Positions 1-64,000 of a stretch of 64,000 nt of DNA are shown here, piece after piece. Each line of letters opens with the position of its first letter. The first letter of the stretch is position 1. The translations under genes and the position numbers were made by a program. The stretch comes from Spirosoma endbachense. Its GTDB lineage: Bacteria > Bacteroidota > Bacteroidia > Cytophagales > Spirosomataceae. The notes beneath the pieces were generated by a model that was not told the origin of the DNA, did no database searches, and was given only the letters and a program-made list of their open reading frames with translations. The stretch covers positions 3,497,779 to 3,561,778 of the forward strand of contig NZ_CP045997.1 in the NCBI RefSeq assembly GCF_010233585.1, in the 5' to 3' direction.

Positions 1-508
1 TTCCGAAATAGACCCCAATATCTTCTCTCCTGTGATCTGGATGCATCTCCGCAAGTCCGATCGTGTCGCCGTAAACGCCATGCCGGCTTGGAGGGCTATA
101 CCGAAATGGTATTTCAGCTTGCTCGCGCTGTAGGGCCAGATTGTAGATTCGCTGCTCAAATTTGGCAAATAAAGGCTCATAAGCATCCCCCTGAAAGTAG
201 ACTTCAGTAACGGGCCGGAGTAAATGGTGGGCAATAGCTGGCTGTTCCAGCAAACACTCCAATGCCTTATTCGTGTGTTTAAAGAAGTTATAAAGGGCAC
301 CGTTCTCAATGAACTCCTCAAGACTAGTCTCGTTGTTCAGATTTTGGGCAGCTGATAAACCTGAATTATCTTCTATCCAATCGCGCAGAAACTGCTTTAC
401 TGACTCATCAAAGGCAAAGTTGGCATCAATCGCCAGCTCTTTGGCACACCCTATTTTATTAAGCGTTTTGCAAACCACCGGATCTGTGACCCGAACAATT
501 TTTTCCAT
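1..508 (-). CDS. Unrecognised protein, 3' end cut by window edge
   Basis: An open frame runs on the minus strand from an ATG at 508-506 to the left edge without a stop, giving at least 169 residues beginning MEKIVRVTDPVVCKTLNKIG. The sequence reads like a soluble protein: no signal peptide or membrane segment, many acidic and aromatic residues, and no motif I recognise. It points away from the large fusion gene to its right and is separated from it by about 395 bases. Because the C-terminus is missing, the family could be obvious in the full gene. The frame is convincing as coding; the function is unknown. Confidence 0.7.
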   Translation of the reverse strand, partial: MEKIVRVTDPVVCKTLNKIGCAKELAIDANFAFDESVKQFLRDWIEDNSGLSAAQNLNNETSLEEFIENGALYNFFKHTNKALECLLEQPAIAHHLLRPVTEVYFQGDAYEPLFAKFEQRIYNLALQREQAEIPFRYSPPSRHGVYGDTIGLAEMHPDHRREDIGVYFG

Positions 509-837
509 AGATGAAACTACGTGATACTATAAGTGCGCCAGGCTGCTTTTCGTAAGCAGTCAAAATAAGAAATTCAGGATTTGTTGGGGGGCAAACTAAA
601 CAGCTTTTCAACGTGCCTTGCGGAGCGTTTCCAGCCTTATAAATCGTTTTCATCAGGGCGATTTATAAGGGCACAAGTTACTTAATTTTTGCGGTAAAAA
701 GTAAACATTTACCTGATCAAATTTTGCTTAACCAGTAGGGCAATAATTTTCATATATTGAGCAGACTGCCACAGCTCAAAAACATCACTGAATACACGAA
801 TCGGTGGCTCTAGCTGGACACACTAGCGTATAAAAAA
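509..837. other. Intergenic stretch, no gene seen
   Basis: No convincing coding frame is present. Short frames on both strands lack protein-like composition. The region should hold the promoter of the leftward gene starting at 508 and, at its right end, the terminator of the fusion gene. No clear TAnnTTTG box was found. Confidence 0.5.
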
Positions 838-863
838 ACACGACCCGCCAGAGCGGGCCGTGT
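838..863 (-). terminator. Rho-independent terminator of the ThuA fusion gene
   Basis: Arms 838-848 and 853-863 form an 11-pair GC-rich stem with one mismatch and a four-base loop. An A-run at 832-838 on the plus strand gives the U-tract in minus-strand RNA. It lies about 40 bases past the stop of the 904-4326 gene. Confidence 0.8.
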
Positions 864-903
864 ACAAAACAGGTTGTAATGTCCTTTTTTAAACAGATTG
901 TAG

Positions 904-3900
904 TTACATTCCCTGGGTAGAGAATTGTACTTTATCTACGGCAAACAACGATTTCTGTTTAGCATCAGGGTTTACAAAAATCAGGTACAATTTGTGAACG
1001 CCCTGAACCGGTTGACGGAATGGCAAACTCACGGGCCCCATTGTTCCCTGTTTTACATCGGCTTCTCCCAATAACGTGCCAGTAGGAGAATCCAGCCGTG
1101 CTTCCAGTTTTCCACCGACAACTTGCTCATTCGAAGCAAATACGGTTGGGGTAAGTCCCTGAATACCGGTCAAATCAACATCGTTAAACGCCAGAAAGCT
1201 TCCCGATTGCGTACCGATGGCAGCTGGGCCTATCTTTGGAATGTCGTACTCAAAGATATTCTGTTTTACATCGGCCGAAACCGCTTTCACCAGGGGCGAC
1301 CGCAGAGCCAGTGTTGTTGAACCCGTGTTTGGACCAATGTCGCCATTGCCCCGGTCGGTATAGCTGGCCGTAAGTACGTAGGAGCCATCTTTTTTCTGCT
1401 GAGCAGGCACGTAATCGCCCGCGAGTGGCTGCCGGTTAGCAGGCTTCTCATTTGCCAGCGACAGAATATAACGAACCATATCGGTGGCTTCGCTTTCTTT
1501 CAACTGTGGGTGCGCGCTCATTGATTGCTCACCCCACACACCGCCACCGCCACTGATGATTTTGCGGGCCAGTTTTCCTTCGACCTGAAAACCACCTTTG
1601 TATTTTTTGGCAACGTCGATATACGCAGGTCCGATTGATTTTTTATCGATCGAATGGCAGGCTTTACAATCGCTCAGTTCAAGTAAACGCTTTCCGGTAG
1701 CTGAACCCGTGTTGGCCTGATGCCCCTGAGCCAGCATTGTTTTATCAAAGCCTTCGAGGTAATCGATCGTTACCGTAACGTCTTCAGGGCTGATTCCCTT
1801 CTGAAGGGAACCATCTTCCTTGTCAACAACCTTTACCGCGTATTTGACGGGTTTATTTGGGAAATAGAAGGTTCTGTTCCCAGCAACAGCGACCTCAACT
1901 TTGGGTTCATCGTTGCCCACTTTAATATCCATTGCTTTTGTAGCCGAGTTTCCGGCAGCATCAGTAACCTTCAACATGGCGGTATAAGTGCCGGGCTTAC
2001 TGAAGGTCACGGTCGGGTTCGCGGTTGCCTGCCTGGGCAATCCATTCCCAAACGACCATTCGTATTTGAGCGCATCATTGTCGTAATCCATCGACCCTTT
2101 CGAATCGAACTTCACAACCAGCGGAGCCGCCCCAACCAGTTTGTTCGCACTGGCCATAGCAACTGGTTTGCGATTACCAGCATTATAGGTAATGCGTGAT
2201 AAGCGTGCATCAGCATTGGCGGCAAACCACTGCTGACCGTATTCGAGCGTGTAAAGCGATCCATCGTTAGCAAACTGCATATCGATCACATGCGAGAATT
2301 TCGTGCTGGGCAAAAAACGCTCCATCTGCACAAAATCGCCGTTTTCTTTCATCGTGACGGGGTGAATCCAGTCTCGCATCCAGTCGTAGGCAAAGAATTT
2401 TCCGTTATAGGCACGCGGAAATTTAACGGGTGTTTCCGGATAGTCGTCGTAATAGTAGACAGGGCCACCCATAGCGTTACGGCCACCCTTCCCGACGATC
2501 TCACCAAATTCCGGCGAATCAGCATAGGGGTAGTAGATAAATGCTTTTTGAGCCGGCGGCAACTCGCGCAGACCAGTGTTGTTGGGCGAATCGTTTATGG
2601 GCTTCTGTGGATCGAAAAGAGGCCCTACGGTGCTGTCGGCAAAGGTACGTGTGTGGTAAGGGCGGTTGTCGGCAACAAATAAAGGCCAGCCGAAGTACCC
2701 CGCCTTTCGGGCCTGATTGATTTCGTCGTGACCACGAGGACCGTACTTTTCGCTGTTGTTACCAGCATCTGGGCCAACTTCACCCCAGTACAGAAAACCC
2801 GTCCGCTGATCGACCGAAATACGGTACGGGTTGCGGTTGCCCATGACGTAGATTTCGGGGCGAGCCTTGGGGTTTCCTTTCGGGAATAAGTTACCTTCAG
2901 GAATGGTGTAAGTGCCATCTGCTTCGGGGTGTATCCGCATGATTTTACCCCGCAGATCATTGGTATTACTCGACGTCAGACGAGCATCCCAACCGCTACG
3001 ACCTGGCCGTTCATCAATGGGAGCGTATCCGTCGGAGTTAAAAGGGTTCGTGTCGTCTCCCGCCGACAGATAGAGGTTACCCTTCCGGTCCCAGGCAATC
3101 GAGCCACCCGTATGGCAGCAGCCGTCGCGTTTTACCGGAATGGTCAGTAATACTTTCTCCGTATTCAGCAGTAGTGTGTCTTTAACATCATCGTAAACAA
3201 AGCGCGACAGGTGCTGGGCCGTATCGGCAACCGAATTTCCGGTCAACGGAGAATAGTAAGCATATACCCACTTGTTCTGTTTGTAATTCGGATCGATGTT
3301 TAAACCCATCAAGCCGTATTCGAACTTGGTAAATACCGGAAAGTTGGCAACTACTTTAACCGATTTTTTCTGAGGGTCCCAGAGTTTAAGAGCGCCTTTG
3401 CGTTCGGCAAAAAGCACCTTACCGTTGTCAAGCACGACCAGCTCAGTTGGTTCATCGAGATTGGCCGTCAGTACCTGCCGTTCGAAACGGTTTTCTTCGG
3501 GATAAGGCTGTGTTTTTGCCTGACCGAATTTGAGGCTGGTGGCCATTACCGATTTGATACCACCCAGAATGTGCTGCAAAAATAGCGGATCACTATAGGA
3601 TTCATCCGTATGCCCACCACCCGTGTAGAACGCTTTACCGCCGTCGAAATCGTGGTGCCAGATAAATGGGTGATTATCGCCATTTTTACCGCCTTCGTAG
3701 GTTTTTTCATCCAGCTTACCCAGTACTTTCAAATCAGGCTGAATATTCTTGTAGCTATACCACTCATCCCACCGTTTCCAGCGGTCGGGTAGCATTTTCG
3801 TTGATGGGTGATTTTTGTCTATAATCTCAATTTCGGCGTTTTGCTGTTTAGGATGGCTCAGGAAATAAGCCCCAGCCAACTGATTATACCACGGCCAGTC

Positions 3901-4326
3901 GTATTCTGTATCGGCGGCTGCGTGAATACCGACGTACCCTCCGCCTGCCTGAATGTATCGCTGAAAGGCCGCCTGTTGGGCATCATCGAGTACGTTACCC
4001 GTCGTGCTAAGCCAAATGACGGCACTGTATTGCTTCAGATTCGCTTCATTGATTTTGCTGGCGTCTTCGGTCGTGTCGACAGCAAATCCGTTTTCCTGAC
4101 CAAGTTTCATAATAGCTACCTTACCGACCGGAATCGATGCGTGACGGTAGCCTTTTGTTTTCGAGAAAACCAGCACCCGGTTAAGGGCAACAGGTGCCTG
4201 AGCCGAAGTCGTTGCTGGTTTGGTGGCTATGTTGCGCTTAGCTGTCGTTTGCGCCATACCAGGCACAGAAGCAGCCAGCACGCCCGCCAGCAACATCGCG
4301 CGGGAGGGGAGCCGGAAGTTTTTCAT
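904..4326 (-). CDS. Exported ThuA / PQQ-type sugar dehydrogenase / PKD / cytochrome c / CBM6-like fusion
   Basis: A 1140-residue multidomain protein starting with a Sec signal peptide that ends near SVPGMAQ. Domains in order: a ThuA-like (trehalose-utilisation, glutamine-amidotransferase-fold) domain at about 45-260 with GGGYVGIHAAADTEYDW; a glucose/sorbosone dehydrogenase six-blade propeller at about 275-705; a PKD domain at about 715-805; a cytochrome c domain with haem motif CKACH at 887-891 and a likely Met ligand in GEQSMSAHPQL; and a C-terminal beta-sandwich resembling CBM6. The domains are consistent with oxidation of a sugar-like substrate in the periplasm with electrons passed to the attached haem. 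The substrate is not readable. It has its own terminator and appears monocistronic. Domain calls are strong; the physiological reaction is inferred. Confidence 0.92.
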   Translation of the reverse strand: MKNFRLPSRAMLLAGVLAASVPGMAQTTAKRNIATKPATTSAQAPVALNRVLVFSKTKGYRHASIPVGKVAIMKLGQENGFAVDTTEDASKINEANLKQYSAVIWLSTTGNVLDDAQQAAFQRYIQAGGGYVGIHAAADTEYDWPWYNQLAGAYFLSHPKQQNAEIEIIDKNHPSTKMLPDRWKRWDEWYSYKNIQPDLKVLGKLDEKTYEGGKNGDNHPFIWHHDFDGGKAFYTGGGHTDESYSDPLFLQHILGGIKSVMATSLKFGQAKTQPYPEENRFERQVLTANLDEPTELVVLDNGKVLFAERKGALKLWDPQKKSVKVVANFPVFTKFEYGLMGLNIDPNYKQNKWVYAYYSPLTGNSVADTAQHLSRFVYDDVKDTLLLNTEKVLLTIPVKRDGCCHTGGSIAWDRKGNLYLSAGDDTNPFNSDGYAPIDERPGRSGWDARLTSSNTNDLRGKIMRIHPEADGTYTIPEGNLFPKGNPKARPEIYVMGNRNPYRISVDQRTGFLYWGEVGPDAGNNSEKYGPRGHDEINQARKAGYFGWPLFVADNRPYHTRTFADSTVGPLFDPQKPINDSPNNTGLRELPPAQKAFIYYPYADSPEFGEIVGKGGRNAMGGPVYYYDDYPETPVKFPRAYNGKFFAYDWMRDWIHPVTMKENGDFVQMERFLPSTKFSHVIDMQFANDGSLYTLEYGQQWFAANADARLSRITYNAGNRKPVAMASANKLVGAAPLVVKFDSKGSMDYDNDALKYEWSFGNGLPRQATANPTVTFSKPGTYTAMLKVTDAAGNSATKAMDIKVGNDEPKVEVAVAGNRTFYFPNKPVKYAVKVVDKEDGSLQKGISPEDVTVTIDYLEGFDKTMLAQGHQANTGSATGKRLLELSDCKACHSIDKKSIGPAYIDVAKKYKGGFQVEGKLARKIISGGGGVWGEQSMSAHPQLKESEATDMVRYILSLANEKPANRQPLAGDYVPAQQKKDGSYVLTASYTDRGNGDIGPNTGSTTLALRSPLVKAVSADVKQNIFEYDIPKIGPAAIGTQSGSFLAFNDVDLTGIQGLTPTVFASNEQVVGGKLEARLDSPTGTLLGEADVKQGTMGPVSLPFRQPVQGVHKLYLIFVNPDAKQKSLFAVDKVQFSTQGM

Positions 4327-4490
4327 AGAGATTCGGGATTTTTGCAGATTGGTTAGGTAAAAACAGCCTGAAAGAAAATCAAAGGTTAACTTATTCGATT
4401 ATTCGATTGTCTTTTAGTAAGAAGCAAAAGTAACGAAAAACCTAACGCTATAGTAGATATCTCCGCTCGAATTAACCGATCAGTGAACCG

Positions 4491-5267
4491 TTAATCAACC
4501 TTTTTAAATACGGCTATTGGCTTGCCCTGTTGTAGTAAAATCAGCTTCCCTTCACCAACCTGATACGCCAAGGGGAGCAACAGACTGGTCAGGAGTTTTG
4601 CCTCGATCGTATTCACGTCACCAGCACAGGCCATTTTGGTTGTTGCCAACGGCCCGAACCGAATCAGCCGACTATCGGCCCGTACGCTCCCATTCAGCCG
4701 ATTGCAGCCCGTTGTGCCCGTTACGCACCCTTCGGTGAGCGAAATTTCCAGGCGGGGAGCCTCGCTTTTCGAGCTATTCGTTGTAATGCGTTGACCCTGC
4801 AAGTCCGTCAGCACCCAAATGTCCTGTAGGAGTGCGACTCGACGCAGGGAAACACCACACCCCAAATAATTTTTACCCCGTAGATCGACTTCAACGCGAT
4901 AATCGAACCGTTGACCCGATAGTTTATCGACACAGCTATCGAGCGCGAATAGTACTTTAAGGCGCCCTGACTCAACGGGCGCATCAAAACGAAAGGAACC
5001 ATCTGAATCAGCCTGGCGCTCCGGTACTGGTATGTTCAGGCTATCGCCAGCCATCGATTTAAACCGCAGCGTATTTTTCGAGGAGTTAATGGTCAATGAC
5101 CAGGAAGGCTCGTTGCCTACGGCCAGAAGTTCGTCGCCTGCCTTCAGGTGCGTGGTATAATCAGCTATTTCGGACTGATTCGTTGGCGTAAACATAGCGG
5201 CCAACTGTTTGGAAGGACGGCGGCAGGATGCGAAAAGGAGTAAAACGCTGAGCAGAATGAGTCGCAT
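4491..5267 (-). CDS. META-domain lipoprotein
   Basis: A 258-residue predicted lipoprotein whose signal ends in the lipobox LLFASC (Cys15). The N-terminal half contains GNEPSWSLTI, the opening of a small domain often found in envelope stress and lipoprotein-like proteins. The C-terminal half, from about residue 148, matches the META/HslJ fold: IWVLTDLQG, then GTTGCNRLNGS and GPLATTKMAC, with the paired cysteines usual for this family. META proteins such as HslJ are linked to stress or drug tolerance, but no enzymatic role is established. Gaps of 164 and 130 bases separate it from its neighbours, so it is probably transcribed alone. The family call is firm and the role is open. Confidence 0.88.
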   Translation of the reverse strand: MRLILLSVLLLFASCRRPSKQLAAMFTPTNQSEIADYTTHLKAGDELLAVGNEPSWSLTINSSKNTLRFKSMAGDSLNIPVPERQADSDGSFRFDAPVESGRLKVLFALDSCVDKLSGQRFDYRVEVDLRGKNYLGCGVSLRRVALLQDIWVLTDLQGQRITTNSSKSEAPRLEISLTEGCVTGTTGCNRLNGSVRADSRLIRFGPLATTKMACAGDVNTIEAKLLTSLLLPLAYQVGEGKLILLQQGKPIAVFKKVD

Positions 5268-5397
5268 GGCAAATGGGTATAAGAGCCTTATCAGCAGAAC
5301 AATCTTAAGAGCAGATTCCTTTTAAACCCTGGCTTTTCCAATCGAATGGCCACATGAAATCAGTCGGCCAAACTCAAGCTCAACCCAGCTATACTGG

Positions 5398-5970
5398 TTA
5401 CTCTGATCGGGTATTTAAAAATTCATTCGTGAAGTGTTCTTTATGCCTGGGTTTTGCAAATTTTCCGGCGTTATAAGTACTCGAATTACCCCTTGGAATC
5501 GATAAGGATGTCCAGTTATCGTCACAAACCATTTTACCAATAAAAACGATCTGGCCAATGTGATACGGATAATGAGCCAGTTGTCTATTAATGGCTTCCG
5601 TTACGGTATGGCCCATATTCCGAATATAGATTTCCTTTTCCAGATCCTCATTTGTTAGGGAACCAATCGCATTCAGCAGGCAGTCCCAGCCCTGATTCCA
5701 CTTGGTCAGCAGTTCTTCTCTCGTCGCAATATCGTTATCAAACTCGGCCTCCCGGTCCCGCCACTCTTTCTCGCCATCCGTTGTCAGAAAATCGGTCCAC
5801 CGGGAGAGCATATTGCCCCAAAGGTGTTTGACAATGGTAGCAATGCTATTGCTGGCCTCGTTATATTGCCAGAACAGCTGTTCGTCCGAAACCTGAGAAA
5901 ATGTCTTTTCGCCGAGCAGTTTATAATACTCAAACTGTTTTCGTGCACTTTCAAGATAGTCCGAAGTCAT
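5398..5970 (-). CDS. DUF1572 / DinB-like four-helix protein
   Basis: A 190-residue soluble protein matching the DUF1572 branch of the DinB/YfiT four-helix-bundle superfamily. Visible marks are the helix-1 pattern SARKQFEYYKLLGEKTFSQV, the metal-ligand-type histidine in IVKHLWGNMLSRW, and the second histidine cluster in RQLAHYPYHIGQIVFIGK. Family members bind a divalent metal through such histidines and many act as thiol-dependent transferases. The substrate of this one cannot be read. The palindromic element at 5995-6089 sits only 25 bases upstream of its start codon and so is likely within or next to its promoter or leader. Confidence 0.88.
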   Translation of the reverse strand: MTSDYLESARKQFEYYKLLGEKTFSQVSDEQLFWQYNEASNSIATIVKHLWGNMLSRWTDFLTTDGEKEWRDREAEFDNDIATREELLTKWNQGWDCLLNAIGSLTNEDLEKEIYIRNMGHTVTEAINRQLAHYPYHIGQIVFIGKMVCDDNWTSLSIPRGNSSTYNAGKFAKPRHKEHFTNEFLNTRSE

Positions 5971-5994
5971 TGTTTTGCTATTTGTTTAAGACAT

Positions 5995-6089
5995 TAGGAC
6001 TTTCGCTTCGAGCTGTGCCACCGCACGGCGGACCGTGGTTACTACTGATGGATAAACTAACCGTGGCACGGCTCGAAGCGAAAGTCCTA
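5995..6089. repeat. Palindromic intergenic element, copy A
   Basis: Arms 5995-6021 and 6063-6089 are 27-base inverted repeats with one mismatch, which is a U-G pair in plus-strand RNA. The arm begins AGGACTTTCGCTTCGAGC after one T. The 41-base middle includes the end of a 26-base core, 6015-6040, found identically in copies C (reverse complement) and D. No coding frame is present. It lies between two leftward genes, 25 bases from the start of the DinB-like gene. Confidence 0.85.
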
Positions 6090-6115
6090 GAGATATATAA
6101 CAACAAACTTTCAAA

Positions 6116-6180
6116 AACGGGATGTCTGCTGTAGCCTGATCGGAGCAGTGTCCAGGCCCGACTCCAGCAAACATCCCGTT
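6116..6180 (-). terminator. Hairpin terminator of the lysine-rich protein gene
   Basis: Arms 6116-6131 and 6165-6180 are 16-base inverted repeats with one mismatch (AACGGGATGTCTGCTG against its partner). A plus-strand A-run at 6113-6117 supplies the U-tract on the minus strand. The stop codon of the upstream gene is at 6185. Confidence 0.7.
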
Positions 6181-6184
6181 CCGG

Positions 6185-6877
6185 TTAGTTTTTCACACTG
6201 CTCAGGTAAGTCTTGTTACCGTTCTTATTAATGTAGTATTTGCCTCCTCTTGGGCCAATGTAAACTGTTGACCCGTCTGGCCCTTTCGTGGCTTTGTCGA
6301 CGGGAGCTTTGTAGTCGGCAGGAGTCGCTTTTTCTTCTTTTGGCAACTTTGCGACCTTTTCATCGGCATTTTTCTTCGCCGACTTGCTCATTTTATCGTC
6401 TTTCAGTCCAGCAACCTCATCGGCCTTTTTCGATGCTTTAGCCGTTGCGTTATCAGTTGTAGCGGCTCCATCCGCAGCGACCTTTTTAGCGGCTTTGGCT
6501 GCTCTGGCTTTTGCCATCCGATCCTCTACAGCTGCTTGTTTAGTGGCATCAGTCGATGCTGATTTCTTTTCCTCTTTAGCCGCTTTCTTCTCGGCTTTCT
6601 TTGCTTTTTTAGCCGCTTTATCAGCGTCGGTCATGGTAGCCTCTTTAGCGGCTTTCTTTTCTGCTTTTGCCGCTTTTTTTGCTGCCTTTTCATCGTCGGT
6701 CATGGTTGCTTCCTTGGCTGCTTTCTTCTCAGCTTTGGCAGCTTTCTTAGCCGCTTTATCAGCGTCATTTAGCTCTTTCTTAGCCTTATTTTTACCCGGC
6801 TTTTCGTCCTGAGCCACACCGTTAAAAGCGACTAAAAGGCTGAGTACAAGGCTCAGCATAACGAACGTCTTTTTCAT
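6185..6877 (-). CDS. Exported Lys/Ala-repeat protein with PBCV-type basic adaptor tail
   Basis: A 230-residue protein with a clean Sec signal peptide (MKKTFVMLSLVLSLLVAFNG, then VAQ). The middle, about residues 30-110, is a low-complexity run of KAAKKAAKAEKKAAKE units separated by TMTDDE or TMTDADK and should be highly basic and helical. The last 35 residues carry STVYIGPRGGKYYINKNGNK, which matches the small PBCV-specific basic adaptor domain seen in chlorella viruses and many Bacteroidota proteins. Function is unknown; a basic helix outside the inner membrane could bind DNA, polysaccharide or the cell wall. Repeat number may vary between strains. A hairpin terminator follows the stop. Confidence 0.8.
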   Translation of the reverse strand: MKKTFVMLSLVLSLLVAFNGVAQDEKPGKNKAKKELNDADKAAKKAAKAEKKAAKEATMTDDEKAAKKAAKAEKKAAKEATMTDADKAAKKAKKAEKKAAKEEKKSASTDATKQAAVEDRMAKARAAKAAKKVAADGAATTDNATAKASKKADEVAGLKDDKMSKSAKKNADEKVAKLPKEEKATPADYKAPVDKATKGPDGSTVYIGPRGGKYYINKNGNKTYLSSVKN

Positions 6878-6983
6878 AATGACTAATTAGAATTTGTTAG
6901 AAAAACACTGGATTAAGGGTATTGCGACGGAAAGATGAGCATAAAATCACCATTCTGGTTACGCAAACCACTTAAATTTTTCT

Positions 6984-6991
6984 TAAATTTG
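6984..6991 (+). promoter_or_regulatory. Candidate -7 promoter box for recQ
   Basis: TAAATTTG fits the Bacteroidota -7 consensus TAnnTTTG and lies 98 bases before the recQ start codon. No good -33 TTTG element stands at the expected distance, so this is tentative. Confidence 0.3.
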
Positions 6992-7088
6992 ACAGAAAGA
7001 CTAAAGCCTGTTAGCCATTGGATAATAGCGCTTTGTATTTACTGTTGAACGTCGTTTTATCCGACGAACTACGTATAGAATTCATTCC

Positions 7089-9221
7089 ATGACCAGTGAA
7101 GCTCCAATCCGCTCTCAGAATCCTGCTGACTACCTAAAACGATACTATGGTTATGATGTGTTCCGGCCTATGCAGGAGGACATCATCCAATCCATTCTGG
7201 GTGGGCGGGATACGGTCGTTCTGATGCCAACGGGGGGTGGCAAATCGGTTTGCTTTCAGATTCCGGCATTGATGCTTCCCGGCATTACCATAGTCGTTTC
7301 ACCGCTGATAGCGCTCATGAAAGATCAGGTGGGTGCACTGCATATGAACGGCATCCCGGCCGCTTATATCAACAGTACTCAACATGGCCGTGAGCAACGG
7401 GACATTGAAGAGGATGCACTCAGTGGCAAGCTCAAACTGCTGTACGTTTCACCCGAAAAACTGCTGACCGAATCGTTTCTCCATTTCCTGAAACGCATCA
7501 AAATTTCGCTTTTCGCTATTGACGAAGCACACTGTATTTCTTCCTGGGGTCATGATTTCCGGCCTGAATACACACAATTGAATATTCTGAAGGAGCAGTT
7601 CCCGGATACACCAACCATTGCCCTGACTGCTACCGCCGATAAACTCACCCGGCAGGATATTTCGCAACGGCTTGGCATGAATGATCCTGCCGTATTTGTG
7701 GCCTCATTTAACCGGACGAATCTGAGCTTGCAGGTATTGCCGGGTCAGAACCGTATCCAGCAGATTTTTAAACTTTTACAGCAGAAACCCGACACATCCG
7801 GCATTATTTACTGCCTGAGCCGAAAGTCCACGGAATCGCTGGCGGCTAAGTTGCAGGAAAAAGGCTTCAATGCGGCCTTTTATCACGCGGGCATGGACCC
7901 CGCCGACCGCTCCCGTACGCAGGAGGCATTCCTCCGCGATGATGTTCGAATTATGTGTGCAACGATTGCCTTTGGTATGGGGATCGATAAATCGAACGTA
8001 AGGTGGGTGATTCATTACAACATGCCAAAAAACATTGAGGGCTTTTATCAGGAAATCGGGCGGGCCGGTCGGGATGGAGCCGCAGCCCAAACAGTACTGT
8101 TCTATAGCTTCGCCGATGTAGCAACGTATAAGGAAATGCTGGCCGAAAACAGTCCGGCCAATCTGGGTCTTCAACTGGCCAAACTGGAGCGCATGCAGCA
8201 ATATGCCGATGCGCATACCTGTCGCCGTCAGATACTCCTCTCCTATTTTTCGGAGGAACTGTCTGAGCCCTGCGGCAACTGCGATGTCTGCCGTGATCCA
8301 CGCGTAACCTTCGATGGTACGATTCTCGCCCAAAAAGCGCTGTCGGCTATCGTTCGCACACACGAACGCGTACCAATGAACCTGCTGATCGATATTCTTC
8401 GCGGCTCCCGCAGCCAGCAAGTGTTGCAGGGTGGATATGATCAAATTAAAACCTATGGTGCCGGTCGTGATCTTCGCTTTGAGGACTGGCGTAACTACCT
8501 GCACCAGCTTATCAACATTGGCGTTATTGAAGTTGCTTACGATCAGCATTATGCCCTGCGCCGGGGTATTCTGGCCGATCAGGTTCTTTATGGTAACCGC
8601 AGGATCGATCTTGTGCGGCCCGATGATGCACCCAAAGCAGTGGTCGAAAAAACAAAGACCAAAACTGAAACCAATCGTGACGAACTCTTCGAGCGATTAC
8701 GGGCACTTCGCAAACAACTCGCCGACGAGCAGAACGTTCCACCATACGTTATCTTTACGGATACCACTCTGGAAGATATGGCCCGGCAGCGCCCTATTAC
8801 TCCAGATGCTTTGCGTAATGTCAGCGGGGTTGGTGAGCGGAAGCTGCAATTGTTCGGCAAACGATTCCTCGACGAAATTATCGGTTATGTTCGCGGACGG
8901 GTACAGGCCGGTGAAAAGCCGAAAGGTTCAACTCAATTAATGACCCTCGATTTCTACAACAACGGCATGACAATTGAGCAGATCGCTGCCGAACGGAAAC
9001 TCACAACAGGCTCTATTGCGGGTCACTTAGTACAACTCTCAAAGGCGGGTTACGCTATTGATCTGGAGTCATTAATCAGCCCTGCCGAACGACGCGAAAT
9101 AGAAAAAGCAATCACAATGGTTGGCCTTGACGAAGGGCGCTTAAAGCCCGTTTTCGATCATTTAGGAGGCCGATACGACTATAGTAAATTGACCATTGTA
9201 GTAGGCCTTATGGACAAATAA
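7089..9221 (+). CDS. recQ: ATP-dependent DNA helicase RecQ
   Basis: A 710-residue RecQ-type 3'-5' DNA helicase for recombination and stalled-fork repair. Motifs in order: Walker A PTGGGKSV at 47-54, DEAH box at 145-148, motif V/VI region with IGRAGRDG, and the RecQ-Ct zinc site formed by Cys378, Cys395, Cys398 and Cys401 (CGNCDVC). The winged helix follows, then an HRDC domain at about 530-600 containing NVSGVGERKLQLFGKRF, and a C-terminal helix-turn-helix-like extension seen in many Bacteroidota RecQ proteins. The length matches such extended forms. A TTCG-loop terminator lies about 95 bases after the stop, separating it from the transglycosylase genes. Confidence 0.97.
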   Translation: MTSEAPIRSQNPADYLKRYYGYDVFRPMQEDIIQSILGGRDTVVLMPTGGGKSVCFQIPALMLPGITIVVSPLIALMKDQVGALHMNGIPAAYINSTQHGREQRDIEEDALSGKLKLLYVSPEKLLTESFLHFLKRIKISLFAIDEAHCISSWGHDFRPEYTQLNILKEQFPDTPTIALTATADKLTRQDISQRLGMNDPAVFVASFNRTNLSLQVLPGQNRIQQIFKLLQQKPDTSGIIYCLSRKSTESLAAKLQEKGFNAAFYHAGMDPADRSRTQEAFLRDDVRIMCATIAFGMGIDKSNVRWVIHYNMPKNIEGFYQEIGRAGRDGAAAQTVLFYSFADVATYKEMLAENSPANLGLQLAKLERMQQYADAHTCRRQILLSYFSEELSEPCGNCDVCRDPRVTFDGTILAQKALSAIVRTHERVPMNLLIDILRGSRSQQVLQGGYDQIKTYGAGRDLRFEDWRNYLHQLINIGVIEVAYDQHYALRRGILADQVLYGNRRIDLVRPDDAPKAVVEKTKTKTETNRDELFERLRALRKQLADEQNVPPYVIFTDTTLEDMARQRPITPDALRNVSGVGERKLQLFGKRFLDEIIGYVRGRVQAGEKPKGSTQLMTLDFYNNGMTIEQIAAERKLTTGSIAGHLVQLSKAGYAIDLESLISPAERREIEKAITMVGLDEGRLKPVFDHLGGRYDYSKLTIVVGLMDK

Positions 9222-9316
9222 AATCCTATTTTCTGCCTGACCGCTGGATAATTCTTAGATCAATCATTTGGTATATACCAGACTATCAGTTATATTCGTA
9301 TAATGTTCTTGGACGG

Positions 9317-9342
9317 ACCCGCTACTTCGGTACGGGTTTTTT
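9317..9342 (+). terminator. Rho-independent terminator after recQ
   Basis: ACCCG (9317-9321), a bulged C, TAC, the stable tetraloop TTCG (9326-9329), GTA and CGGGT (9333-9337), followed by six T (9337-9342). Orientation and position fit recQ. Confidence 0.85.
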
Positions 9343-9373
9343 CGTCTTATGTCTCACAGCAAATACCGTTATC

Positions 9374-10489
9374 TTGATTAAAGAAGTAAGTTTTTCACTG
9401 CTCATGGCCGCGATAAAACCGAGCGTTGCTACGCCGGTTGTCGCCCCACCCAAATGGGGGGCCGATACGAGCCGATCGCTTCCGTCGTCAAACGGCCTGA
9501 ACAACCCCGCGTTACTGGTTGTCGACTCCTCCAGACGCGTTTTCCCCATCTATTTTTGCGGAGAAGAAGTTCCGGTTCACGAACCCCGCGTATCACGCCG
9601 GTGGCTGCAAACCCTACGCACATACGGCGCTCAGGAAGAATGCCTTTTCGATCTCCGCAGTCGGGCTTCGACCTTTTTTCCGATCATCGATCCGATCCTT
9701 CGGAAGTACAAAATTCCGCGTGATTTTCGGTTTATGCCACTTGCCGAAAGTGCGCTGGTCAATGACTGCGTATCGCCTAAAGGCGCATCGGGCTATTGGC
9801 AACTAATGCCCGAAACCGCCCGGGAATTGGGGCTTACAGTGAGCAAGAAACTTGACGAACGATATGACCTTGAAAAAGCGACCATAGCTGTTTGTCGGTA
9901 CCTCCACCAGTTGTATGGTCAATTAGGTTCCTGGACGCTTGTTGCCGCTGCCTATAATGGTGGTATTACGCATATCCAGAACAAAATGGAGCAGCAGGGC
10001 CACTCAAATTATTATAAGTTACGGCTACACCGCGAAACGAGCCACTATCTGTTCCGCATTCTGGCTTATAAAGAATTATTGAGTAACCCCCGTCAGTATG
10101 CCTTGCTGCTTCGCACGTCCACGATTGAGCAATTGATGAAGCCATTGCCAAGCTGGCACAAACCACTGGCGCTTCCGAAGAAAATTAAAGACGCCCCAAC
10201 CGTTGAACTCGTCGACGCCGACTACACTGATCCTACCTGGGGACCACGTCCTAATACGGCACTGACAAAAGCCCCTTCCGATACGGAACAATTTATTGCC
10301 ATGGCAACGTCGGCAAAAAAGCTATCGGATATGCCAAATGCGGATCTGGAAAAGCAAAATTCAGGCTTACCCATCAAAAAATTGATGATGGGTCTGATGG
10401 TCCTGCGATTCCGTCGGCCGCGTATCCTGCAATGGAAAAAAGGGGAAGGTGAAGGCATTCGCCCCCTCCACTTCTGGGATTGGCTCTAA
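9374..10489 (+). CDS. Lytic transglycosylase paralogue 1 (GH23/SLT, short form)
   Basis: A 371-residue GH23 (SLT-fold) enzyme that would cleave the MurNAc-GlcNAc bond of peptidoglycan. The fold markers are PLAESAL with catalytic Glu125, GASGYWQLMPETARELGL, and SWTLVAAAYNGG. An N-terminal block FCGEEVPVHE precedes the catalytic domain, as in the next two genes. The start is uncertain: TTG 9374 is the first start-type codon in frame and ATG 9404 the first ATG. Neither gives a strong signal peptide, although export is expected. Unlike its two paralogues it lacks the C-terminal domain of about 105 residues and ends in a basic segment, RFRRPRILQWKKGEGEG. It may be a diverged or decaying copy. Confidence 0.88.
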   Translation: MIKEVSFSLLMAAIKPSVATPVVAPPKWGADTSRSLPSSNGLNNPALLVVDSSRRVFPIYFCGEEVPVHEPRVSRRWLQTLRTYGAQEECLFDLRSRASTFFPIIDPILRKYKIPRDFRFMPLAESALVNDCVSPKGASGYWQLMPETARELGLTVSKKLDERYDLEKATIAVCRYLHQLYGQLGSWTLVAAAYNGGITHIQNKMEQQGHSNYYKLRLHRETSHYLFRILAYKELLSNPRQYALLLRTSTIEQLMKPLPSWHKPLALPKKIKDAPTVELVDADYTDPTWGPRPNTALTKAPSDTEQFIAMATSAKKLSDMPNADLEKQNSGLPIKKLMMGLMVLRFRRPRILQWKKGEGEGIRPLHFWDWL

Positions 10490-10563
10490 GTTATTTTATA
10501 ATCAATAGTCAGCTTGCCACGCTTATTGGCTAGCTATTAATAAGTAAGTCCAGAGAAGATTCT

Positions 10564-10612
10564 AAAGCCGAAGGGTACTTTATTCGCTGCGAATAAAGTA
10601 CCCTTCGGCTTT
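10564..10612. repeat. Perfect 23-bp inverted repeat with 3-base loop
   Basis: Arms 10564-10586 and 10590-10612 are exactly complementary around CTG. The arm begins AAAGCCGAAGGGTACTTTAT. There is no U-tract on either side. It lies 75 bases after transglycosylase 1 and may end its transcript, stabilise the mRNA end, or be an independent palindromic element. Confidence 0.85.
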
Positions 10613-10895
10613 ACTTTGAGGATGTTGGGAAGGCTACGAATCTGACATAAGTTTATGTTTAGAATTCGCAACACATAGCCTGAGTTGGTATAAGCAAATT
10701 GTAATCCAATTGTAGCTTCTTATCTATTCTAAATTAGCTTTCAGTCAAGCCAGGTGATCGTTTCATAAAGGTAAAAAGCATTTTCATACCTTTTTCTGGG
10801 CTTACATAAGTCAAAAAAATATAGTACTTTTTTTTCCAAGCCAAAGGCATACATCTTGATTAATACCCTTAGTGGACAGAATTTAATCTATATGT
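10613..10895. other. AT-rich intergenic stretch
   Basis: No gene seen. The stretch is AT-richer than its surroundings, including poly-A and poly-T tracts near 10815-10840, and probably holds promoters for downstream genes. No TAnnTTTG box was convincing. Confidence 0.4.
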
Positions 10896-11270
10896 ATGAA
10901 CATCTCTACTCACAGTTCGTTTTTTCTCCCCTGCTTGCCAATTCCCGACCAACCCCTGGCATTTAATCGATTAGCCCGTTCCTCGGTTGGCAATTCCCGG
11001 TTATGTCAATGGCAGCCTGACGACTTCTACGGGGCGACCTTATTCGCCATTGTACAGTTTGTCAATGACCAAAATAGGGTCTCCATAACCAAACAGAAAA
11101 TTTCACCCGTTTCAGAGATTAGTATCGTTTGGGGTGCAGGCTACCCCCACGATTTCTTTTCAGCCGCTCAAAAATGGCGCTTCGCGTTAGGATCACCACC
11201 CATCAAGTATACTGGATTGACGGGACGGCCTATTTCGTTGGGGGTGAAAAATACCCATACTATAGTGTAA
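10896..11270 (+). CDS. Doubtful 124-residue frame of unknown function
   Basis: An ATG-initiated frame of 124 codons with no recognisable motif or signal peptide. The middle, about residues 40-95, reads somewhat protein-like (DDFYGATLFAIVQFVNDQNR). It overlaps another small frame at 11174-11287 in a different register, so at most one is likely genuine here. It could also be the worn remains of a gene between the transglycosylase paralogues. Confidence 0.25.
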   Translation: MNISTHSSFFLPCLPIPDQPLAFNRLARSSVGNSRLCQWQPDDFYGATLFAIVQFVNDQNRVSITKQKISPVSEISIVWGAGYPHDFFSAAQKWRFALGSPPIKYTGLTGRPISLGVKNTHTIV

Positions 11271-11287
11271 CTGTAGACAAAAAGTAA
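11174..11287 (+). CDS. Possible 37-residue small protein or gene tail
   Basis: ATG at 11174 opens a 37-codon frame ending at 11287, 23 bases before transglycosylase 2. The product contains ITTHQVYWIDGTAYFVGGEK and PYYSVTVDKK, an aromatic-rich beta-strand pattern that looks more protein-like than chance. It could be the C-terminal scrap of a broken gene, since the same register runs back only to a stop at 11120-11122. No homologue is recognised. Confidence 0.25.
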   Translation: MALRVRITTHQVYWIDGTAYFVGGEKYPYYSVTVDKK

Positions 11288-11310
11288 AGTCTGAATAGTA
11301 TAACCTATAG

Positions 11311-12573
11311 ATGAAAGTACTCACAGTCCTGATGCATTTCTTAGTTTCGTTATCGCTGGCGACAGGATTACTAGCGTTAACTGGTCAATCGTACGCGTTC
11401 AATTTGTCGGTACCGACTAGTTCACAAGTTGCTGTCACCGCTTCCACATTTGGCATCTCTTTTGAACCCAATTTGAAACCACTGCTTCCCCCCGTTTATT
11501 TCTGTGGAGAGTCAGTGCCACTTCATGAGGAAACGGTTGCCCGAAGGCTGGTATCGGCTTTAGTAGTCAATACAAATCAAAACCAGGCTTTATACCGTAT
11601 CCGGCAACGAGCTGCTTCGTTTTTTCCTATTATTGAACCGATACTGGCTCGTCATCGCATACCGTCGGATTTTAAGTACCTTCCTTTGGTTGAAAGTGCC
11701 TTAACTGGCTTTGCCGTTTCGCCCAAGGGAGCGGTTGGTTACTGGCAGTTTATGCCGGCTACTGCCCGCGAATTAGGCTTATCGATTCGACCTGGCTATG
11801 ATGAACGCCGAAATCTGGTAAAATCGACCGAAGCGGCCTGCCGGTATCTAAACTACCTGTATAATCGGCTTGGCTCCTGGACCCTGGCCGCTGCCGCCTA
11901 TAACAATGGTATTGGTGCTTTATTGGGAAATATTCGTCGGCAACAGCAGCGTGATTATTATTATCTGCGACTAAATGCGGAGACGGGAAAATACCTTTAT
12001 CGGATTCTGGCCTTCAAAGAGTTATTTTCCAATTACCGGTGTTACGAGAGCCTACTTTCCGATCAGATGATAGCCTACCTGAGTCAGCCTCTTTCCCCAG
12101 ATTCAGATGAGGCCGGTGATGAAGTCTTACTCTCAGAAATTGTAATGGATGAAGCCACGCAATCAGCGGTGAATACGCCTGTTCAGGGATCGCAGATAGT
12201 AGCAAACGGTCGTACTGACGATATTCCATTACCTAACGCGGCCGATGTATTTCTGGGTGGGATAAAGGCGCGGTTATCAGAATCGTCAAGTTTGCAACGT
12301 GGTCAGGTTTGGGTCTTTCACCTCACCCGCGACGGCATTGCCGGAGGGAAGGATGTGGATGAAGGAGACGTTCTTTATGCTGTTGTGGAAGACATTGACA
12401 CGAAGACAGGAAAATTATTCCTTCGGGCCGACAGACTGTACTCAGCCAATGAAAAACATACCTATAATCTTGCGCTCGCAGCGGTAGATGCGTCAACAGG
12501 GCGCATTGGCATTAAACTGCCCGATATGGATCAGGTCAAATCGGGCTGGATTCTGACCTGGAAGGCCTTATAG
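11311..12573 (+). CDS. Lytic transglycosylase paralogue 2 (GH23/SLT) with TraM-like C-terminal domain
   Basis: A 420-residue exported enzyme with signal peptide (MKVLTVLMHFLVSLSLATGL, cleavage near QSYA). FCGESVPLHEETVARRL precedes the GH23 domain, which shows LPLVESAL with catalytic Glu128, GAVGYWQFMPATARELGL and TLAAAAYNNGIG. From about residue 311 there is a separate beta-rich domain: VFLGGIKARL, then GDVLYAVVEDID, LFLRADRL and a final IGIKLPD. This layout (strong strand, G..LYA.V, hydrophobic strand, ...G..G..P) resembles the C-terminal domain of the conjugative transposon protein TraM of Bacteroidota. That likeness is from memory of the family. Gaps of 143 bases to the next paralogue and about 820 to the previous suggest separate promoters. 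Confidence 0.92.
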   Translation: MKVLTVLMHFLVSLSLATGLLALTGQSYAFNLSVPTSSQVAVTASTFGISFEPNLKPLLPPVYFCGESVPLHEETVARRLVSALVVNTNQNQALYRIRQRAASFFPIIEPILARHRIPSDFKYLPLVESALTGFAVSPKGAVGYWQFMPATARELGLSIRPGYDERRNLVKSTEAACRYLNYLYNRLGSWTLAAAAYNNGIGALLGNIRRQQQRDYYYLRLNAETGKYLYRILAFKELFSNYRCYESLLSDQMIAYLSQPLSPDSDEAGDEVLLSEIVMDEATQSAVNTPVQGSQIVANGRTDDIPLPNAADVFLGGIKARLSESSSLQRGQVWVFHLTRDGIAGGKDVDEGDVLYAVVEDIDTKTGKLFLRADRLYSANEKHTYNLALAAVDASTGRIGIKLPDMDQVKSGWILTWKAL

Positions 12574-12716
12574 GTCTGTGTTTTTTGCTATCTGGAAAAC
12601 TCTCTGGTGAGTTTTGGGGATCGGCTTGCCGAATATAACCCCAACGTAACCTAATTGCCTGAACTAAACCTTTCATTGGTTTTGTTGTCTACGGGCTGAA
12701 CCATCAACCAACTATT

Positions 12717-13934
12717 TTGACTTCTGCCATACGATTCGCTTCTATATTGATTCTCATCGGTTTACTAGGTAAATCCGCTGTGTTTGCTCAGAAAAAAAGT
12801 GCAATTCGTCCGGCGATGCCAAAACCACGGCCCACCGTTGGTTTAACCAGGCTTCATTTTTGTGGGGAAACCGTTCCGACCGAACAGGGCGACGTGTCTA
12901 CAAAACTAGCATTCGCCCTGGCTGGTAGTTCTGGTTACAGCAGTCACGTAAATGGCCTAAAAGCCCGATCGGCTCCCTATTTCGCCGTTATTGAACCCAT
13001 CCTGAGCAAACACGGTGTACCCAACGATTTTAAATATTTACCACTCATCGAAAGTGCATGGCAGTCTAATGCTGTTTCGTCGGCGGGTGCCGTTGGTTAC
13101 TGGCAATTCATGGACGATACTGCCCAGGATATGGGACTTTCGATTGCCCCTGGCAATGACGAACGAACAGACCTTCGAAAATCGACCGAAGCAGCCTGCC
13201 GTTATCTCCAGTTTCTTTATCGGAAGTTAGGCTCCTGGACACTCGTTGCGGCAGCTTACAACGGTGGCGTCGGTATGGTACAACGTAAAATAACACGCGT
13301 TGGCCATCGCGATTATTATGCTATGAGTATGAATGCCGAAACAGGCTATTATCTGTATCGGATTCTGGCCATGAAAGAGCTTTTCACAAATCCTACCTAT
13401 GGGATGAGTACGACCATGCTCATTGCATCAGGGAATGCTTACGAACGGGAACGGGCTCAGGCCCGACGGATGGGCTGGCTTCAGGATGAAGAGCCGGAGC
13501 CCGTTGGTATACCGATTGAGTCGCTGCCTAAGGCCGCTGGCGTTAGCGCCCGAGCTGAGGCTATTGCCATGGATAGTGTTCTGAATGAGTTGCTTAAAAG
13601 CAAGTCAGTTTCATCGCCTGTTTTCCTGGGTGATTTGTCCGCGAAATTAATCCGGGCGGGCCAGCTTAAAGTAGGCCAAAGCTGGACATTTTCTTTAACT
13701 GAAGATGTTCAGATTGGCGAAGATGCGCTAAAAACAGGCGACGCATTATATGCCGTCGTAGATGAAATCGATGCTCAGGGTAATCTGTTCTTCCGGGCTA
13801 CCAAACTTATTTCCTCTGAAACCAAAAGCGTGATTCCTCTTACGCTAATCGCCATGAATCCGGCCACCGGTTTCGCCGGAATTCCACGGCCCAAAACAAT
13901 CAGGCCGGGTTGGGTAGTCCAGTGGAAGTTGTAG
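12717..13934 (+). CDS. Lytic transglycosylase paralogue 3 (GH23/SLT) with TraM-like C-terminal domain
   Basis: A 405-residue paralogue of the preceding gene. The start is the TTG at 12717, chosen because it gives a good signal peptide, TSAIRFASILILIGLLGKSA then VFAQ; no in-frame ATG fits better. FCGETVPTEQGDV is followed by the GH23 core, LPLIESAW with catalytic Glu112, GAVGYWQFMDDTAQDMGL and LVAAAYNGGVG. The C-terminal domain, about 300-405, repeats the pattern of gene 2: FLGDLSAKL, GDALYAVVDEIDAQGNLFFR, IPLTLIAMNP, GFAGIPRP. It ends 14 bases from the convergent TonB receptor gene, with only a weak five-pair hairpin between them. Confidence 0.93.
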   Translation: MTSAIRFASILILIGLLGKSAVFAQKKSAIRPAMPKPRPTVGLTRLHFCGETVPTEQGDVSTKLAFALAGSSGYSSHVNGLKARSAPYFAVIEPILSKHGVPNDFKYLPLIESAWQSNAVSSAGAVGYWQFMDDTAQDMGLSIAPGNDERTDLRKSTEAACRYLQFLYRKLGSWTLVAAAYNGGVGMVQRKITRVGHRDYYAMSMNAETGYYLYRILAMKELFTNPTYGMSTTMLIASGNAYERERAQARRMGWLQDEEPEPVGIPIESLPKAAGVSARAEAIAMDSVLNELLKSKSVSSPVFLGDLSAKLIRAGQLKVGQSWTFSLTEDVQIGEDALKTGDALYAVVDEIDAQGNLFFRATKLISSETKSVIPLTLIAMNPATGFAGIPRPKTIRPGWVVQWKL

Positions 13935-13948
13935 CCTAAATGGCTAGG

Positions 13949-16375
13949 TTATTTGAACACGAAGTTATACGATAGAGACGCAATAGGAGCCGCGAAAATC
14001 TGCAGTTTGTAAGCATTGGTTTTTCCATCTTCGGCTTTAAAGAAAATGGAGTAAGCATTTTTGTGGGCGTATAGATTATAAATCGTAAATGCCCAGCGCC
14101 CCTCCCAACGCCGGTTACGCATGCCGGGGTTGTAGATATTCCAGGTAAAATCCAGTCGGTGATAGGCTGGCAGTCGTTCGTTATTCCTGACACCATAGTA
14201 CGGATATTGCGCCCCATCAATTGTTACATAACCCGTTGGTGCAGAATACGGTCGGCCTGTGCTGAAAGCGAATGTAAACCCAAAACTGTTATGGCGATCT
14301 ACATCGATGGTCATGTTCGCATTGACCGTATGAGGCCGGTCATAATTCGCCCGATACCAATCACCGCCGTTTACATTCTGCTCCACAGTTGGCCCTTCAT
14401 AAACCTGGTTAAGTGTCCGGGCATAGGTATAATTAAGCCAACCCGTTAACTCTCCTTTTTTCTTCGAAATCATTGTCTCAATCCCGTAAGCGCGGCTTTT
14501 CCCCTGCAATAGCTGTGTTTCTGGGTAAGGTTGTAGCAGAAAATCGGCTCCTGGCCGGTAGTCGATAATGTTTTTTGTAGCACGCCAGTAGCCTTCGACG
14601 GTCAGTTCATAAATATTTTCTTTAAACGTCAGGAAATAACCCGCCGTCAGCAATTGACTGATTTGTGGCCGAATGTTGGGGTCTGATGTTTTCCAGCGTG
14701 ATGTCGGTAATGGTGTTGTTGTATTGGTAACAACCTGCAGGTATTGTCGCATTAGATTATAGCCAAACTTCAGGGACGAGTTGGTTCCTAAAGTGTAACG
14801 AATACCCAACCGAGGCTCAAAGCCACCATATCCTTTCGCAATCTTCCCCGCACCGTAGCGGGTGGAATCGATTACCGAAAATTCATCGCGGGTTTCATTT
14901 ACGGCATACTGTCTCACCAGCGATGGACCCAGCGACAGAAAATGCGAGTAACGAAGTCCAGCTGAAATAGCTAGTTTTTCACCTACACTTCGTTCATAAT
15001 CGGCATTAATGGCCAGTTCGAGTGCATTTTCGGTAGGCGTAGTTACATAATTGACACTTTCGCTCCTGCCAGGCAGCAAGGTTCCCGGTTCTACCCGGTA
15101 ATGCGTTCCGCTGATGCCTACTTCGATTTTCTGGTTTGTAAGCTGATAGTTCAGATTTGACTTTATCTGCCGTTGCAAAACCGACGACCGCAGTGTAACA
15201 ATATTCCCATTTAATTCGGGCGATAGAATACGCGGAACATAGTGTACGTAAATGCCCGAGGTCTGCATGTTTAGCCGGGGCGAAATTGCCCTAAACCAGC
15301 GGGCCATCAGATTAACCGTTTGATGATCGTATCGGGAAGCCGTTCCATTCACATTGGGTAGATTAGCTAACAAATCTGTCTGAAATAAATCCTTGCTCGC
15401 ATAACCCGTAAAGGTTAGCGTATTTCGATCATCCATTCGCCAGAAAGCCTTCAGCACTCCATCACCAAATTTAGCTCGAATATTGGCCAGCTTATCGCTC
15501 ACCAGAGGCAGCAGAAAATCATTGAAGGCTCCGCGCCCCGAAACCAGAATGCCAAACTTACCCTTCACAATAGGAATATCCGCCGTGATCTTATTTGAAA
15601 CCACACTTATTCCACCCGACAGACTAAATTTATCCAGGTTAGGGTTTCGCAGTGTTACATCAAGCACAGAGGCCGCCCGGCCACCAAAACGAGCGGGTAC
15701 ATTCCCTTTATAGAGATCAACGGTGCTGATGGCATCGGTAGGGAATACAGAAAACAACCCAAACATATGTGTTGGGTTAAAAATCGGCGTATCATCAAGT
15801 AGAATCAGATTTTGATCAGTCGTGCCTCCCCGAATATTGACACCGTTAGACGCTTCTCCAACGCTCGATACACCAGGAAGCATCTGTAACCCTCTCAACA
15901 AATCGACCTCGCCCAGTGCTGCCGGAAGTTTTTTTAACGCACTAATATTCAACTGATTAACACCTAGCATAGGCTGACGTATGGTTTGATCAAAGCCTTT
16001 AGTAGTGACGACTACCTCTTCCAGTTGACTCACAACAGAGGCCATATTCACGTTTACAACAACAGGACCTGATCCGACCCTAAAAACCTTACGGACTGGC
16101 GTATAACCGACCAGCCGGGCTACCAAAATGTGTTCACCGGCAGGCAGATTGATAGCGTAATACCCTTCCGTATTGGTATGCGTTCCGGTAAGATTTTTAC
16201 GATAGTCAATAACAATAGCGGCCCCGGCGAGTGGGCTTCCTGTAGTCGAATCATGGACAACTCCACTCACCTTTACCATAAGTTGAGCGTGTACGGCCAG
16301 ACTAAGCAATTGACTTACAAGAAGTAACTGTATAAATCGGATCATTGGAACGTAGAAAAAGCATAGAACTTTCAT
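13949..16375 (-). CDS. TonB-dependent outer-membrane receptor with carboxypeptidase-like N-domain
   Basis: An 808-residue TonB-dependent transporter. After the signal peptide comes a carboxypeptidase-regulatory-like domain at about 35-120 (VVHDSTTGSPLAGAAIVIDY, GYYAINLPAGEHILVARLVG), a hinge LEEVVVTTKG, the plug (LRGLQMLPGVSSVGEASNGV, NIRGGTTDQNLILLDDTPIF) and a long beta-barrel ending in YNFVFK with a terminal aromatic. The ATG at 16375 directly abuts the stop of the DUF4249 gene, pointing to translational coupling. A second Met at codon 11 would give a tidier signal peptide. The substrate is not readable; pairing with DUF4249 is the usual arrangement for this receptor subtype. Confidence 0.95.
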   Translation of the reverse strand: MKVLCFFYVPMIRFIQLLLVSQLLSLAVHAQLMVKVSGVVHDSTTGSPLAGAAIVIDYRKNLTGTHTNTEGYYAINLPAGEHILVARLVGYTPVRKVFRVGSGPVVVNVNMASVVSQLEEVVVTTKGFDQTIRQPMLGVNQLNISALKKLPAALGEVDLLRGLQMLPGVSSVGEASNGVNIRGGTTDQNLILLDDTPIFNPTHMFGLFSVFPTDAISTVDLYKGNVPARFGGRAASVLDVTLRNPNLDKFSLSGGISVVSNKITADIPIVKGKFGILVSGRGAFNDFLLPLVSDKLANIRAKFGDGVLKAFWRMDDRNTLTFTGYASKDLFQTDLLANLPNVNGTASRYDHQTVNLMARWFRAISPRLNMQTSGIYVHYVPRILSPELNGNIVTLRSSVLQRQIKSNLNYQLTNQKIEVGISGTHYRVEPGTLLPGRSESVNYVTTPTENALELAINADYERSVGEKLAISAGLRYSHFLSLGPSLVRQYAVNETRDEFSVIDSTRYGAGKIAKGYGGFEPRLGIRYTLGTNSSLKFGYNLMRQYLQVVTNTTTPLPTSRWKTSDPNIRPQISQLLTAGYFLTFKENIYELTVEGYWRATKNIIDYRPGADFLLQPYPETQLLQGKSRAYGIETMISKKKGELTGWLNYTYARTLNQVYEGPTVEQNVNGGDWYRANYDRPHTVNANMTIDVDRHNSFGFTFAFSTGRPYSAPTGYVTIDGAQYPYYGVRNNERLPAYHRLDFTWNIYNPGMRNRRWEGRWAFTIYNLYAHKNAYSIFFKAEDGKTNAYKLQIFAAPIASLSYNFVFK

Positions 16376-17569
16376 TTAATCATTCCAACCGGGCGGAAGT
16401 TGATCGGTTCGGCTTTGGCTAGGAATACACAAGGAAGAAGATGAACTTGTACCAAATGGATTGTTACTGCCTGGCAAATCAGCTTCCGTTCGAGGTACCC
16501 GACCATTGATGGCAAAGAACAGGCCTTGAAACATCCCCGAAGCTACATCCTGACGGTTAATCTTATGCCGATTGACGGCCACTGATGCCGCAGAAAAATA
16601 ACCAACGACATTCTCCGTCGGGTTGGCCAAATTATGTACATTACCCGCAAGGGGAGCCGGTGGTGAATCAGCCAGGGTGCCCGTGTTCTGGGTTTGGTCG
16701 GCAAAGAGTTTATAATAGCGATAGGCGTTGGGAGAAAGCGATAATAGCTCAACCACGATCAGCGCCGGGTCGCGCTGATAAATAGGTATGCTGGCAACCT
16801 TATGCCCAATTTGTGTTTGCCCGTTCGTATACACATCCGATGAAATATCGATAGTCGTGTTGTAGAAAATATCCCAGCATAAACCCCGACACGGGTAATC
16901 GAATAAATTGAATGTGCTCAGTGTCGTATCCCGAACACAACCGATCACATTTAAAGGACCTGCCCCAATGGGACCGATATCTGAGACCACATATCGCCCC
17001 TGTTGACAGGTAGCACACCAGGCTTGCTGTTCATAAAGCCTCCAGCGCCATAAATAAAAATTACGCTCATTGACGGGATCCTGAAAATCGACATAAACAT
17101 CATTGGCAGGGATCGGCAACCCGTTCGCAGTTTTTTTAGGGCCCTCAGGATTAAACTGATCGTAGGTTTTTAAAATAGGTGGTACTGATACCATTGTTTC
17201 TACAGACGACTCATACGTTTTGCCTTCGAGCGTCTGGAAACGAAGCTGATAGCTATTACTGAGCTTTCCCCGAAAACCAGCCGGAAAGCTGTACGTGCCG
17301 GGTTGGGTCTCTAGTAGTGAAATCGGTGTTGTACCATTCACCACTATAGTAACGGTGGCTCCCTGAATAGGCATACTGACATTGGCACTATCAGCAGAAG
17401 ACAAAGACCGGCTTAAGCTGATTGTTTGCTGTTCGTCAAGATCCGTTACGATGCCACTCACCACAACTAAATTAGCATTTAGTGCCACATTTGGGTCGTA
17501 AGCCTCAATGCAGCTCTGCATGACAGCCAGTAAACCAAAAACAATACCCCAACAAATGAGTAGACGCAT
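16376..17569 (-). CDS. DUF4249 lipoprotein, partner of the TonB receptor
   Basis: A 397-residue lipoprotein with lipobox AVMQSC (Cys20), followed by EAYDPNVALNANLVVVSGIV and TDLDEQQTISLSRS, the opening typical of DUF4249. An Ig-like strand region follows (IQGATVTIVVNG), then a Cys-containing middle (WCATCQQGRYV, YPCRGLCWDIFYN) suggesting disulphides, and a C-terminal QLPPGWND, a usual ending for the family. The stop codon is immediately followed by the receptor start, so the two products are made together; DUF4249 proteins are thought to sit at the outer membrane with the receptor. No enzymatic role is known. Confidence 0.9.
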   Translation of the reverse strand: MRLLICWGIVFGLLAVMQSCIEAYDPNVALNANLVVVSGIVTDLDEQQTISLSRSLSSADSANVSMPIQGATVTIVVNGTTPISLLETQPGTYSFPAGFRGKLSNSYQLRFQTLEGKTYESSVETMVSVPPILKTYDQFNPEGPKKTANGLPIPANDVYVDFQDPVNERNFYLWRWRLYEQQAWCATCQQGRYVVSDIGPIGAGPLNVIGCVRDTTLSTFNLFDYPCRGLCWDIFYNTTIDISSDVYTNGQTQIGHKVASIPIYQRDPALIVVELLSLSPNAYRYYKLFADQTQNTGTLADSPPAPLAGNVHNLANPTENVVGYFSAASVAVNRHKINRQDVASGMFQGLFFAINGRVPRTEADLPGSNNPFGTSSSSSLCIPSQSRTDQLPPGWND

Positions 17570-17642
17570 TCTGAACAGCTATTAATAACTATAAGACCAC
17601 ATGCTTAGCACCAGCAGGTAGTGGATTGATTCATGATATCGT

Positions 17643-18824
17643 TCACTTACCTCCTCCACTTATTGTTGGATAGGTACCCGCTACTACGCTCTTTTGGGCA
17701 ACGACCGGACTGGCAATAACAATCCCCTCCGTTCGAAATGCCCAACGCTGCCTGCCCGTAATGCGATCAATTGCATAAAGATTAAAGTCGTTACTTCCCA
17801 CATAGACAACTCCATTGGCGACCATAGGAGTAGAATAAATATCAAAATTGGTACTAAATGCCCACCGCAGTTGCCCGGTAGCAGCATTGACGGCATAAAG
17901 CTTATGGTCCCGACTGCCAATATAAACGACTCCGTTTGCGACAACCGGGCTTGAATAGATGACTCCACCTGTATTGTAGACCCATCGCTGGCTACCCGTT
18001 GCGGCATCTAACGCGTAAAGTTTCTGGTCAGCGCTCCCTATATAGACAACACCATCAGCAACAACCGGGCTGGAATCGACTGCGCTGCCGGTTGTAAATG
18101 CCCAGCGTAGTCGTCCAGTGGCGGCATCAAGGGCATAAAGTTTGTGATCCTGACTACCAATATAGACGAGTCCATTGGCAACCACTGGGCTCGATAAAAT
18201 GAAGTATTGTGCTTTAAATCGCCACTTCAACACGCCTGTATTGACGTCCAGGGCATATACCTGGTTATCCTGCGCGCCAATATATACCATGCCATTAGCC
18301 ACTGCGGGGCTGGAGTAGAGCCCTAATGGCGCCGTAAATACCCAATGAAGGTTTCCAATTGTGGCGTCAATAGCATATAATTTACCATCCTGACTTCCGA
18401 CATAAACTACCCCATCGGCAACCACCGGGCTTGAGTAAATCATAGCACCCGTTTTAAATTGCCAGCGCTTCTGGCCGGTTGTGCCATCAATGGCATATAA
18501 ATTATAATCATTACTCCCAACATAAACCATCCCGTAGGCAACTGTGGGGCTGGATTGGATGGATGTATCAGCCCGAAATACCCAGCGTTGTGCACCCGTT
18601 GTGGTGTCGAGTGCATAGAGGTTATTATCAAAGCTGGCTACGTAGAGTAAAGGGGCTATTATCGATACGGATGGTGGTTTAGTAACGGTAGCCGATGTTG
18701 GTATGGTGACAACTGGCGTTACACTCGATCTGGATGTCTCTTCACATCCTGTTAGCCCACTCAAGAGCAGTACTCCCAAAACACTACCTCCTATAAAACG
18801 AAGCAAGGATAAAAAAGGTAGCAT
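17643..18824 (-). CDS. PQQ-repeat beta-propeller lipoprotein 1
   Basis: A 393-residue lipoprotein (lipobox GLTGC, Cys27) made of about eight tandem 39-40-residue repeats of the BamB/PQQ-enzyme type: LYALDxxTGxxRWxF followed by SSPVVANGVVYIGSxDxK. This predicts an eight-blade propeller at the outer membrane or periplasm. Catalytic residues of PQQ dehydrogenases are absent, so it is more likely a scaffold or binding protein. It ends AGTYPTISGGGK, nearly the same tail as the second copy at 61.7 kb. It lies 73 bases upstream of the DUF4249-receptor pair in the same direction and may be co-transcribed. The repeats are similar at DNA level, suggesting recent internal duplication. Confidence 0.9.
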   Translation of the reverse strand: MLPFLSLLRFIGGSVLGVLLLSGLTGCEETSRSSVTPVVTIPTSATVTKPPSVSIIAPLLYVASFDNNLYALDTTTGAQRWVFRADTSIQSSPTVAYGMVYVGSNDYNLYAIDGTTGQKRWQFKTGAMIYSSPVVADGVVYVGSQDGKLYAIDATIGNLHWVFTAPLGLYSSPAVANGMVYIGAQDNQVYALDVNTGVLKWRFKAQYFILSSPVVANGLVYIGSQDHKLYALDAATGRLRWAFTTGSAVDSSPVVADGVVYIGSADQKLYALDAATGSQRWVYNTGGVIYSSPVVANGVVYIGSRDHKLYAVNAATGQLRWAFSTNFDIYSTPMVANGVVYVGSNDFNLYAIDRITGRQRWAFRTEGIVIASPVVAQKSVVAGTYPTISGGGK

Positions 18825-18978
18825 ATGATTGATAGACGATTGAGTAAACTATTCATAGATGGGCAATTTATGACAAAATCATGAAATAATTTATCAAAAC
18901 CTCGCGTCAATGTATAGCGGCTGGCGACTTCCATTGATTTAAGTTTAGCCAGAATGCTTTTTCATAATGACCTGCTCT

Positions 18979-20292
18979 TCAATCTTTTGTCAATCCTTTC
19001 TTATACGTATCAATTGCCCGTTGCCGCGCCATAGCATGCTCAACGATAGGTTGTGGATAATTCAGACTATTCAATTCAGGAATCCAGTGGCGAATGTATT
19101 CACCTTTGGGGTCAAATTTCTGAGCCTGTAGTGTTGGATTGAAAACCCGGAAATACGGAGCGGCATCTGTTCCAGAACCAGCCGCCCACTGCCAGCCACC
19201 ATTATTGGCCGAAAGATCATAATCCCGCAGTTTTTTACCGAAATACGCTTCGCCCCACCGCCAGTCAATGAGGAGGTGCTTGCACAGAAAACTAGCCGTA
19301 ATCATCCGGACGCGGTTGTGCATCCAGCCAATAGTGTTCAACTGGCGCATACCAGCATCTACCAGTGGATAACCCGTTTCGCCCCGACACCAGGCCTCAA
19401 ATTCGTTTTCCTTATTGCGCCATCTGATGTGATCATAGTCGCGCCGGAACGAGTGTTTCTCAACGTGTGGAAAATGGTCGAGAACCTGAAAGTAAAAGTC
19501 CCGCCAGCAGAGCTCATTCAGAAAAGTCCTGTCGTCGGCTTTCTTTGCCTGCCTCGCCAGCTCACGAATGCTGATTGTGCCAAATCGCAGGTGAATGCTC
19601 AATTGGCTCGTACTGTGCGGCAAAGCCGGGAAGTCGCGTGTTTCGTCATACTTGCTTAGTAGCTTATCGGCAACCGTCCGTGCCGGAAAAGGCTCCCCTA
19701 CTGGTCGAAAATTCATTTCATCTAACGTTGGTACGCTCAATGCGCCAGTTTTGTAGAATTGCCTGAAGTACTGCTTCGTCGGGTATGATTTCAAATAAAA
19801 TGCATTTAGCTTCCCGTGCCAGTTTCGGCTGTAAGGCGTAAATACAGTGTAAGGCGATTTACTGCCGCTCAGTACCTCATCGCGCTCAAAAATCGCCTGA
19901 TCTTTACTGGTATGAAAGCCAATTCCTCGTTCGGCCAATAGCTCGCCGACTGCTTTGTCGCGGTCTTTTGCATAAACCTCATAGTCGTGATTCGTAAACA
20001 CATCGCCAATGTTGTATTGCTCCGCAAGTTCTTTCCAGACATCAATCGGTTTGCCATAACGGACAATAAGCGCAGTGCCCATTTGAGCCAGCTCATCGCG
20101 CAGACGGTTGATCTCCTGAACGATAAACTCAACACGACGATCGTGCCGATCTTCCAGGTCATCGAGAATAATACGGTCGAAAATAAATAGGGGAAGAACA
20201 GGACGGCCACTTCTGAGCGCATGGTATAAAGCCGCATTATCGTGCAAACGTAAATCGCGTCTGAGCCAGACCAGCGATAGGGTTTCAGACAT
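18979..20292 (-). CDS. phrB: Deoxyribodipyrimidine photo-lyase (class I CPD type)
   Basis: A 437-residue flavoprotein that would repair UV-induced cyclobutane pyrimidine dimers with blue light. The N-terminal Rossmann-like antenna domain begins LVWLRRDLRLHDNAAL and LPLFIFD. The FAD domain shows LSIHLRFGTISIRELARQA, LCWRDFYFQVL, GETGYPLVDAGMRQLNTIGW, MHNRVRMITASFLCKHL and LSANNGGWQWAAGSGTDA, all signatures of class I photolyases. Length is normal though slightly short. A cryptochrome is possible but less likely given the intact DNA-repair motifs. It is followed by about 155 bases without a gene and preceded by the terminator of the next gene, so it is probably transcribed alone. Confidence 0.95.
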   Translation of the reverse strand: MSETLSLVWLRRDLRLHDNAALYHALRSGRPVLPLFIFDRIILDDLEDRHDRRVEFIVQEINRLRDELAQMGTALIVRYGKPIDVWKELAEQYNIGDVFTNHDYEVYAKDRDKAVGELLAERGIGFHTSKDQAIFERDEVLSGSKSPYTVFTPYSRNWHGKLNAFYLKSYPTKQYFRQFYKTGALSVPTLDEMNFRPVGEPFPARTVADKLLSKYDETRDFPALPHSTSQLSIHLRFGTISIRELARQAKKADDRTFLNELCWRDFYFQVLDHFPHVEKHSFRRDYDHIRWRNKENEFEAWCRGETGYPLVDAGMRQLNTIGWMHNRVRMITASFLCKHLLIDWRWGEAYFGKKLRDYDLSANNGGWQWAAGSGTDAAPYFRVFNPTLQAQKFDPKGEYIRHWIPELNSLNYPQPIVEHAMARQRAIDTYKKGLTKD

Positions 20293-20347
20293 AGAACGAG
20301 TGGTTAATTGAGGGCTAACTGCTCGTTTATCCGAATTGTTCGGGCAT

Positions 20348-20387
20348 AAAAAAGCCCTTCGTCCAACGATTGACGAAAGGCCTTTTT
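20348..20387 (-). terminator. Rho-independent terminator of the TonB-C-like gene
   Basis: AAAAAAGCCCTTCGTC (20348-20363) pairs with GACGAAAGGCCTTTTT (20372-20387), with an internal C-A mismatch. A- and T-runs flank it on both sides, so it could act in both directions. It lies 13 bases past the stop of the 20400-20747 gene. Confidence 0.8.
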
Positions 20388-20399
20388 GTAATCGATAAA

Positions 20400-20747
20400 C
20401 TATTCAGGCTGGAACCGAAGCCGAACCGTATGTAGTTCGCTGGCATCGCTGCCATAACCAGCCAGTTTTTTGCCTGTCAGTTGCCGAAGCAGTGCATTAT
20501 TGATTTGCTCATTCTTGCTAAATACTTCTAACTGGCACAATTCACTATCGGAATTGACACGAAATTGAATCACAACGACGCCCGCCCGCTGGGTCGGTCT
20601 AAGCGCATCGGGATAGGATATATACTTTGCTAACTGTTGCTCCAGATTAGCTCTAGGGGCTTTAGTTTTGCGAATTTTTGTCGGCGTAGCGTAGGCTTGC
20701 GTCGCCAGGAAGCCTACCAGCGTAAGAAGAAAAAGTGACTTTTTCAT
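20400..20747 (-). CDS. Small exported protein resembling a TonB C-terminal domain
   Basis: A 115-residue protein with signal peptide MKKSLFLLTLVGFLATQAYA. The mature part contains LEQQLAKYISYPDALRPTQR followed by AGVVVIQFRVNSDSELCQLE, the helix-strand pattern of a TonB C-terminal domain (here lacking a membrane anchor and proline-rich linker). Such stand-alone versions are common in Bacteroidota and their role is unclear; it could bind peptidoglycan or compete for receptor TonB boxes, which is speculation. The single Cys in the domain is unusual. It is transcribed alone, with its own terminator. Confidence 0.78.
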   Translation of the reverse strand: MKKSLFLLTLVGFLATQAYATPTKIRKTKAPRANLEQQLAKYISYPDALRPTQRAGVVVIQFRVNSDSELCQLEVFSKNEQINNALLRQLTGKKLAGYGSDASELHTVRLRFQPE

Positions 20748-20951
20748 GACTTCATGTTTGTTAAAAATAGTACAATGCCCACTCGCCCGAATCCCTCTCG
20801 CGAGTCGTAAGGACTAATGTTATCGTAATATTACTTAAATATTACGCAAATGTTAACTGAATCGAAAAACTTAATATTGGAAAGCTCTCCAGCCCATATT
20901 GCCAGAAAACAAAATTTTACATAACATACTAATTATCAGAACTATACAAAC

Positions 20952-20976
20952 AAAAAAGGCCACTTTATAGCGACCT
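20952..20976 (-). terminator. Terminator of the CocE-type hydrolase gene
   Basis: In minus-strand RNA the segment 20976-20957 reads AGGUCGC, a six-base loop, then GUGGCCU, pairing over seven bases with two G-U pairs, followed by a U-run from 20957 to 20952. It lies about 40 bases after the gene's stop. Confidence 0.65.
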
Positions 20977-21014
20977 CTCCTAATTTCCAACATTATGTCA
21001 ATGTTAACAAACCA

Positions 21015-22940
21015 TTATTTTACAAGACTATTCAGTTCAATTTCTGAGGGATGATTCCTGTCATAATACAGGCGCATGGTGGCTTTTTGAAAGTCAGCAG
21101 TATCGGCTTTTGCAATATTCATAAACTTTTGCGGGTTGCGGTCAACAATCGGGAACCACGAATGCTGCACCTGTACCATCAGCCGGTGGCCCTTTTTGAA
21201 CGTGTGCATAACATCGGGTAACTGGATAGTAACTGTTGCTATTTCGCCCGGTTTAAATGGTTCTGGCGTTGTGAAGCTGTTTCTGAATTTCCCGCGCAAT
21301 ACGTCAGCCCGTACCAAACGCTGGTAATTACCTTTCGGATCGGGACTCGCCGATGAATCAGGTAACACATCAATGACTTTAACGATAAAATCGGCATCCG
21401 TGCCTGTTGTCGATACAAATAGTTTGGCATTGATCGGGCCTGCCACCGTCAGGTCTTCGGTCAGTGGTTCGCCCTCAAAGACGACAACATCAGGCCGATC
21501 GGCAACAAATCGCTGGTCTTCAATGACATACTGATTGTTTCGCCGGGTCTGTACACCGCTTGTATAAGGCACAGGTATGGCCGGATCACTGATATACTCC
21601 TTAAATAAATCATTCCCGGTTGATTTATCGGTTGTTAGTTTCCGATTCGGTGCCAGATAAAAATGCCGTGACTGAACGGTTTTAGGTGGCCAGGTATCGA
21701 ACGATTTCCATTCGTTTGTACCCGTATCGAAGACCATTGCTTCAGCGGCATTGAAGTCTCCTTTATTTTTTAGGTGAAACGCAAAAAATTTCGATTCCAG
21801 ATTATCACGGTAGTATTTAGCCGTATTCTGGCCGAACGAAAGTGGTCCAAACTGGCTCCAGTCGTCGCGCGCCCATGCCCCGTGTGTCCAGGGCCCCATA
21901 ACGAGCGTATTCCGATTTCCGCTGGACTGTTTTTCAATCGCTTCATAGGTCCGTAAAGCGCCAAACAGGTCTTCGGCGTCAAACCAGCCGCCAACCACCA
22001 GCGTAGCGGGCTTAACATTCTTTAAGTGTGGCCGAATATTGCGCGTTTGCCAGTAATCATCATAGGTGTCATGTTCCAGATACTCGTTCCAGATCTTGGC
22101 GCGATTATTAAAATAATTTGGTCCATTGGCATTCCTGATCGGGCCTAGATCGAGAAAAAACTGGTACGCATCCGTTGGCTTCCACGTAAATAAGGATTCA
22201 TAGTCCTCCACCGGCCCTTTGCGCGGGGCATCGAAGTAGTTCATGAACGAGAAGTTATCGAGCAGAAAAAACGCACCATTATGACGGGCATCATCACCAA
22301 TAAATTCGTCGGTAACGGGAGCCTGTGGCGAAACCGCTTTCAGGGCCGGATGGGCATTTGGCAGGGCTGCCGATGCATAGAAACCGGGATAAGAAATGCC
22401 AGTAAGGCCAACACGACCGTTGTTATTCGGAATATTTTTGAGTAACCACTCAATGGTGTCATACGTATCGGTGCTTTCATCCGTCGCCAAAACGGGCGGG
22501 CTGCTTTTTTTGGCACCTCCGGCTGACGATGGCTGTTTGGCATTTACCCCCTTCTGACCCGATGTGGTTATGGCGGGCGTCATCTCTTCGAAATTGCCCT
22601 CGCTCATATAGCGTCCCCGAACATCCTGATTAACAAAAATGTACTTTTCCTGCGACAGGTCTTTGTTCGGGCCAGGGCCAGCCGAAGGGTATTTACTTTC
22701 TCCATAGGGACCAGCCGAATAAGGCGTCCGTTCCATCAGAATTGGGTAGCGATTGGCCAGACTGGCATCGTTCGGTACGTATATGACGGTATAAAGTCTG
22801 GTGCCGTCGCGCATTGAGATTTTCCGGTCAAGCTTCGTATAGTTCTGCCGGACGAACAACGAATCAGATGTGGTCGATTGAGCATAGCTAAGTGAAAAAC
22901 CACCTAGCAGTATGATGATGAGTAGTTGTATACGAATCAT
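21015..22940 (-). CDS. Exported CocE/NonD-family hydrolase (X-Pro dipeptidyl-peptidase-like)
   Basis: A 641-residue alpha/beta hydrolase with signal peptide MIRIQLLIIILLGGFSLSYA. The N-terminal catalytic domain shows KISMRDGTRLYTVIYVP, NQDVRGRYMSEG and the nucleophile elbow GISYPG with Ser183. The C-terminal jelly-roll domain shows FEGEPLTEDLTVAGPINAKL and VQHSWFPIVDRNPQKF. The family includes X-prolyl dipeptidyl peptidases, cocaine esterase and glutaryl-7-ACA acylases; the motifs do not settle which. About 35 residues between the DVRGRY block and the nucleophile (GQKGVNAKQPSSAGGAKKSS) look like a flexible insertion. It has its own terminator; the palindromic element B lies upstream. Confidence 0.93.
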   Translation of the reverse strand: MIRIQLLIIILLGGFSLSYAQSTTSDSLFVRQNYTKLDRKISMRDGTRLYTVIYVPNDASLANRYPILMERTPYSAGPYGESKYPSAGPGPNKDLSQEKYIFVNQDVRGRYMSEGNFEEMTPAITTSGQKGVNAKQPSSAGGAKKSSPPVLATDESTDTYDTIEWLLKNIPNNNGRVGLTGISYPGFYASAALPNAHPALKAVSPQAPVTDEFIGDDARHNGAFFLLDNFSFMNYFDAPRKGPVEDYESLFTWKPTDAYQFFLDLGPIRNANGPNYFNNRAKIWNEYLEHDTYDDYWQTRNIRPHLKNVKPATLVVGGWFDAEDLFGALRTYEAIEKQSSGNRNTLVMGPWTHGAWARDDWSQFGPLSFGQNTAKYYRDNLESKFFAFHLKNKGDFNAAEAMVFDTGTNEWKSFDTWPPKTVQSRHFYLAPNRKLTTDKSTGNDLFKEYISDPAIPVPYTSGVQTRRNNQYVIEDQRFVADRPDVVVFEGEPLTEDLTVAGPINAKLFVSTTGTDADFIVKVIDVLPDSSASPDPKGNYQRLVRADVLRGKFRNSFTTPEPFKPGEIATVTIQLPDVMHTFKKGHRLMVQVQHSWFPIVDRNPQKFMNIAKADTADFQKATMRLYYDRNHPSEIELNSLVK

Positions 22941-23066
22941 GAATTAGTTTTCTTTTGGTTTAGCAGCAAAGAATACGAATTAGGTGCAAAGGACTCTAAG
23001 AAACAACTTTGTGTTTCCCTACGCGCGGTTCTTTGCCAGATAAAACACGCAAACCAATTACTCCTT

Positions 23067-23142
23067 GGCCTTTGGCATGGAGCCGTGCCACGGTTTGATT
23101 TATTCTGATAGGTAACCGTGGCACGGCTCCATGCCAAAGGCC
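23067..23142. repeat. Palindromic intergenic element, copy B
   Basis: Arms 23067-23095 and 23114-23142 are perfect 29-base inverted repeats around an 18-base loop. The arm begins GGCCTTTGGCATGGAGCCGT and ends in GCCACGGTT. Compared with copies A and D the outer arm differs, yet both arms of B changed together. It lacks the 26-base core of A, C and D. Confidence 0.85.
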
Positions 23143-23159
23143 TAACTCCATAAAACATC

Positions 23160-23193
23160 GGAAGGCCAAACTCAGTTGTGAGTTTGGCCTTCC
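23160..23193 (-). terminator. Hairpin terminator after copA
   Basis: Perfect 15-pair stem, 23160-23174 with 23179-23193 (GGAAGGCCAAACTCA and complement), loop GTTG. It begins 25 bases past the copA stop in the direction of transcription. No long U-tract follows. Confidence 0.7.
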
Positions 23194-23217
23194 CGAAGCA
23201 TTCTGAATACAGATTTA

Positions 23218-25488
23218 TTAAAGCCTTGCCGACCGTAGTCGAAGACTGTTACTAACGACAGACACGGAACTAAGGGCCATTGCTGCCCCGGCAATCATTG
23301 GGTTGAGCAGAAAACCGAACGCCGGATAGAGCACTCCTGCTGCAATAGGAATACCAATCAGGTTATAGATAAATGCCCAGAATAGATTCTGCCGGATGGT
23401 GAGAACGGTTTTTCGCGACAGTTGTAGCGCCTTCGGAACACTACTCAGGTCGGAGGTAATGAGTGTCATTTTGGCTACATCCATCGCTATATCGGAGCCT
23501 TTGCCCATTGCAATGCTTACATCGGCCTGCGCCAGTGCCTGCGAGTCATTGATGCCGTCGCCAACCATCGCTACGACCTTGCCCTGCGCCTGTAATTCCT
23601 GAATGAATAACGATTTATCTGCCGGCAATACACCAGCCCGATAGTGGCTTATACCAACCTGGCTGGCTACAGCCGCTGCGGTTTGCGCATTGTCGCCGGT
23701 GAGCATATAAACCGCAATACCCCGACGCTGTAAGGTCTCAACCGCCTGTCGGGATGTCGCTTTGACGGGATCGGCAATGGCAATTATGGCCAGAACCTGT
23801 TTCTGGTTTGCAAAAAATACGACTGTCTTCGCCGTTGTATAGAATGAATTGGCTCGTTGCTCAACCAATTCGTCCAGTGAAATGCCCTGGTTTTCAATCA
23901 ACTGCCGATTTCCAATTACATACGTATTTTCCAGATAATCAGCCTTTACGCCATGCCCTGTTATGCTATCAAAACGGCTCACCGTAACGCCCGAAACACC
24001 AGTCCGTTTCAAATAGTCAGTCACGGCTTCAGCCAGTGGATGTTCCGACTGTGCTTCCAGTGCATATAAAACGGGTGCCAATTGGACCTGCTCATCGGCT
24101 GGTATTAACCAATGCAAATCCGTTACGGTTGGTTTGCCTTCGGTCAGAGTGCCCGTTTTGTCCAGAACCACAGCGTTGACGCGGTAACCCAATTCCAGGC
24201 TCTCCGCATCTTTAATCAGAATGTTATTCTCCGCACCTTTTCCTACGCCAACCATGATTGCCGTCGGTGTAGCAAGCCCCAACGCGCAGGGACAGGCGAT
24301 AATAAGCACCGTTACAGAAGTCAGGAGGGCCGTTGTTAGTGAATTATCACCCCCGGCTACCATCCAGACCACAAATGTCAGGATGGCAATGACCAGTACA
24401 ACCGGCACAAAAATACCCGCGATTTTATCCACTAATCGCTGGACGGGGGCTTTACTTCCCTGGGCTTCCTGCACCGTGCGAATTATCCGGGCCAGCACGG
24501 TATCGGAACCGACTTTATCGGCACGAAACCGAAAACTGCCCTTTTGGTTGATCGTTCCGGCAAACACAGTGGCTCCAGCGGTTTTCTCAACCGGCACCGG
24601 CTCTCCGCTAATCATGCTTTCGTCGACGAACGACGCCCCTGTTTGCACCTCTCCATCCACCGGAATACGTTCGCCGGGGCGAACCAGCAGCAAGTTTCCA
24701 GCCTGTACCTGAGTAATAGGTATGTCGCGCTCTACTTCACCGTCAACGAGTCGTACCGTGTCGGGTTGAAGCCCCATCAGTTTTTTTATGGCCGACGATG
24801 TAGTCGATTTAGCCCGCTCCTCCAGCAATTTACCCAACGAAATAAAGGCGATAATGACCGCAGCCGCTTCAAAATAAACGTGCGGGTGTTGGCCACGATT
24901 CATCCAGAATTGGGGATTTACCGTTGAAAAGGCACTAAATAAAAAGGCAATACCCGTGCTGAGGGCAACGAGCGTATCCATATTGGCTTTCCCATGACGG
25001 GCCTGCTTCCAGGCGTTCACAAAATAAGATCGACCTAGTCCAAACACCACTGGAGCAGCCAGCACCATCATCGTGTAGTTTCCGAACGATACCGAAACCA
25101 TACTGCTTTCCATGAAAAACATGCCGATCAGCACAATAGGCACCGATAAGACTATGGACCAGATCGTCCGTTTTTTCAGCGCTTCATAATGCCGTTGCTG
25201 GGCTTCCTGCTGTACCCGTTGTGGATCTTCGGTGTCAATAACTAGATCATAACCGATCGAACGCAGCGCCGTTTGTAAACCTTCGGGGCTAACAATGGCT
25301 GGATTAAACTGCACCAGGGCGCTCTGATTAGCGTAGTTAACACTCACATCGCTTACACCCGGTGTATGTTTCAGCATCGACTCCACGCTCACAGCACAGG
25401 CTGCGCAGGTCATCTCCAGCACCGGAAACGTTTTCTTTATGTCCGAAGCCGACGGTTTTGCCTTCGGTTCGTTAAGAAGTGTGTTCAT
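23218..25488 (-). CDS. copA: Copper-exporting P-type ATPase CopA
   Basis: A 756-residue P1B-type ATPase that would pump Cu(I) out of the cytoplasm. One N-terminal heavy-metal-associated domain carries the metal site MTCAACAVS (Cys28, Cys31). The membrane core has CPC at 399-401 ([13 protein letters not shown]), the phosphorylation site [11 protein letters not shown] with Asp443, the P1B motif SEHPLAEAV, and the hinge [23 protein letters not shown] with a single CAAC domain indicates Cu(I) specificity; silver is also possible. The upstream metallochaperone-like gene at 25546 is 57 bases away in the same direction with a hairpin between, so the two are probably one operon. Confidence 0.96.
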
Positions 25489-25503
25489 TCGTTTTTGTGG
25501 TTC

Positions 25504-25535
25504 GATCTTCAGTTTATGTCTATAAACTGAAGATC
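25504..25535. promoter_or_regulatory. Perfect stem-loop between the metallochaperone and copA
   Basis: GATCTTCAGTTTAT (25504-25517), loop GTCT, and its exact complement (25522-25535) form a 14-pair AT-rich stem in the 57-base gap, 16 bases before the copA start. It could be an operator, an mRNA processing site or a stabiliser that sets different levels of the two products. Not enough U follows for a strong terminator. Confidence 0.6.
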
Positions 25536-25545
25536 CTAAACCCGT

Positions 25546-25773
25546 TTAATTCAGTGGTTCGGCCTTGTAGCCCGCTTTTTCAATGGCCTGCTTAATCTGG
25601 GTCGCAGAAGCCGATGTGGTGTCGGCCGTCAATACCTTGTTTGGGTCCTGAATGTCGACTTGCCAATGGCCTTCGCCAACCGCTTCGTTCAGATAAGGGG
25701 TGACTGTGGCAATGCAGCCACCGCATTTGATATTGGTTTTGAACCGGACACTGTTTTGTTTTATCGTTTCCAT
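25546..25773 (-). CDS. Heavy-metal-associated domain protein (copper chaperone-like)
   Basis: A 75-residue single ferredoxin-like HMA domain. The metal loop reads FKTNIKCGGCIATV, with two cysteines in a CGGC arrangement in place of the classical MxCxxC, and the C-terminal strand is AGYKAEPLN. Size and position, directly upstream of copA, suggest delivery of Cu(I) to the ATPase, as CopZ does. The missing Met and altered loop make a strict CopZ name unsafe. It is the first gene of a probable two-gene copper operon. The promoter would lie in the 437-base gap to its right. Confidence 0.85.
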   Translation of the reverse strand: METIKQNSVRFKTNIKCGGCIATVTPYLNEAVGEGHWQVDIQDPNKVLTADTTSASATQIKQAIEKAGYKAEPLN

Positions 25774-26210
25774 AAGCGTATTTTTTTATGCTTACTGATG
25801 TCAGACTTATCGATGATCAGCTTCATTACCTGATTGATTTTCTGATCAGATTGGCGTTACAAAGGTCGTATCGACCAGATCAATTTATGTTATAGAATTC
25901 CTTCTGAGCTTTATAAAATAACCTAAAACAGGCTGAATGAGTTGCGTTGCTTATCACGACACCACCAAAATACAATTATCTAATAAACAGCCCATTAATT
26001 AATTTTTGGCATTTGTTTACGCATACTTCGGGGAGTAAGCTAGTTTGGTATGAGCTTTGTTGGCAGGACAACTACGAGCTAGCACAAAAGCCCTCAGCTC
26101 TGCGGCATATGAGAACCATTTAATTAATAACTAAAACAAAATAATCGATCAGTCCGTTTTGCATAACGTGACTTTCCCAAAAGTCAGTACCGTAACTCAG
26201 CAAAATAGTC
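25774..26210. other. Divergent promoter region between copper operon and histidine kinase
   Basis: No gene seen. The left third has several GATC-containing short palindromes (near 25810-25890, including CTGATCAG) that could bind a regulator of the copper operon. The rest is AT-rich with no decisive promoter box. Confidence 0.4.
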
Positions 26211-27767
26211 ATGAAAAGTCTACCAATGGCACCTACCGACAACCCGGTTCTGCTCCGGGCCGCACTGAATTTATCTGGCAACGGTGTTATGTTATTTGAC
26301 TGTCTGCGTACAGCAACGGGGGCTATTCATGATTTTCGACTCATACTGGCGAATCGCCCCGCCGAAGAAATTATTGGAAAGAGCGAAGAGGAAAGCCTTG
26401 GTCAGTCAATGACTGATCTGTTTCCTGAAAAGACCGAAATCAATCAGAACGCCGAACGGGTCATTGACACAGGAGATCCATATAAAACGGAACTCAGCTG
26501 CCAACCCAGTAACCACTCTTCGGGAAGTTGGTATTCGGTGCTCCTTCAGAAACACGGCGATGGTTTAGCGGTTTCGTTTTCTGATATTACCAGCTTAAAA
26601 CAGGAGGCTAATCTGATAGAAAGCGTTCTGAACGGGTCCATAAACGGCATGATCGCTTATGAAGCCATCCGTGATGAAACCGGACAGATACAGGACCTCC
26701 GTATTCGGCTGGCTAACGATGCAGCAGCCCGCATAACCGGGGTTCCAGTCGAACAAATGGTCAATGATACAATGGCGAATCAGTATCCGACCGTATATGC
26801 ATCAGGACTCTTTGATCGTTACCGCAAAACAATAGAAACGGGGGAAGCGCAGCGTTTTGAGAGCCTATATACGTTCGACGGTTTAAATGCCTGGTTCGAC
26901 CTGTCAGTCAGTAAACTTGGCGATGGCATGCTGTTAACGTTTATGGATATTTCAGCGTCAAAACGTTATGAGCAGGAACTACAGAAGCTTATCAATAACC
27001 TGAAACAGTCGAATGAAAACCTGGAGCGGTTTGCCTACATAACCAGTCATGATCTACAGGAGCCGCTGCGAAAGATCCTGTCATTTGGCGATATGCTTCG
27101 CAATCAGCCATCGGGCGCTCTTGATGAATACAACCTCAACCTGATTACCCGGATGCAGTCGGCTGCCACACGCATGAATACACTCATTCATGACCTGCTG
27201 ACCTTTTCAAGGCTCTCTTCCGAAAAACGTACGCTCCAACAGGTTAACCTTCAGGACGTTCTGGATGATGTTTTGATTGACCTCGAAACCTCTATTCGCG
27301 ATAAGCAAGCCCTCATTGATATAACGACTTTACCAGCTGTGCAGGGCGACGCGCTTCAGCTTCGTCAGTTGTTTCAAAATCTACTGAGCAATTCGATAAA
27401 GTTCGTTCCACCGGGAACTGTACCGCGTATTCGTGTAGACTGTGAGCAATTGACAGGCCGTGAAATTGTTCCGTTGCCAAACCAGAAAGTAGCCGAAATA
27501 GATCTGGATCAGCCTTTTTTTGCCGTAAGTATTGTCGATAATGGGATTGGCTTCGATGAGAAATATCTAGACCGGATTTTCACGGTTTTCCAACGGCTCC
27601 ATACCCGCCGGGAATACCAGGGCACTGGCATTGGTTTAACTATTGTACAGAAAGTTATTGAAAACCATACTGGCTATATTGGCGCACACAGCCAGCCGGG
27701 CAATGGCGCAACGTTTACGGTTTACCTGCCCGACCAGCGCAGCCTGGAAGACCAGATCCATCTATGA
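26211..27767 (+). CDS. PAS-domain sensor histidine kinase, soluble
   Basis: A 518-residue kinase with no membrane segment. Two PAS domains occupy about residues 12-130 and 135-255 (NLSGNGVMLFDCL, DITSLKQEANLIES, ITGVPVEQMVND, FMDISASKR). The HisKA domain has FAYITSHDLQEPLRKI with phospho-acceptor His280. The ATPase domain shows the N box LFQNLLSNSIKFV (Asn390), VDNGIGFDEKY, the F box IFTVFQRLH and YQGTGIGLTIVQKV. The SHDLQEPLRKI box is common in Bacteroidota and phytochrome-type kinases. No response regulator lies next to it, so its partner is elsewhere; the signal is unknown. A hairpin terminator lies between it and the convergent gene. Confidence 0.93.
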   Translation: MKSLPMAPTDNPVLLRAALNLSGNGVMLFDCLRTATGAIHDFRLILANRPAEEIIGKSEEESLGQSMTDLFPEKTEINQNAERVIDTGDPYKTELSCQPSNHSSGSWYSVLLQKHGDGLAVSFSDITSLKQEANLIESVLNGSINGMIAYEAIRDETGQIQDLRIRLANDAAARITGVPVEQMVNDTMANQYPTVYASGLFDRYRKTIETGEAQRFESLYTFDGLNAWFDLSVSKLGDGMLLTFMDISASKRYEQELQKLINNLKQSNENLERFAYITSHDLQEPLRKILSFGDMLRNQPSGALDEYNLNLITRMQSAATRMNTLIHDLLTFSRLSSEKRTLQQVNLQDVLDDVLIDLETSIRDKQALIDITTLPAVQGDALQLRQLFQNLLSNSIKFVPPGTVPRIRVDCEQLTGREIVPLPNQKVAEIDLDQPFFAVSIVDNGIGFDEKYLDRIFTVFQRLHTRREYQGTGIGLTIVQKVIENHTGYIGAHSQPGNGATFTVYLPDQRSLEDQIHL

Positions 27768-27817
27768 ATTAAGCTCTTCCTACGTTTAGCGCTTGAATTT
27801 AAATAGGTAGTAGGCAG

Positions 27818-27853
27818 AGTAGGCAGCAAACATTCGATTGCCAACTGCCTACT
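27818..27853. terminator. Hairpin between convergent genes
   Basis: AGTAGGCAG (27818-27826) pairs with CTGCCTACT (27845-27853). A further direct copy, TAGTAGGCAG, stands just to the left. Position between the kinase and the acidic protein suggests two-way termination. Confidence 0.5.
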
Positions 27854-27870
27854 GAAAACTGCTCCCCTGG

Positions 27871-28233
27871 TTAATACCGCTCGTTGCCTTCCTCCTCTTC
27901 TTCGGCGAGCTCGTCAATCTCATTATCCAGCTCCTCGTCCGAAATATCCTCCAGTAAATCCTCGGGAATATCGTCCATATCTTCATCGTTCGATACTTCA
28001 TCAGTGGCATGACGCGCTGTAAGCGTATCGGTATAGAGCAACGTATCAGAAGCTTCCTCGTCGCCGGGATTCAGAATATCGGGATCGTTGTTAACGCCCA
28101 GACCGGCATAAACGACAGCGTCCTCTTCGTCGTTATTTTCGGGGATGTTGGTATTTTGGGGCGACATGCCCTCTAGTGGGCCACCCGAATTCTGGTCGAC
28201 GCGTTGTTGATCGGAGTTGTTGGTATTTTCCAT
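27871..28233 (-). CDS. Highly acidic hypothetical protein
   Basis: A 120-residue protein without signal peptide or membrane segment. The N-terminal third is rich in Asn, Gln and Pro (QRVDQNSGGPLEGMSPQNTN) and the C-terminal third is almost entirely Asp, Glu and hydrophobic residues (EDLLEDISDEELDNEIDELA). It is predicted to be very acidic and largely disordered. Such proteins occur in Bacteroidota without known role. A fragment of the palindromic element family lies 31 bases upstream of its start. Coding is likely from codon pattern and composition; function unknown. Confidence 0.72.
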   Translation of the reverse strand: MENTNNSDQQRVDQNSGGPLEGMSPQNTNIPENNDEEDAVVYAGLGVNNDPDILNPGDEEASDTLLYTDTLTARHATDEVSNDEDMDDIPEDLLEDISDEELDNEIDELAEEEEEGNERY

Positions 28234-28263
28234 AGTGATTTAAATCAAGAGTCGGTAGAATGG

Positions 28264-28306
28264 GGTCGCTGGCGATAAGCCGTGCCACGGTTGTTATTAG
28301 CGAACC
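28264..28306. repeat. Palindromic element fragment, copy E
   Basis: GGTCGCT at 28264-28270 faces AGCGAACC at 28299-28306 around the shared central motif AGCCGTGCCACGGTT, also seen in copy B. Only one half of the full structure is present, so this looks like a truncated copy. Confidence 0.55.
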
Positions 28307-28349
28307 CATTCTAAACGTTAGTAACGACTGAGACCAGAAAGAGTTTTCA

Positions 28350-30611
28350 CTACTTCCACACAACTACTTTTTGTACCATTGCCGGATGATTGTCAGCCGA
28401 AAGCCGCAACAAGTAGGTGCCGTCGGGCAAACTGCCCAGATCGATCACCGTTTCGACATCGACCCGAACGTCCTGAACAGGTAACATGGTTTGCCCCGAC
28501 ATCGACACCAGATCGAGACGGCCGGCAAAAACTGGCCGAACTGTCAGGAAGCGATCCGTTGGATTTGGGAAGGCCCAGGGGCCGGTTGGCTCCTCGGGTA
28601 AGCCAGTGACGACTATTTTCTGAGAGGTGTTTTTCAGATACCGCAACCCACCGGCTATGCTCCCCAGCATCAGGTCTGGCAACTGATCGCCGTCAAGATC
28701 CGCCATTGCGGCAATTAACCCCGTTCCCGGCAAACCTAAAGCAGGCAATGAATCGAGCACGATCAACGATTGATCCGGCTTATCGGGAAATTGGTAAATT
28801 CGCACCTTCCCGTTGTTCGATGCCGTAATTAGTTCGTCTTTCTTATCACCATTTATATCAGCAACGACCAATGACCGGGCACGGTCGTAGTACGAATTAT
28901 CATTGGTGAATCCACCGAACGTCTGATTTTGCAATTGTAAAACCGGATTGGTAGCCGTTCCGGTATTGCGATAATACTGAACTGTTCCATCGCTTTTGCC
29001 AATCAACAGATCAGGCTTACCATCATGATCCACATCGGTCAGGGTAGGAAATTCACCGGGAATCATCTGTCCGCCCGGATTCGGCCAGAGAATCGCGCCA
29101 GTAGGCGTATACTGCGCGGGAGCGCCTTTGGACGCACTATTCAAAAATACCCGAATTTCGGACCCTTTACCCGTTCCGACCAGCACCAGATCAATGCTAC
29201 CATTGGCATCTACATCGGCAAATGACGGAATTACATCACTCAATCCGAGTCCTTGCGTTAGCCCAAGGTAATCAGTCGTGATGAGCACAAAGGCCGGATT
29301 CTGAGTCGTTCCTTTATTCTCAAAATGCCATAAACCAGCGCGGTAGCTCGTTCCACTGCGGACACCACTATACCCGACCAGCAAATCTGCATCACCATCG
29401 CCATCGAGGTCAGCCAGAGCCGGAGCTGCCTTCTCGCCCAGATCAAGCATGTCACTTTGTAGAAAATCTTTCTGGATCAGTTTGAAATCCGGCTTTTGAT
29501 TCGTGCCAGCGTTATGGTAAAGCCAACCCGACGCCCGAAAATCATACACATTGTTTTCGTTGAAGTCAGAATAGGTCGAAGCCAGCAAGTCTTTAATACC
29601 ATCTCCGTCAACATCTTCCCAATACGTTGCCGCATAGGCTGGAAACGTAATTGGGTTTTGGGCCGGAAAGAGACTATCGAACGAGGTAAAATTCGCGTTT
29701 TCGTTATTTGATCCGGCATTGTGTAAAACAGCGATATTATCGCAGGAAACGAACCCGAACAGCATGTCTTTTTTGCCATCGCCGTTGGCATCCAGTATCG
29801 TGAGTGTATTGCCGGAGTGCAAGGGTCGGGCTCCGCTCGGTTTGGCAACGCCCACCACCGGATTGGCTTTGCCCATACCTACCGTACCGTCGCACGAGAT
29901 GCCGAACGTAAAATCATTACAAAATTCTTTAATAAAATGCCCCCACACCTGGCAATCAGCCCGTTTAAAATCCAGTCCATCTTTTTTGCCTGTTCGCTCT
30001 ACGCTCATGTTCTGTTGATACGTAATCAGGTTTCCCGATGAGTCGAAGGTCAGAATGTCGACATCGCCATCATCGTCGAAGTCGGTAATAGCTGGCGAAT
30101 CCGTTGGCGATACATAAAGATTCTGTTTGCCGCCAAAGCCTACGGTTGTGAGCGAACTAACGGCCAATCCAAAGGCTACACGCCCGGTCTGCGAATCATT
30201 GTGATAAACATTTATATTGCCCGATGGGCCGGGAGAGAATAAATCTTTTCGCCCATCGGCGTCGTAGTCAATGAGCGCCATCCAGCCATTAATGGTTGGA
30301 AATGCAGGCTCGTAGGCGGGTGCATATTGCCACGCAATCCCGCTCCCGGTTGGGTTATCAATGGCAACGAACGTACTGACTTTACCGGTTGCCCTGTCGT
30401 ACACGACGAGATCATCACGCGTGTCGTCGTTCAGGCGCATGGTTGCATATTGCGTTGCGTTCAGGCCACCCGCCCACGGATTAAGCAACGCACGACCATT
30501 CATGCTGACCGTAGGGCGCTGGTCGTACTGAAAGCTAAACGCCGGTGTTGCCGACTGGGCATAGTCGAATAGCGGAATAACGAAAAAACAAAGCGTAAAC
30601 AGCTTTTTCAT
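28350..30611 (-). CDS. Secreted FG-GAP/VCBS repeat protein with T9SS sorting domain
   Basis: A 753-residue exported protein. Signal peptide MKKLFTLCFFVIPLFDYAQ. The body holds many FG-GAP/VCBS-type calcium-binding repeats, recognisable by DxDxDGxxDLL patterns: ALIDYDADGRKDLF, ITDFDDDGDVDILTF, LADLDGDGDADLLVGYSG, LTDVDHDGKPDLLIGKSDG, MADLDGDQLPDLMLGS. These predict a beta-propeller resembling integrin heads. The last 75 residues form a type IX secretion sorting domain (FPNPTDRFLTVRP, GQTMLPVQDV, LPDGTYLLRLS, KVVVWK). It is therefore exported and released or anchored at the surface. The ligand is unknown. It diverges from murF across a short region with an inverted repeat. Confidence 0.93.
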   Translation of the reverse strand: MKKLFTLCFFVIPLFDYAQSATPAFSFQYDQRPTVSMNGRALLNPWAGGLNATQYATMRLNDDTRDDLVVYDRATGKVSTFVAIDNPTGSGIAWQYAPAYEPAFPTINGWMALIDYDADGRKDLFSPGPSGNINVYHNDSQTGRVAFGLAVSSLTTVGFGGKQNLYVSPTDSPAITDFDDDGDVDILTFDSSGNLITYQQNMSVERTGKKDGLDFKRADCQVWGHFIKEFCNDFTFGISCDGTVGMGKANPVVGVAKPSGARPLHSGNTLTILDANGDGKKDMLFGFVSCDNIAVLHNAGSNNENANFTSFDSLFPAQNPITFPAYAATYWEDVDGDGIKDLLASTYSDFNENNVYDFRASGWLYHNAGTNQKPDFKLIQKDFLQSDMLDLGEKAAPALADLDGDGDADLLVGYSGVRSGTSYRAGLWHFENKGTTQNPAFVLITTDYLGLTQGLGLSDVIPSFADVDANGSIDLVLVGTGKGSEIRVFLNSASKGAPAQYTPTGAILWPNPGGQMIPGEFPTLTDVDHDGKPDLLIGKSDGTVQYYRNTGTATNPVLQLQNQTFGGFTNDNSYYDRARSLVVADINGDKKDELITASNNGKVRIYQFPDKPDQSLIVLDSLPALGLPGTGLIAAMADLDGDQLPDLMLGSIAGGLRYLKNTSQKIVVTGLPEEPTGPWAFPNPTDRFLTVRPVFAGRLDLVSMSGQTMLPVQDVRVDVETVIDLGSLPDGTYLLRLSADNHPAMVQKVVVWK

Positions 30612-30644
30612 CTAATTTTGGGCAATTCTCTGTAAAATGGCGGC

Positions 30645-30676
30645 TTTGTGAACGCTGTAGACCCATTGTTCACAAA
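30645..30676. promoter_or_regulatory. Inverted repeat in the divergent FG-GAP/murF promoter region
   Basis: TTTGTGAAC (30645-30653) and GTTCACAAA (30668-30676) are perfect nine-base inverted repeats. The spacing of 14 bases and placement between divergent start codons suit a dimeric regulator's site or a promoter-proximal hairpin. Which applies cannot be read. Confidence 0.45.
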
Positions 30677-30736
30677 ATGGGGTTAGCCCGAAACACCGAC
30701 CGGATTCACAGAAAAGAACGAACTGCTACTTCATTT

Positions 30737-32086
30737 ATGTCTACGAGTATGCTCTCAACGGCAGAACTTTATTCGAAATTTCAGGAATGCACTGGCGTTT
30801 CGACAGATACGCGCAAGATTACGGCCAACTGCCTGTTTGTTGCCCTCAAAGGAGACAACTTCAATGGGAATCAGTTTGCCCAACAGGCGCTGGCATCCGG
30901 AGCCCGTTATGCGCTTGTCGATGATCCGGCGGTAGCCAGTCAGGAGCTCCGCTGCCTGCTGGTGGCAGACAGTCTGCTGGCCCTTCAGGATCTGGCCCGC
31001 CACCACCGTCAGACATTGACGATTCCGGTAATTGGTCTTACGGGCACCAATGGCAAAACCACTACGAAAGAATTGATTGCCGCCGTACTGTCGAAAAATT
31101 ACCGAACCTACGCCACGGTGGGTAATCTCAATAATCACATTGGTGTTCCGCTGACGGTGCTGTCGATCCGTAACGACGGACCGACAGCACCGTACGAAAT
31201 GGCCGTTGTTGAGATGGGCGCTAATCATCAGAAAGAAATCGAGCTGCTCTGCTCGATTGCTCAGCCAACACACGGACTGATCACCAACGTTGGCAAAGCC
31301 CATCTGGAAGGTTTCGGCGGAGTGGAAGGCGTCCGGAAAGGAAAAGGTGAGCTATATGACTATCTGGCTCAGCATGGCCGAACGGTTTTTATCAATTCCC
31401 GCGACAAAGTATTAATGGCTATGTACCGCGAACGGCTGAAATCCTTACGTTCGGAAACCGTTTTTGCCGAAGCCATTTTTTATCCCGCCGTCGATTCGAC
31501 CGAGCAGACGATTGAACTCATTCAGGAATCGCCGGTGGTCATTTATCGGGATGAGGCTGGCTATGAAGTCATTACGTACCTGCCTGGCCAGTATAATTTT
31601 GAAAATATGCTGTCGGCGCTGACTATCGGGCGCTATTTCGGTGTCTCAAGAGACGATGCCAACCGCGCTATCGCTGAGTACAACCCGACAAATAATCGCT
31701 CACAGGTTATTCATAAAGGCACCAACACCATTCTGCTCGATGCCTATAACGCCAATCCGAGTTCAATGGCCGCTGCGATACGTCAGTTTGCCGCTATGCC
31801 CGCCAGGCGTAAAGTGGTGATTCTGGGCGATATGTACGAACTCGGCCAGGAAAGCGAAGCCGAACACGCAGCGCTTGGCAAACTCGTTGCCGAAAGTCAG
31901 TTCGATCTGGTGATTTTAGCCGGGAAAGACATGAAATATGCGCTGGGCTGGTTACCCAAAGCCTATTACATTCCCGATAAGTTTTCGCTGCACAACTGGC
32001 TGATGGATCACCCCATGACCGATACACATATTCTGGTCAAAGGGTCAAGAGGTATGGGACTGGAATCGGTACTGCCGTTTTTATAA
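30737..32086 (+). CDS. murF: UDP-N-acetylmuramoyl-tripeptide--D-alanyl-D-alanine ligase
   Basis: A Mur ligase that adds D-Ala-D-Ala to UDP-MurNAc-tripeptide, the last cytoplasmic step of the peptidoglycan precursor. The N-terminal substrate domain includes GVSTDTRKITANCLFVALKG. The ATP loop is GTNGKTTTK at 103-111, followed by YATVGNLNNHIGVPLTVL and EMGANHQKEIELL. The C-terminal domain has LLDAYNANPSSM and ILGDMYELGQES, both diagnostic for MurF. I chose the ATG at 30737 (449 residues), since the frame extends 20 codons upstream into sequence with no Mur similarity; ATG 30749 is also possible. It is not in an mur cluster here. Confidence 0.96.
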   Translation: MSTSMLSTAELYSKFQECTGVSTDTRKITANCLFVALKGDNFNGNQFAQQALASGARYALVDDPAVASQELRCLLVADSLLALQDLARHHRQTLTIPVIGLTGTNGKTTTKELIAAVLSKNYRTYATVGNLNNHIGVPLTVLSIRNDGPTAPYEMAVVEMGANHQKEIELLCSIAQPTHGLITNVGKAHLEGFGGVEGVRKGKGELYDYLAQHGRTVFINSRDKVLMAMYRERLKSLRSETVFAEAIFYPAVDSTEQTIELIQESPVVIYRDEAGYEVITYLPGQYNFENMLSALTIGRYFGVSRDDANRAIAEYNPTNNRSQVIHKGTNTILLDAYNANPSSMAAAIRQFAAMPARRKVVILGDMYELGQESEAEHAALGKLVAESQFDLVILAGKDMKYALGWLPKAYYIPDKFSLHNWLMDHPMTDTHILVKGSRGMGLESVLPFL

Positions 32087-32156
32087 GAAGCAAGATTCGG
32101 ATAAAACCAACGCGTATTTTTCAGTAGTTTTTACTGTTTGGAAACTTGTGGATGTG

Positions 32157-32210
32157 ACGAGCTGATCATGCTCGAAGAAGTTAATCAGACAGGGAGCCTG
32201 ATCAACTCGT
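32157..32210. promoter_or_regulatory. Inverted repeat upstream of the SGNH hydrolase
   Basis: ACGAGCTGATCA (32157-32168) pairs with TGATCAACTCGT (32199-32210) except for one position; each arm contains TGATCA. It ends 16 bases before the start codon and could be an operator or a leader hairpin. Confidence 0.3.
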
Positions 32211-32226
32211 TTAGATTCCGGATTGC

Positions 32227-32895
32227 ATGACACGTATGAATCACGTACAAAAAGCATTCATTTTTTTCGGCCTGCTGTTACTAACATTCTGTACATCAGC
32301 GCAGACCCATCGTTTCGAGAACGAAATCCAGGCCTTTGAAACCCAGGATAAACAAAGCCCACCACCAGTGCAGCCTATTCTGTTTGTGGGTAGTTCGTCT
32401 ATTCGGCTCTGGCCTGATCTGCAACAATATTTTCCGGATAAAGTGGTCTTGAACCGAGGGTTCGGCGGCTCGGAACTAAGTGATGTGCGCTATTTTGCTG
32501 ACCGCGCCATTATAGCGTATAACCCCAAACAAATCGTACTTTACGCGGGTGAAAACGATATTGCGTCCAGCAAACTGACCGCCCAGCAGACCTACGACAA
32601 CTTCGTTGATCTCTTCCAGTACGTCCGTCAAAAACTACCGGGCGTTCCCTTTGTCTATATTGCCATCAAGCACAGCCCGTCGCGTCGGCAGTTCTGGTCT
32701 GTGGTTAACGAGACGAACCAACGCATCAGTCAGTATCTGGCGAAGCAGACGGACGCAAAATTTGTCGATATCAGGCCATCGATGCTTGGCCCAAACAATC
32801 AACCTTTAGGCACTTTATTCAAATCGGACAGCCTGCACATGACCGATGCAGGTTATCAACGCTGGGCTCCGGTATTGAAACCTTACCTGAAGTGA
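32227..32895 (+). CDS. Exported SGNH/GDSL-family hydrolase
   Basis: A 222-residue esterase-like protein with signal peptide MTRMNHVQKAFIFFGLLLLT then FCTSAQ. SGNH blocks are all present: block I ILFVGSSSIRLW (nucleophile in GSSS, about residue 57), block II LNRGFGGSELSD supplying the Gly, block III LYAGENDIA supplying the Asn, and block V SDSLHMTDAGY with the catalytic Asp and His. The GSSS form of block I is typical of the platelet-activating-factor acetylhydrolase-like branch active on acetylated sugars or lipids. Substrate unknown. It follows murF by 140 bases and may or may not share its transcript. Confidence 0.92.
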   Translation: MTRMNHVQKAFIFFGLLLLTFCTSAQTHRFENEIQAFETQDKQSPPPVQPILFVGSSSIRLWPDLQQYFPDKVVLNRGFGGSELSDVRYFADRAIIAYNPKQIVLYAGENDIASSKLTAQQTYDNFVDLFQYVRQKLPGVPFVYIAIKHSPSRRQFWSVVNETNQRISQYLAKQTDAKFVDIRPSMLGPNNQPLGTLFKSDSLHMTDAGYQRWAPVLKPYLK

Positions 32896-32922
32896 CGAAT
32901 ATGCTGCTTGCTATTTCAGGGC

Positions 32923-33897
32923 TTACAGGTTTATTTCCATACGAATATCAGCACGGGCGTAAGGTGTTGGCACGCGGGGCACTTCGCGGAAACCTACACT
33001 TGCATACATGGTCAGAGCAGGAGTCAGTACCCGATTCGATTCAAGCCAGACCGTTTTGACGCCTAGCTGCCGGGCATAATCGATGGCCGCTAAACACAGT
33101 AATTTACCAACACCCTTGCCGCGAGCATCGGGTGATACAGCCATTTTTGCCAGTTCGAAACTTGAATCACCCCGGTCTGTCGTTCCGGTATTGACCATAG
33201 CTACGCAACCAATAATTTGGTTATCAGCTTTTGCAAAGAAAATCTGGCCCTTATTCGGCAGAATATAGATTTCGGGATGATCCAGTTGCTCCAGATCGTG
33301 CTGTTCAACCCGAAAATACGTTTCAATCCATTCAATATTCAGTCGTTTAAAGTCAGACTGATATTCAGGCGAGTAAGGAACAATAGCAATGTTACTCATG
33401 GCCAGTTGCAGCGATTTATTGATGTTTAATTGATCCTGAATTCGATCAAAAAAGGTACGTTCGGCTAATTGTGCTTCCATTTCCTGAAGCGAAATCAGCA
33501 TATTGTGCGTCTGCCTCGCCAGCATTTGCTGGTTGACAGTAATAAATGCATCCCAAAGTGGCTGAAGCTTAGGAAGCATGTCCTGCCCGGTTTGGCTCAG
33601 CGACAATAGTCGTTTACGCCCGTCCTGCTCCGACTTGGCCGATACGATCAGGCCATGTTTCTCGAGTTCATTAATAACCTGAATTACAGCCGGATGCGTA
33701 ATACCTAACCGGTCGGCTATTTCCATAACAGCTACCGGTCCCTGTCGGGCAATCAGGACAAAAATGGTTGCCCAGCGAACATCGAAGTCAACCCCCGACT
33801 GCCGATAGGTGGCTGTTACACCCTGCCAGTACAGATCACTTAACCGCCGAAGCCGACTTGCAAGAGCCAGTTCGGCCATTTCGGCCATAAAATCCAT
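32923..33897 (-). CDS. MarR regulator fused to GNAT acetyltransferase
   Basis: A 324-residue two-domain protein. Residues about 1-150 form a MarR-type winged helix (GPVAVMEIADRLGITHPAVI, QVINELEKHGLIVSAKSEQD, GRKRLLSLSQTG). Residues about 170-324 form a GNAT N-acetyltransferase with the acetyl-CoA loop VSPDARGKGVGKLLCLAAI and the strand TVWLESNRVLTPALTMYASV followed by GFREVPR. Such fusions link a small-molecule acetyltransferase to its own sensor. The target is unknown. A 36-base palindromic operator-like sequence directly abuts the start codon, suggesting that the protein represses itself and perhaps the divergent RidA-like gene. Confidence 0.93.
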   Translation of the reverse strand: MDFMAEMAELALASRLRRLSDLYWQGVTATYRQSGVDFDVRWATIFVLIARQGPVAVMEIADRLGITHPAVIQVINELEKHGLIVSAKSEQDGRKRLLSLSQTGQDMLPKLQPLWDAFITVNQQMLARQTHNMLISLQEMEAQLAERTFFDRIQDQLNINKSLQLAMSNIAIVPYSPEYQSDFKRLNIEWIETYFRVEQHDLEQLDHPEIYILPNKGQIFFAKADNQIIGCVAMVNTGTTDRGDSSFELAKMAVSPDARGKGVGKLLCLAAIDYARQLGVKTVWLESNRVLTPALTMYASVGFREVPRVPTPYARADIRMEINL

Positions 33898-33933
33898 AAC
33901 TATGTAAGTACTTACGTAATTTCTTACATAGTT
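33898..33933. promoter_or_regulatory. Operator-like palindrome of the MarR-GNAT gene
   Basis: AACTATGTAAG (33898-33908) and CTTACATAGTT (33923-33933) are perfect 11-base inverted repeats. A second perfect palindrome, GTAAGTACTTAC (33904-33915), overlaps the left arm, giving three or four copies of the half-site TTAC/GTAA. The site touches the ATG at 33897. MarR proteins bind palindromes of this kind in their own promoters. Confidence 0.75.
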
Positions 33934-34034
33934 AATGAACGCTGCTTAGTTCGGCAAGGAAATCGGCAATTATTTTTTCAGACAGCGATTTATCGACTAA
34001 CTGAATAGTTTTGTAAAAGCTAATCCTGAACCTT

Positions 34035-34499
34035 ATGAACTCTTTTCGTCAACTACTTTTCTGGTTTTGTCTGCTGCTAAGTGCCCACAAGTTGGTTGCT
34101 CAAAAAATTCAGTATAGTAACCCGCCCGGACTGCCCGTTTCTAAAAACTACACGCAGATTGTTGTCACGCAGGCAAGCCGGGTCGCCTACATTTCCGGGC
34201 AGGTTTCGGCCAATAGCCAAGGAGAAATTGTTCATAAAGGCGATTTTCGGGGGCAGACCCGGCAGGTGCATGAAAACCTGAAAACAGCATTGGCCTCAAT
34301 GGGCGCTACGTTTGTCGATGTAGCCAAACTAACGACCTATGTTGTCAATACCGATGAGGAGAAAATAGGGATTGTACGGGAAGTACGCAATCAATTTTAC
34401 ACAGGTCCCAATCCACCGGCCAGTACCTATGTTGGCGTTCAGGGGCTATATGATAAAGATGTATTGATTGAAATAGAAGCAATTGTCGTTCTGAAATAA
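34035..34499 (+). CDS. Exported RidA-like protein lacking the usual catalytic Arg
   Basis: A 154-residue protein of the YjgF/YER057c/UK114 family with a signal peptide (MNSFRQLLFWFCLLLSAHKL, cleavage near VAQ), whereas RidA itself is cytoplasmic. The family fold is clear: YISGQVSANSQGEIVHKGDF, QVHENLKTALASMGATFVDV, TYVVNT and VLIEIEAIVVLK. In RidA the motif PARSxVEV supplies an Arg needed for hydrolysing reactive enamines or imines; here it reads PASTYVGV, with Ser in its place. The protein may thus bind a ligand without deaminase activity. It lies divergently next to the MarR-GNAT gene, and copy C of the palindromic element starts three bases after its stop. Confidence 0.88.
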   Translation: MNSFRQLLFWFCLLLSAHKLVAQKIQYSNPPGLPVSKNYTQIVVTQASRVAYISGQVSANSQGEIVHKGDFRGQTRQVHENLKTALASMGATFVDVAKLTTYVVNTDEEKIGIVREVRNQFYTGPNPPASTYVGVQGLYDKDVLIEIEAIVVLK

Positions 34500-34501
34500 T
34501 A

Positions 34502-34597
34502 GCTCAGATGCGTGCCACGGTTACTACTGATGCGCAAACAAACCACGGTCCGCCGTGCGGTGGCACGCAGCGGTGGCACGCATCTGAGCGAAAGTCC
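34502..34597. repeat. Palindromic intergenic element, copy C
   Basis: Arms 34502-34518 and 34573-34589 (GCTCAGATGCGTGCCAC and complement) are perfect 17-base inverted repeats. The 26-base core of copies A and D is present in reverse complement at 34541-34566. The right side continues into CGAAAGTCCT, matching the outer end of copy A; the left side lacks it. A GCGTGCCACCGC-type segment is doubled on the right, so this copy is rearranged. It starts three bases past the RidA-like stop codon. Confidence 0.8.
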
Positions 34598-34598
34598 T

Positions 34599-34745
34599 CT
34601 AATCGTCTGGTTCGTATGTTGCCAATACGATTATAAAATCATTCCATCGCCCATTGTCGAACGCGATGGTGTTATCTTTATTCCAACCGACGACGTAGTG
34701 CCCTCTGCTATTGATCGCCAAACCCGACCGGCAAACTAGGCACAC
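34599..34745 (-). pseudogene. Possible gene remnant beside element C
   Basis: A minus-strand frame from GTG 34745 to the stop at 34599-34601 encodes 48 residues including RGHYVVGWNKDNTIAFDNGR and FIIVLATYEPDD, which look protein-like. The opposite strand also reads open (IIPSPIVERDGVIFIPTDDV). Neither has a recognised family, a good start or the length of a full gene. It may be what is left of a gene truncated by the element, or noncoding. Confidence 0.2.
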
Positions 34746-34965
34746 AAGTTATCCAGTGCTACGACAATGCGGGTTTTACCCTAAAAAATCTGACGTGTCA
34801 GTCACCGCGATAGATGGTTAATTGGCCCGCTTACAACTTAGTAGTAACTGATTTCTGAGGGTTAAATACGCTATCACTCGTTGAACTACGCACGAATTCT
34901 CTGAAGTTACGAACGCCGGATGCTAAAGTATTCCGCTTCAGGTAGGGATTCTGGATGTTGGTCGT
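34746..34965. other. Intergenic stretch upstream of ahcY
   Basis: No gene seen. I looked for SAH- or SAM-type riboswitch folds and found no conserved helices. The stretch is probably the distal promoter region of ahcY. Confidence 0.35.
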
Positions 34966-34973
34966 TATTTTTG
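34966..34973 (+). promoter_or_regulatory. Candidate -7 promoter box for ahcY
   Basis: TATTTTTG matches TAnnTTTG, with a second near-match, TATTTTG, overlapping downstream at 34974-34980. It lies 79 bases before the chosen ahcY start. No clear -33 element is visible. Confidence 0.35.
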
Positions 34974-35051
34974 TATTTTGCTAAGAATCCAAATCCGCGA
35001 AGGCTGTTTCTCACTATATCAGTACACGTTCTTCGTATTTCACTAAGCAGT

Positions 35052-36362
35052 ATGCAAACTTCCACATACGTTCCTTATAAAGTTAAGGACATCGCGCTGG
35101 CCGAGTGGGGCCGTAAAGAAATCAAATTGGCCGAAGCCGAAATGCCTGGCCTAATGGCCCTTCGCGCAGAGTTCGGTCCGTCGAAGCCCCTCACAGGTGC
35201 CCGTGTTGCCGGTTGTCTGCACATGACGATTCAAACAGCAGTATTGATCGAAACGCTGGTTGAACTGGGTGCCGATGTAACCTGGTCTTCCTGTAATATT
35301 TTCTCGACTCAGGATCACGCAGCAGCCGCAATCGCAGCCGCCGGTATCCCTGTGTATGCCTGGAAAGGTATGAACGAGGAAGAGTTCAACTGGTGTATCG
35401 AACAAACATTATTCTTCGGTGAAGATCGCCAGCCGCTCAACATGATCCTTGACGATGGTGGCGATCTGACCAACATGGTTTTTGATGTTTATCCTGAACT
35501 GATTGAGGGCATCAAAGGCTTGTCGGAAGAAACCACGACCGGTGTTCACCGCTTGTATGACCGGATGAAAAACGGGACGCTTCACCTGCCATCTATCAAC
35601 GTAAACGATTCCGTTACGAAGTCGAAATTCGACAATAAATACGGTTGCCGTGAGTCGCTGGTCGATGCGATTCGTCGGGCTACCGACCTTATGCTTGCCG
35701 GTAAAGTGGCGGTTGTAGCTGGCTACGGTGACGTAGGTAAAGGTTCAGCAGAGTCGTTACGTGGTGCTGGTTGCCGGGTTCTGGTCACTGAAATCGATCC
35801 AATCTGCGCGTTACAGGCTGCTATGGACGGCTACGAAGTCGTACCGATGGACGAAGCGGTATCTCGCGCCCAGCTTTTCGTAACCGCGACCGGTAACGTT
35901 CGTATTATTAAGGATCGGCATTTCAAGGCGATGAGAGACAAAGCGATTGTCTGCAACATCGGCCACTTCGATAACGAAATCGACATGGCATGGCTGAATG
36001 AAAACTACGGTCATACGAAAAGCCAGATCAAACCGCAGGTGGATATGTATGAAGTAGAAGGTAAAGAAATTATCGTTCTGGCAGAAGGCCGCCTGGTTAA
36101 CCTCGGCTGCGCTATGGGCCACCCCAGCTTCGTGATGTCGTGTTCATTCTCAAACCAGACACTGGCTCAGCTAGAGTTGTGGGCTAACTCCGAGAAGTAT
36201 GAGAACAAAGTTTATGTTCTACCCAAAAAACTTGATGAAAAAGTAGCCGCTTTACACCTGGCTCACGTCGGTGCGAGACTCGAACCACTAGAGCAGGAAC
36301 AGGCTGATTATATTGGTGTTACATTAGACGGGCCTTTCAAATCTGAAATGTACCGGTATTAA
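35052..36362 (+). CDS. ahcY: Adenosylhomocysteinase (S-adenosylhomocysteine hydrolase)
   Basis: A 436-residue NAD-dependent enzyme that splits S-adenosylhomocysteine into adenosine and homocysteine, keeping methylation reactions running. Signatures: [69 protein letters not shown], and the NAD-binding loop [19 protein letters not shown]. The C-terminus KSEMYRY carries the conserved Lys-x-x-x-Tyr-x-Tyr ending. I chose ATG 35052: the frame extends 44 codons upstream, but only from here does the sequence match the family and its normal length of about 430. It is followed by a strong terminator, so it is transcribed alone. Confidence 0.97.
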
Positions 36363-36432
36363 GTTAATAAAACGGGTTAAAAATAGGCTACTATTTACAC
36401 TTATTAGCTTATTTACATACTTACCCATTTGC

Positions 36433-36473
36433 CAAAAATGGCGCGACATCTGCAACGAGTCGCGCCATTTTTG
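36433..36473 (+). terminator. Rho-independent terminator of ahcY
   Basis: Perfect 15-pair stem, CAAAAATGGCGCGAC (36433-36447) with its complement (36459-36473), loop of 11 bases. A- and T-runs lie within the stem base, so it works for plus-strand RNA and possibly both. Confidence 0.85.
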
Positions 36474-36569
36474 CGTAAAATTTGTTAGTATTGAAACAAG
36501 GAATAGCTTGACTATCTTATCATAAGGCTCTTGTTATTACTTTTATGTCCCAGCGTTGCTCTATTGCCT

Positions 36570-37715
36570 ATGAACCGTCTGCTCTACGTGCTACTTCTGT
36601 CCCCCTTGCTCGTTTCGGCGCAGGCGACGATTGACACGCTACACTGGAGCGCGACCCGACGATTACAGCTTTCTGACTTCCGTTCCCCGACACAACCGGG
36701 TCTGGGTGGTTCAGAATTTTATTATCAGCTCGGCTATGAGGTACGCCCAACATCACTCTGGAGCGAACCCGCCGTTGATGCCTACTGCCTGATGTTTCGG
36801 AACCTGTCGTGGGTTTCGGAAACGGCCAAAAATGAGCGTACACTGGCCTATAATCAGGTGCTGTTTGATCTGGTCGAAGTACATGCCCGGCAGATGAAGG
36901 CAAAACTGATTTCGCTGCGGGCCGATCGGCATTTTAAACAAAAGGCCAAACAAATCGAATACCTGACCAATTCGGAACTGGGCTCCGAAGTCAACCGCTT
37001 CAGGGGCGAAACCGGCGGGGGCGACGATCTGGAAGCCTTGCAACGCTGGCAACGTCAGGTTGTACAGCGACTCTATGATACGCCCGATCTGGTAACAACA
37101 TTCCATTCGTCGAAAGTCGGCTTTGGCGTTTTCTTTGGTGTAAGCGGGGCCTTACCAACCGGCCCGCTGGCAGAAACAATCACTCCACCCGCTGGCCTGG
37201 CAATGGGTCTGGATATTGCCTTTCGGCGCACGATACTGCTGCTCCATCCGACCCAGTATAATTCGAAGCTGACCCAGGGATTTATGCACCAGAATCAGTC
37301 GTGGGAAGAGGGTATGCGTGTTCGGCCGTCCTTACTTGAAGTAGGCATCGGGCGTGTTGTGTATGATTCACCTCGTAGTCGGTTAATTCCGTATGTTGGT
37401 TATCGCCTGCTCGATCTATCGCCCCGCGACCGCAACGATGAGCGGTATAAGGGCTATTCGCTGACAAATCATGCCCCCACTGCAGGTCTTATTTTCGATT
37501 TTAAATTAGGCGATAATACCCAGAAACCCGATCGATCGGAAGATAGCTTCTGGTTCATACGGACCAAACTTTCCGTCAGTCCGGTTCAGGCGACAGCTCC
37601 ATTTTCGGGCGGGTTGATCAATCTGCAAATCGGGCTGGGTGGTTTTGGCCGAATCCGTAAAGTCAGTTATAAGCCCGAACGGACCGCTATTCCGCTGCCA
37701 GGTAGTATACTTTAG
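36570..37715 (+). CDS. Exported protein of unknown function, possible outer-membrane barrel end
   Basis: A 381-residue protein with signal peptide MNRLLYVLLLSPLLVSAQ; the ATG at 36570 is chosen because the 13 codons before it would spoil the signal. The N-terminal half begins TLHWSATRRLQLSDFRSP, which faintly resembles the opening of exported DUF922 peptidase-like proteins, and has a helical segment rich in Lys and Gln. No HExxH is visible. The C-terminal half alternates Gly and aromatic residues (KVGFGVFFGVSGALPTGPLA, LIPYVGYRLLDLS, INLQIGLGGFGRIRKVSYKP), the pattern of outer-membrane strands. It runs 37 bases ahead of the M1 peptidase gene in the same direction, probably co-transcribed. Confidence 0.75.
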   Translation: MNRLLYVLLLSPLLVSAQATIDTLHWSATRRLQLSDFRSPTQPGLGGSEFYYQLGYEVRPTSLWSEPAVDAYCLMFRNLSWVSETAKNERTLAYNQVLFDLVEVHARQMKAKLISLRADRHFKQKAKQIEYLTNSELGSEVNRFRGETGGGDDLEALQRWQRQVVQRLYDTPDLVTTFHSSKVGFGVFFGVSGALPTGPLAETITPPAGLAMGLDIAFRRTILLLHPTQYNSKLTQGFMHQNQSWEEGMRVRPSLLEVGIGRVVYDSPRSRLIPYVGYRLLDLSPRDRNDERYKGYSLTNHAPTAGLIFDFKLGDNTQKPDRSEDSFWFIRTKLSVSPVQATAPFSGGLINLQIGLGGFGRIRKVSYKPERTAIPLPGSIL

Positions 37716-37752
37716 TCTGTATTTTTCGCTAATTCTACGTCGGTACGTACTT

Positions 37753-39417
37753 ATGAATCGATCTCGAAAAGCTGTTTTAAGACTGCTCTTCAGCTTATTC
37801 ACCTTGTCGGGAATGGCTAAGGAAGCGACTGTCTCTCCGCAGCCATTTAGTCATGCCGACTCTCTACGCGGGAGCCTTCGTCCGGAGCGAACCTGCTACG
37901 ATGTAACATTCTACGACCTGAGCTTGAGCGTCGATCCAACGACAAAACGCATTACGGGAACAAATACCATTCGTTACAAAGCCGTTCGCTCTTTCCGGCG
38001 AATGCAGATTGACCTCTTCGCGAATATGGCGATAAAGTCCATTCAGCAAAACGGGAAATCACTCGCCTACACCCGCGATGGAAACGCAATTTTTATTACC
38101 ACGAACGATACACAACCCGCCGGACAAATTCGGGAACTGACCATTACATACTCAGGCAGTCCGAAGATTGCCCTAAACCCGCCCTGGGGTGGCGGATTTG
38201 TCTGGCGCACCGATACGACAACCGCTAAAAGTCCGGATTGGATAACCGTTGCCTGCGAAGGAACCGGAGCCAGCTTGTGGTGGCCCAACAAGGACCATCT
38301 CTCCGATGAGCCCGATTCCATGCGGATTCGCTGCCGGGTTCCGGCCGGATTGACCTGCGTTTCAAATGGAAAGCTAATCAGTCAGCAACCGACTCAGGAT
38401 GGCCATCAAACTGAATGGACCTGGTTCGTGCATTACCCCATTAACAACTATAACGTTACGCTCAACATCACCGATTACGCCCATATTGCCGATACGTATA
38501 CCGCCCGCGACGGACAGAAACTAGCGTTGGATTACTACGTATTGCCGGGTAATGTTCAGAAAGCCAAAATTCATTTCGAGCAAGTGAAAACAATGCTCGG
38601 CTGCTTCGAAAAATATTTCGGGAAATATCCTTTCTGGCGCGACGGGTATAAACTCGTCGAAACACCGTATTGGGGCATGGAACACCAGAGCGCCATTGCT
38701 TACGGCAATCATTATTACAACAATCCATTTGGCTTCGATTTCATCATCATCCACGAAAGCGGGCACGAGTACTTTGGCAATAGCCTGAGTTGCGCCGACC
38801 ATGCTGAAATGTGGATTCACGAAGCGTTTACAACCTACGCAGAAGCTTTGTTTGTTGAGTATACACAAGGCAAAACAGAGGCCGTTGACTACCTGAATAC
38901 CCAGCGAAAACTGATCCGGAATAAATTTCCCATGCTGGGTCCACTGGGTGTCAATTACGATCAGGAAGATACCGACATTTACTTCAAAGGAACGTGGATG
39001 CTTCACACGATCCGGAATGCGGTAGGTGACGACGCAAAATGGTTCGCAGCCCTCAAAGCGCTGACGACGGAAAAGCGATTATCGATCGTTTACACGGATG
39101 AAATCGTTGATTTCCTGAGCAAAAAAACAGAAGTCGATCTAAAACCGCTGTTTAATCAATACCTCCGCCATCCCAATCTGCCTTCGCTGGAGTATAAGAT
39201 CAATGCGAAAAATACCAGCGAACTGATACTGAGCTACCGGTGGGTGGCCGACGCTGATGGCTTTAATCTGCCGGTAACGGTTCGGGTTGGGCAGGGTAAA
39301 TGGCAAACAATTCGCCCTACCAGCGACTGGAAAACGACTACCGTCAACACAACCGGTACGGTGGCAATCAATGTGGACAATGGCCTGTTCACGACACGGT
39401 CAGTAACGGTGGAATAA
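37753..39417 (+). CDS. Exported M1-family metallopeptidase
   Basis: A 554-residue gluzincin aminopeptidase-like protein. ATG 37753 is chosen because it begins a signal peptide (MNRSRKAVLRLLFSLFTLSG) and avoids overlap with the gene before. The zinc site is HESGHEYFGNS with His334, Glu335 and His338, followed after 18 residues by the third ligand Glu357 (MWIHEAFTTYAE). The substrate-recognition motif reads GMEHQSAIAYG rather than the classical GAMEN, a variant common in Bacteroidota M1 proteins. The N-terminal saddle domain starts YDVTFYDLSLSVDP. Likely role: periplasmic or surface trimming of peptides for nutrition. Probably in one transcript with the unknown gene before it. Confidence 0.94.
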   Translation: MNRSRKAVLRLLFSLFTLSGMAKEATVSPQPFSHADSLRGSLRPERTCYDVTFYDLSLSVDPTTKRITGTNTIRYKAVRSFRRMQIDLFANMAIKSIQQNGKSLAYTRDGNAIFITTNDTQPAGQIRELTITYSGSPKIALNPPWGGGFVWRTDTTTAKSPDWITVACEGTGASLWWPNKDHLSDEPDSMRIRCRVPAGLTCVSNGKLISQQPTQDGHQTEWTWFVHYPINNYNVTLNITDYAHIADTYTARDGQKLALDYYVLPGNVQKAKIHFEQVKTMLGCFEKYFGKYPFWRDGYKLVETPYWGMEHQSAIAYGNHYYNNPFGFDFIIIHESGHEYFGNSLSCADHAEMWIHEAFTTYAEALFVEYTQGKTEAVDYLNTQRKLIRNKFPMLGPLGVNYDQEDTDIYFKGTWMLHTIRNAVGDDAKWFAALKALTTEKRLSIVYTDEIVDFLSKKTEVDLKPLFNQYLRHPNLPSLEYKINAKNTSELILSYRWVADADGFNLPVTVRVGQGKWQTIRPTSDWKTTTVNTTGTVAINVDNGLFTTRSVTVE

Positions 39418-39527
39418 AGCCAGTAACCGCGTCAGAGCTCACTAATGATGGCCTGTATTACCCCAAAGGCCGGGGTTTCTAACCATTTATTAACACACGA
39501 TTGCCAAGACTTTCCGAACTTGCACTT

Positions 39528-40274
39528 ATGATGAAGAAACACCTACTGTTACTGGCCTTTGTTGGTCTATCGGCCTGTAACCCTGGCGGCTATCACCTCA
39601 CCAACCGAACGGCCAACCGCATAGGCGTAGACTCTGTTGCGGCCCCGGCAGATAGCAGCATTGCCAACTTCCTGAAACCCTACCGGCAGGGCCTCGACAA
39701 AGCCATGAACGAGGTGCTGGCCCGATCAACCGGGCGTATCGAAAAAGGGCAACCCGACGGTCCACTCAACGACCTGCTAACCGATGCACTGCTGAAACAG
39801 TCAAGCCAACGATATGGCAAGCCAATTGACTGCTCCCATCTCAATTTCGGCGGCATTCGCAATAACCTGCCTGAGGGCAACATCACGACTGGCTCAGTTT
39901 TTGAGGTTATGCCCTTTGATAATCAGCTTGTTGTTCTTACGCTTAAGGGCGATATGCTGCAACAGATGCTGAACCATTTTGCCGTTGGCAATAAATTGGT
40001 TGTGGGTGGTTTGCGGGCTAAAATTCACAATGGACAGGCCACTTCGGTAACATTCAACAACGGTCGAACACTTCAACCCAACGAGACCTATACCGTAGCC
40101 ATGAGTGACTATGTGGCCGACGGGGGCGATGATGCTGGTTTCCTCAAGAATCCGGTCAAGCGCGAAAACATTAGCTATTTAATCCGTGATGCCCTGATCG
40201 ACTATTTCCGCAATCAGGGCAAAACCGGTCAACCTATCAATCCTGTTTCTGATGGACGCATTAGCCTCGAATAG
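39528..40274 (+). CDS. Stand-alone 5'-nucleotidase C-terminal domain lipoprotein
   Basis: A 248-residue lipoprotein (MMKKHLLLLAFVGLSAC, Cys17) carrying only the nucleotide-recognition half of a UshA-type 5'-nucleotidase. Marks are GPLNDLLTDALLKQ, CSHLNFGGIRNNLPEGNITT, VFEVMPFDNQLVVLTLKG and YTVAMSDYVADGGDDAGFL. The catalytic metallophosphatase half is encoded by the next gene, which starts 23 bases before this one stops, in another frame. The two halves are thus separate proteins in reversed order compared with UshA. ATG 39528 gives a proper lipoprotein signal; the TTG at 39501 would not. Together they should release phosphate and nucleosides from extracellular nucleotides. Confidence 0.93.
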   Translation: MMKKHLLLLAFVGLSACNPGGYHLTNRTANRIGVDSVAAPADSSIANFLKPYRQGLDKAMNEVLARSTGRIEKGQPDGPLNDLLTDALLKQSSQRYGKPIDCSHLNFGGIRNNLPEGNITTGSVFEVMPFDNQLVVLTLKGDMLQQMLNHFAVGNKLVVGGLRAKIHNGQATSVTFNNGRTLQPNETYTVAMSDYVADGGDDAGFLKNPVKRENISYLIRDALIDYFRNQGKTGQPINPVSDGRISLE

Positions 40275-41175
40275 ACGTCAGTTTTTGAAATTACTGGGCA
40301 CAGCCGCCGTTGTCGGTTCGGTTGCTCCGAATGTGCTGGCAATGAGTAAAGCCAAAACGACATCACTCACCATCCTCCATACGAATGATGTACATAGTCG
40401 GCTCGACCCATTCCCGATGGATGGCAGCCGCAATGCGGGTAAAGGTGGTGTTGCTCGCCGGGCTACCCTGATCAGGCAAATCAGGCAGGAGCAAAAAAAT
40501 GTGCTGCTGTTCGATGCAGGTGATGTATTTCAGGGAACTCCCTACTTCAATCTGTATAAAGGCGAACCGGAAGTGCTGGCCATGAACAAGCTCGGTTATG
40601 ATGCCGGAACGATTGGAAACCACGACTTCGACGGTGGTATTGACAACATGGTTACGCAGTTTGGTAAAGCCAGCTTTCCCCTGTTAATCGCCAATTACGA
40701 CTTCAAGAATACGGTGATGGATGGCCGTTCGATGCCGTATAAAATCTTTGACAAGGAAGGAGTTCGGGTCGGTGTTTTCGGACTGGGTATTCAGCCCGAA
40801 GGGCTCATTCCGAAAAATGCCTATAAAGAAACCAAATACCTCGATCCGATCGAAATTGGTAATGACATAGCAGCCCAGCTTCGTTCAGACAAGAAATGCG
40901 ATTACGTGATCTGTCTGTCTCATCTGGGTTTTAAATACAATGAACCGACCGTTTCGGATAACGTTCTGGCGGCTAAAACCCGCAACATCGATCTCATCAT
41001 CGGCGGTCATACGCACACCTTTCTCGATGCGCCAGTAGCCGTCAATAATCCGGATGGACAACCCGTATGGATCAATCAGGTTGGGTTTGCAGGTATCAAT
41101 CTGGGACGGCTCGATCTGGCATTTGAGCAGGGCAAGGCCGTTTCCAGTACCGGAAAGTCTGTTGAAGTAAAGTAA
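40252..41175 (+). CDS. Stand-alone 5'-nucleotidase metallophosphatase domain, Tat-exported
   Basis: A 307-residue calcineurin-like phosphatase domain, the catalytic half of a UshA-type 5'-nucleotidase. Metal-site motifs: ILHTNDVHSRLDP, DAGDVFQGTPYF, GTIGNHDFDGG, ICLSHLGFKYNE and IIGGHTHTFL. The N-terminus NRRQFLKLLGTAAVVG is a twin-arginine signal, whereas its partner uses the Sec/lipoprotein route, so this half may fold with metal in the cytoplasm before export. The start overlaps the end of the C-terminal-domain gene by 23 bases, indicating translational coupling and a working pair. Split versions are known in Bacteroidota. Confidence 0.94.
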   Translation: MDALASNRRQFLKLLGTAAVVGSVAPNVLAMSKAKTTSLTILHTNDVHSRLDPFPMDGSRNAGKGGVARRATLIRQIRQEQKNVLLFDAGDVFQGTPYFNLYKGEPEVLAMNKLGYDAGTIGNHDFDGGIDNMVTQFGKASFPLLIANYDFKNTVMDGRSMPYKIFDKEGVRVGVFGLGIQPEGLIPKNAYKETKYLDPIEIGNDIAAQLRSDKKCDYVICLSHLGFKYNEPTVSDNVLAAKTRNIDLIIGGHTHTFLDAPVAVNNPDGQPVWINQVGFAGINLGRLDLAFEQGKAVSSTGKSVEVK

Positions 41176-41196
41176 AGTTCGTACCTTTGCTTATCT

Positions 41197-41313
41197 AAAG
41201 AGTGAACAAGTGAAAGCATAAAACGTGATGGCTCGGCATACCGGCTGACGCTTCTCTTTCACTCTTTCGTTTGTTCACTCTTTGCATTTTCACTCTTTCG
41301 CTCTTTCACCCCT
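41197..41313. repeat. Pyrimidine-rich short-word repeats with inverted copy before purQ
   Basis: AAAGAGTGAACAA (41197-41209) is exactly complementary to TTGTTCACTCTTT (41271-41283). Between 41252 and 41311 the plus strand repeats CTCTTTCAC, CACTCTTTCG and CTCTTTCACC. The purQ ATG follows within three bases. This could be a leader hairpin or a slippage-born simple repeat. Confidence 0.6.
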
Positions 41314-42000
41314 ATGAAATTTGGCGTTGTTGTTTTTCCCGGCTCTAACTGCGATCAGGACGCCGTCGATACGCTGGAACTAATGGACCAGGAGGTCGTT
41401 AAACTCTGGCACAAAGACCACGACCTGCAAGGTTGCGATTTTATAATCCTTCCGGGCGGCTTTTCATACGGCGACTACCTACGTACGGGCGCAGTGGCCC
41501 GGTTTTCGCCAATCATGAACGAAGTCATTGCCCATGCAAACCGGGGAGGCTATCTGATGGGTATCTGCAATGGTTTCCAGATTCTGGCCGAAGCCCGGCT
41601 CGTTCCGGGTGTGCTGTTGCGGAACTCCAATCAGCAGTACGTCTGCAAAAACGTTTACCTGACTCCTCAATCGCCCGATGCACTCTTAACAGTAGGGCTC
41701 GATCGTCCGGCTTATAAGATTCCAATGGCCCACGGCGAAGGACGCTATTTTGCCGATGCCGATACGCTCAAAGCCCTGAATGACAATGGGCAGGTTCTCT
41801 TCCGTTACTGCGACGAAACGGGTGCAATCGTCGAATCGGCCAATCCGAACGGTAGTCTGGAAAATATTGCGGGGGTTACCAATAAAGGCAAAAACGTATT
41901 TGGCATGATGCCCCACCCCGAACGTGCGGCTGATCCTCTGCTCGGCAATACGGATGGGCGACTGATTCTCGACCAAATACTGAAAGCGGTTTTGGTTTAA
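41314..42000 (+). CDS. purQ: Phosphoribosylformylglycinamidine synthase, glutaminase subunit
   Basis: A 228-residue class I glutamine amidotransferase subunit of FGAM synthase, feeding ammonia into the fourth step of purine synthesis. Motifs: GVVVFPGSNCDQDAVDTLEL, LPGGFSYGDYLRTGAVARFS, the nucleophile elbow MGICNGFQIL with Cys85, and MPHPERAADPLLG with the His-Glu of the triad. KIPMAHGEGRYF is diagnostic for PurQ over other amidotransferases. Length is normal for the small separate subunit that works with PurL and PurS; those are not in this window. Repeats lie directly before it and a long hairpin follows. Confidence 0.97.
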   Translation: MKFGVVVFPGSNCDQDAVDTLELMDQEVVKLWHKDHDLQGCDFIILPGGFSYGDYLRTGAVARFSPIMNEVIAHANRGGYLMGICNGFQILAEARLVPGVLLRNSNQQYVCKNVYLTPQSPDALLTVGLDRPAYKIPMAHGEGRYFADADTLKALNDNGQVLFRYCDETGAIVESANPNGSLENIAGVTNKGKNVFGMMPHPERAADPLLGNTDGRLILDQILKAVLV

Positions 42001-42011
42001 TCACTAATCCA

Positions 42012-42076
42012 TAAAGGCAAATGAGTGATTAGAAATCTGGTTGTTAGCCAGTTATCTAATCACTCATTTGCCTTTA
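42012..42076. terminator. Long hairpin between purQ and the Old Yellow Enzyme gene
   Basis: Arms 42012-42033 and 42055-42076 are perfect 22-base inverted repeats (TAAAGGCAAATGAGTGATTA... and complement). The loop contains a further CTGG/CCAG pairing. It begins 12 bases after purQ and ends 17 before the convergent stop, so it can terminate both. Confidence 0.75.
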
Positions 42077-42092
42077 CGAACGAATCAACTTA

Positions 42093-43187
42093 CTATCCAT
42101 TCACCTCTACCAGAACAGGGTAATCGGTATAGCCTTTTTCGCCGGTTGTATAGAATGTTGAATAATCGAGCTCATTTAATTCAGCACCGCTTTGCAGGCG
42201 TTCAACAAAATCAGGATTAGCGATCAAGGGCCGCCCAAAAGCGATCAGATCACCAGGCCCATTCGTCAGATCATCTTCAGCCCGTTGTGCATCATAACCA
42301 CCACTCAGGATCAGTGCCCCTTTGTAGGCGTCACGAATTGCGTTGACAACTGAATCGGGGATAACAGGCCCTCCCATCGACGAATGATTGACAAGGTGGA
42401 TATAGACCAGGCCTAACTCATTCAATTTTTGAGCGATGTATTCATAGGTTTGATCGACATCGGCATAGGGTTTAATGTCGTTGAAGATATTATAAGGCGA
42501 CAAACGAACGCCCACTTTATCGAACCCGATTGCGTGTCCGGCAGCTTCGGCAATTTCGAGTAGAAAACGACTGCGGTTTTCGCTGCTGCCACCGTATTCG
42601 TCAGTACGCTGGTTAGTATCGGGGCTGATAAACTGTTCGATCAGGTAGCCATTCGCTCCGTGTAGTTCCACGCCGTCGAAACCTGCTTCAATAGCGTTTT
42701 CAGAGGCTGTTACAAACTCCTGAATAGTCTGTTTAACTTCGTCGGTGGTTAGGGCACGAGGGGTTGGATGCGCCAGCATACCTGCTTCATCGGTGTAGAT
42801 TTCGCCAGCCGCGGCCACCGCCGACGGGGCTATAACTTCAGCATTTTCGGCCAGGTGATTCGGATGCCCGATACGGCCAGTGTGCATCAGCTGAGCAAAA
42901 ATTTTACTTCCTTTCGCATGAACAGCCTCTGTTATCTTTTTCCAGGCCTCGACCTGCGCTGCGCTATAAATACTCGGCATTCGGGCATATCCTTCACCAT
43001 TGGGCGATGGGCCAACGCCCTCTGTAATAATTAGCCCAACCGATGCCCGCTGAGCGTAATACGTTGCCATAATGTCGGTTGGCAAGTGATTGGCCGTTGC
43101 CCGGTTCCGGGTCATAGGAGCCATTACGACATGGTTCTGGAGAGTCAGGTTGCCAAGTTTAGTTTCAGAGAAAAGCTTTTGTACCAT
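42093..43187 (-). CDS. Old Yellow Enzyme family ene-reductase (NemA-like)
   Basis: A 364-residue FMN-dependent oxidoreductase that uses NAD(P)H to reduce activated C=C bonds of enals, enones, maleimides or nitro-compounds. Signatures: VVMAPMTRNRATAN, FAQLMHTGRIGHPN, DGVELHGANGYLIEQFISPD with the substrate-binding His and Asn, NQRTDEYGGSSENRSRFLLE, and LIAFGRPLIANPDFVERL. It matches the NemA/GTN-reductase branch in length. The ArsR regulator gene is 96 bases upstream in the same direction, and the pair may form a detoxification unit like nemRA, though with a different regulator family. Physiological substrate unknown. Confidence 0.95.
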   Translation of the reverse strand: MVQKLFSETKLGNLTLQNHVVMAPMTRNRATANHLPTDIMATYYAQRASVGLIITEGVGPSPNGEGYARMPSIYSAAQVEAWKKITEAVHAKGSKIFAQLMHTGRIGHPNHLAENAEVIAPSAVAAAGEIYTDEAGMLAHPTPRALTTDEVKQTIQEFVTASENAIEAGFDGVELHGANGYLIEQFISPDTNQRTDEYGGSSENRSRFLLEIAEAAGHAIGFDKVGVRLSPYNIFNDIKPYADVDQTYEYIAQKLNELGLVYIHLVNHSSMGGPVIPDSVVNAIRDAYKGALILSGGYDAQRAEDDLTNGPGDLIAFGRPLIANPDFVERLQSGAELNELDYSTFYTTGEKGYTDYPVLVEVNG

Positions 43188-43283
43188 AATTTATTAGCCG
43201 TAGTGAAACGGTTTTTAAGGTTTGTTTCCTGCATGGAACACAATCAAATATTTAAAAGTTTGAATGTATTGAAATAAAAAAAC

Positions 43284-43622
43284 TCAGGTGAGCTTTTCGA
43301 TGAAGCCCGATAACTGCTGAAGCGATTCTTTATTTAAGGTCAAATGTAGGTTTCTACCTTCTTTTTGCGCATTAACCAATCCACTGTCTGTCAGCAGCTT
43401 AACATGGTGGGATACACAAGGTTGCGATAATCCGGTTAGTTCCTGAATGTCGGAAGATGTCATGCTTCCTTTGTTAGACAGTTCCAATAAAATTGCCAGT
43501 CGGTATTTATCCGAAATAGCACCCGTAGCTTTTTCAACAAAACGATTCTCCATTGCGATGCGGCTTAACTCCGCTTTTCTGAACAAATCTAACAAAATCT
43601 GCGCCAACAAGGTGCCCAACAA
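43284..43622 (-). CDS. ArsR-family winged-helix regulator
   Basis: A regulator of up to 112 residues with an ArsR/SmtB-type winged helix: AISDKYRLAILLELSNKGSM, then TSSDIQELTGLSQPCVSHHV with the recognition helix, then KLLTDSGLVNAQKEGRNLHL. There is one Cys in the recognition helix (SQPCVSHH); classical metal-binding ELCVCDL is not present, so it may sense a thiol-reactive or organic compound. Start is uncertain: TTG 43622 or another TTG nearby seems needed because LLDLFRKAELSRIA before ATG 43553 looks like true coding. Placed upstream of the ene-reductase, which it probably controls. It diverges from the CotH gene 63 bases away. Confidence 0.87.
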   Translation of the reverse strand: MLGTLLAQILLDLFRKAELSRIAMENRFVEKATGAISDKYRLAILLELSNKGSMTSSDIQELTGLSQPCVSHHVKLLTDSGLVNAQKEGRNLHLTLNKESLQQLSGFIEKLT

Positions 43623-43685
43623 ATTCGCCCAAAAATATTTATATTTTTACATAAAAAAATTAAACACGAGGTAATTTTACCAGCT

Positions 43686-45323
43686 ATGCGAACCTATTGT
43701 ATATTTCCGGTTATTTTTCTGAGCCTAGTAGTTACATCAACTCTTGCCCAGACGCTTAGCTCTTCCAATCTACCCATTATACTGATCAATACCAACGGGC
43801 AAGCCATTCAGGATGAACCTAAGATCGTGGCTGAGTTGCGAATTATCGATAACGGAGCTGGTAAGCGAAATAATGTAACCGATAAACCTTCTTTCATCAG
43901 CAAAATAGGCATCGAAAAAAGAGGAGCTACTTCACAGCAATTTTTCCCTAAAAAACCATACGGCATCGAACTACGCGACACATCGGGGCTGAATTCGATC
44001 AATGCGTCTGTTTTGGGTATGCCATCGGAATCAGATTGGGTGCTTAATGCTACTTACAATGATAAAACACTTATCCGTGAAACGCTTACGTATGATCTTA
44101 ACCGGCAACTGAGCAAGTATTATACACCCCGGTATCGCTATTGTGAGGTTATTTTAAACAACAGTTACGAAGGAATTTACATTTTGTTCGAAAAAATCAA
44201 GCGTGACAAAAATCGCGTCGATATTTCCAGTATCAAAAAAACCGACGTGTCAGGCGATGCCCTGACAGGCGGTTATATTTTTAAAGTCGATAAAACAGAA
44301 GGTTCACCCTCTCGCTCCTGGGTTTCGCCCTATACGGGTGCTCAGGGCCAACGTATTCCGATTCAGATTGATCGACCAAAACCCGAAGATTTAGCCGAAG
44401 AGCAGTTTCAATACACGAAAAAATTTATAACTGATTTCGAAAATGCCTTACGGGGAGATCAATACCAGGATTCGACGGCTGGTTACCGCAACTACATCAA
44501 GGATGACTCGTTTGTTGATTACCTGTTATTAACGGAGATCTGTAAGAATGTAGACGGTTATCGGCTCAGTAGTTTTTTTTATAAGGATCGCGACTCAAAA
44601 GGCGGCAAACTGGTTATGGGGCCTATCTGGGATTATAATCTGACCTACGGCAATGCGAACTATTGCGCGGGTGACTCGTATCAGGGCTGGGCTTATGATT
44701 TCAACCGTACTTGCCCGACTGATTCGTATCAGATGCCGTTCTGGTGGGATCGGTTACTGAGTGACCGGGCCTTTGCCAAAAAGGTGCGAGTAAACTATCA
44801 GGCTTTACGCAAAACGATCTTAACAACTGATCGCATAAACACGTATATCGATTCAGTAGCGACGGTGCTGACCGAGGCCCGCGTTCGAAATTTTCAGCGA
44901 TGGCCAGTTATTGGCGTAGCCGTCTGGCCAAATAACTTCGTTGGCAAAACGTATGAGGAAGAAACCAGCTACCTGAAGTCATGGATAAGACAACGTTTAA
45001 GCTGGATGGACACGGCTATTTTACCGTTCGGCACCGACATTCTGGCAATAGAGCCAACGAATGCGTTTGATCTGCAAATCAATCCGAATCCGTCGGCGGG
45101 CGATATAACGGTACACTACCGGCTCGTCCACCGCTCCGATCTCCGGCTGACCATTACCGATGCAACCGGGCGAACGCTCCGAACTATCCTCTGGCCGGGT
45201 CAGGCTGCGGGCGAACACCAGCAAACCCTGCCAACGCAAAGTCTTCCAACGGCGCCAGGCACTTACCTGCTGCAACTAGATGCCGACGGACAACCCGTCA
45301 GCCGAAAAATCCTTAGGCTTTAA
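43686..45323 (+). CDS. Exported CotH-kinase-fold protein with T9SS sorting domain
   Basis: A 545-residue exported protein. Signal peptide MRTYCIFPVIFLSLVVTSTL then AQ. The CotH domain spans about 70-440: GIEKRGATSQQFFPKKPYGI, LNATYNDKTLIRETLTYDL, RYCEVILNNSYEGIYILFEK, the metal/ATP region MGPIWDYNLTYGNANY, and KSWIRQRLSWMD near its end. CotH proteins have an atypical kinase fold; the spore-coat member phosphorylates proteins. The last 85 residues are a T9SS sorting domain (INPNPSAGDITVHYRL, ITDATGRTLRTILWPG, APGTYLLQLDADGQPVSRKI), so it goes to the cell surface or medium. Substrate unknown. A hairpin separates it from the convergent repeat protein. Confidence 0.93.
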   Translation: MRTYCIFPVIFLSLVVTSTLAQTLSSSNLPIILINTNGQAIQDEPKIVAELRIIDNGAGKRNNVTDKPSFISKIGIEKRGATSQQFFPKKPYGIELRDTSGLNSINASVLGMPSESDWVLNATYNDKTLIRETLTYDLNRQLSKYYTPRYRYCEVILNNSYEGIYILFEKIKRDKNRVDISSIKKTDVSGDALTGGYIFKVDKTEGSPSRSWVSPYTGAQGQRIPIQIDRPKPEDLAEEQFQYTKKFITDFENALRGDQYQDSTAGYRNYIKDDSFVDYLLLTEICKNVDGYRLSSFFYKDRDSKGGKLVMGPIWDYNLTYGNANYCAGDSYQGWAYDFNRTCPTDSYQMPFWWDRLLSDRAFAKKVRVNYQALRKTILTTDRINTYIDSVATVLTEARVRNFQRWPVIGVAVWPNNFVGKTYEEETSYLKSWIRQRLSWMDTAILPFGTDILAIEPTNAFDLQINPNPSAGDITVHYRLVHRSDLRLTITDATGRTLRTILWPGQAAGEHQQTLPTQSLPTAPGTYLLQLDADGQPVSRKILRL

Positions 45324-45343
45324 GCAACACAATCCCAGTTAAT

Positions 45344-45380
45344 GAACCAGACAGATCCGGTAATGTGGTCTGCCTGGTTC
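45344..45380. terminator. Hairpin between convergent T9SS genes
   Basis: GAACCAGACAGA (45344-45355) pairs with TCTGCCTGGTTC (45369-45380) with one mismatch. It lies 20 bases after one stop and 14 before the other. Confidence 0.6.
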
Positions 45381-45394
45381 ACGATAACAGGTAC

Positions 45395-46882
45395 TTACTG
45401 CCTGATAATCTTCACTGTACGCACTTGATGACTAGTAGCCGCTTTTAGTAACAACAACCCTGGGGCTTGCTGGTCTAGCCGAAATAGCTGCTCTTCATAC
45501 ACACCTGCCGACTCAATTTGCCGACTTTCCAGCAAGCGGCCAGTCAGGTCACTTAGCCATAGTTTCACCGGCTGTCCCTGTGCTCCTTCGATCAGTACGC
45601 GTACTTGTTTCTGGACTGGATTTCCCATCAGGGTCAGTGATAAATTAGCGCTCGTTTCCGGTACGCCAGCACGAGCCCGTCCACAGGTCGCTTTCAGATC
45701 CCAGGTATAGGTGACGGTCTGGCCACTCTGACGCGCCATCAAGGTAAAAGGTTGCACATCATTGGCTGTCCGGCTGTCTTTGTCCACAAATTGGGCGGGA
45801 TTGGTTGTCCAATCGGTAATACCAACGGCTTTAAACTCAACCAGCGATCCATTCCCACCTGAGGTATTGAAGGTAATGGCCCCCGTAGTGCAGTCATAAG
45901 TGGGGGCCAGTAGCCATAGACCATTCCCCACAGGAGGCTGGGGATTGTTGCAATTGGAAGCCAGATAAGCGCTTAAATCAAATGTATAGCTCACGGTCTG
46001 GCCACTTTGGGTTGCCTGAATGGTAATAGGCTTTGGATCATTTCGTAATCCTTGTTCTACTATACCGAAGTTATCTGTAGCAGATGCCCGCGAAATACCG
46101 GGTGCACTATAGGTAATGGGTAATCCATTGCCACCGCTTGTGTTAAAGGTAATCGCCCCGGTAGCACAGTTATAGGTGGGAGCCAGCAGTGTTAACGAAC
46201 TGCCTGATGGATTAATAATCGTAATTGTAAAGCTGGTTGTAAACGGAGGGTTATTTGGAACGCGTGGATTAATCGCCGTAACCGTCACTGGATAAGTCCC
46301 CGCGGTAGTCGGACTCCCGCCTATTCCCACATAGAAGGCCGTTCTTGACAGCAGGCCGCTCGATAAACTCATTCCAGGCGGTAAGCCCGTTGCGCTAATA
46401 GGCCAGGTCAAATAATTATACGGCTCTCCCTCCTGATAGAAACCACTGCCAATCTGGAAGTCAGGGTAAGCCGTTATCGTCTGGCCGACCGTAAATGTTC
46501 GATCAGGGATGGCTGACCAAACCGGCACGGGTAACAGTGGACTGGCACAATAGGCAGCAAAGTTGAAGATATAGGTAGCAGTATGTCCACTCTGGGTCGC
46601 CTGAATCGTAATAGGTTTCGGATCGTTTCGCAACCCCTGTTCAACGATACCAGAATTATCGGTCACCGACGCCCGCGTAATACCCGGAGCCGAATAAATA
46701 ATGGTCGACCCATCACCATCGGCGGTGTTAAAAGTGATAGCCCCGGTCTGGCAGTTGTAGGAAGGTGCAGTCATTCTTAACGGGCCCTGGGCTACTACCG
46801 TAAAAGGCATGGCCAGAATCAAACTCAAAATCAGCATAACCAGCTCTCTACAGCTCGTTAGCGCTTCGTACTTGTTTTTCAT
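45395..46882 (-). CDS. Secreted repeat protein with Ig-like and T9SS sorting domains
   Basis: A 495-residue exported protein (signal ending near FTVVAQ). It contains three copies of a repeat of about 75 residues, starting near residues 36, 232 and 325: LLAPTYNCATGAITFNTSGG, then YSAPGI, then GIVEQGLRNDPKPITIQATQ and a YTF strand. Copies one and two are almost identical and copy three is diverged. Between the first two is a putative Ig-like domain (FTVGQTITAYPDFQIGSGF, SATGLPPGMSLSSGLL, AGTYPVTVTAIN). The C-terminal 75 residues are a T9SS sorting domain (LMGNPVQKQVRVLIEG, LWLSDLTGRLLESRQI, APGLLLLKAATS). Likely a surface adhesin-like protein; no catalytic motif. Confidence 0.88.
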   Translation of the reverse strand: MKNKYEALTSCRELVMLILSLILAMPFTVVAQGPLRMTAPSYNCQTGAITFNTADGDGSTIIYSAPGITRASVTDNSGIVEQGLRNDPKPITIQATQSGHTATYIFNFAAYCASPLLPVPVWSAIPDRTFTVGQTITAYPDFQIGSGFYQEGEPYNYLTWPISATGLPPGMSLSSGLLSRTAFYVGIGGSPTTAGTYPVTVTAINPRVPNNPPFTTSFTITIINPSGSSLTLLAPTYNCATGAITFNTSGGNGLPITYSAPGISRASATDNFGIVEQGLRNDPKPITIQATQSGQTVSYTFDLSAYLASNCNNPQPPVGNGLWLLAPTYDCTTGAITFNTSGGNGSLVEFKAVGITDWTTNPAQFVDKDSRTANDVQPFTLMARQSGQTVTYTWDLKATCGRARAGVPETSANLSLTLMGNPVQKQVRVLIEGAQGQPVKLWLSDLTGRLLESRQIESAGVYEEQLFRLDQQAPGLLLLKAATSHQVRTVKIIRQ

Positions 46883-47119
46883 AAAACAGATTTAGGGATA
46901 AACGTGAACTTCACTACCCGTTAATAGGCAGTCAGTGCAGAGCGTGAATGGATTTTAGAAAAAAAGTTTTGATGATGCTCTACGAAACGACAATTGGCTT
47001 TATCGGTTTGCTTTATCAATCAACTTTTGGTTTGACAGCTTTTGGCCAGATAACCCGATCTGAAAATCTCTGCCCAGCACGCTTACTAATTAATTGCAAG
47101 AAAATCAGGGTGATAGACT
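46883..47119. other. Divergent intergenic region before the cysteine-synthase gene
   Basis: A 122-codon frame starts at 46948 but runs into the next gene in the wrong register and has no protein character, so I see no gene here. The stretch should hold two divergent promoters. Confidence 0.4.
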
Positions 47120-47127
47120 TAAATTTG
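47120..47127 (+). promoter_or_regulatory. Candidate -7 promoter box for the cysteine-synthase-family gene
   Basis: TAAATTTG matches TAnnTTTG 71 bases before the start codon. A TTG at 47094-47096 could be the -33 element but is 23 bases upstream, slightly far. Confidence 0.35.
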
Positions 47128-47197
47128 ACCAGCTGGTATCAATTCTCTAGTAGCCATCACTCGGTAGTCTCCAGCATCATTCTTCGCCCTTATTTTT

Positions 47198-48136
47198 ATG
47201 CTAGACAACTACGCATCGACAACACTCCAGGCAATCGGCAATACGCCACTGGTCCGGTTAAATCAGGTCGTTCCGCCAAACAGCGCCGACGTTTTTGTCA
47301 AACTGGAATATTATAACCCAACCGGATCTTACAAAGACCGAATGGCACTGGCCATGATTGAAGAGGCCGAACGGAGTGGGGCTTTGAAACCAGGTATGAC
47401 CGTTGTCGAATGTACGGGAGGTAGCACCGGAACGTCGCTCGCGTTCGTCTGCGCCGTAAAAGGTTACTCTTTTCAGGTTGTAACATCGGATGCATTCGCG
47501 AAGGAGAAACTGCAAACCATGCGGGCGTTTGGCGCTGATCTGATCATTGTAGCCAGCGAAGGCGGCAGGATTACACCCGATCTGATCCCATCCATGCGCG
47601 AAAAAGCCCGACAGTTATCGGAAACCGACGGAACCTATTTTACGGACCAGATCAATAATCCAAATTCAATGAAAGGGTATTCACGCATTGGCCAGGAGAT
47701 TCTTCAGCAACTTGACCGACCCGTGGATGCTTTTTGCGGTGGCGTCGGCACGGCGGGTATGCTGATGGGCGTTTCCCGTGCTTTTCGTGAAGCGAACCAG
47801 ACCACCCGAATTATTGCGCTGGAACCCGCTTCGGCCCCATTGCTATCGACAGGTACTCGCGGCACACATACCGTAGAAGGTATTGGCATTGGTATGGTTC
47901 CCCCATTGCTGTCGAAAGACTTTTACGATGAAGTCAGAACGGTAGATGAAATCCAAGCGCGGCAAATGGCCCGAATGCTAGCAAAAAAGGAAGGCATCTT
48001 TGCGGGAATATCCAGCGGTTTAAATATTACGGCGGCCCTCCAGTTAGCTCAGGAGCTGGGACCAGGGCATACGGTCGTTACGGTTGCCTGCGATTCAGGC
48101 ATGAAATATTTATCAGGCAGTTTATACACAGACTAA
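47198..48136 (+). CDS. Cysteine synthase family PLP enzyme
   Basis: A 312-residue fold-type II PLP enzyme. It begins TLQAIGNTPLVRLNQVVPPN and has the cofactor lysine in YYNPTGSYKDRMA (Lys46), the substrate loop CTGGSTGTSLAFV, the PLP-phosphate glycine loop CGGVGTAGMLMG, and GISSGLNITAALQLA. This matches O-acetylserine sulfhydrylase/cystathionine beta-synthase relatives. TGSYKDR instead of the more usual GSVKDR, and CTGGSTGTS instead of TSGNTG, suggest a subgroup that may use another amino acid substrate, so I do not name it cysK. A palindromic element lies 20 bases after the stop. Confidence 0.9.
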   Translation: MLDNYASTTLQAIGNTPLVRLNQVVPPNSADVFVKLEYYNPTGSYKDRMALAMIEEAERSGALKPGMTVVECTGGSTGTSLAFVCAVKGYSFQVVTSDAFAKEKLQTMRAFGADLIIVASEGGRITPDLIPSMREKARQLSETDGTYFTDQINNPNSMKGYSRIGQEILQQLDRPVDAFCGGVGTAGMLMGVSRAFREANQTTRIIALEPASAPLLSTGTRGTHTVEGIGIGMVPPLLSKDFYDEVRTVDEIQARQMARMLAKKEGIFAGISSGLNITAALQLAQELGPGHTVVTVACDSGMKYLSGSLYTD

Positions 48137-48155
48137 AAATCTCAGTATTAGATTT

Positions 48156-48247
48156 AGGGCGTTGGCTTCGAACCGTGCCACCGCACGGCGGACCGTGGTT
48201 TATTAATCGTCATCAAGAACCGTGGCACGGCTCGAAGCCAAAGCCCT
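48156..48247. repeat. Palindromic intergenic element, copy D
   Basis: Arms 48156-48181 and 48222-48247 are 26-base inverted repeats with two mismatches; the right arm's complement begins AGGGCTTTGGCTTCGAGCCG. The core 48175-48200 is identical to that of copies A and C. It starts 20 bases after the cysteine-synthase-family stop and has no coding content. Confidence 0.85.
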
Positions 48248-48359
48248 GGAATTATTCATCTATCCAATCAAGACGCTCCTTAAGAGGGGTCATCAGCCCT
48301 TGTTTAATGACGTTAAAGTACTTCAACAAATGGTCAGTAATCCTGATGAGTATCGTTAA

Positions 48360-48419
48360 AATAAACGAATCACCCGCTATAGTCTCCGAAACTGAACTAC
48401 AGCGGGTGATTCGTTTATT
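48360..48419. terminator. Two-way hairpin terminator
   Basis: Perfect 19-pair stem, 48360-48378 with 48401-48419 (AATAAACGAATCACCCGCT and complement), loop 22 bases. It lies 13 bases past the stop of the convergent methyltransferase gene and also downstream of the plus-strand gene. Confidence 0.75.
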
Positions 48420-48431
48420 GATCGAAATAGC

Positions 48432-49118
48432 CTACGCTGTTTCCATCAGATCTTCAATATCGATCAACACGGGCGAATCATATAGTTTACGCATCATGAA
48501 ACCGTGTTCTTTCAAATACGACAGGTTGTATTTGCGCACCATTCCGTGAGTAGGAACCTCCTGACATTCCACATGATCAATGGCGTAGTTCGGGAAATAA
48601 CTGGCTACCTCATCCGGCGAAATACTGAACGGTGGTGTTGCCAGCGTAGGTGCATATTCGAGCGTATTGAGGAAACTCAGCGTGCCAACTGGTGCCAGCC
48701 ATTCGAGCGTTTGCAGGTAACGCATCCGCAACGGGCGTGGTAACGCGACCAGCGCGGCCCGGTCATAGACAACATCGAATGGTCCAATATCTTCGCGTTT
48801 CAGCGAGAAAAAATCACGGCAGAGAATGGTGATATTACCCGACACGAAACGGCTTCCGATCTGGCGGTAGGCCAACTGATTGTCCTCAAAAAACTGGTGG
48901 ATTGCTTTCTCAACAATTTCTACCCCAATGACCCGCGTTGCAAACCGGCTGAAATACAGTAGATCCAGCGATTTACCACAGAGTGGTACAAATACGGTTT
49001 GTCCTTCCAGAGCGAAAGGAGGCAGGTATTTAATGGCGTAAGGGTGAATGTCTTTACGATGAAAGCTGGTATAATGTCCTTCCAATTCCCAGGAGTTGAA
49101 CCAAAATGCTTTTTCCAT
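48432..49118 (-). CDS. Thiopurine S-methyltransferase (TPMT) family methyltransferase
   Basis: A 228-residue SAM-dependent methyltransferase. It shows the TPMT opening FWFNSWELEGHYTSFHRKDI, the SAM-binding strand TVFVPLCGKSLDLLYFSRFA followed by VIGVEIVEKAIHQFF, and FDVVYDRAALVALPRPLRMR, where the Asp-Arg of DRAAL is typical for this family. Bacterial members methylate thiols, thiocyanate, halides, selenium or tellurium oxyanions. The substrate cannot be decided here; detoxification is likely. It ends against a strong hairpin and begins in a 224-base gap before the ABC permease, so it is probably transcribed alone. Confidence 0.92.
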   Translation of the reverse strand: MEKAFWFNSWELEGHYTSFHRKDIHPYAIKYLPPFALEGQTVFVPLCGKSLDLLYFSRFATRVIGVEIVEKAIHQFFEDNQLAYRQIGSRFVSGNITILCRDFFSLKREDIGPFDVVYDRAALVALPRPLRMRYLQTLEWLAPVGTLSFLNTLEYAPTLATPPFSISPDEVASYFPNYAIDHVECQEVPTHGMVRKYNLSYLKEHGFMMRKLYDSPVLIDIEDLMETA

Positions 49119-49266
49119 GATAAAAGAGGATGCCGTTTCGGAATGCGTTTGATGTCACAAAGTTCCGAATCAGTTCCGCTTTGTTTTAGCGCGAATTCAC
49201 GGCTTTTGTAAAATGCGTAATTACCCGTACTCAACAGCGGAAAATCACGGACAAATTCCGTTAAAG

Positions 49267-49315
49267 CAACTCGGCTGTTGGCAGAAGCTACTTTCTTCTG
49301 CCAACAGCCGAGTTG
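49267..49315 (-). terminator. Hairpin terminator after the ABC permease
   Basis: Perfect 21-pair stem, 49267-49287 (CAACTCGGCTGTTGGCAGAA...) with 49295-49315, loop CTACTTT. It lies 28 bases past the stop of the permease gene on the minus strand. Confidence 0.75.
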
Positions 49316-49342
49316 AAACTGACTTTGTTAACTAACTTATTC

Positions 49343-51907
49343 TCACACTTCCGAGCGCAAAACATCTAACGGTGGGCGTACCAATACCTCGCGACTGTTG
49401 AAAAGACCGATCAATACGGTCAGAATCGTTACGATAGAAGCGACAATGATCAACGGTACCGCATTGGGTCGATACGGCACCTCGAACACAAATTGGGCCA
49501 ACGCCCAGGTACCGAGTATCGACAAAAGAATGCCCGACAGCGCGGCCAGCAGACCAAGCAGACCATATTCAAGCGCGGTAATGCGCAGAATCTGATTGCG
49601 GCTGGCCCCGAGCGTTCGAAGCAGGACACTTTCGCGCAATCGCTGGTATTTGCTGATAACCACCGAACTACCCAGTACCAGCAAACCAGTCAGGATACTA
49701 AAGAGGGCCATAAACTGAATGACGAATGAAATCTGATCCAGAATTTCGTCTACCGTTTTTAAGATTAACCCAAGATCAATAGCGGAAACATTCGGAAACT
49801 GACTGACCAGGCCGCGTTGTAGTATAGCCGAGGTCCGACTGTCGGGTACACGTGTCATCAGGACGTGAAACTGAGGAGCCTGTTCGAGCACGCCCGAAGG
49901 AAATACAACCAGAAAATTAGTCTGTACCCGATTCCATTCTACCTCCCGCGTTCCGCCAACAATGGCCGGTATCAGCATACCCTGCACATTGAAATTGAGC
50001 GTATCGCCGAGCTTCACGTGCAACCGATCCAGAAAATCTTTCTCGATGGAGACATAGATGTTGCCATTGGCCTGATAAGGTACTTTACCGGAAACCTGTT
50101 TCTCCGATGAAATCAATGAATCACGATACGTAACCCGATATTCGCGGGTGAATGCCCAGTTGGGTGTTTTTAGGGTAGTATCTTTTTTAGCGGATTCAGG
50201 CGTTTTTCCATTAACGTCCGTTAGGCGCATGGTCACGACAGGCACATCCTGCAAAACCGGCAATTTCTGCTGGTTAACCAGCGCACGCACGCCCGCGACC
50301 TGCTCCTTCTGAATATCGAACAGAACCATATTCGGTTGATTGCCGCTACCCGATAGTTCGACCCGGCCGAGTAGTAACCCCTGCGTCAGGTAGAGTGTTG
50401 CGATCAGGAAGGCACCCAGACCAATGGCCGTCACCAGAATTAACGTCTGGTTATTGGGTCGGTATAAATTGGCCAGACTCTGCCGCCAGACGTAACTCCA
50501 CGAGGTTGGAAAAAACTTCCGAACGAGCCAGATCAATCCCAAACCAAGCACGGTCAGGATGCCAAACGCCACGGTTAGTCCACCGGTAAAACCAATAGCC
50601 AGCATCAGGTTTTTCGTCTGTAAATAGGCGAATCCAACGATGAATCCGATAACAAGCAGGTATACCAGCCATCGCCACGGATCACGACCACTCAAATCAT
50701 CTTCATAAGACGTTCGGAGGGTTCGCAGGGGCGACACATTCCGAATCGCCAGCAAGGGCAGAAGAGCAAACAACACGGAAATAAGTAATCCTGTACCGAT
50801 GCCACCCAGTATGGCCGGAGCCGATAACGTGGTATCGACAGCAACCGGCAAAAACCGGCCGAACACCTGCGGCAATACCAGCTGTACTGCCGAGCCAACC
50901 AGAGCCCCAACTGTTGCCCCAATCAACCCCATCAGGGCGGTCTGGAACAAATAAATCAGCAAGGCCTGTCGTCCGCTGGCCCCAAGTGTTCGCAGGATTG
51001 CTACCGATGTAATCTTTTCCTTAACATACAATTGCACTGCACTGGCAACCCCTACGCAACCAAGCAACAACGCCACAAACGCAACCAGACTCATGTATTT
51101 GGTCAGATCGGCAAACGAACGACCTGTCTGACGTTTACGATCAGCAACGGTGTCGATGTTGACGCCTTCCTTATCCAGTTTTGTTGCATATTTCTTGATG
51201 TATGCCGACACATCGGTGCCGGGCGCAAACTGGTAGTAGTATTTGTAGGCTACCCGGCTACCGCGCTCCAGCAACCCCGTACTGGCCAGAAACTGACTTG
51301 GAATAAATACCGTCGGCGCAACCGTAGCGGCAATGGCCGCCTGTCCCGGTGTTTTGGTAACCCGGCCCGCAATCAGAAACGATAGTTTACCAACCTTCAC
51401 CGAATCGCCTGGCTGGGCACCAAGTTGAACCAGTAAGCCATCATCTACCAGAGCAATACGGCTTTGCGCCTGTCGGAATGTCTGAATAGCTGAAGCAGGT
51501 GCTACTTCCCAGGTTCCGTAGTACGGAAAATTACCTTGCAGACCTTTTATCTGGGCCAGTCGAACACCGCCCGTTTTAGGAATCGATACCAGTGACGCAA
51601 ACGAAACTTCATAGGCCCGGTCGCGACCCATCGTTTTAACCAATTGCAGGGTTTTGGCCGAAGGCGGACGCGTCCAGGAGAGTGTCAGGTCAGCGCCGAG
51701 CAGTTCACGAGCCTGATCGTCGATACTACGGGCCAGATTATCGCCAAAGGAGTTGATAGCAACCAAAGCCGCAATACCCAGCACAATGGCCGACATAAAC
51801 AGGAGCAACCGCTGCCGACTCCGGCGACTATCGCGCCAGGCCATTCGAAAAAGCCACGAGAAACCGGGCTTCGGATACAGCGTCGAATAAAATCGTGGTG
51901 AGTCCAT
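49343..51907 (-). CDS. FtsX-type ABC transporter permease (YbbP-like)
   Basis: An 854-residue permease with two FtsX/MacB-type membrane modules and large periplasmic domains. The N-terminal start WRDSRRSRQRLLLFMSAIVL and GIAALVAINSFGDN, the first three-helix block around 275-390 (KYMSLVAFVALLLGCVGVAS), two or more central helices, and the final block around 740-845 (LVLGSSVVISKYQRLRESVL, LRTLGASRNQILRITALEYG) match the long E. coli YbbP type of about 800 residues. It acts with the ATPase encoded 49 bases upstream. The YbbAP-type complex is thought to handle lipids or hydrophobic compounds at the envelope, and the neighbouring esterase supports that. Confidence 0.93.
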   Translation of the reverse strand: MDSPRFYSTLYPKPGFSWLFRMAWRDSRRSRQRLLLFMSAIVLGIAALVAINSFGDNLARSIDDQARELLGADLTLSWTRPPSAKTLQLVKTMGRDRAYEVSFASLVSIPKTGGVRLAQIKGLQGNFPYYGTWEVAPASAIQTFRQAQSRIALVDDGLLVQLGAQPGDSVKVGKLSFLIAGRVTKTPGQAAIAATVAPTVFIPSQFLASTGLLERGSRVAYKYYYQFAPGTDVSAYIKKYATKLDKEGVNIDTVADRKRQTGRSFADLTKYMSLVAFVALLLGCVGVASAVQLYVKEKITSVAILRTLGASGRQALLIYLFQTALMGLIGATVGALVGSAVQLVLPQVFGRFLPVAVDTTLSAPAILGGIGTGLLISVLFALLPLLAIRNVSPLRTLRTSYEDDLSGRDPWRWLVYLLVIGFIVGFAYLQTKNLMLAIGFTGGLTVAFGILTVLGLGLIWLVRKFFPTSWSYVWRQSLANLYRPNNQTLILVTAIGLGAFLIATLYLTQGLLLGRVELSGSGNQPNMVLFDIQKEQVAGVRALVNQQKLPVLQDVPVVTMRLTDVNGKTPESAKKDTTLKTPNWAFTREYRVTYRDSLISSEKQVSGKVPYQANGNIYVSIEKDFLDRLHVKLGDTLNFNVQGMLIPAIVGGTREVEWNRVQTNFLVVFPSGVLEQAPQFHVLMTRVPDSRTSAILQRGLVSQFPNVSAIDLGLILKTVDEILDQISFVIQFMALFSILTGLLVLGSSVVISKYQRLRESVLLRTLGASRNQILRITALEYGLLGLLAALSGILLSILGTWALAQFVFEVPYRPNAVPLIIVASIVTILTVLIGLFNSREVLVRPPLDVLRSEV

Positions 51908-51956
51908 TATTGAGGAGTAACTGAGAGAATAAAATAGAGGTCAGCAATTCACCTGA

Positions 51957-52646
51957 TCACTCATTTACTAATTGGAGCGAATCAGAGACAACGGTGCCTC
52001 CTTTTATGCGAATAACCCGCTGGGTGCGGGCAGCTAACTCCAAATCGTGTGTGACTAGAACCAGTGTTGTGCCTGCTTCACGATTCAGCTTAAAGAGTAG
52101 ATCGACAACCGTCGCGCTGGTGTCGGCGTCGAGGTTACCGGTGGGTTCATCGGCAAACAGCAGTTTAGGCCGATTCGCAAAGGCACGGGCGAGCGAAACC
52201 CGTTGTTGCTCACCACCTGAGAGTTGAGTGGGATAGTGATGCCCGCGCTGGCCCAAACCAACTCGTTCCAGAAGGGCCTGGGCGGTTTTCTGTGCTCCTT
52301 TTTCGCCCCTCAGCTCCAGCGGCACCATTACGTTTTCAAGGGCCGTAAGGGTAGGCAGAAGCTGAAAATTCTGGAAGATAAATCCGACGTACTGGTTCCT
52401 GATAGCCGCCCGCTGGTCTTCCGAGAGCGTATCCAACCGAATATCGTTCAGATAGACACTCCCCGACGAAGCACGGTCTAATCCCGCACAAAGCCCAAGT
52501 AAGGTGGTTTTGCCACTACCCGATGGGCCAACAATGGAAAACGTATCGCCCGGTTCGAGCGTAAAGTTGACGCCATGCAGAACCGTTAGTTCCCGGCCAC
52601 CACTTTGATAGGTTTTTGTAAGATTTTCGACGTGTAGAATACTCAT
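51957..52646 (-). CDS. ABC transporter ATP-binding protein (YbbA/LolD-like)
   Basis: A 229-residue ATPase of the MacB/LolD/YbbA group. Walker A is GPSGSGKTT at 40-48, the Q loop is in VGFIFQNFQLLPTLTA, the signature LSGGEQQR starts at 142, Walker B is LLFADEPTGNLD at 162-173, and the switch His lies in LVLVTHDLELAAR. Length and motifs match YbbA. The permease starts 49 bases downstream and the TesA-like esterase is divergent, the same order as ybbA-ybbP and tesA in E. coli. The region before its start contains element F and CACAGAG-type short repeats. Confidence 0.95.
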   Translation of the reverse strand: MSILHVENLTKTYQSGGRELTVLHGVNFTLEPGDTFSIVGPSGSGKTTLLGLCAGLDRASSGSVYLNDIRLDTLSEDQRAAIRNQYVGFIFQNFQLLPTLTALENVMVPLELRGEKGAQKTAQALLERVGLGQRGHHYPTQLSGGEQQRVSLARAFANRPKLLFADEPTGNLDADTSATVVDLLFKLNREAGTTLVLVTHDLELAARTQRVIRIKGGTVVSDSLQLVNE

Positions 52647-52723
52647 GGAACCAAAAAGGTTGTTCTAAACACAGAGATAACGGAGATTTACACAGAGCAC
52701 ATAAATCAGGAGTTCGTTACGCG

Positions 52724-52776
52724 GAATGTGGTATCACGGTTTATGGATGGACCGGCTTTACCGTGGTACCGCGTTC
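52724..52776. repeat. Divergent relative of the palindromic element, copy F
   Basis: GAATGTGGTATCACGGT (52724-52740) pairs with ACCGTGGTACCGCGTTC (52760-52776). All three departures from perfect pairing are U-G pairs in plus-strand RNA. It shares the CACGGT/ACCGTGG heart of copies A to E. It lies in the divergent promoter region of the ATPase and esterase genes. Confidence 0.55.
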
Positions 52777-52864
52777 ACTGAAACAAACTCCTATAGAAAA
52801 TTTGGGATTATAGCCTGTAATCTTCTATTTGCTCCGTGTTTAAATCGTAACCACCATAAAACCA

Positions 52865-53578
52865 ATGAAGTTCTTACACATTCGCCAAACGTCGTATTCT
52901 GTGATAAGCGGCCTGATGCTGCTCTTAACGGCGTGGGGATGCGGATCGTCTGACTCAAAAACTGAATCAGCATCGACCACCAGTGCCTCGAAATCCGCTG
53001 AAACCAAATCAGCGACAACCGCTAAAAAACCAATCGTATTGTTCTATGGCAATAGCCTGACCGCAGGCTACGGTGTTGAGCCATCGCAGGCATTCCCGGC
53101 ATTGGTAGGCCAGAAAATAGACTCCGCCGGGCTGAACTACCAGGTTGTCAATGCCGGGCTCAGTGGCGAAACAACAGCGGGTGGCAAAAGTCGCATCAGT
53201 TGGGTTATGCGACAGCCCGTTGCCATATTTGTACTTGAACTGGGTGGCAATGACGGACTTAGAGGCATTCCGCTCAAATCGACCCGGCAAAATCTGCAAG
53301 CCATTATCGACACCGTTCGGCTGAAAAGCCCACAGGCAACCATCGTGCTGGCCGGTATGCAGATTCCACCCAATCTGGGCACCGATTATACGCGGGAATT
53401 CAGAGGTTTATTTAAAGAACTGGCGGATAAGAACAAACTGGTTCTGATCCCGTTCCTGCTCGAAGGAGTTGGCGGTATACCGAAACTTAATCAACCCGAT
53501 GGCATCCACCCTACCCCAGCCGGTCATAAAATCGTGGCCGAAACGGTATGGAAGGTATTGCAGCCGGTATTGCAGTAA
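52865..53578 (+). CDS. TesA-like SGNH arylesterase / thioesterase
   Basis: A 237-residue exported, possibly lipid-anchored, esterase. The N-terminus has a signal with a possible lipobox (TAWGC, Cys26) and a Ser/Thr/Lys-rich linker. SGNH blocks: IVLFYGNSLTAGYGVEP with nucleophile Ser64 (GNSL for GDSL), NAGLSGETTAGGKSRI, VLELGGNDGLRGI with the oxyanion Asn, and QPDGIHPTPAGH with the catalytic Asp and His. This matches multifunctional TesA esterases. Its divergent position beside the YbbA/YbbP-type transporter is the same as in E. coli, suggesting a joint role in handling fatty acids or lysolipids at the envelope. Confidence 0.92.
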   Translation: MKFLHIRQTSYSVISGLMLLLTAWGCGSSDSKTESASTTSASKSAETKSATTAKKPIVLFYGNSLTAGYGVEPSQAFPALVGQKIDSAGLNYQVVNAGLSGETTAGGKSRISWVMRQPVAIFVLELGGNDGLRGIPLKSTRQNLQAIIDTVRLKSPQATIVLAGMQIPPNLGTDYTREFRGLFKELADKNKLVLIPFLLEGVGGIPKLNQPDGIHPTPAGHKIVAETVWKVLQPVLQ

Positions 53579-53611
53579 GGTTTCTCCCAGAATGACAGTT
53601 TTGTGTCTTCT

Positions 53612-53658
53612 CAGGACTTTTGTTCGGTATCGTACCAGGGTGCTGAATAAAAGTCCTG
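53612..53658. terminator. Hairpin between the esterase and tamL
   Basis: CAGGACTTTT (53612-53621) pairs perfectly with AAAAGTCCTG (53649-53658). Inside is a second hairpin, GGTA-TCG-TACC (53626-53636). The genes converge here, so it may act on both. Its outer arm AGGACTTT is the same as in palindromic elements A and C, so it may be related to them. Confidence 0.6.
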
Positions 53659-53677
53659 CCTTTGTAGGCACAAGCCT

Positions 53678-56155
53678 TTAGAACGGATAGCCCACGGCTA
53701 TGTTAAAGACAATATTCTGCTTCCGCCATTCCGAATCCCGGAAATTGATCTGATTAATGACCCATTCACTTCCATCGGTTTTATACGGTTTTCGGAGCGG
53801 TGTGGCCAGATCGAAGCGAATCAGAAAATATGATAGATCAAGACGCAGACCGATACCGGTACCAATGGCGATTTGCCGGTAGAATTCCGGGCTGAATTTG
53901 GCCTGCGCTTCGGCCCCTAAAATATCGTTATTCGAGAATGTCCAGACGTTGCCAGCATCCACAAAAATGGCACCTTCAAGAAACTTAGTAAACTTGGCCC
54001 GAATTTCGGTATTGGCTTCCAGCTTGATGTCTCCACCACCATCCTGAAATAACTGTAGTTCCCGAAGCGTATCGCGCGTAAACAGGCCAGGGCCAATAGC
54101 CCGTGATCTGAAAGCCCGAATACTATTCGGACCACCCACAAAATACTGCTTGGTCAGCGGTAGCTGCATTCCCTTGGAATTGCCATAGGTAGCACCTAAA
54201 CCAGCAAAAATGCGATTCGCCCAGGTCACATTCTTCGATAATTTCCGGTACAAACGGGCATCGACATCGACACGCACAAACTGAGCAAATGGAACACCAA
54301 AGATAATTTGATCACCATTGTCGTCCCGCTTATCAAACAACACATTAGCCAGATTTCCAGCGGGCTCTATATTAGCCGATAATCGGAAGGTTGTTGGCGA
54401 CGCTGAACGCGGTGAAGAATTATAATTGAACGTATATAACGTACTCAGAATAAGCTGCTTTGAATTTTGTATGGCGTAATACTGCCGAAACACAAACGGG
54501 TTGTTTGCTGCTGAATCAATAAAGGCAGTGCTGATGTTCGACGGACGGACATAGGTAATATTAAATGGCTGGAAAACATGTTCAATCTGTTGGTTTTGCC
54601 GCCATACATACCCAAACGTTGTTTGAAACGAATTCAGGTCATAGAGCCCACCCCGCCTGATGAGCTGATAGCCCAACGTAACGTTTGTTTTGGGTAACGC
54701 CTGTCGTTGGTCATAGCGAAACCTTACTGGACTCACCAAACGCGGAAAGCTTAAGAGCGCATCAGCCCCAAAGCGATAATTCGTTATGCTCTGCGCTCCG
54801 CCCCCTACCTGAAATTCGATACCCGCATTCGCATTAAGGGTCAGTAGTTCAGCCCGCTTAAAATAGTTCCGATTTCGCCAGCTAAGTATAGCCTGCGTTC
54901 CGTTAAAATTATTGGAGCGTGAGGTGCCGTCAATTTCCAGCCGTACCGATTTTGTCGGGTAGGGCGTCAGGTAGTAATGAACATCCAGAACGGCCGAATC
55001 GCCCTGTTGAGCCGGGTCGAAACGGTTACGAACAAATTTAAACGCACCAACATTGATAAAGCGTGAAAGCGTTAAATCCTGAGCCCGGCTATTATAACGT
55101 CTTCCCGGCTGAACGGCCATAATATCCCGGAAAAGCCGTGGATCAAAGCGTCGGGTGGAGTCAACGATATGAAATTGTTCTTCAGACTGATAAGCCTGAA
55201 GTTTGTTCGTATCCTGACGGGCCGTAGACAGATTATAGTTCGGGTAAATAAATACGTTTCGGATGGAATACGGAACCCCCGCTGCGGCAGGTATCTCGGG
55301 CTTGATGGCAAAATAGAGCTTGGTGCGGTGAATACTTGAGTCGTTGTCGGCGATAACAGCCACGTAGTCGGGCAGGAAATAATAAAACCCCCGTTGTTTA
55401 AGCGCCTGGCTAATACGCTCCCGCTCCAGTTTAATGTTATCGAAGCTATACGGGCTGCCTTTTTTAATAACTGTCCGGCGAGCCGATGCCCACAGCGCTT
55501 TTCGAACCGGCGTCGAATCGACCAGAAAGGCAACCGAATCAATAGAATAACGCGGCTTCACATCGACCTCATAAACACCCCGCGCCTTGTAGCCACTTTC
55601 CTTTAATTCACCGGTTACCTCCGAGCCAAAGTATCCGTCATTTTGTAAGGTAGCTTTCCAGATGGGTATGTTGGATGTAATCGCTTTGGCGCTGGCCAAA
55701 ACGGGTTCTTCGCCAAATTTCCGCCGAAACCAGGACCGGAACCCTTTCGGTTTTTTAGGCTCTCCAAACAGATAATAGAGACCAACTTTATACGGGAATC
55801 CGAATAGTTGCTTGTTTGGTTTTGGGCGAGCCAATCCGGCCAGCTGCTCCTGAATTGCCTTTTGATTATCTTTAGAAATGGTCGAATCTGCCTTTATGTT
55901 GATATCCGTTCCTGCATAAAGGCGTTCTTTGGCTGGCAAATGCTTTCCAATATTACAGGCATTGAGCAGGCACGTCATGGCGATCAGGATACCAACCGAA
56001 AAAAGCGATGAATGCCCTCTCTGTACCCGATGCCACGCCAGCCTTTTCCTATTGGCACTACGGGTCGGAAACCCGTTGAGCCGCCGGGCGGTGCCTGTTG
56101 CAGCAAGGATACGATTCCCAATAAACCCAATTATAATTTTGAACAAATACACCAT
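53678..56155 (-). CDS. tamL: TamL: BamA/TamA-family outer-membrane barrel lipoprotein
   Basis: An 825-residue Omp85-family protein that with TamB helps insert or assemble outer-membrane components. A lipobox, MTCLLNAC, is followed by NIGKHLPAKERLYAGTDINI. POTRA-type repeats come next (IPIWKATLQNDGYFGSEVTG, KALWASARRTVIKKGSPYSF), then a C-terminal 16-strand barrel (RVDVDARLYRKLSKNVTWAN, KQYFVGGPNSIRAFRSRAIG, the conserved GxxxIRA-type loop, EFYRQIAIGTGIGLRLDLSY, LIRFDLATPLRKPYK). Lipidated TamA relatives called TamL accompany TamB in Bacteroidota. The start is doubtful: ATG 56155 leaves some 45 basic residues before the hydrophobic core, and no later ATG, GTG or TTG fits. It lies 6 bases after tamB. 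Confidence 0.92.
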   Translation of the reverse strand: MVYLFKIIIGFIGNRILAATGTARRLNGFPTRSANRKRLAWHRVQRGHSSLFSVGILIAMTCLLNACNIGKHLPAKERLYAGTDINIKADSTISKDNQKAIQEQLAGLARPKPNKQLFGFPYKVGLYYLFGEPKKPKGFRSWFRRKFGEEPVLASAKAITSNIPIWKATLQNDGYFGSEVTGELKESGYKARGVYEVDVKPRYSIDSVAFLVDSTPVRKALWASARRTVIKKGSPYSFDNIKLERERISQALKQRGFYYFLPDYVAVIADNDSSIHRTKLYFAIKPEIPAAAGVPYSIRNVFIYPNYNLSTARQDTNKLQAYQSEEQFHIVDSTRRFDPRLFRDIMAVQPGRRYNSRAQDLTLSRFINVGAFKFVRNRFDPAQQGDSAVLDVHYYLTPYPTKSVRLEIDGTSRSNNFNGTQAILSWRNRNYFKRAELLTLNANAGIEFQVGGGAQSITNYRFGADALLSFPRLVSPVRFRYDQRQALPKTNVTLGYQLIRRGGLYDLNSFQTTFGYVWRQNQQIEHVFQPFNITYVRPSNISTAFIDSAANNPFVFRQYYAIQNSKQLILSTLYTFNYNSSPRSASPTTFRLSANIEPAGNLANVLFDKRDDNGDQIIFGVPFAQFVRVDVDARLYRKLSKNVTWANRIFAGLGATYGNSKGMQLPLTKQYFVGGPNSIRAFRSRAIGPGLFTRDTLRELQLFQDGGGDIKLEANTEIRAKFTKFLEGAIFVDAGNVWTFSNNDILGAEAQAKFSPEFYRQIAIGTGIGLRLDLSYFLIRFDLATPLRKPYKTDGSEWVINQINFRDSEWRKQNIVFNIAVGYPF

Positions 56156-56161
56156 AATAAA

Positions 56162-59100
56162 TTAATTCAGCGACGGGCCAGGCGACCGGCGCAGGATGTC
56201 GGCCAGGGTATTGTAATCGACGGTAATGACAAACCCAACACCCGTTTCAATGATGTAGCCATCCAGCACGGCCTGATAGTCGTTTCGCCGATAGCCACGC
56301 AATACATATCGGCCATCGCGGGTAAGGTTATAGTTCAGCGACACATTGTCGAATACTTCATTCGGGTTACGGGTAGCACTATTTGCCGCATTTTCAAGCA
56401 CAAAATTCCGACCAACCGCAACCGTAAGCCGCCCTTCCAGAAAACTCCGCGACAGGCCGACATTAAGATCAGTTCGTGCGCCATTGGTTGTTCCGCCGGT
56501 GTTGGCGCTTCCTGTTTGCGAGAGCAGGTTAAAGTCAACGTCAAACCCTTTCAGAATGCCCGAAGCCAGTCGGCCCAACTGATCCGAGATAAGCTTGCTA
56601 ACACTGTTCCGGGCAATGCCCTCCGCCTGCGTATCCAGCCCGCCGTTGTTCGAACCGGAGAAGAAATCGGCGGTATTTTCGGGCAGGAATCGATTTAAAA
56701 TCAACAAGGCAAAGACCTGTTTGTTCATCATCGATTGATCCTGGCGCAACGTTTTCAATTTATTTTCGATCGTTGTCCCAAAGGCGCTCGATGCGGCTGC
56801 ACTATTGGCGTCTTCAACCTCTGGTAGCCGAATATCAAAATCCAGTTTCGGTGCCGCCAGATTATTACTCATGGTTAGGGCAACGTTGAATGGTAGCTTA
56901 CGATTAGTTGCTGTCGTAGGGACCGTAGTCGATTCATTGCCAATCAAATCGGCAGGGGAGGTAGATACCTGATAGATCGCGGTAATGTTAATATCGGCTT
57001 TTAACGGATCGCCGGTAAACTGAATATAGCCCCCTTTCTGAATCTTGAACTGGCGTTTAAGCACTTCGTAAGTCATCGAGTATTCGCCCTCGGTCACGTC
57101 GTAGCGGCCCAGCACAGTCAGTTGTCCGGCCGCGTTGATGCCCACATTTAGCCGGGCATTTCCCCTTGCCCGCAGATAATCGCCATTCAGTTCATCGACC
57201 ACGATGGTAAGCTCCGATTTTTCGTCGGCTTCGAGGTCAAGAGAAATCGTAGCGTTGCTAAGCTGATCAAACTCTAAACGGGGTGTTGCTACCGTATCGC
57301 GCTTGGGCTTGTAGAGGTATTTGGCAATTGCTAATGAATCGTTGTGATTGATGAAGGTAACGATCTTGCTCGATTCGCTCACATCCATCGATTCGTCGGG
57401 TAAAACCATTGAAATTTTACTGCCATCTTCCAGACGAACAGTACCGTTTATGGATGGACTGGAGCCCGTTCCCTTAATGCGCAGATCGGCGCTGACCGCA
57501 GCCTGACCATAGGCGTAATCATTATCTTTCCGGGCCGCGTTCAGAACCTGAAAATTGTTGGCTCGAACCCGCAGATTGTAAGCAGCATTCGGCAGGTTTT
57601 TCAGAACGACGGTTCCATCGGTCGTTAGGGTTCGGCCAAGTGTATCGCGCACGTTGAAATCCGTCAATGTGATCGTTTGGCCCGAGAACGCTAACTTTTC
57701 CTGATCGATGCGATACGTAGCATTGAGTTGTTTGATATTGAACGCCACCGAATCAAACGCGACGCTACCGCTTAGTTCCGGGTTATCCGTAGCTCCGGCT
57801 ACGCTGAACGAACCCGTGAGTTTTCCCCGAGCCTGCCGCAATTCACCGAAACTAAATGCTTCAATGGTGCGAGCATCCAGCCGTTTCAGATTAATGGCCA
57901 GATCGAGCGCTTCCTTGGCGTTTGCCGGATTATAAAAGCCCGTAACGGTAGCGTCGTTGTAGGGGCCGGTCAGGGTTGTGTTTACGCTGATTCGGCCATC
58001 AGAGTTATTACTAAACCGGGCGGTAAGGTTACCAATAGGTTTTTGCATCACCTGTAGGCTATCGACATAAACGGAACCCAGGAATGACAGATTGCTATCC
58101 TGACCCATATAGTCCCGGACGATCACCGTGCCATTTAGCTGACCACTCGCCAGGGTTGTATCCTGATTGGCTAACCGAGCCAGGTTAGCGATTTCAATAG
58201 CCCGTGCCGTAACCCGAATCGGCGCATTTGCATATTGCTCCGTGCTGTTTATTTCAAGCGATTGCTGACCGGTTTCAATACGTACGTTATTGATCAGGAC
58301 ACCATCGTTCCCGTATTGAGCAAATCCACTGGTGTCGGTTTGCCAGCGCTGGTAGTTGGTGAGCAGCCCGTTCGGCGCAAACCGGAAGCGATAACTGGAA
58401 TCAACAATGCTGAGTGTTCCCGCCAGTCCGTGCAGATCCTGATTGATTGAATCTTTATTGACAACCGAAAAACGGAACTGATTATTGGACGCTGTTCCCG
58501 CCAGATCCGTTTGCCGAATGTTCAGCCCATCATACAGAATACCATCGATGCGCCCGTTTACCAGTAGCTGATTACCTACCCCCCGCAGCGCGAAACGGCT
58601 TCCCTGTACGGTCGTTGTATCATAGACGAGTACACCCGTTCGAATCGTGGCCGAAAGTGTCGTGTCACGGTTCTGGTTGTCAAGATAGGCATCCAGACGA
58701 ACTGTATCCAGTCGGGTCAAAGCCGGAACGAACGCCTGCAGGAGTGGATTCTGGTAGGCCTTCAGGTTCATCGTGAAAGCATGAGGGGGCGGAATGGTTT
58801 TATAGGTCAGAGCGGGCAAAGCAATGTACTTGCTGATTTCACCCACGACAATATCGTACAGCTGAGCATACTCAAATTGGCCGTTTAGCCTCATTTGCGC
58901 GCCCGGCAATCGGGCAACAACCCCTTTCTCGGTCCCATCGGCCGTTAATCGGGCATAGAGCGAGTCAATCGGGTAACTCTTTCCCTGTAAGGTAATCACC
59001 GCATCGTTTGCCGAAATCGTACCTACGGGTTTAGCGGGATTGGTAGATACCATATCCATCACGATGCGCCCTTTCAGGGAAAGTGGGTCTTTGTAGAGTT

Positions 59101-61249
59101 TTAGCTGTTGTAAGTTCAGCTCATTGATAACTGTTTCGCCGATAACACTCGGGAAATCGCCTTTCAGGCCCACTTTCGTGTCCAGGCTCAGGTTTGCGTT
59201 GGGGTCTTTAAGAGTCCCTGTAATGTCGAGATTACCATTGACCAGGTTACCCCTGGCATCAAAATTCTGATACCGATAGCCGTTCAAATCAGCCGATTGA
59301 ACGGCCAGATCGAAACGGGTTGCCAGTGTATTTACGTCGATCCCTTTACCATCGACGGTTGCCCGCCCGGTTACTTTGCCGACCGTTCCCTCCTGTTTCA
59401 GCCACTTGCCCGCATTAAAATCATTGAGATTGAGGGTTCCTTTGTAGGTCTGGTTTTTACCTGTCACAAAACCGGCCAGCCGTCCATCAAACGCAGCAGT
59501 ACCCCAGTCGGTATTGATTTTGGCATCCAGAATCAGGTCGTTCAATTGGCCTTTAACGAGCCCGGTTAACTTAATGGCAGGAGGCAATGCAATCGACGAT
59601 GGAATCGAACCTTTGGGTGCCAGTTTAGTAATATCGGCCAACTGAGTCGTCGCTTCCTTAACGGCCACATTAACACCCAGATGTTCAGGATCGGTCACGT
59701 TCGTTAGCCGCCCGCTGGCTACGATTCGTGTACCCGACAGCATATCGAACTGAAGTTTGGGCAGATTTAGGACCGCCAGTGTACCAACGGCCTGTGCATC
59801 GGCCCGGAACACGCCCCCACGATTACCCGCAAAGGGTGGCGTATCGGCCAGGAAAGGGGCTAATTGCAACACATCGTCTACCGACAGACGGCTCTGGCGA
59901 AGATTCACCCGAACACCTACCCGTTTCGCAAAACGCGGATTACTTAACTGACCCAGCGAATCATAACGCAACACGACCTGATCGCGAATGACAGAGTTTG
60001 GTGTCTGAATGAACAGACGGGTCAGGGTTGTCGTCGTATCCGTATATAAAACGTCGCCGTTCAGGCTCTGGAGCACAAATCCGCTCGTGGCCCGAAAACG
60101 GCCATTCCGGAGTTGACCACTGATCCGCTGACCGCGTTTGCCCAGATCGGCATAGCTCAGAAACTTTCCATCGATACCCAGATTTTGCAGATCGAGATGC
60201 CCGTAATCGAGCCCTCGTTTCTGCCGGGGTGCGGTCTCGTCGTCGAAACGAATCCGGTTATTGGCAAACCGTACATTCGTTACTCTAGCCTGCCAGCCCG
60301 GAGCGCCGGAAGAGGCACTGGCGGTGGCCGTGGGTGTAGTTCGGGAAGCCGATTTGCTGGCGGGTTTTGTTAGAATGGCCGCAATGTCGGCATTCGCCAG
60401 GTCAAGCGATTTGATGCCGATTTTTTCACCTTCCAGATAAAAGTAATTCGATTCCATTGCCAATTTCCCAACGCTACCCTGCGTCCGGAAATCCGATGTT
60501 TCAACCCGAACATCCCATTTAGCCCGATTGATCTGCCATTTACCCAGCCCAATATCGAGCGTATCGCCCGGCTTGCCGGGCGGGCTGGGCGGTGTTGGCA
60601 AACCCTGATATAATCGCGTATTGGCATTTAAGCCATCAACCGTTACGCTCGCCAAATGATACCGCGACTTTGACACATCGGTCTCATCGAAGGTGGCTTT
60701 CAGGCTATCGACAAACGTATTTACATCGGCTCCGACCACATCATCCCGGTATTTGATGCGAACGTCCCGAAGCATAATTCCTTTCAGGTTGATTGCCATT
60801 GGTGTCGATACCGTATCCGCTGGCTCAGGCTCCGACGAACCCGTATCAAACGCATTGAGAATATACTGAAAATTAAATGCCGTATCGGGTAGCGTACGGC
60901 TGATATTCACCTGTGTTCGTTCCAGCTCAATCTGATTGATGGATACCCGGTTGTTGAGCAACCCCCACATATCGAGGTCTACGCGCATCCGGCCACCATT
61001 CAGGAGTGTATCCCCCTTGGGTGTCTTGAAATAAACATCTTCGAGTTCAATCCAGTCAGGAATGGTGTAAGTGATCCGTCCAATTCGAAAAGGGGACTGT
61101 AATCGTTGGGCCAGGTATGAATTGACCTGGTTTGTTACGAACTGCTGGCCCCAGGGCGTGGTAGCCACGAGCATAACAAAACCTGCCAACAGTAAGATGA
61201 GGGCAAGCAAACCAATCAGAACACGGACAAGCGTTTTTGACACAGACAT
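56162..61249 (-). CDS. tamB: TamB-family translocation and assembly module protein
   Basis: A 1695-residue AsmA/TamB-type protein. One N-terminal membrane anchor (TLVRVLIGLLALILLLAGFV) is followed by TTPWGQQFVTNQVNSYLAQR, the usual start of the family, and a long series of beta-strands that would form a hydrophobic groove spanning the periplasm. The TamB/DUF490 domain occupies about 1250-1690 (RGNARLNVGINAAGQLTVLG, YDVTEGEYSMTYEVLKRQF, FTGDPLKADINITAIYQVST, LTMSNNLAAPKLDFDIRLPE, LRGYRRNDYQAVLDGYIIET). It bridges the inner membrane to TamL and may also carry phospholipids. tamL begins six bases after its stop, so both are one operon. The region 61250-61744 should hold the promoter. Confidence 0.95.
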   Translation of the reverse strand: MSVSKTLVRVLIGLLALILLLAGFVMLVATTPWGQQFVTNQVNSYLAQRLQSPFRIGRITYTIPDWIELEDVYFKTPKGDTLLNGGRMRVDLDMWGLLNNRVSINQIELERTQVNISRTLPDTAFNFQYILNAFDTGSSEPEPADTVSTPMAINLKGIMLRDVRIKYRDDVVGADVNTFVDSLKATFDETDVSKSRYHLASVTVDGLNANTRLYQGLPTPPSPPGKPGDTLDIGLGKWQINRAKWDVRVETSDFRTQGSVGKLAMESNYFYLEGEKIGIKSLDLANADIAAILTKPASKSASRTTPTATASASSGAPGWQARVTNVRFANNRIRFDDETAPRQKRGLDYGHLDLQNLGIDGKFLSYADLGKRGQRISGQLRNGRFRATSGFVLQSLNGDVLYTDTTTTLTRLFIQTPNSVIRDQVVLRYDSLGQLSNPRFAKRVGVRVNLRQSRLSVDDVLQLAPFLADTPPFAGNRGGVFRADAQAVGTLAVLNLPKLQFDMLSGTRIVASGRLTNVTDPEHLGVNVAVKEATTQLADITKLAPKGSIPSSIALPPAIKLTGLVKGQLNDLILDAKINTDWGTAAFDGRLAGFVTGKNQTYKGTLNLNDFNAGKWLKQEGTVGKVTGRATVDGKGIDVNTLATRFDLAVQSADLNGYRYQNFDARGNLVNGNLDITGTLKDPNANLSLDTKVGLKGDFPSVIGETVINELNLQQLKLYKDPLSLKGRIVMDMVSTNPAKPVGTISANDAVITLQGKSYPIDSLYARLTADGTEKGVVARLPGAQMRLNGQFEYAQLYDIVVGEISKYIALPALTYKTIPPPHAFTMNLKAYQNPLLQAFVPALTRLDTVRLDAYLDNQNRDTTLSATIRTGVLVYDTTTVQGSRFALRGVGNQLLVNGRIDGILYDGLNIRQTDLAGTASNNQFRFSVVNKDSINQDLHGLAGTLSIVDSSYRFRFAPNGLLTNYQRWQTDTSGFAQYGNDGVLINNVRIETGQQSLEINSTEQYANAPIRVTARAIEIANLARLANQDTTLASGQLNGTVIVRDYMGQDSNLSFLGSVYVDSLQVMQKPIGNLTARFSNNSDGRISVNTTLTGPYNDATVTGFYNPANAKEALDLAINLKRLDARTIEAFSFGELRQARGKLTGSFSVAGATDNPELSGSVAFDSVAFNIKQLNATYRIDQEKLAFSGQTITLTDFNVRDTLGRTLTTDGTVVLKNLPNAAYNLRVRANNFQVLNAARKDNDYAYGQAAVSADLRIKGTGSSPSINGTVRLEDGSKISMVLPDESMDVSESSKIVTFINHNDSLAIAKYLYKPKRDTVATPRLEFDQLSNATISLDLEADEKSELTIVVDELNGDYLRARGNARLNVGINAAGQLTVLGRYDVTEGEYSMTYEVLKRQFKIQKGGYIQFTGDPLKADINITAIYQVSTSPADLIGNESTTVPTTATNRKLPFNVALTMSNNLAAPKLDFDIRLPEVEDANSAAASSAFGTTIENKLKTLRQDQSMMNKQVFALLILNRFLPENTADFFSGSNNGGLDTQAEGIARNSVSKLISDQLGRLASGILKGFDVDFNLLSQTGSANTGGTTNGARTDLNVGLSRSFLEGRLTVAVGRNFVLENAANSATRNPNEVFDNVSLNYNLTRDGRYVLRGYRRNDYQAVLDGYIIETGVGFVITVDYNTLADILRRSPGPSLN

Positions 61250-61744
61250 TCGTCGTGGATATTGGGTTTTCCGGCAGACACGAAGCCAGTCTTCTTGTTG
61301 TTTACGGCAACAAAGTATGCCTTTATAACGAGTATGAAGGGAATATGTTACCAGACGGCCCCAAAGCTACTGAATGATCCGAAGAGATATTATCTCTTCA
61401 GCACAGAAATTGGCCCGGTCAGTAACCCCTTTTAAGACCTCTCAATAATTATACCGATTAAGTGGTCCACTTTTTTCTGACCACCTCTACGTTTCCCTAT
61501 CGATCGCAAGCTGCGACTAATCTAGCGTCATACGATAAACACGGGAACGCTAAGCCCAAACTTACCGAATACTCAAGAGAACCGACCGAATGCTCAAATC
61601 AATGGCTAATTAACCAAAAATAGATGTTGATTTGTTTTCTCCGGCATGTTCTGTAAGCCGCAAAAGCTGAGTCATTTACTAATCAGAACTCAGTCGCACC
61701 TGTTGATTGATGACGTTGGTTTTTGATTGAAACACAAACTGATT
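61250..61744. other. Divergent intergenic region between tamB and the propeller gene
   Basis: No gene seen in 495 bases. A small TTGTTG/CAACAA hairpin near 61300 is the only symmetry found. The stretch should hold the promoters of the tamB-tamL operon and of the plus-strand propeller gene. Confidence 0.4.
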
Positions 61745-62887
61745 ATGCGTCACACTCTATATACGCCAATTTTGGTCGGTCTGTTGCTGGCAGGCTGTTC
61801 GAAATGGAATCTTGCGGATAAAACCATCAAGCCTACCGACCCTGGGCCTGGTACTGGAACACCGCCCAGCTCACTTGTCATTTTTGGTAGTAAAGACAAG
61901 AAAGTGTATGCGCTCAACGCCCTTACGGGAGCGAAACAATGGGAATTTATTACCAATGGTGGTACGGTAAACACCAGCGCTGCTTTTCTCAATGGAACTG
62001 TTTATGTAGGCGGGTTCGATGCCTATCTGTATGCGATCGATGCCGCAACAGGTGCCCGTAAATGGTCCAGACAAGCGGCTGCCGATAAGTTTGAAAGTAG
62101 TCCCGTCATTGATAATGGTGTTTTGTATATCGGGAACGACGATAAACGACTTTTTGCGATCGATGCGGCAACGGGCAACGAAAAATGGCGTTTTACAGCT
62201 GGTGATAAAATCATTCCCAGCCCGGCAGTTAGCGGTGGAATCATTTACGTTGGCTCAAGCGATGCTAAAGTCTATGCGCTCAAGTCAGACGGTACCACCT
62301 TATGGTCATTCCCGACGGGCGGTTATATTTTATCCAGCCCAACCGTAGTGAGTGGAACGGTGTACATCGGCAGCAGTGATAAAAAACTCTATGCCATTGA
62401 TGCCACAACGGGCAAACAAAAATGGGCAGCCATACTGGGTGATAAAGTTAACTCCTGCCCGCTAGTCGTTGGCAGCACTATTTACGTTGGCACCGACGAT
62501 TTTAAACTCTACGCCGTAGCCACAGCAACGGGTGCGATTTTATGGACAACGGCCAAAACAGGCAGCTTTGTAGGAGGTAGTCCTGCCTACAACAACGGGC
62601 TGGTCTATGTGGGTAGTGGCGATAACAAAGTGTACGCTTTCGACGCGACCAATGGCACCAAGCGGTGGGAATTTGCCACAAATAACGAAATATATGCGAG
62701 CCCGGTGGTGGCCAATGGTTTTGTTTACATTGGCAGTAACGACGGCAAGATGTACTGTCTGGATGCGACCAATGGGACAAAAAAATGGGAGTTTGCCACG
62801 GGTGATCAAATCTATGCTACTCCGCTGGTTCTGAACAGTGGTGCCGTTGCCGGTGACTATCCTACCATCAGTGGAATCGTCAATTAA
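61745..62887 (+). CDS. PQQ-repeat beta-propeller lipoprotein 2
   Basis: A 380-residue lipoprotein, lipobox LLLAGC (Cys18), start taken as ATG 61745 since this gives a proper lipoprotein signal; an upstream TTG at 61727 would add six residues. It is a paralogue of the propeller at 17643-18824, with about eight repeats of the type VYALNALTGAKQWEF ... SSPTVVSGTVYIGSSDKKLY. PQQ-enzyme catalytic residues are absent. The C-terminus AGDYPTISGIVN matches the AGTYPTISGGGK tail of the first copy. It is followed after 13 bases by a gene for a membrane or exported protein with which it is likely co-transcribed. Role unknown; scaffold or polymer binding are possible. Confidence 0.9.
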   Translation: MRHTLYTPILVGLLLAGCSKWNLADKTIKPTDPGPGTGTPPSSLVIFGSKDKKVYALNALTGAKQWEFITNGGTVNTSAAFLNGTVYVGGFDAYLYAIDAATGARKWSRQAAADKFESSPVIDNGVLYIGNDDKRLFAIDAATGNEKWRFTAGDKIIPSPAVSGGIIYVGSSDAKVYALKSDGTTLWSFPTGGYILSSPTVVSGTVYIGSSDKKLYAIDATTGKQKWAAILGDKVNSCPLVVGSTIYVGTDDFKLYAVATATGAILWTTAKTGSFVGGSPAYNNGLVYVGSGDNKVYAFDATNGTKRWEFATNNEIYASPVVANGFVYIGSNDGKMYCLDATNGTKKWEFATGDQIYATPLVLNSGAVAGDYPTISGIVN

Positions 62888-62900
62888 TTGCCTCAACCTC

Positions 62901-63692
62901 ATGAAGCCTTTATACCAACTTCTCTTTACGCTCCTGATGCTTCTGACCAGCCAGCTAGTTCAGGCTCAGACGTCGGCCAGTAATATCCGCCTGCGCACCG
63001 ATGCCACTGTACGTAAGGTTATCATTGAATATGAGCTGCCTCAGGTACTGCCTGACGACTCGATCTACATAGAACTTGAAACAGCATCAGGACTTATTAT
63101 TCGCCCAGTTAGCGTGAATGGCGATGTTGGCAAAGCACTCAAACCGGGCAAGACTAAATTAATCGCCTGGGACGTTGTGCGCGATAATGTCCGCATCAAT
63201 GAAGACGTAAAAGTGCTCCTGCGGGTAGCCCGGATGGTAACCGTAGCCAGTCCTGCCACCGTGGCAGCGGCCCCACCCACTGTCAAAACAACAACGCCAG
63301 TCACGGAAGCTCCCCGCCCAACTTCCGACCGGGTTGCCGAACCCGGTAGCGTGGTTCGTAAATCATCGCCCCTACCCCTCATCGGCTGGATTGCCACAGC
63401 GGGATTAACGGGCTATGCAACGGTACTGGCACTTGGCATTAATAAGGATGTAGATGAATACAACAGCAAGCCATTTGCAGATGATGCAGCCGATCTTCAG
63501 CGCTTCAATGACCTCAAAGAAAAGGTCAATAAGAATAAAAGCACCTTTACCATAGTTGCAGGAGCGGCCGCGGCTGTCGCCATCGCCAATGTGATTTATA
63601 CATTCGTGGCAAAACCCAAACCAGCTCGTACATCACTCCTGATTCAGTCGGGCAATCGCATAACGAGTGTCGGTTTGAGTCGTACGTTTTAA
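62901..63692 (+). CDS. Exported protein of unknown function with two hydrophobic segments
   Basis: A 263-residue protein. ATG 62901 starts a signal peptide (MKPLYQLLFTLLMLLTSQLV then QAQ); the frame extends upstream only by overlapping the previous gene. The first 100 residues form a beta domain (VRKVIIEYELPQVLPDDSIY, GDVGKALKPGKTKLIAWDVV), similar in feel to small domains in Bacteroidota surface proteins. A Pro/Thr/Val linker follows, then two hydrophobic stretches near 160-183 (PLIGWIATAGLTGYATVLAL) and 213-236 separated by a charged helix. No family is recognised. It lies 13 bases after the propeller gene and 64 before another exported protein, suggesting a three-gene operon. Confidence 0.82.
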   Translation: MKPLYQLLFTLLMLLTSQLVQAQTSASNIRLRTDATVRKVIIEYELPQVLPDDSIYIELETASGLIIRPVSVNGDVGKALKPGKTKLIAWDVVRDNVRINEDVKVLLRVARMVTVASPATVAAAPPTVKTTTPVTEAPRPTSDRVAEPGSVVRKSSPLPLIGWIATAGLTGYATVLALGINKDVDEYNSKPFADDAADLQRFNDLKEKVNKNKSTFTIVAGAAAAVAIANVIYTFVAKPKPARTSLLIQSGNRITSVGLSRTF

Positions 63693-63756
63693 CGCTCCTG
63701 GCTGGCATTCAACGCTGAACCAGTTTCCAAAACCTTTAAGTCGCTTATCAATTCCC

Positions 63757-64000
63757 ATGAAATCGTTTTTATTTTCTATCTGTGGTTTGTTGATAGCCGG
63801 TTCGTTATTGGCACAGTCTACCCCATCGGGGCCGAAGCCTGTCGCTACGTTCCAGAGCCCGACTACGCGGTTGAATACACTGCCTCTGTTCCCAAATGCT
63901 CCGACTCCAACTGTTGCATCGCGTATCGACTGGAAGAGCGACATGGAAGCCGACCAGACCGTTTCATCACCGACTTTTCTTGCAAAAGCCTGCGTCACTT
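63757..64000 (+). CDS. Exported protein, 3' end cut by window edge
   Basis: ATG 63757 opens a frame that stays open to the right edge (81 codons visible). It begins with a clear signal peptide, MKSFLFSICGLLIAGSLLAQ, followed by a Pro/Thr-rich segment (STPSGPKPVATFQSPTTRLN). The rest is missing, so the family cannot be judged. Same strand and short spacing as the two genes before it suggest that it belongs to the propeller gene cluster. Confidence 0.75.
   Translation, partial: MKSFLFSICGLLIAGSLLAQSTPSGPKPVATFQSPTTRLNTLPLFPNAPTPTVASRIDWKSDMEADQTVSSPTFLAKACVT

Follow-up and report, generated by a model that had tools for sequence, protein, structure and literature searches.

A dispersed palindrome family of Spirosoma with arms that change together at orthologous sites

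MITEs of DDE transposons are short, non-coding elements with inverted termini and a target duplication. Short palindromes accompany TnpA-REP subclass 2.6 of the Bacteroidetes, which carries the motifs NHxH and YIH[QN]NP and whose gene is flanked by genome-recurrent hairpins without GT[AG]G (as described in the excerpt of PMC6006769). Some TIRs of TIRtrons are self-complementary (PMC3733652, in part), and enzymes of the IS200/IS605 type leave no larger target duplications according to the available text of PMC2817692. Template switching between inverted repeats homogenises their arms and inverts their spacers (PMC8604942, excerpt) and can both create and repair stems (PMC8794818, excerpt). Among papers that mention both Spirosoma and palindromic sequences, titles and the starts of abstracts describe no such elements as those reported here, and a literature search returned no work joining REP with template switching or MITE with Cytophagales.

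We analysed a 64-kb stretch (the window) of the 10.33-Mb, single-contig genome of Spirosoma endbachense (G000) and compared it with other genomes, chiefly a related Spirosoma genome, G004. A hairpin family of REP type, its RAYT gene and an unexplained 5-bp duplication occur together in one genus, where they are open to testing.

Core hairpin and copies of the family

The core of the family consists of CGTGCCACGGTT and AACCGTGGCACG on either side of a loop that measures 3 or about 18 nt, and is almost invariant among 15 aligned copies. Exact matches to ACCGTGGCACG in G000 numbered 130 + 114, compared with 1 + 3 for a reversed-pattern control. Exact core pairs numbered 81, against 0 in the control. 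A covariance model built from 15 copies found at least 150 matches. The sequence-only reading, which had proposed a dispersed palindromic family from four window copies (A–D), had named scarcity of copies and lack of arm covariation as grounds for giving it up, and neither was seen. The catalogue used below, made up of 126 distinct copies whose core pair was usable, is incomplete: a search of G000 for the terminal motif gave 93 matches (2 in the control) and about 30 sites beyond the catalogue. In twenty extra regions taken from that search we saw hairpins that were complete, degenerate or had lost their centre, besides half arms and chance matches.

Core counts were patchy across 36 Spirosoma genomes, with 244 in G000, 161 in G004, 50 in G003, 38 in G007, 27 in G009 and 22 in G005; the remainder had at most 14, a range in which the control alone reaches 10. 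The exact core pair was present in 15 of 222 family genomes and the control in none of the 222. A scan of 84,980 species, each represented by one genome and possibly omitting records of the window's own genome, returned 72 stretches from Spirosoma, Telluribacter, Persicitalea, Niastella, Longitalea, Chitinophaga and unnamed Bacteroidota. Outside Spirosoma the element was mostly a bare 33-bp hairpin, with no more than three unbroken pairs beyond CGTG in 33 of 42 copies. GT[AG]G was not found at the foot of these 42 minimal hairpins; T stood at position 3 in 77 of 84 ends, with no further consensus.

An inverted-repeat listing of the window placed A–D as palindromes, after small corrections of their limits; neither these copies nor their relatives below are assigned a strand. 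Copy A (5995-6089) is a hairpin of the NAGG...CCTN form; its left arm contains an inner block of 15 nt, and its outer arms, 27 nt long, are 96% complementary. It is flanked by an imperfect 5-bp duplication, GACAT/GAGAT, at 5990-5994 and 6090-6094. Copy B has perfect arms (29 nt, 100% complementary) and an 18-nt loop; TTGG opens its left arm, CCTA closes its right arm, and the duplication ACTCC at 23060-23064 and 23145-23149 sets its ends at 23065-23144. The sites of both A and B are empty in G004. Copy C (34502-34599) has a complete orthologue in G004, relative to which it has lost its left tip and carries a 28-nt insert in its right arm. At the site of copy D (48155-48248), G004 holds a hairpin with different but mutually matching arms; the arm first listed for D was its right arm, and the left arm is AGGGCGTTGGCTTCGAAC. 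The motif CCGTGCCAC earlier ascribed to all four is absent from some, since A reads CTGTGCCAC and C reads GCGTGCCAC.

Two further segments had been called a fragment and a diverged relative, and the comparison agrees: E (28264-28306), a decayed relative with one core half, is decayed in G004 too, and F (52724-52776) is strongly diverged in both genomes. A further copy at 53612-53658 has its core deleted (CAGGACTTTTG...AAAAGTCCTG), while the G004 orthologue keeps it. Near window position 4380 the situation is reversed, with a complete NAGG...CCTN copy in G004, GAAAATC on both sides of it, and no copy in G000. Other long inverted repeats in the window (10563-10613, 42012-42076 and 49267-49315; 93–100% complementary) appeared by eye to be unrelated to the family.

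The RAYT gene and its flanking hairpins

A search of G000 with the PF01797 profile gave 0 matches. This was a false negative, and the view that G000 has no RAYT was dropped when a protein query from Persicitalea found an open homologue. The query is a 213-aa ORF with RAYT motifs that lies between two inverted core copies on a Persicitalea contig (L262:6667-7308); it has no Pfam match itself and matches 125 of 222 family genomes. Surveys that rest on PF01797 alone can therefore miss the RAYT subclass represented by the Persicitalea and G000 genes. The G000 gene (G000:C1:5742454-5743044, locus L336) has an open frame with 46% identity to the query and scores E 6.8e-14 and 52 bits against NF047646, below the cut-off of 80. 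Its HFH and tyrosine motifs are invariant in an alignment with 12 relatives, and its predicted model (pLDDT 85.9) is closest to 4er8, a RAYT-REP complex (E 7.1e-8, TM 0.59/0.69). G000 thus holds the HuH, single-tyrosine type of enzyme expected of a RAYT/REP system. A PDB sequence search yielded nothing beyond weak matches of monooxygenase type (E 3e-4 or higher), and a loose HuH expression run over the translated loci was uninformative. From its motifs we would place the G000 protein in TnpA-REP subclass 2.6, an assignment that is ours and follows the excerpted definition in PMC6006769.

Core hairpins flank the RAYT gene on both sides in four of 30 fetched loci (L326, L327, L335 and L336), from G000, Persicitalea, Telluribacter and S. 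arboris; the others had other hairpins, partial matches or none that we found. In Persicitalea and Telluribacter the flanking stems are 15 bp long; the two beside the G000 gene reach 33 and 41 bp, those of S. arboris 41 and 39 bp, and the arm sequences of these long stems are peculiar to each copy. In G004 the gene (L356 9700-10400) lacks about 270 bp internally, and of its right-hand hairpin the arms remain but the core is gone, yet hairpins persist elsewhere in that genome at the count given above. The sequence-only reading had likened the palindromes to REP elements moved by RAYT transposases, a guess that was half right: the kinship holds, whereas RAYT chemistry does not predict the 5-bp duplications described below.

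Several related genes were also observed. A second, distant RAYT homologue with 30% identity lies at G000:C1:811437-811961. RAYT genes at L337, L340 and L345–L353 adjoin other near-perfect hairpins of about 25–60 nt, built for example on CCGTCGGACGGC or GTGGTGGCACGAC. At L331, in G002, a RAYT 55% identical to that of Persicitalea has on one side a 39-bp perfect stem of unrelated sequence, possibly a case of stem growth.

Insertion sites and the 5-bp target duplication

Within Spirosoma, the core hairpins have longer arms, mostly of the form NAGG...CCTN, and 5-bp target duplications, and the unit is about 80–110 bp long. Under a lenient rule applied without a control, a AGGNCTTTNGC-like arm was present on at least one side in 109 of the 126 copies. 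In the 73 copies that end in AGG...CCT, direct repeats outside the NAGG...CCTN termini are most marked at a length of 5 bp (identity 0.638 vs. 0.308 shuffled). Eighteen of these copies have a perfect 5-bp duplication, whereas 200 shuffles gave 0.48 on average and never more than 4; at 6 bp there were 5 perfect repeats (0.18 shuffled). The duplicated 5-mers vary among copies. In S. arboris, only 2 of 20 loci had a clear 5-bp duplication. The 42 minimal copies outside Spirosoma showed no clear one (identity 0.305 vs. 0.280 shuffled); at 6 bp, one of 8 lengths tried, their identity was 0.353, which 2 of 500 shuffles exceeded.

For 39 sites both flanks were located in 1.713 Mb of G004, and we scored 18 of them as empty, 18 as occupied and 3 as other; the last three proved to be occupied too, giving 21 shared sites. 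The 18 empty calls include one core deletion (the right hairpin of L336) and messy junctions at L035, L049, L167, L173/1523 and L193, and those at L039/1519 and L149 were made without inspection of the junction. Against G004, duplications were visible at copy B and at L172 (TTCCC), and with mismatches at copy A, L053, L080 and L171, while none was seen by eye at L039/1047 and L165. Inverted termini, target duplication and empty sites, the marks of a MITE, are thus found together.

An IS1634-type transposase, picked as a candidate for the duplication length that we take it to produce, was rejected as the maker of the duplication after a search gave 0 matches. The idea that the NAGG arms are the ends of a larger transposon gained no support in the regions searched: none with such ends was found in the 1.713 Mb of G004 or in the 20 further G000 regions, which showed hairpin forms or chance matches and, like the G004 portion, cover part of the genome.

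A separate feature of the arms is a block of 15 or 16 nt (CGCACGGCGGACCGT or CGCAGCCGCGGACGGT) between GTGCCAC and GG, usually in one arm, seen in L152, L163, L164, L174, L055 and copies A and D. It was gained or lost in one arm between species at L152, L163, L164 and L174, and is tandem in L055.

Arm changes, their explanation and known systems

The outer arms had been described as differing between copies and nearly complementary within each, and this was borne out. Over 14 positions in 126 copies, mean arm mismatch was 4.6% within copies and 40% between them, and 77 of the 126 stems were perfect. In 15 chosen ungapped copies, 56 cells had changed on both sides of a pair, compared with a shuffled mean of 16.2 (sd 3.2). 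We then compared the 21 sites shared by G000 and G004, which are about 93% identical, with arms cut to 20 positions. Of the 399 ungapped columns, 278 were unchanged and 63 showed an identical change in the two arms; a further 4 were of pattern xyxy (shared asymmetries), 1 was of pattern xyyx, 47 were one-arm changes (29 + 18) and 6 fell outside these classes. For independent arms the expected number of symmetric changes is about 0.65 if divergence is 7% and 5.3 if it is 20%. Twenty-two of the 63 fall at nine sites with 17–18-nt loops, and these shared loops prove common descent at those sites. Six of the nine long loops are direct and three are inverted (L020, L071 and L199); at L015, L166 and L336, where the loop has 3 nt, its orientation is direct, not inverted.

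Symmetric indels separate G000 from G004 at L020, L071 and L336, and at L196 one core base is deleted in both arms. At L163, AAAACCCC is swapped for TTCGAGCC in both arms around an identical loop. An 8-nt unit present in both G000 arms of L150 occurs in one G004 arm, which is an intermediate state. Several one-arm changes each were seen in copy C, L174 and L166, and likewise in L173c. Symmetric in-place arm changes and spacer inversion, the signature looked for in template switching, are therefore both present.

The arms are most likely rewritten to match one another by DNA replication switching between them. The reading we favour, with a probability of roughly 0.7, is that the core belongs, as its REP hairpin, to a Bacteroidota RAYT of the subclass 2.6 type, and that in Spirosoma this hairpin acquired longer arms, spread in the manner of a MITE and has its arms copied by template switching. 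On this account RAYT would have moved the core; the 33-bp hairpin would have gained longer arms in Spirosoma, and one arm type (NAGGNCTTTNGC...) would have been amplified and integrated with a 5-bp target duplication, acting as a MITE with a REP at its centre. Once the element is inserted, template switching during replication of the hairpin would repeatedly copy one arm onto the other; the arms would thereby change in sequence yet stay near-complementary, indels would come to be shared by both arms, and the loop would sometimes be flipped. IS200/IS605-type enzymes do not make duplications such as the 5-bp ones of Spirosoma, so RAYT alone would not explain the spread, and the duplication calls for an enzyme making staggered cuts, presumably a separate one. 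Several observations run against this reading: the RAYT score below the cut-off, the missing Pfam match of the Persicitalea protein and the weak monooxygenase-like PDB matches, the 47 one-arm changes, the direct 3-nt loops, the fit of loop inversion with recombination between arms as well, and the small number of perfect duplications, with none at L039/1047 and L165 and few in S. arboris. No enzyme for the duplication was found by the IS1634-type and NAGG-end searches.

Covarying stems are usually taken as proof of structure selection, and the sequence-only reading offered either such selection or spread by hairpin copying as the cause. The strong covariation upheld its premise, but the in-place origin of the changes at orthologous sites, the symmetric indels and the inverted loops fit template switching better than structure selection or transposition. 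Selection for a hairpin used in RNA processing, termination or as a protein-bound cruciform, with covariation as ordinary compensatory evolution, would account for the near-perfect stems and the almost invariant core, and we consider it quite improbable. Of the 126 copies, 114 lie outside ORFs by a crude ORF caller (39 of 300 random G004 positions), so that the claim that all are intergenic stands for most of them. Neighbouring genes were tandem at 65 copies, convergent at 26, divergent at 22 and unresolved at 1, while in 600 kb of G004 intergenic bases were 61% tandem, 15% convergent and 24% divergent; this leaning to convergent gaps (26 of 113 resolved), which would favour selection, is at most mild. 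Gain and loss among close relatives are fast, with A and B absent from G004 and the insertion near 4380 absent from G000. G-U intermediates would be expected at the RNA level, yet arm mismatches included 20 G-T and 31 A-C in strands not oriented by transcription. T runs were not clearly enriched next to the stem (16 of 126 copies vs. 10 of 126 at 150 nt distance), and an Rfam search of the window gave no match; an intrinsic terminator and a known structured RNA were rejected on these results and on the lack of a G-T excess. Selection also does not predict symmetric indels or inverted loops.

Instead of template switching, the arms might be homogenised by gene conversion or homologous recombination, with each other or with other copies; we think this rather unlikely. 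Loop inversion also fits arm–arm exchange, modules such as CAAAACCCC recur in several copies, and both L163 variants occur elsewhere. However, arms of about 30 bp are short for RecA, a single tract from another copy would not change both arms of L163 and leave its loop identical, and the changes at L336 and L196 are private symmetric one-base indels. As for insertion, a RAYT that itself inserts the long form and leaves the 5-bp duplication in its own subclass would need no second enzyme. The identity between the RAYT-flanking core and that of the amplified copies, and the absence of a NAGG-ended transposon from the regions searched, agree with this proposal, but the minimal copies outside Spirosoma show no 5-bp duplication, related enzymes leave no larger one (PMC2817692, in part) and the duplicated 5-mers differ among copies; we regard it as unlikely. 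We hold more tentatively than the favoured reading, at somewhat under an even chance, that the element is a chimera of two transposition systems, a RAYT REP with TIR-like arms that would integrate by 5-bp staggered cuts and have its palindrome repaired by template switching. If so, it would be a selfish, self-correcting hairpin that owes the upkeep of its structure to the replication machinery rather than to selection for any function in the host.

For G000 and G004, paired changes, symmetric indels and loop flips thus occur at the same sites in elements that are quickly gained and lost. A single pair of bacterial genomes can serve as a natural assay of the rate at which replication rewrites palindromes, and the family is a warning for covariation-based RNA discovery.

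The Spirosoma element is like MITEs in being short and non-coding, with inverted termini, a target duplication and empty sites in a relative, and unlike them in that it is built around a REP core, with a RAYT resident in the genome, and that a partner transposon was not found in the 1.713 Mb of G004 and 20 G000 regions. With subclass 2.6 it shares a Bacteroidetes host, the NHxH and YIH[QN]NP motifs and recurrent flanking hairpins without GT[AG]G; the structures of that subclass are called atypical and weaker in the excerpt of PMC6006769, whereas the Spirosoma stems are strong, with long, copy-variable, internally matched arms, a 5-bp duplication and loop inversion. Insertion without duplication was checked; it agrees with the minimal copies outside Spirosoma but does not hold for the long form, which sets the whole element apart from a subclass 2.6 REP. 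Like canonical GTAG REPs, REPINs and TIRtrons (PMC3733652, as excerpted), it is a short dispersed palindrome beside tyrosine transposase genes, but it has no GTAG tag and forms a unit of about 80–110 bp. With template-switched inverted repeats it shares arm homogenisation, spacer inversion and paired multi-base changes; the cases in the available parts of PMC8604942 and PMC8794818 concern yeast genes and RNA genes, whereas here a bacterial repeat family is affected at many orthologous sites.
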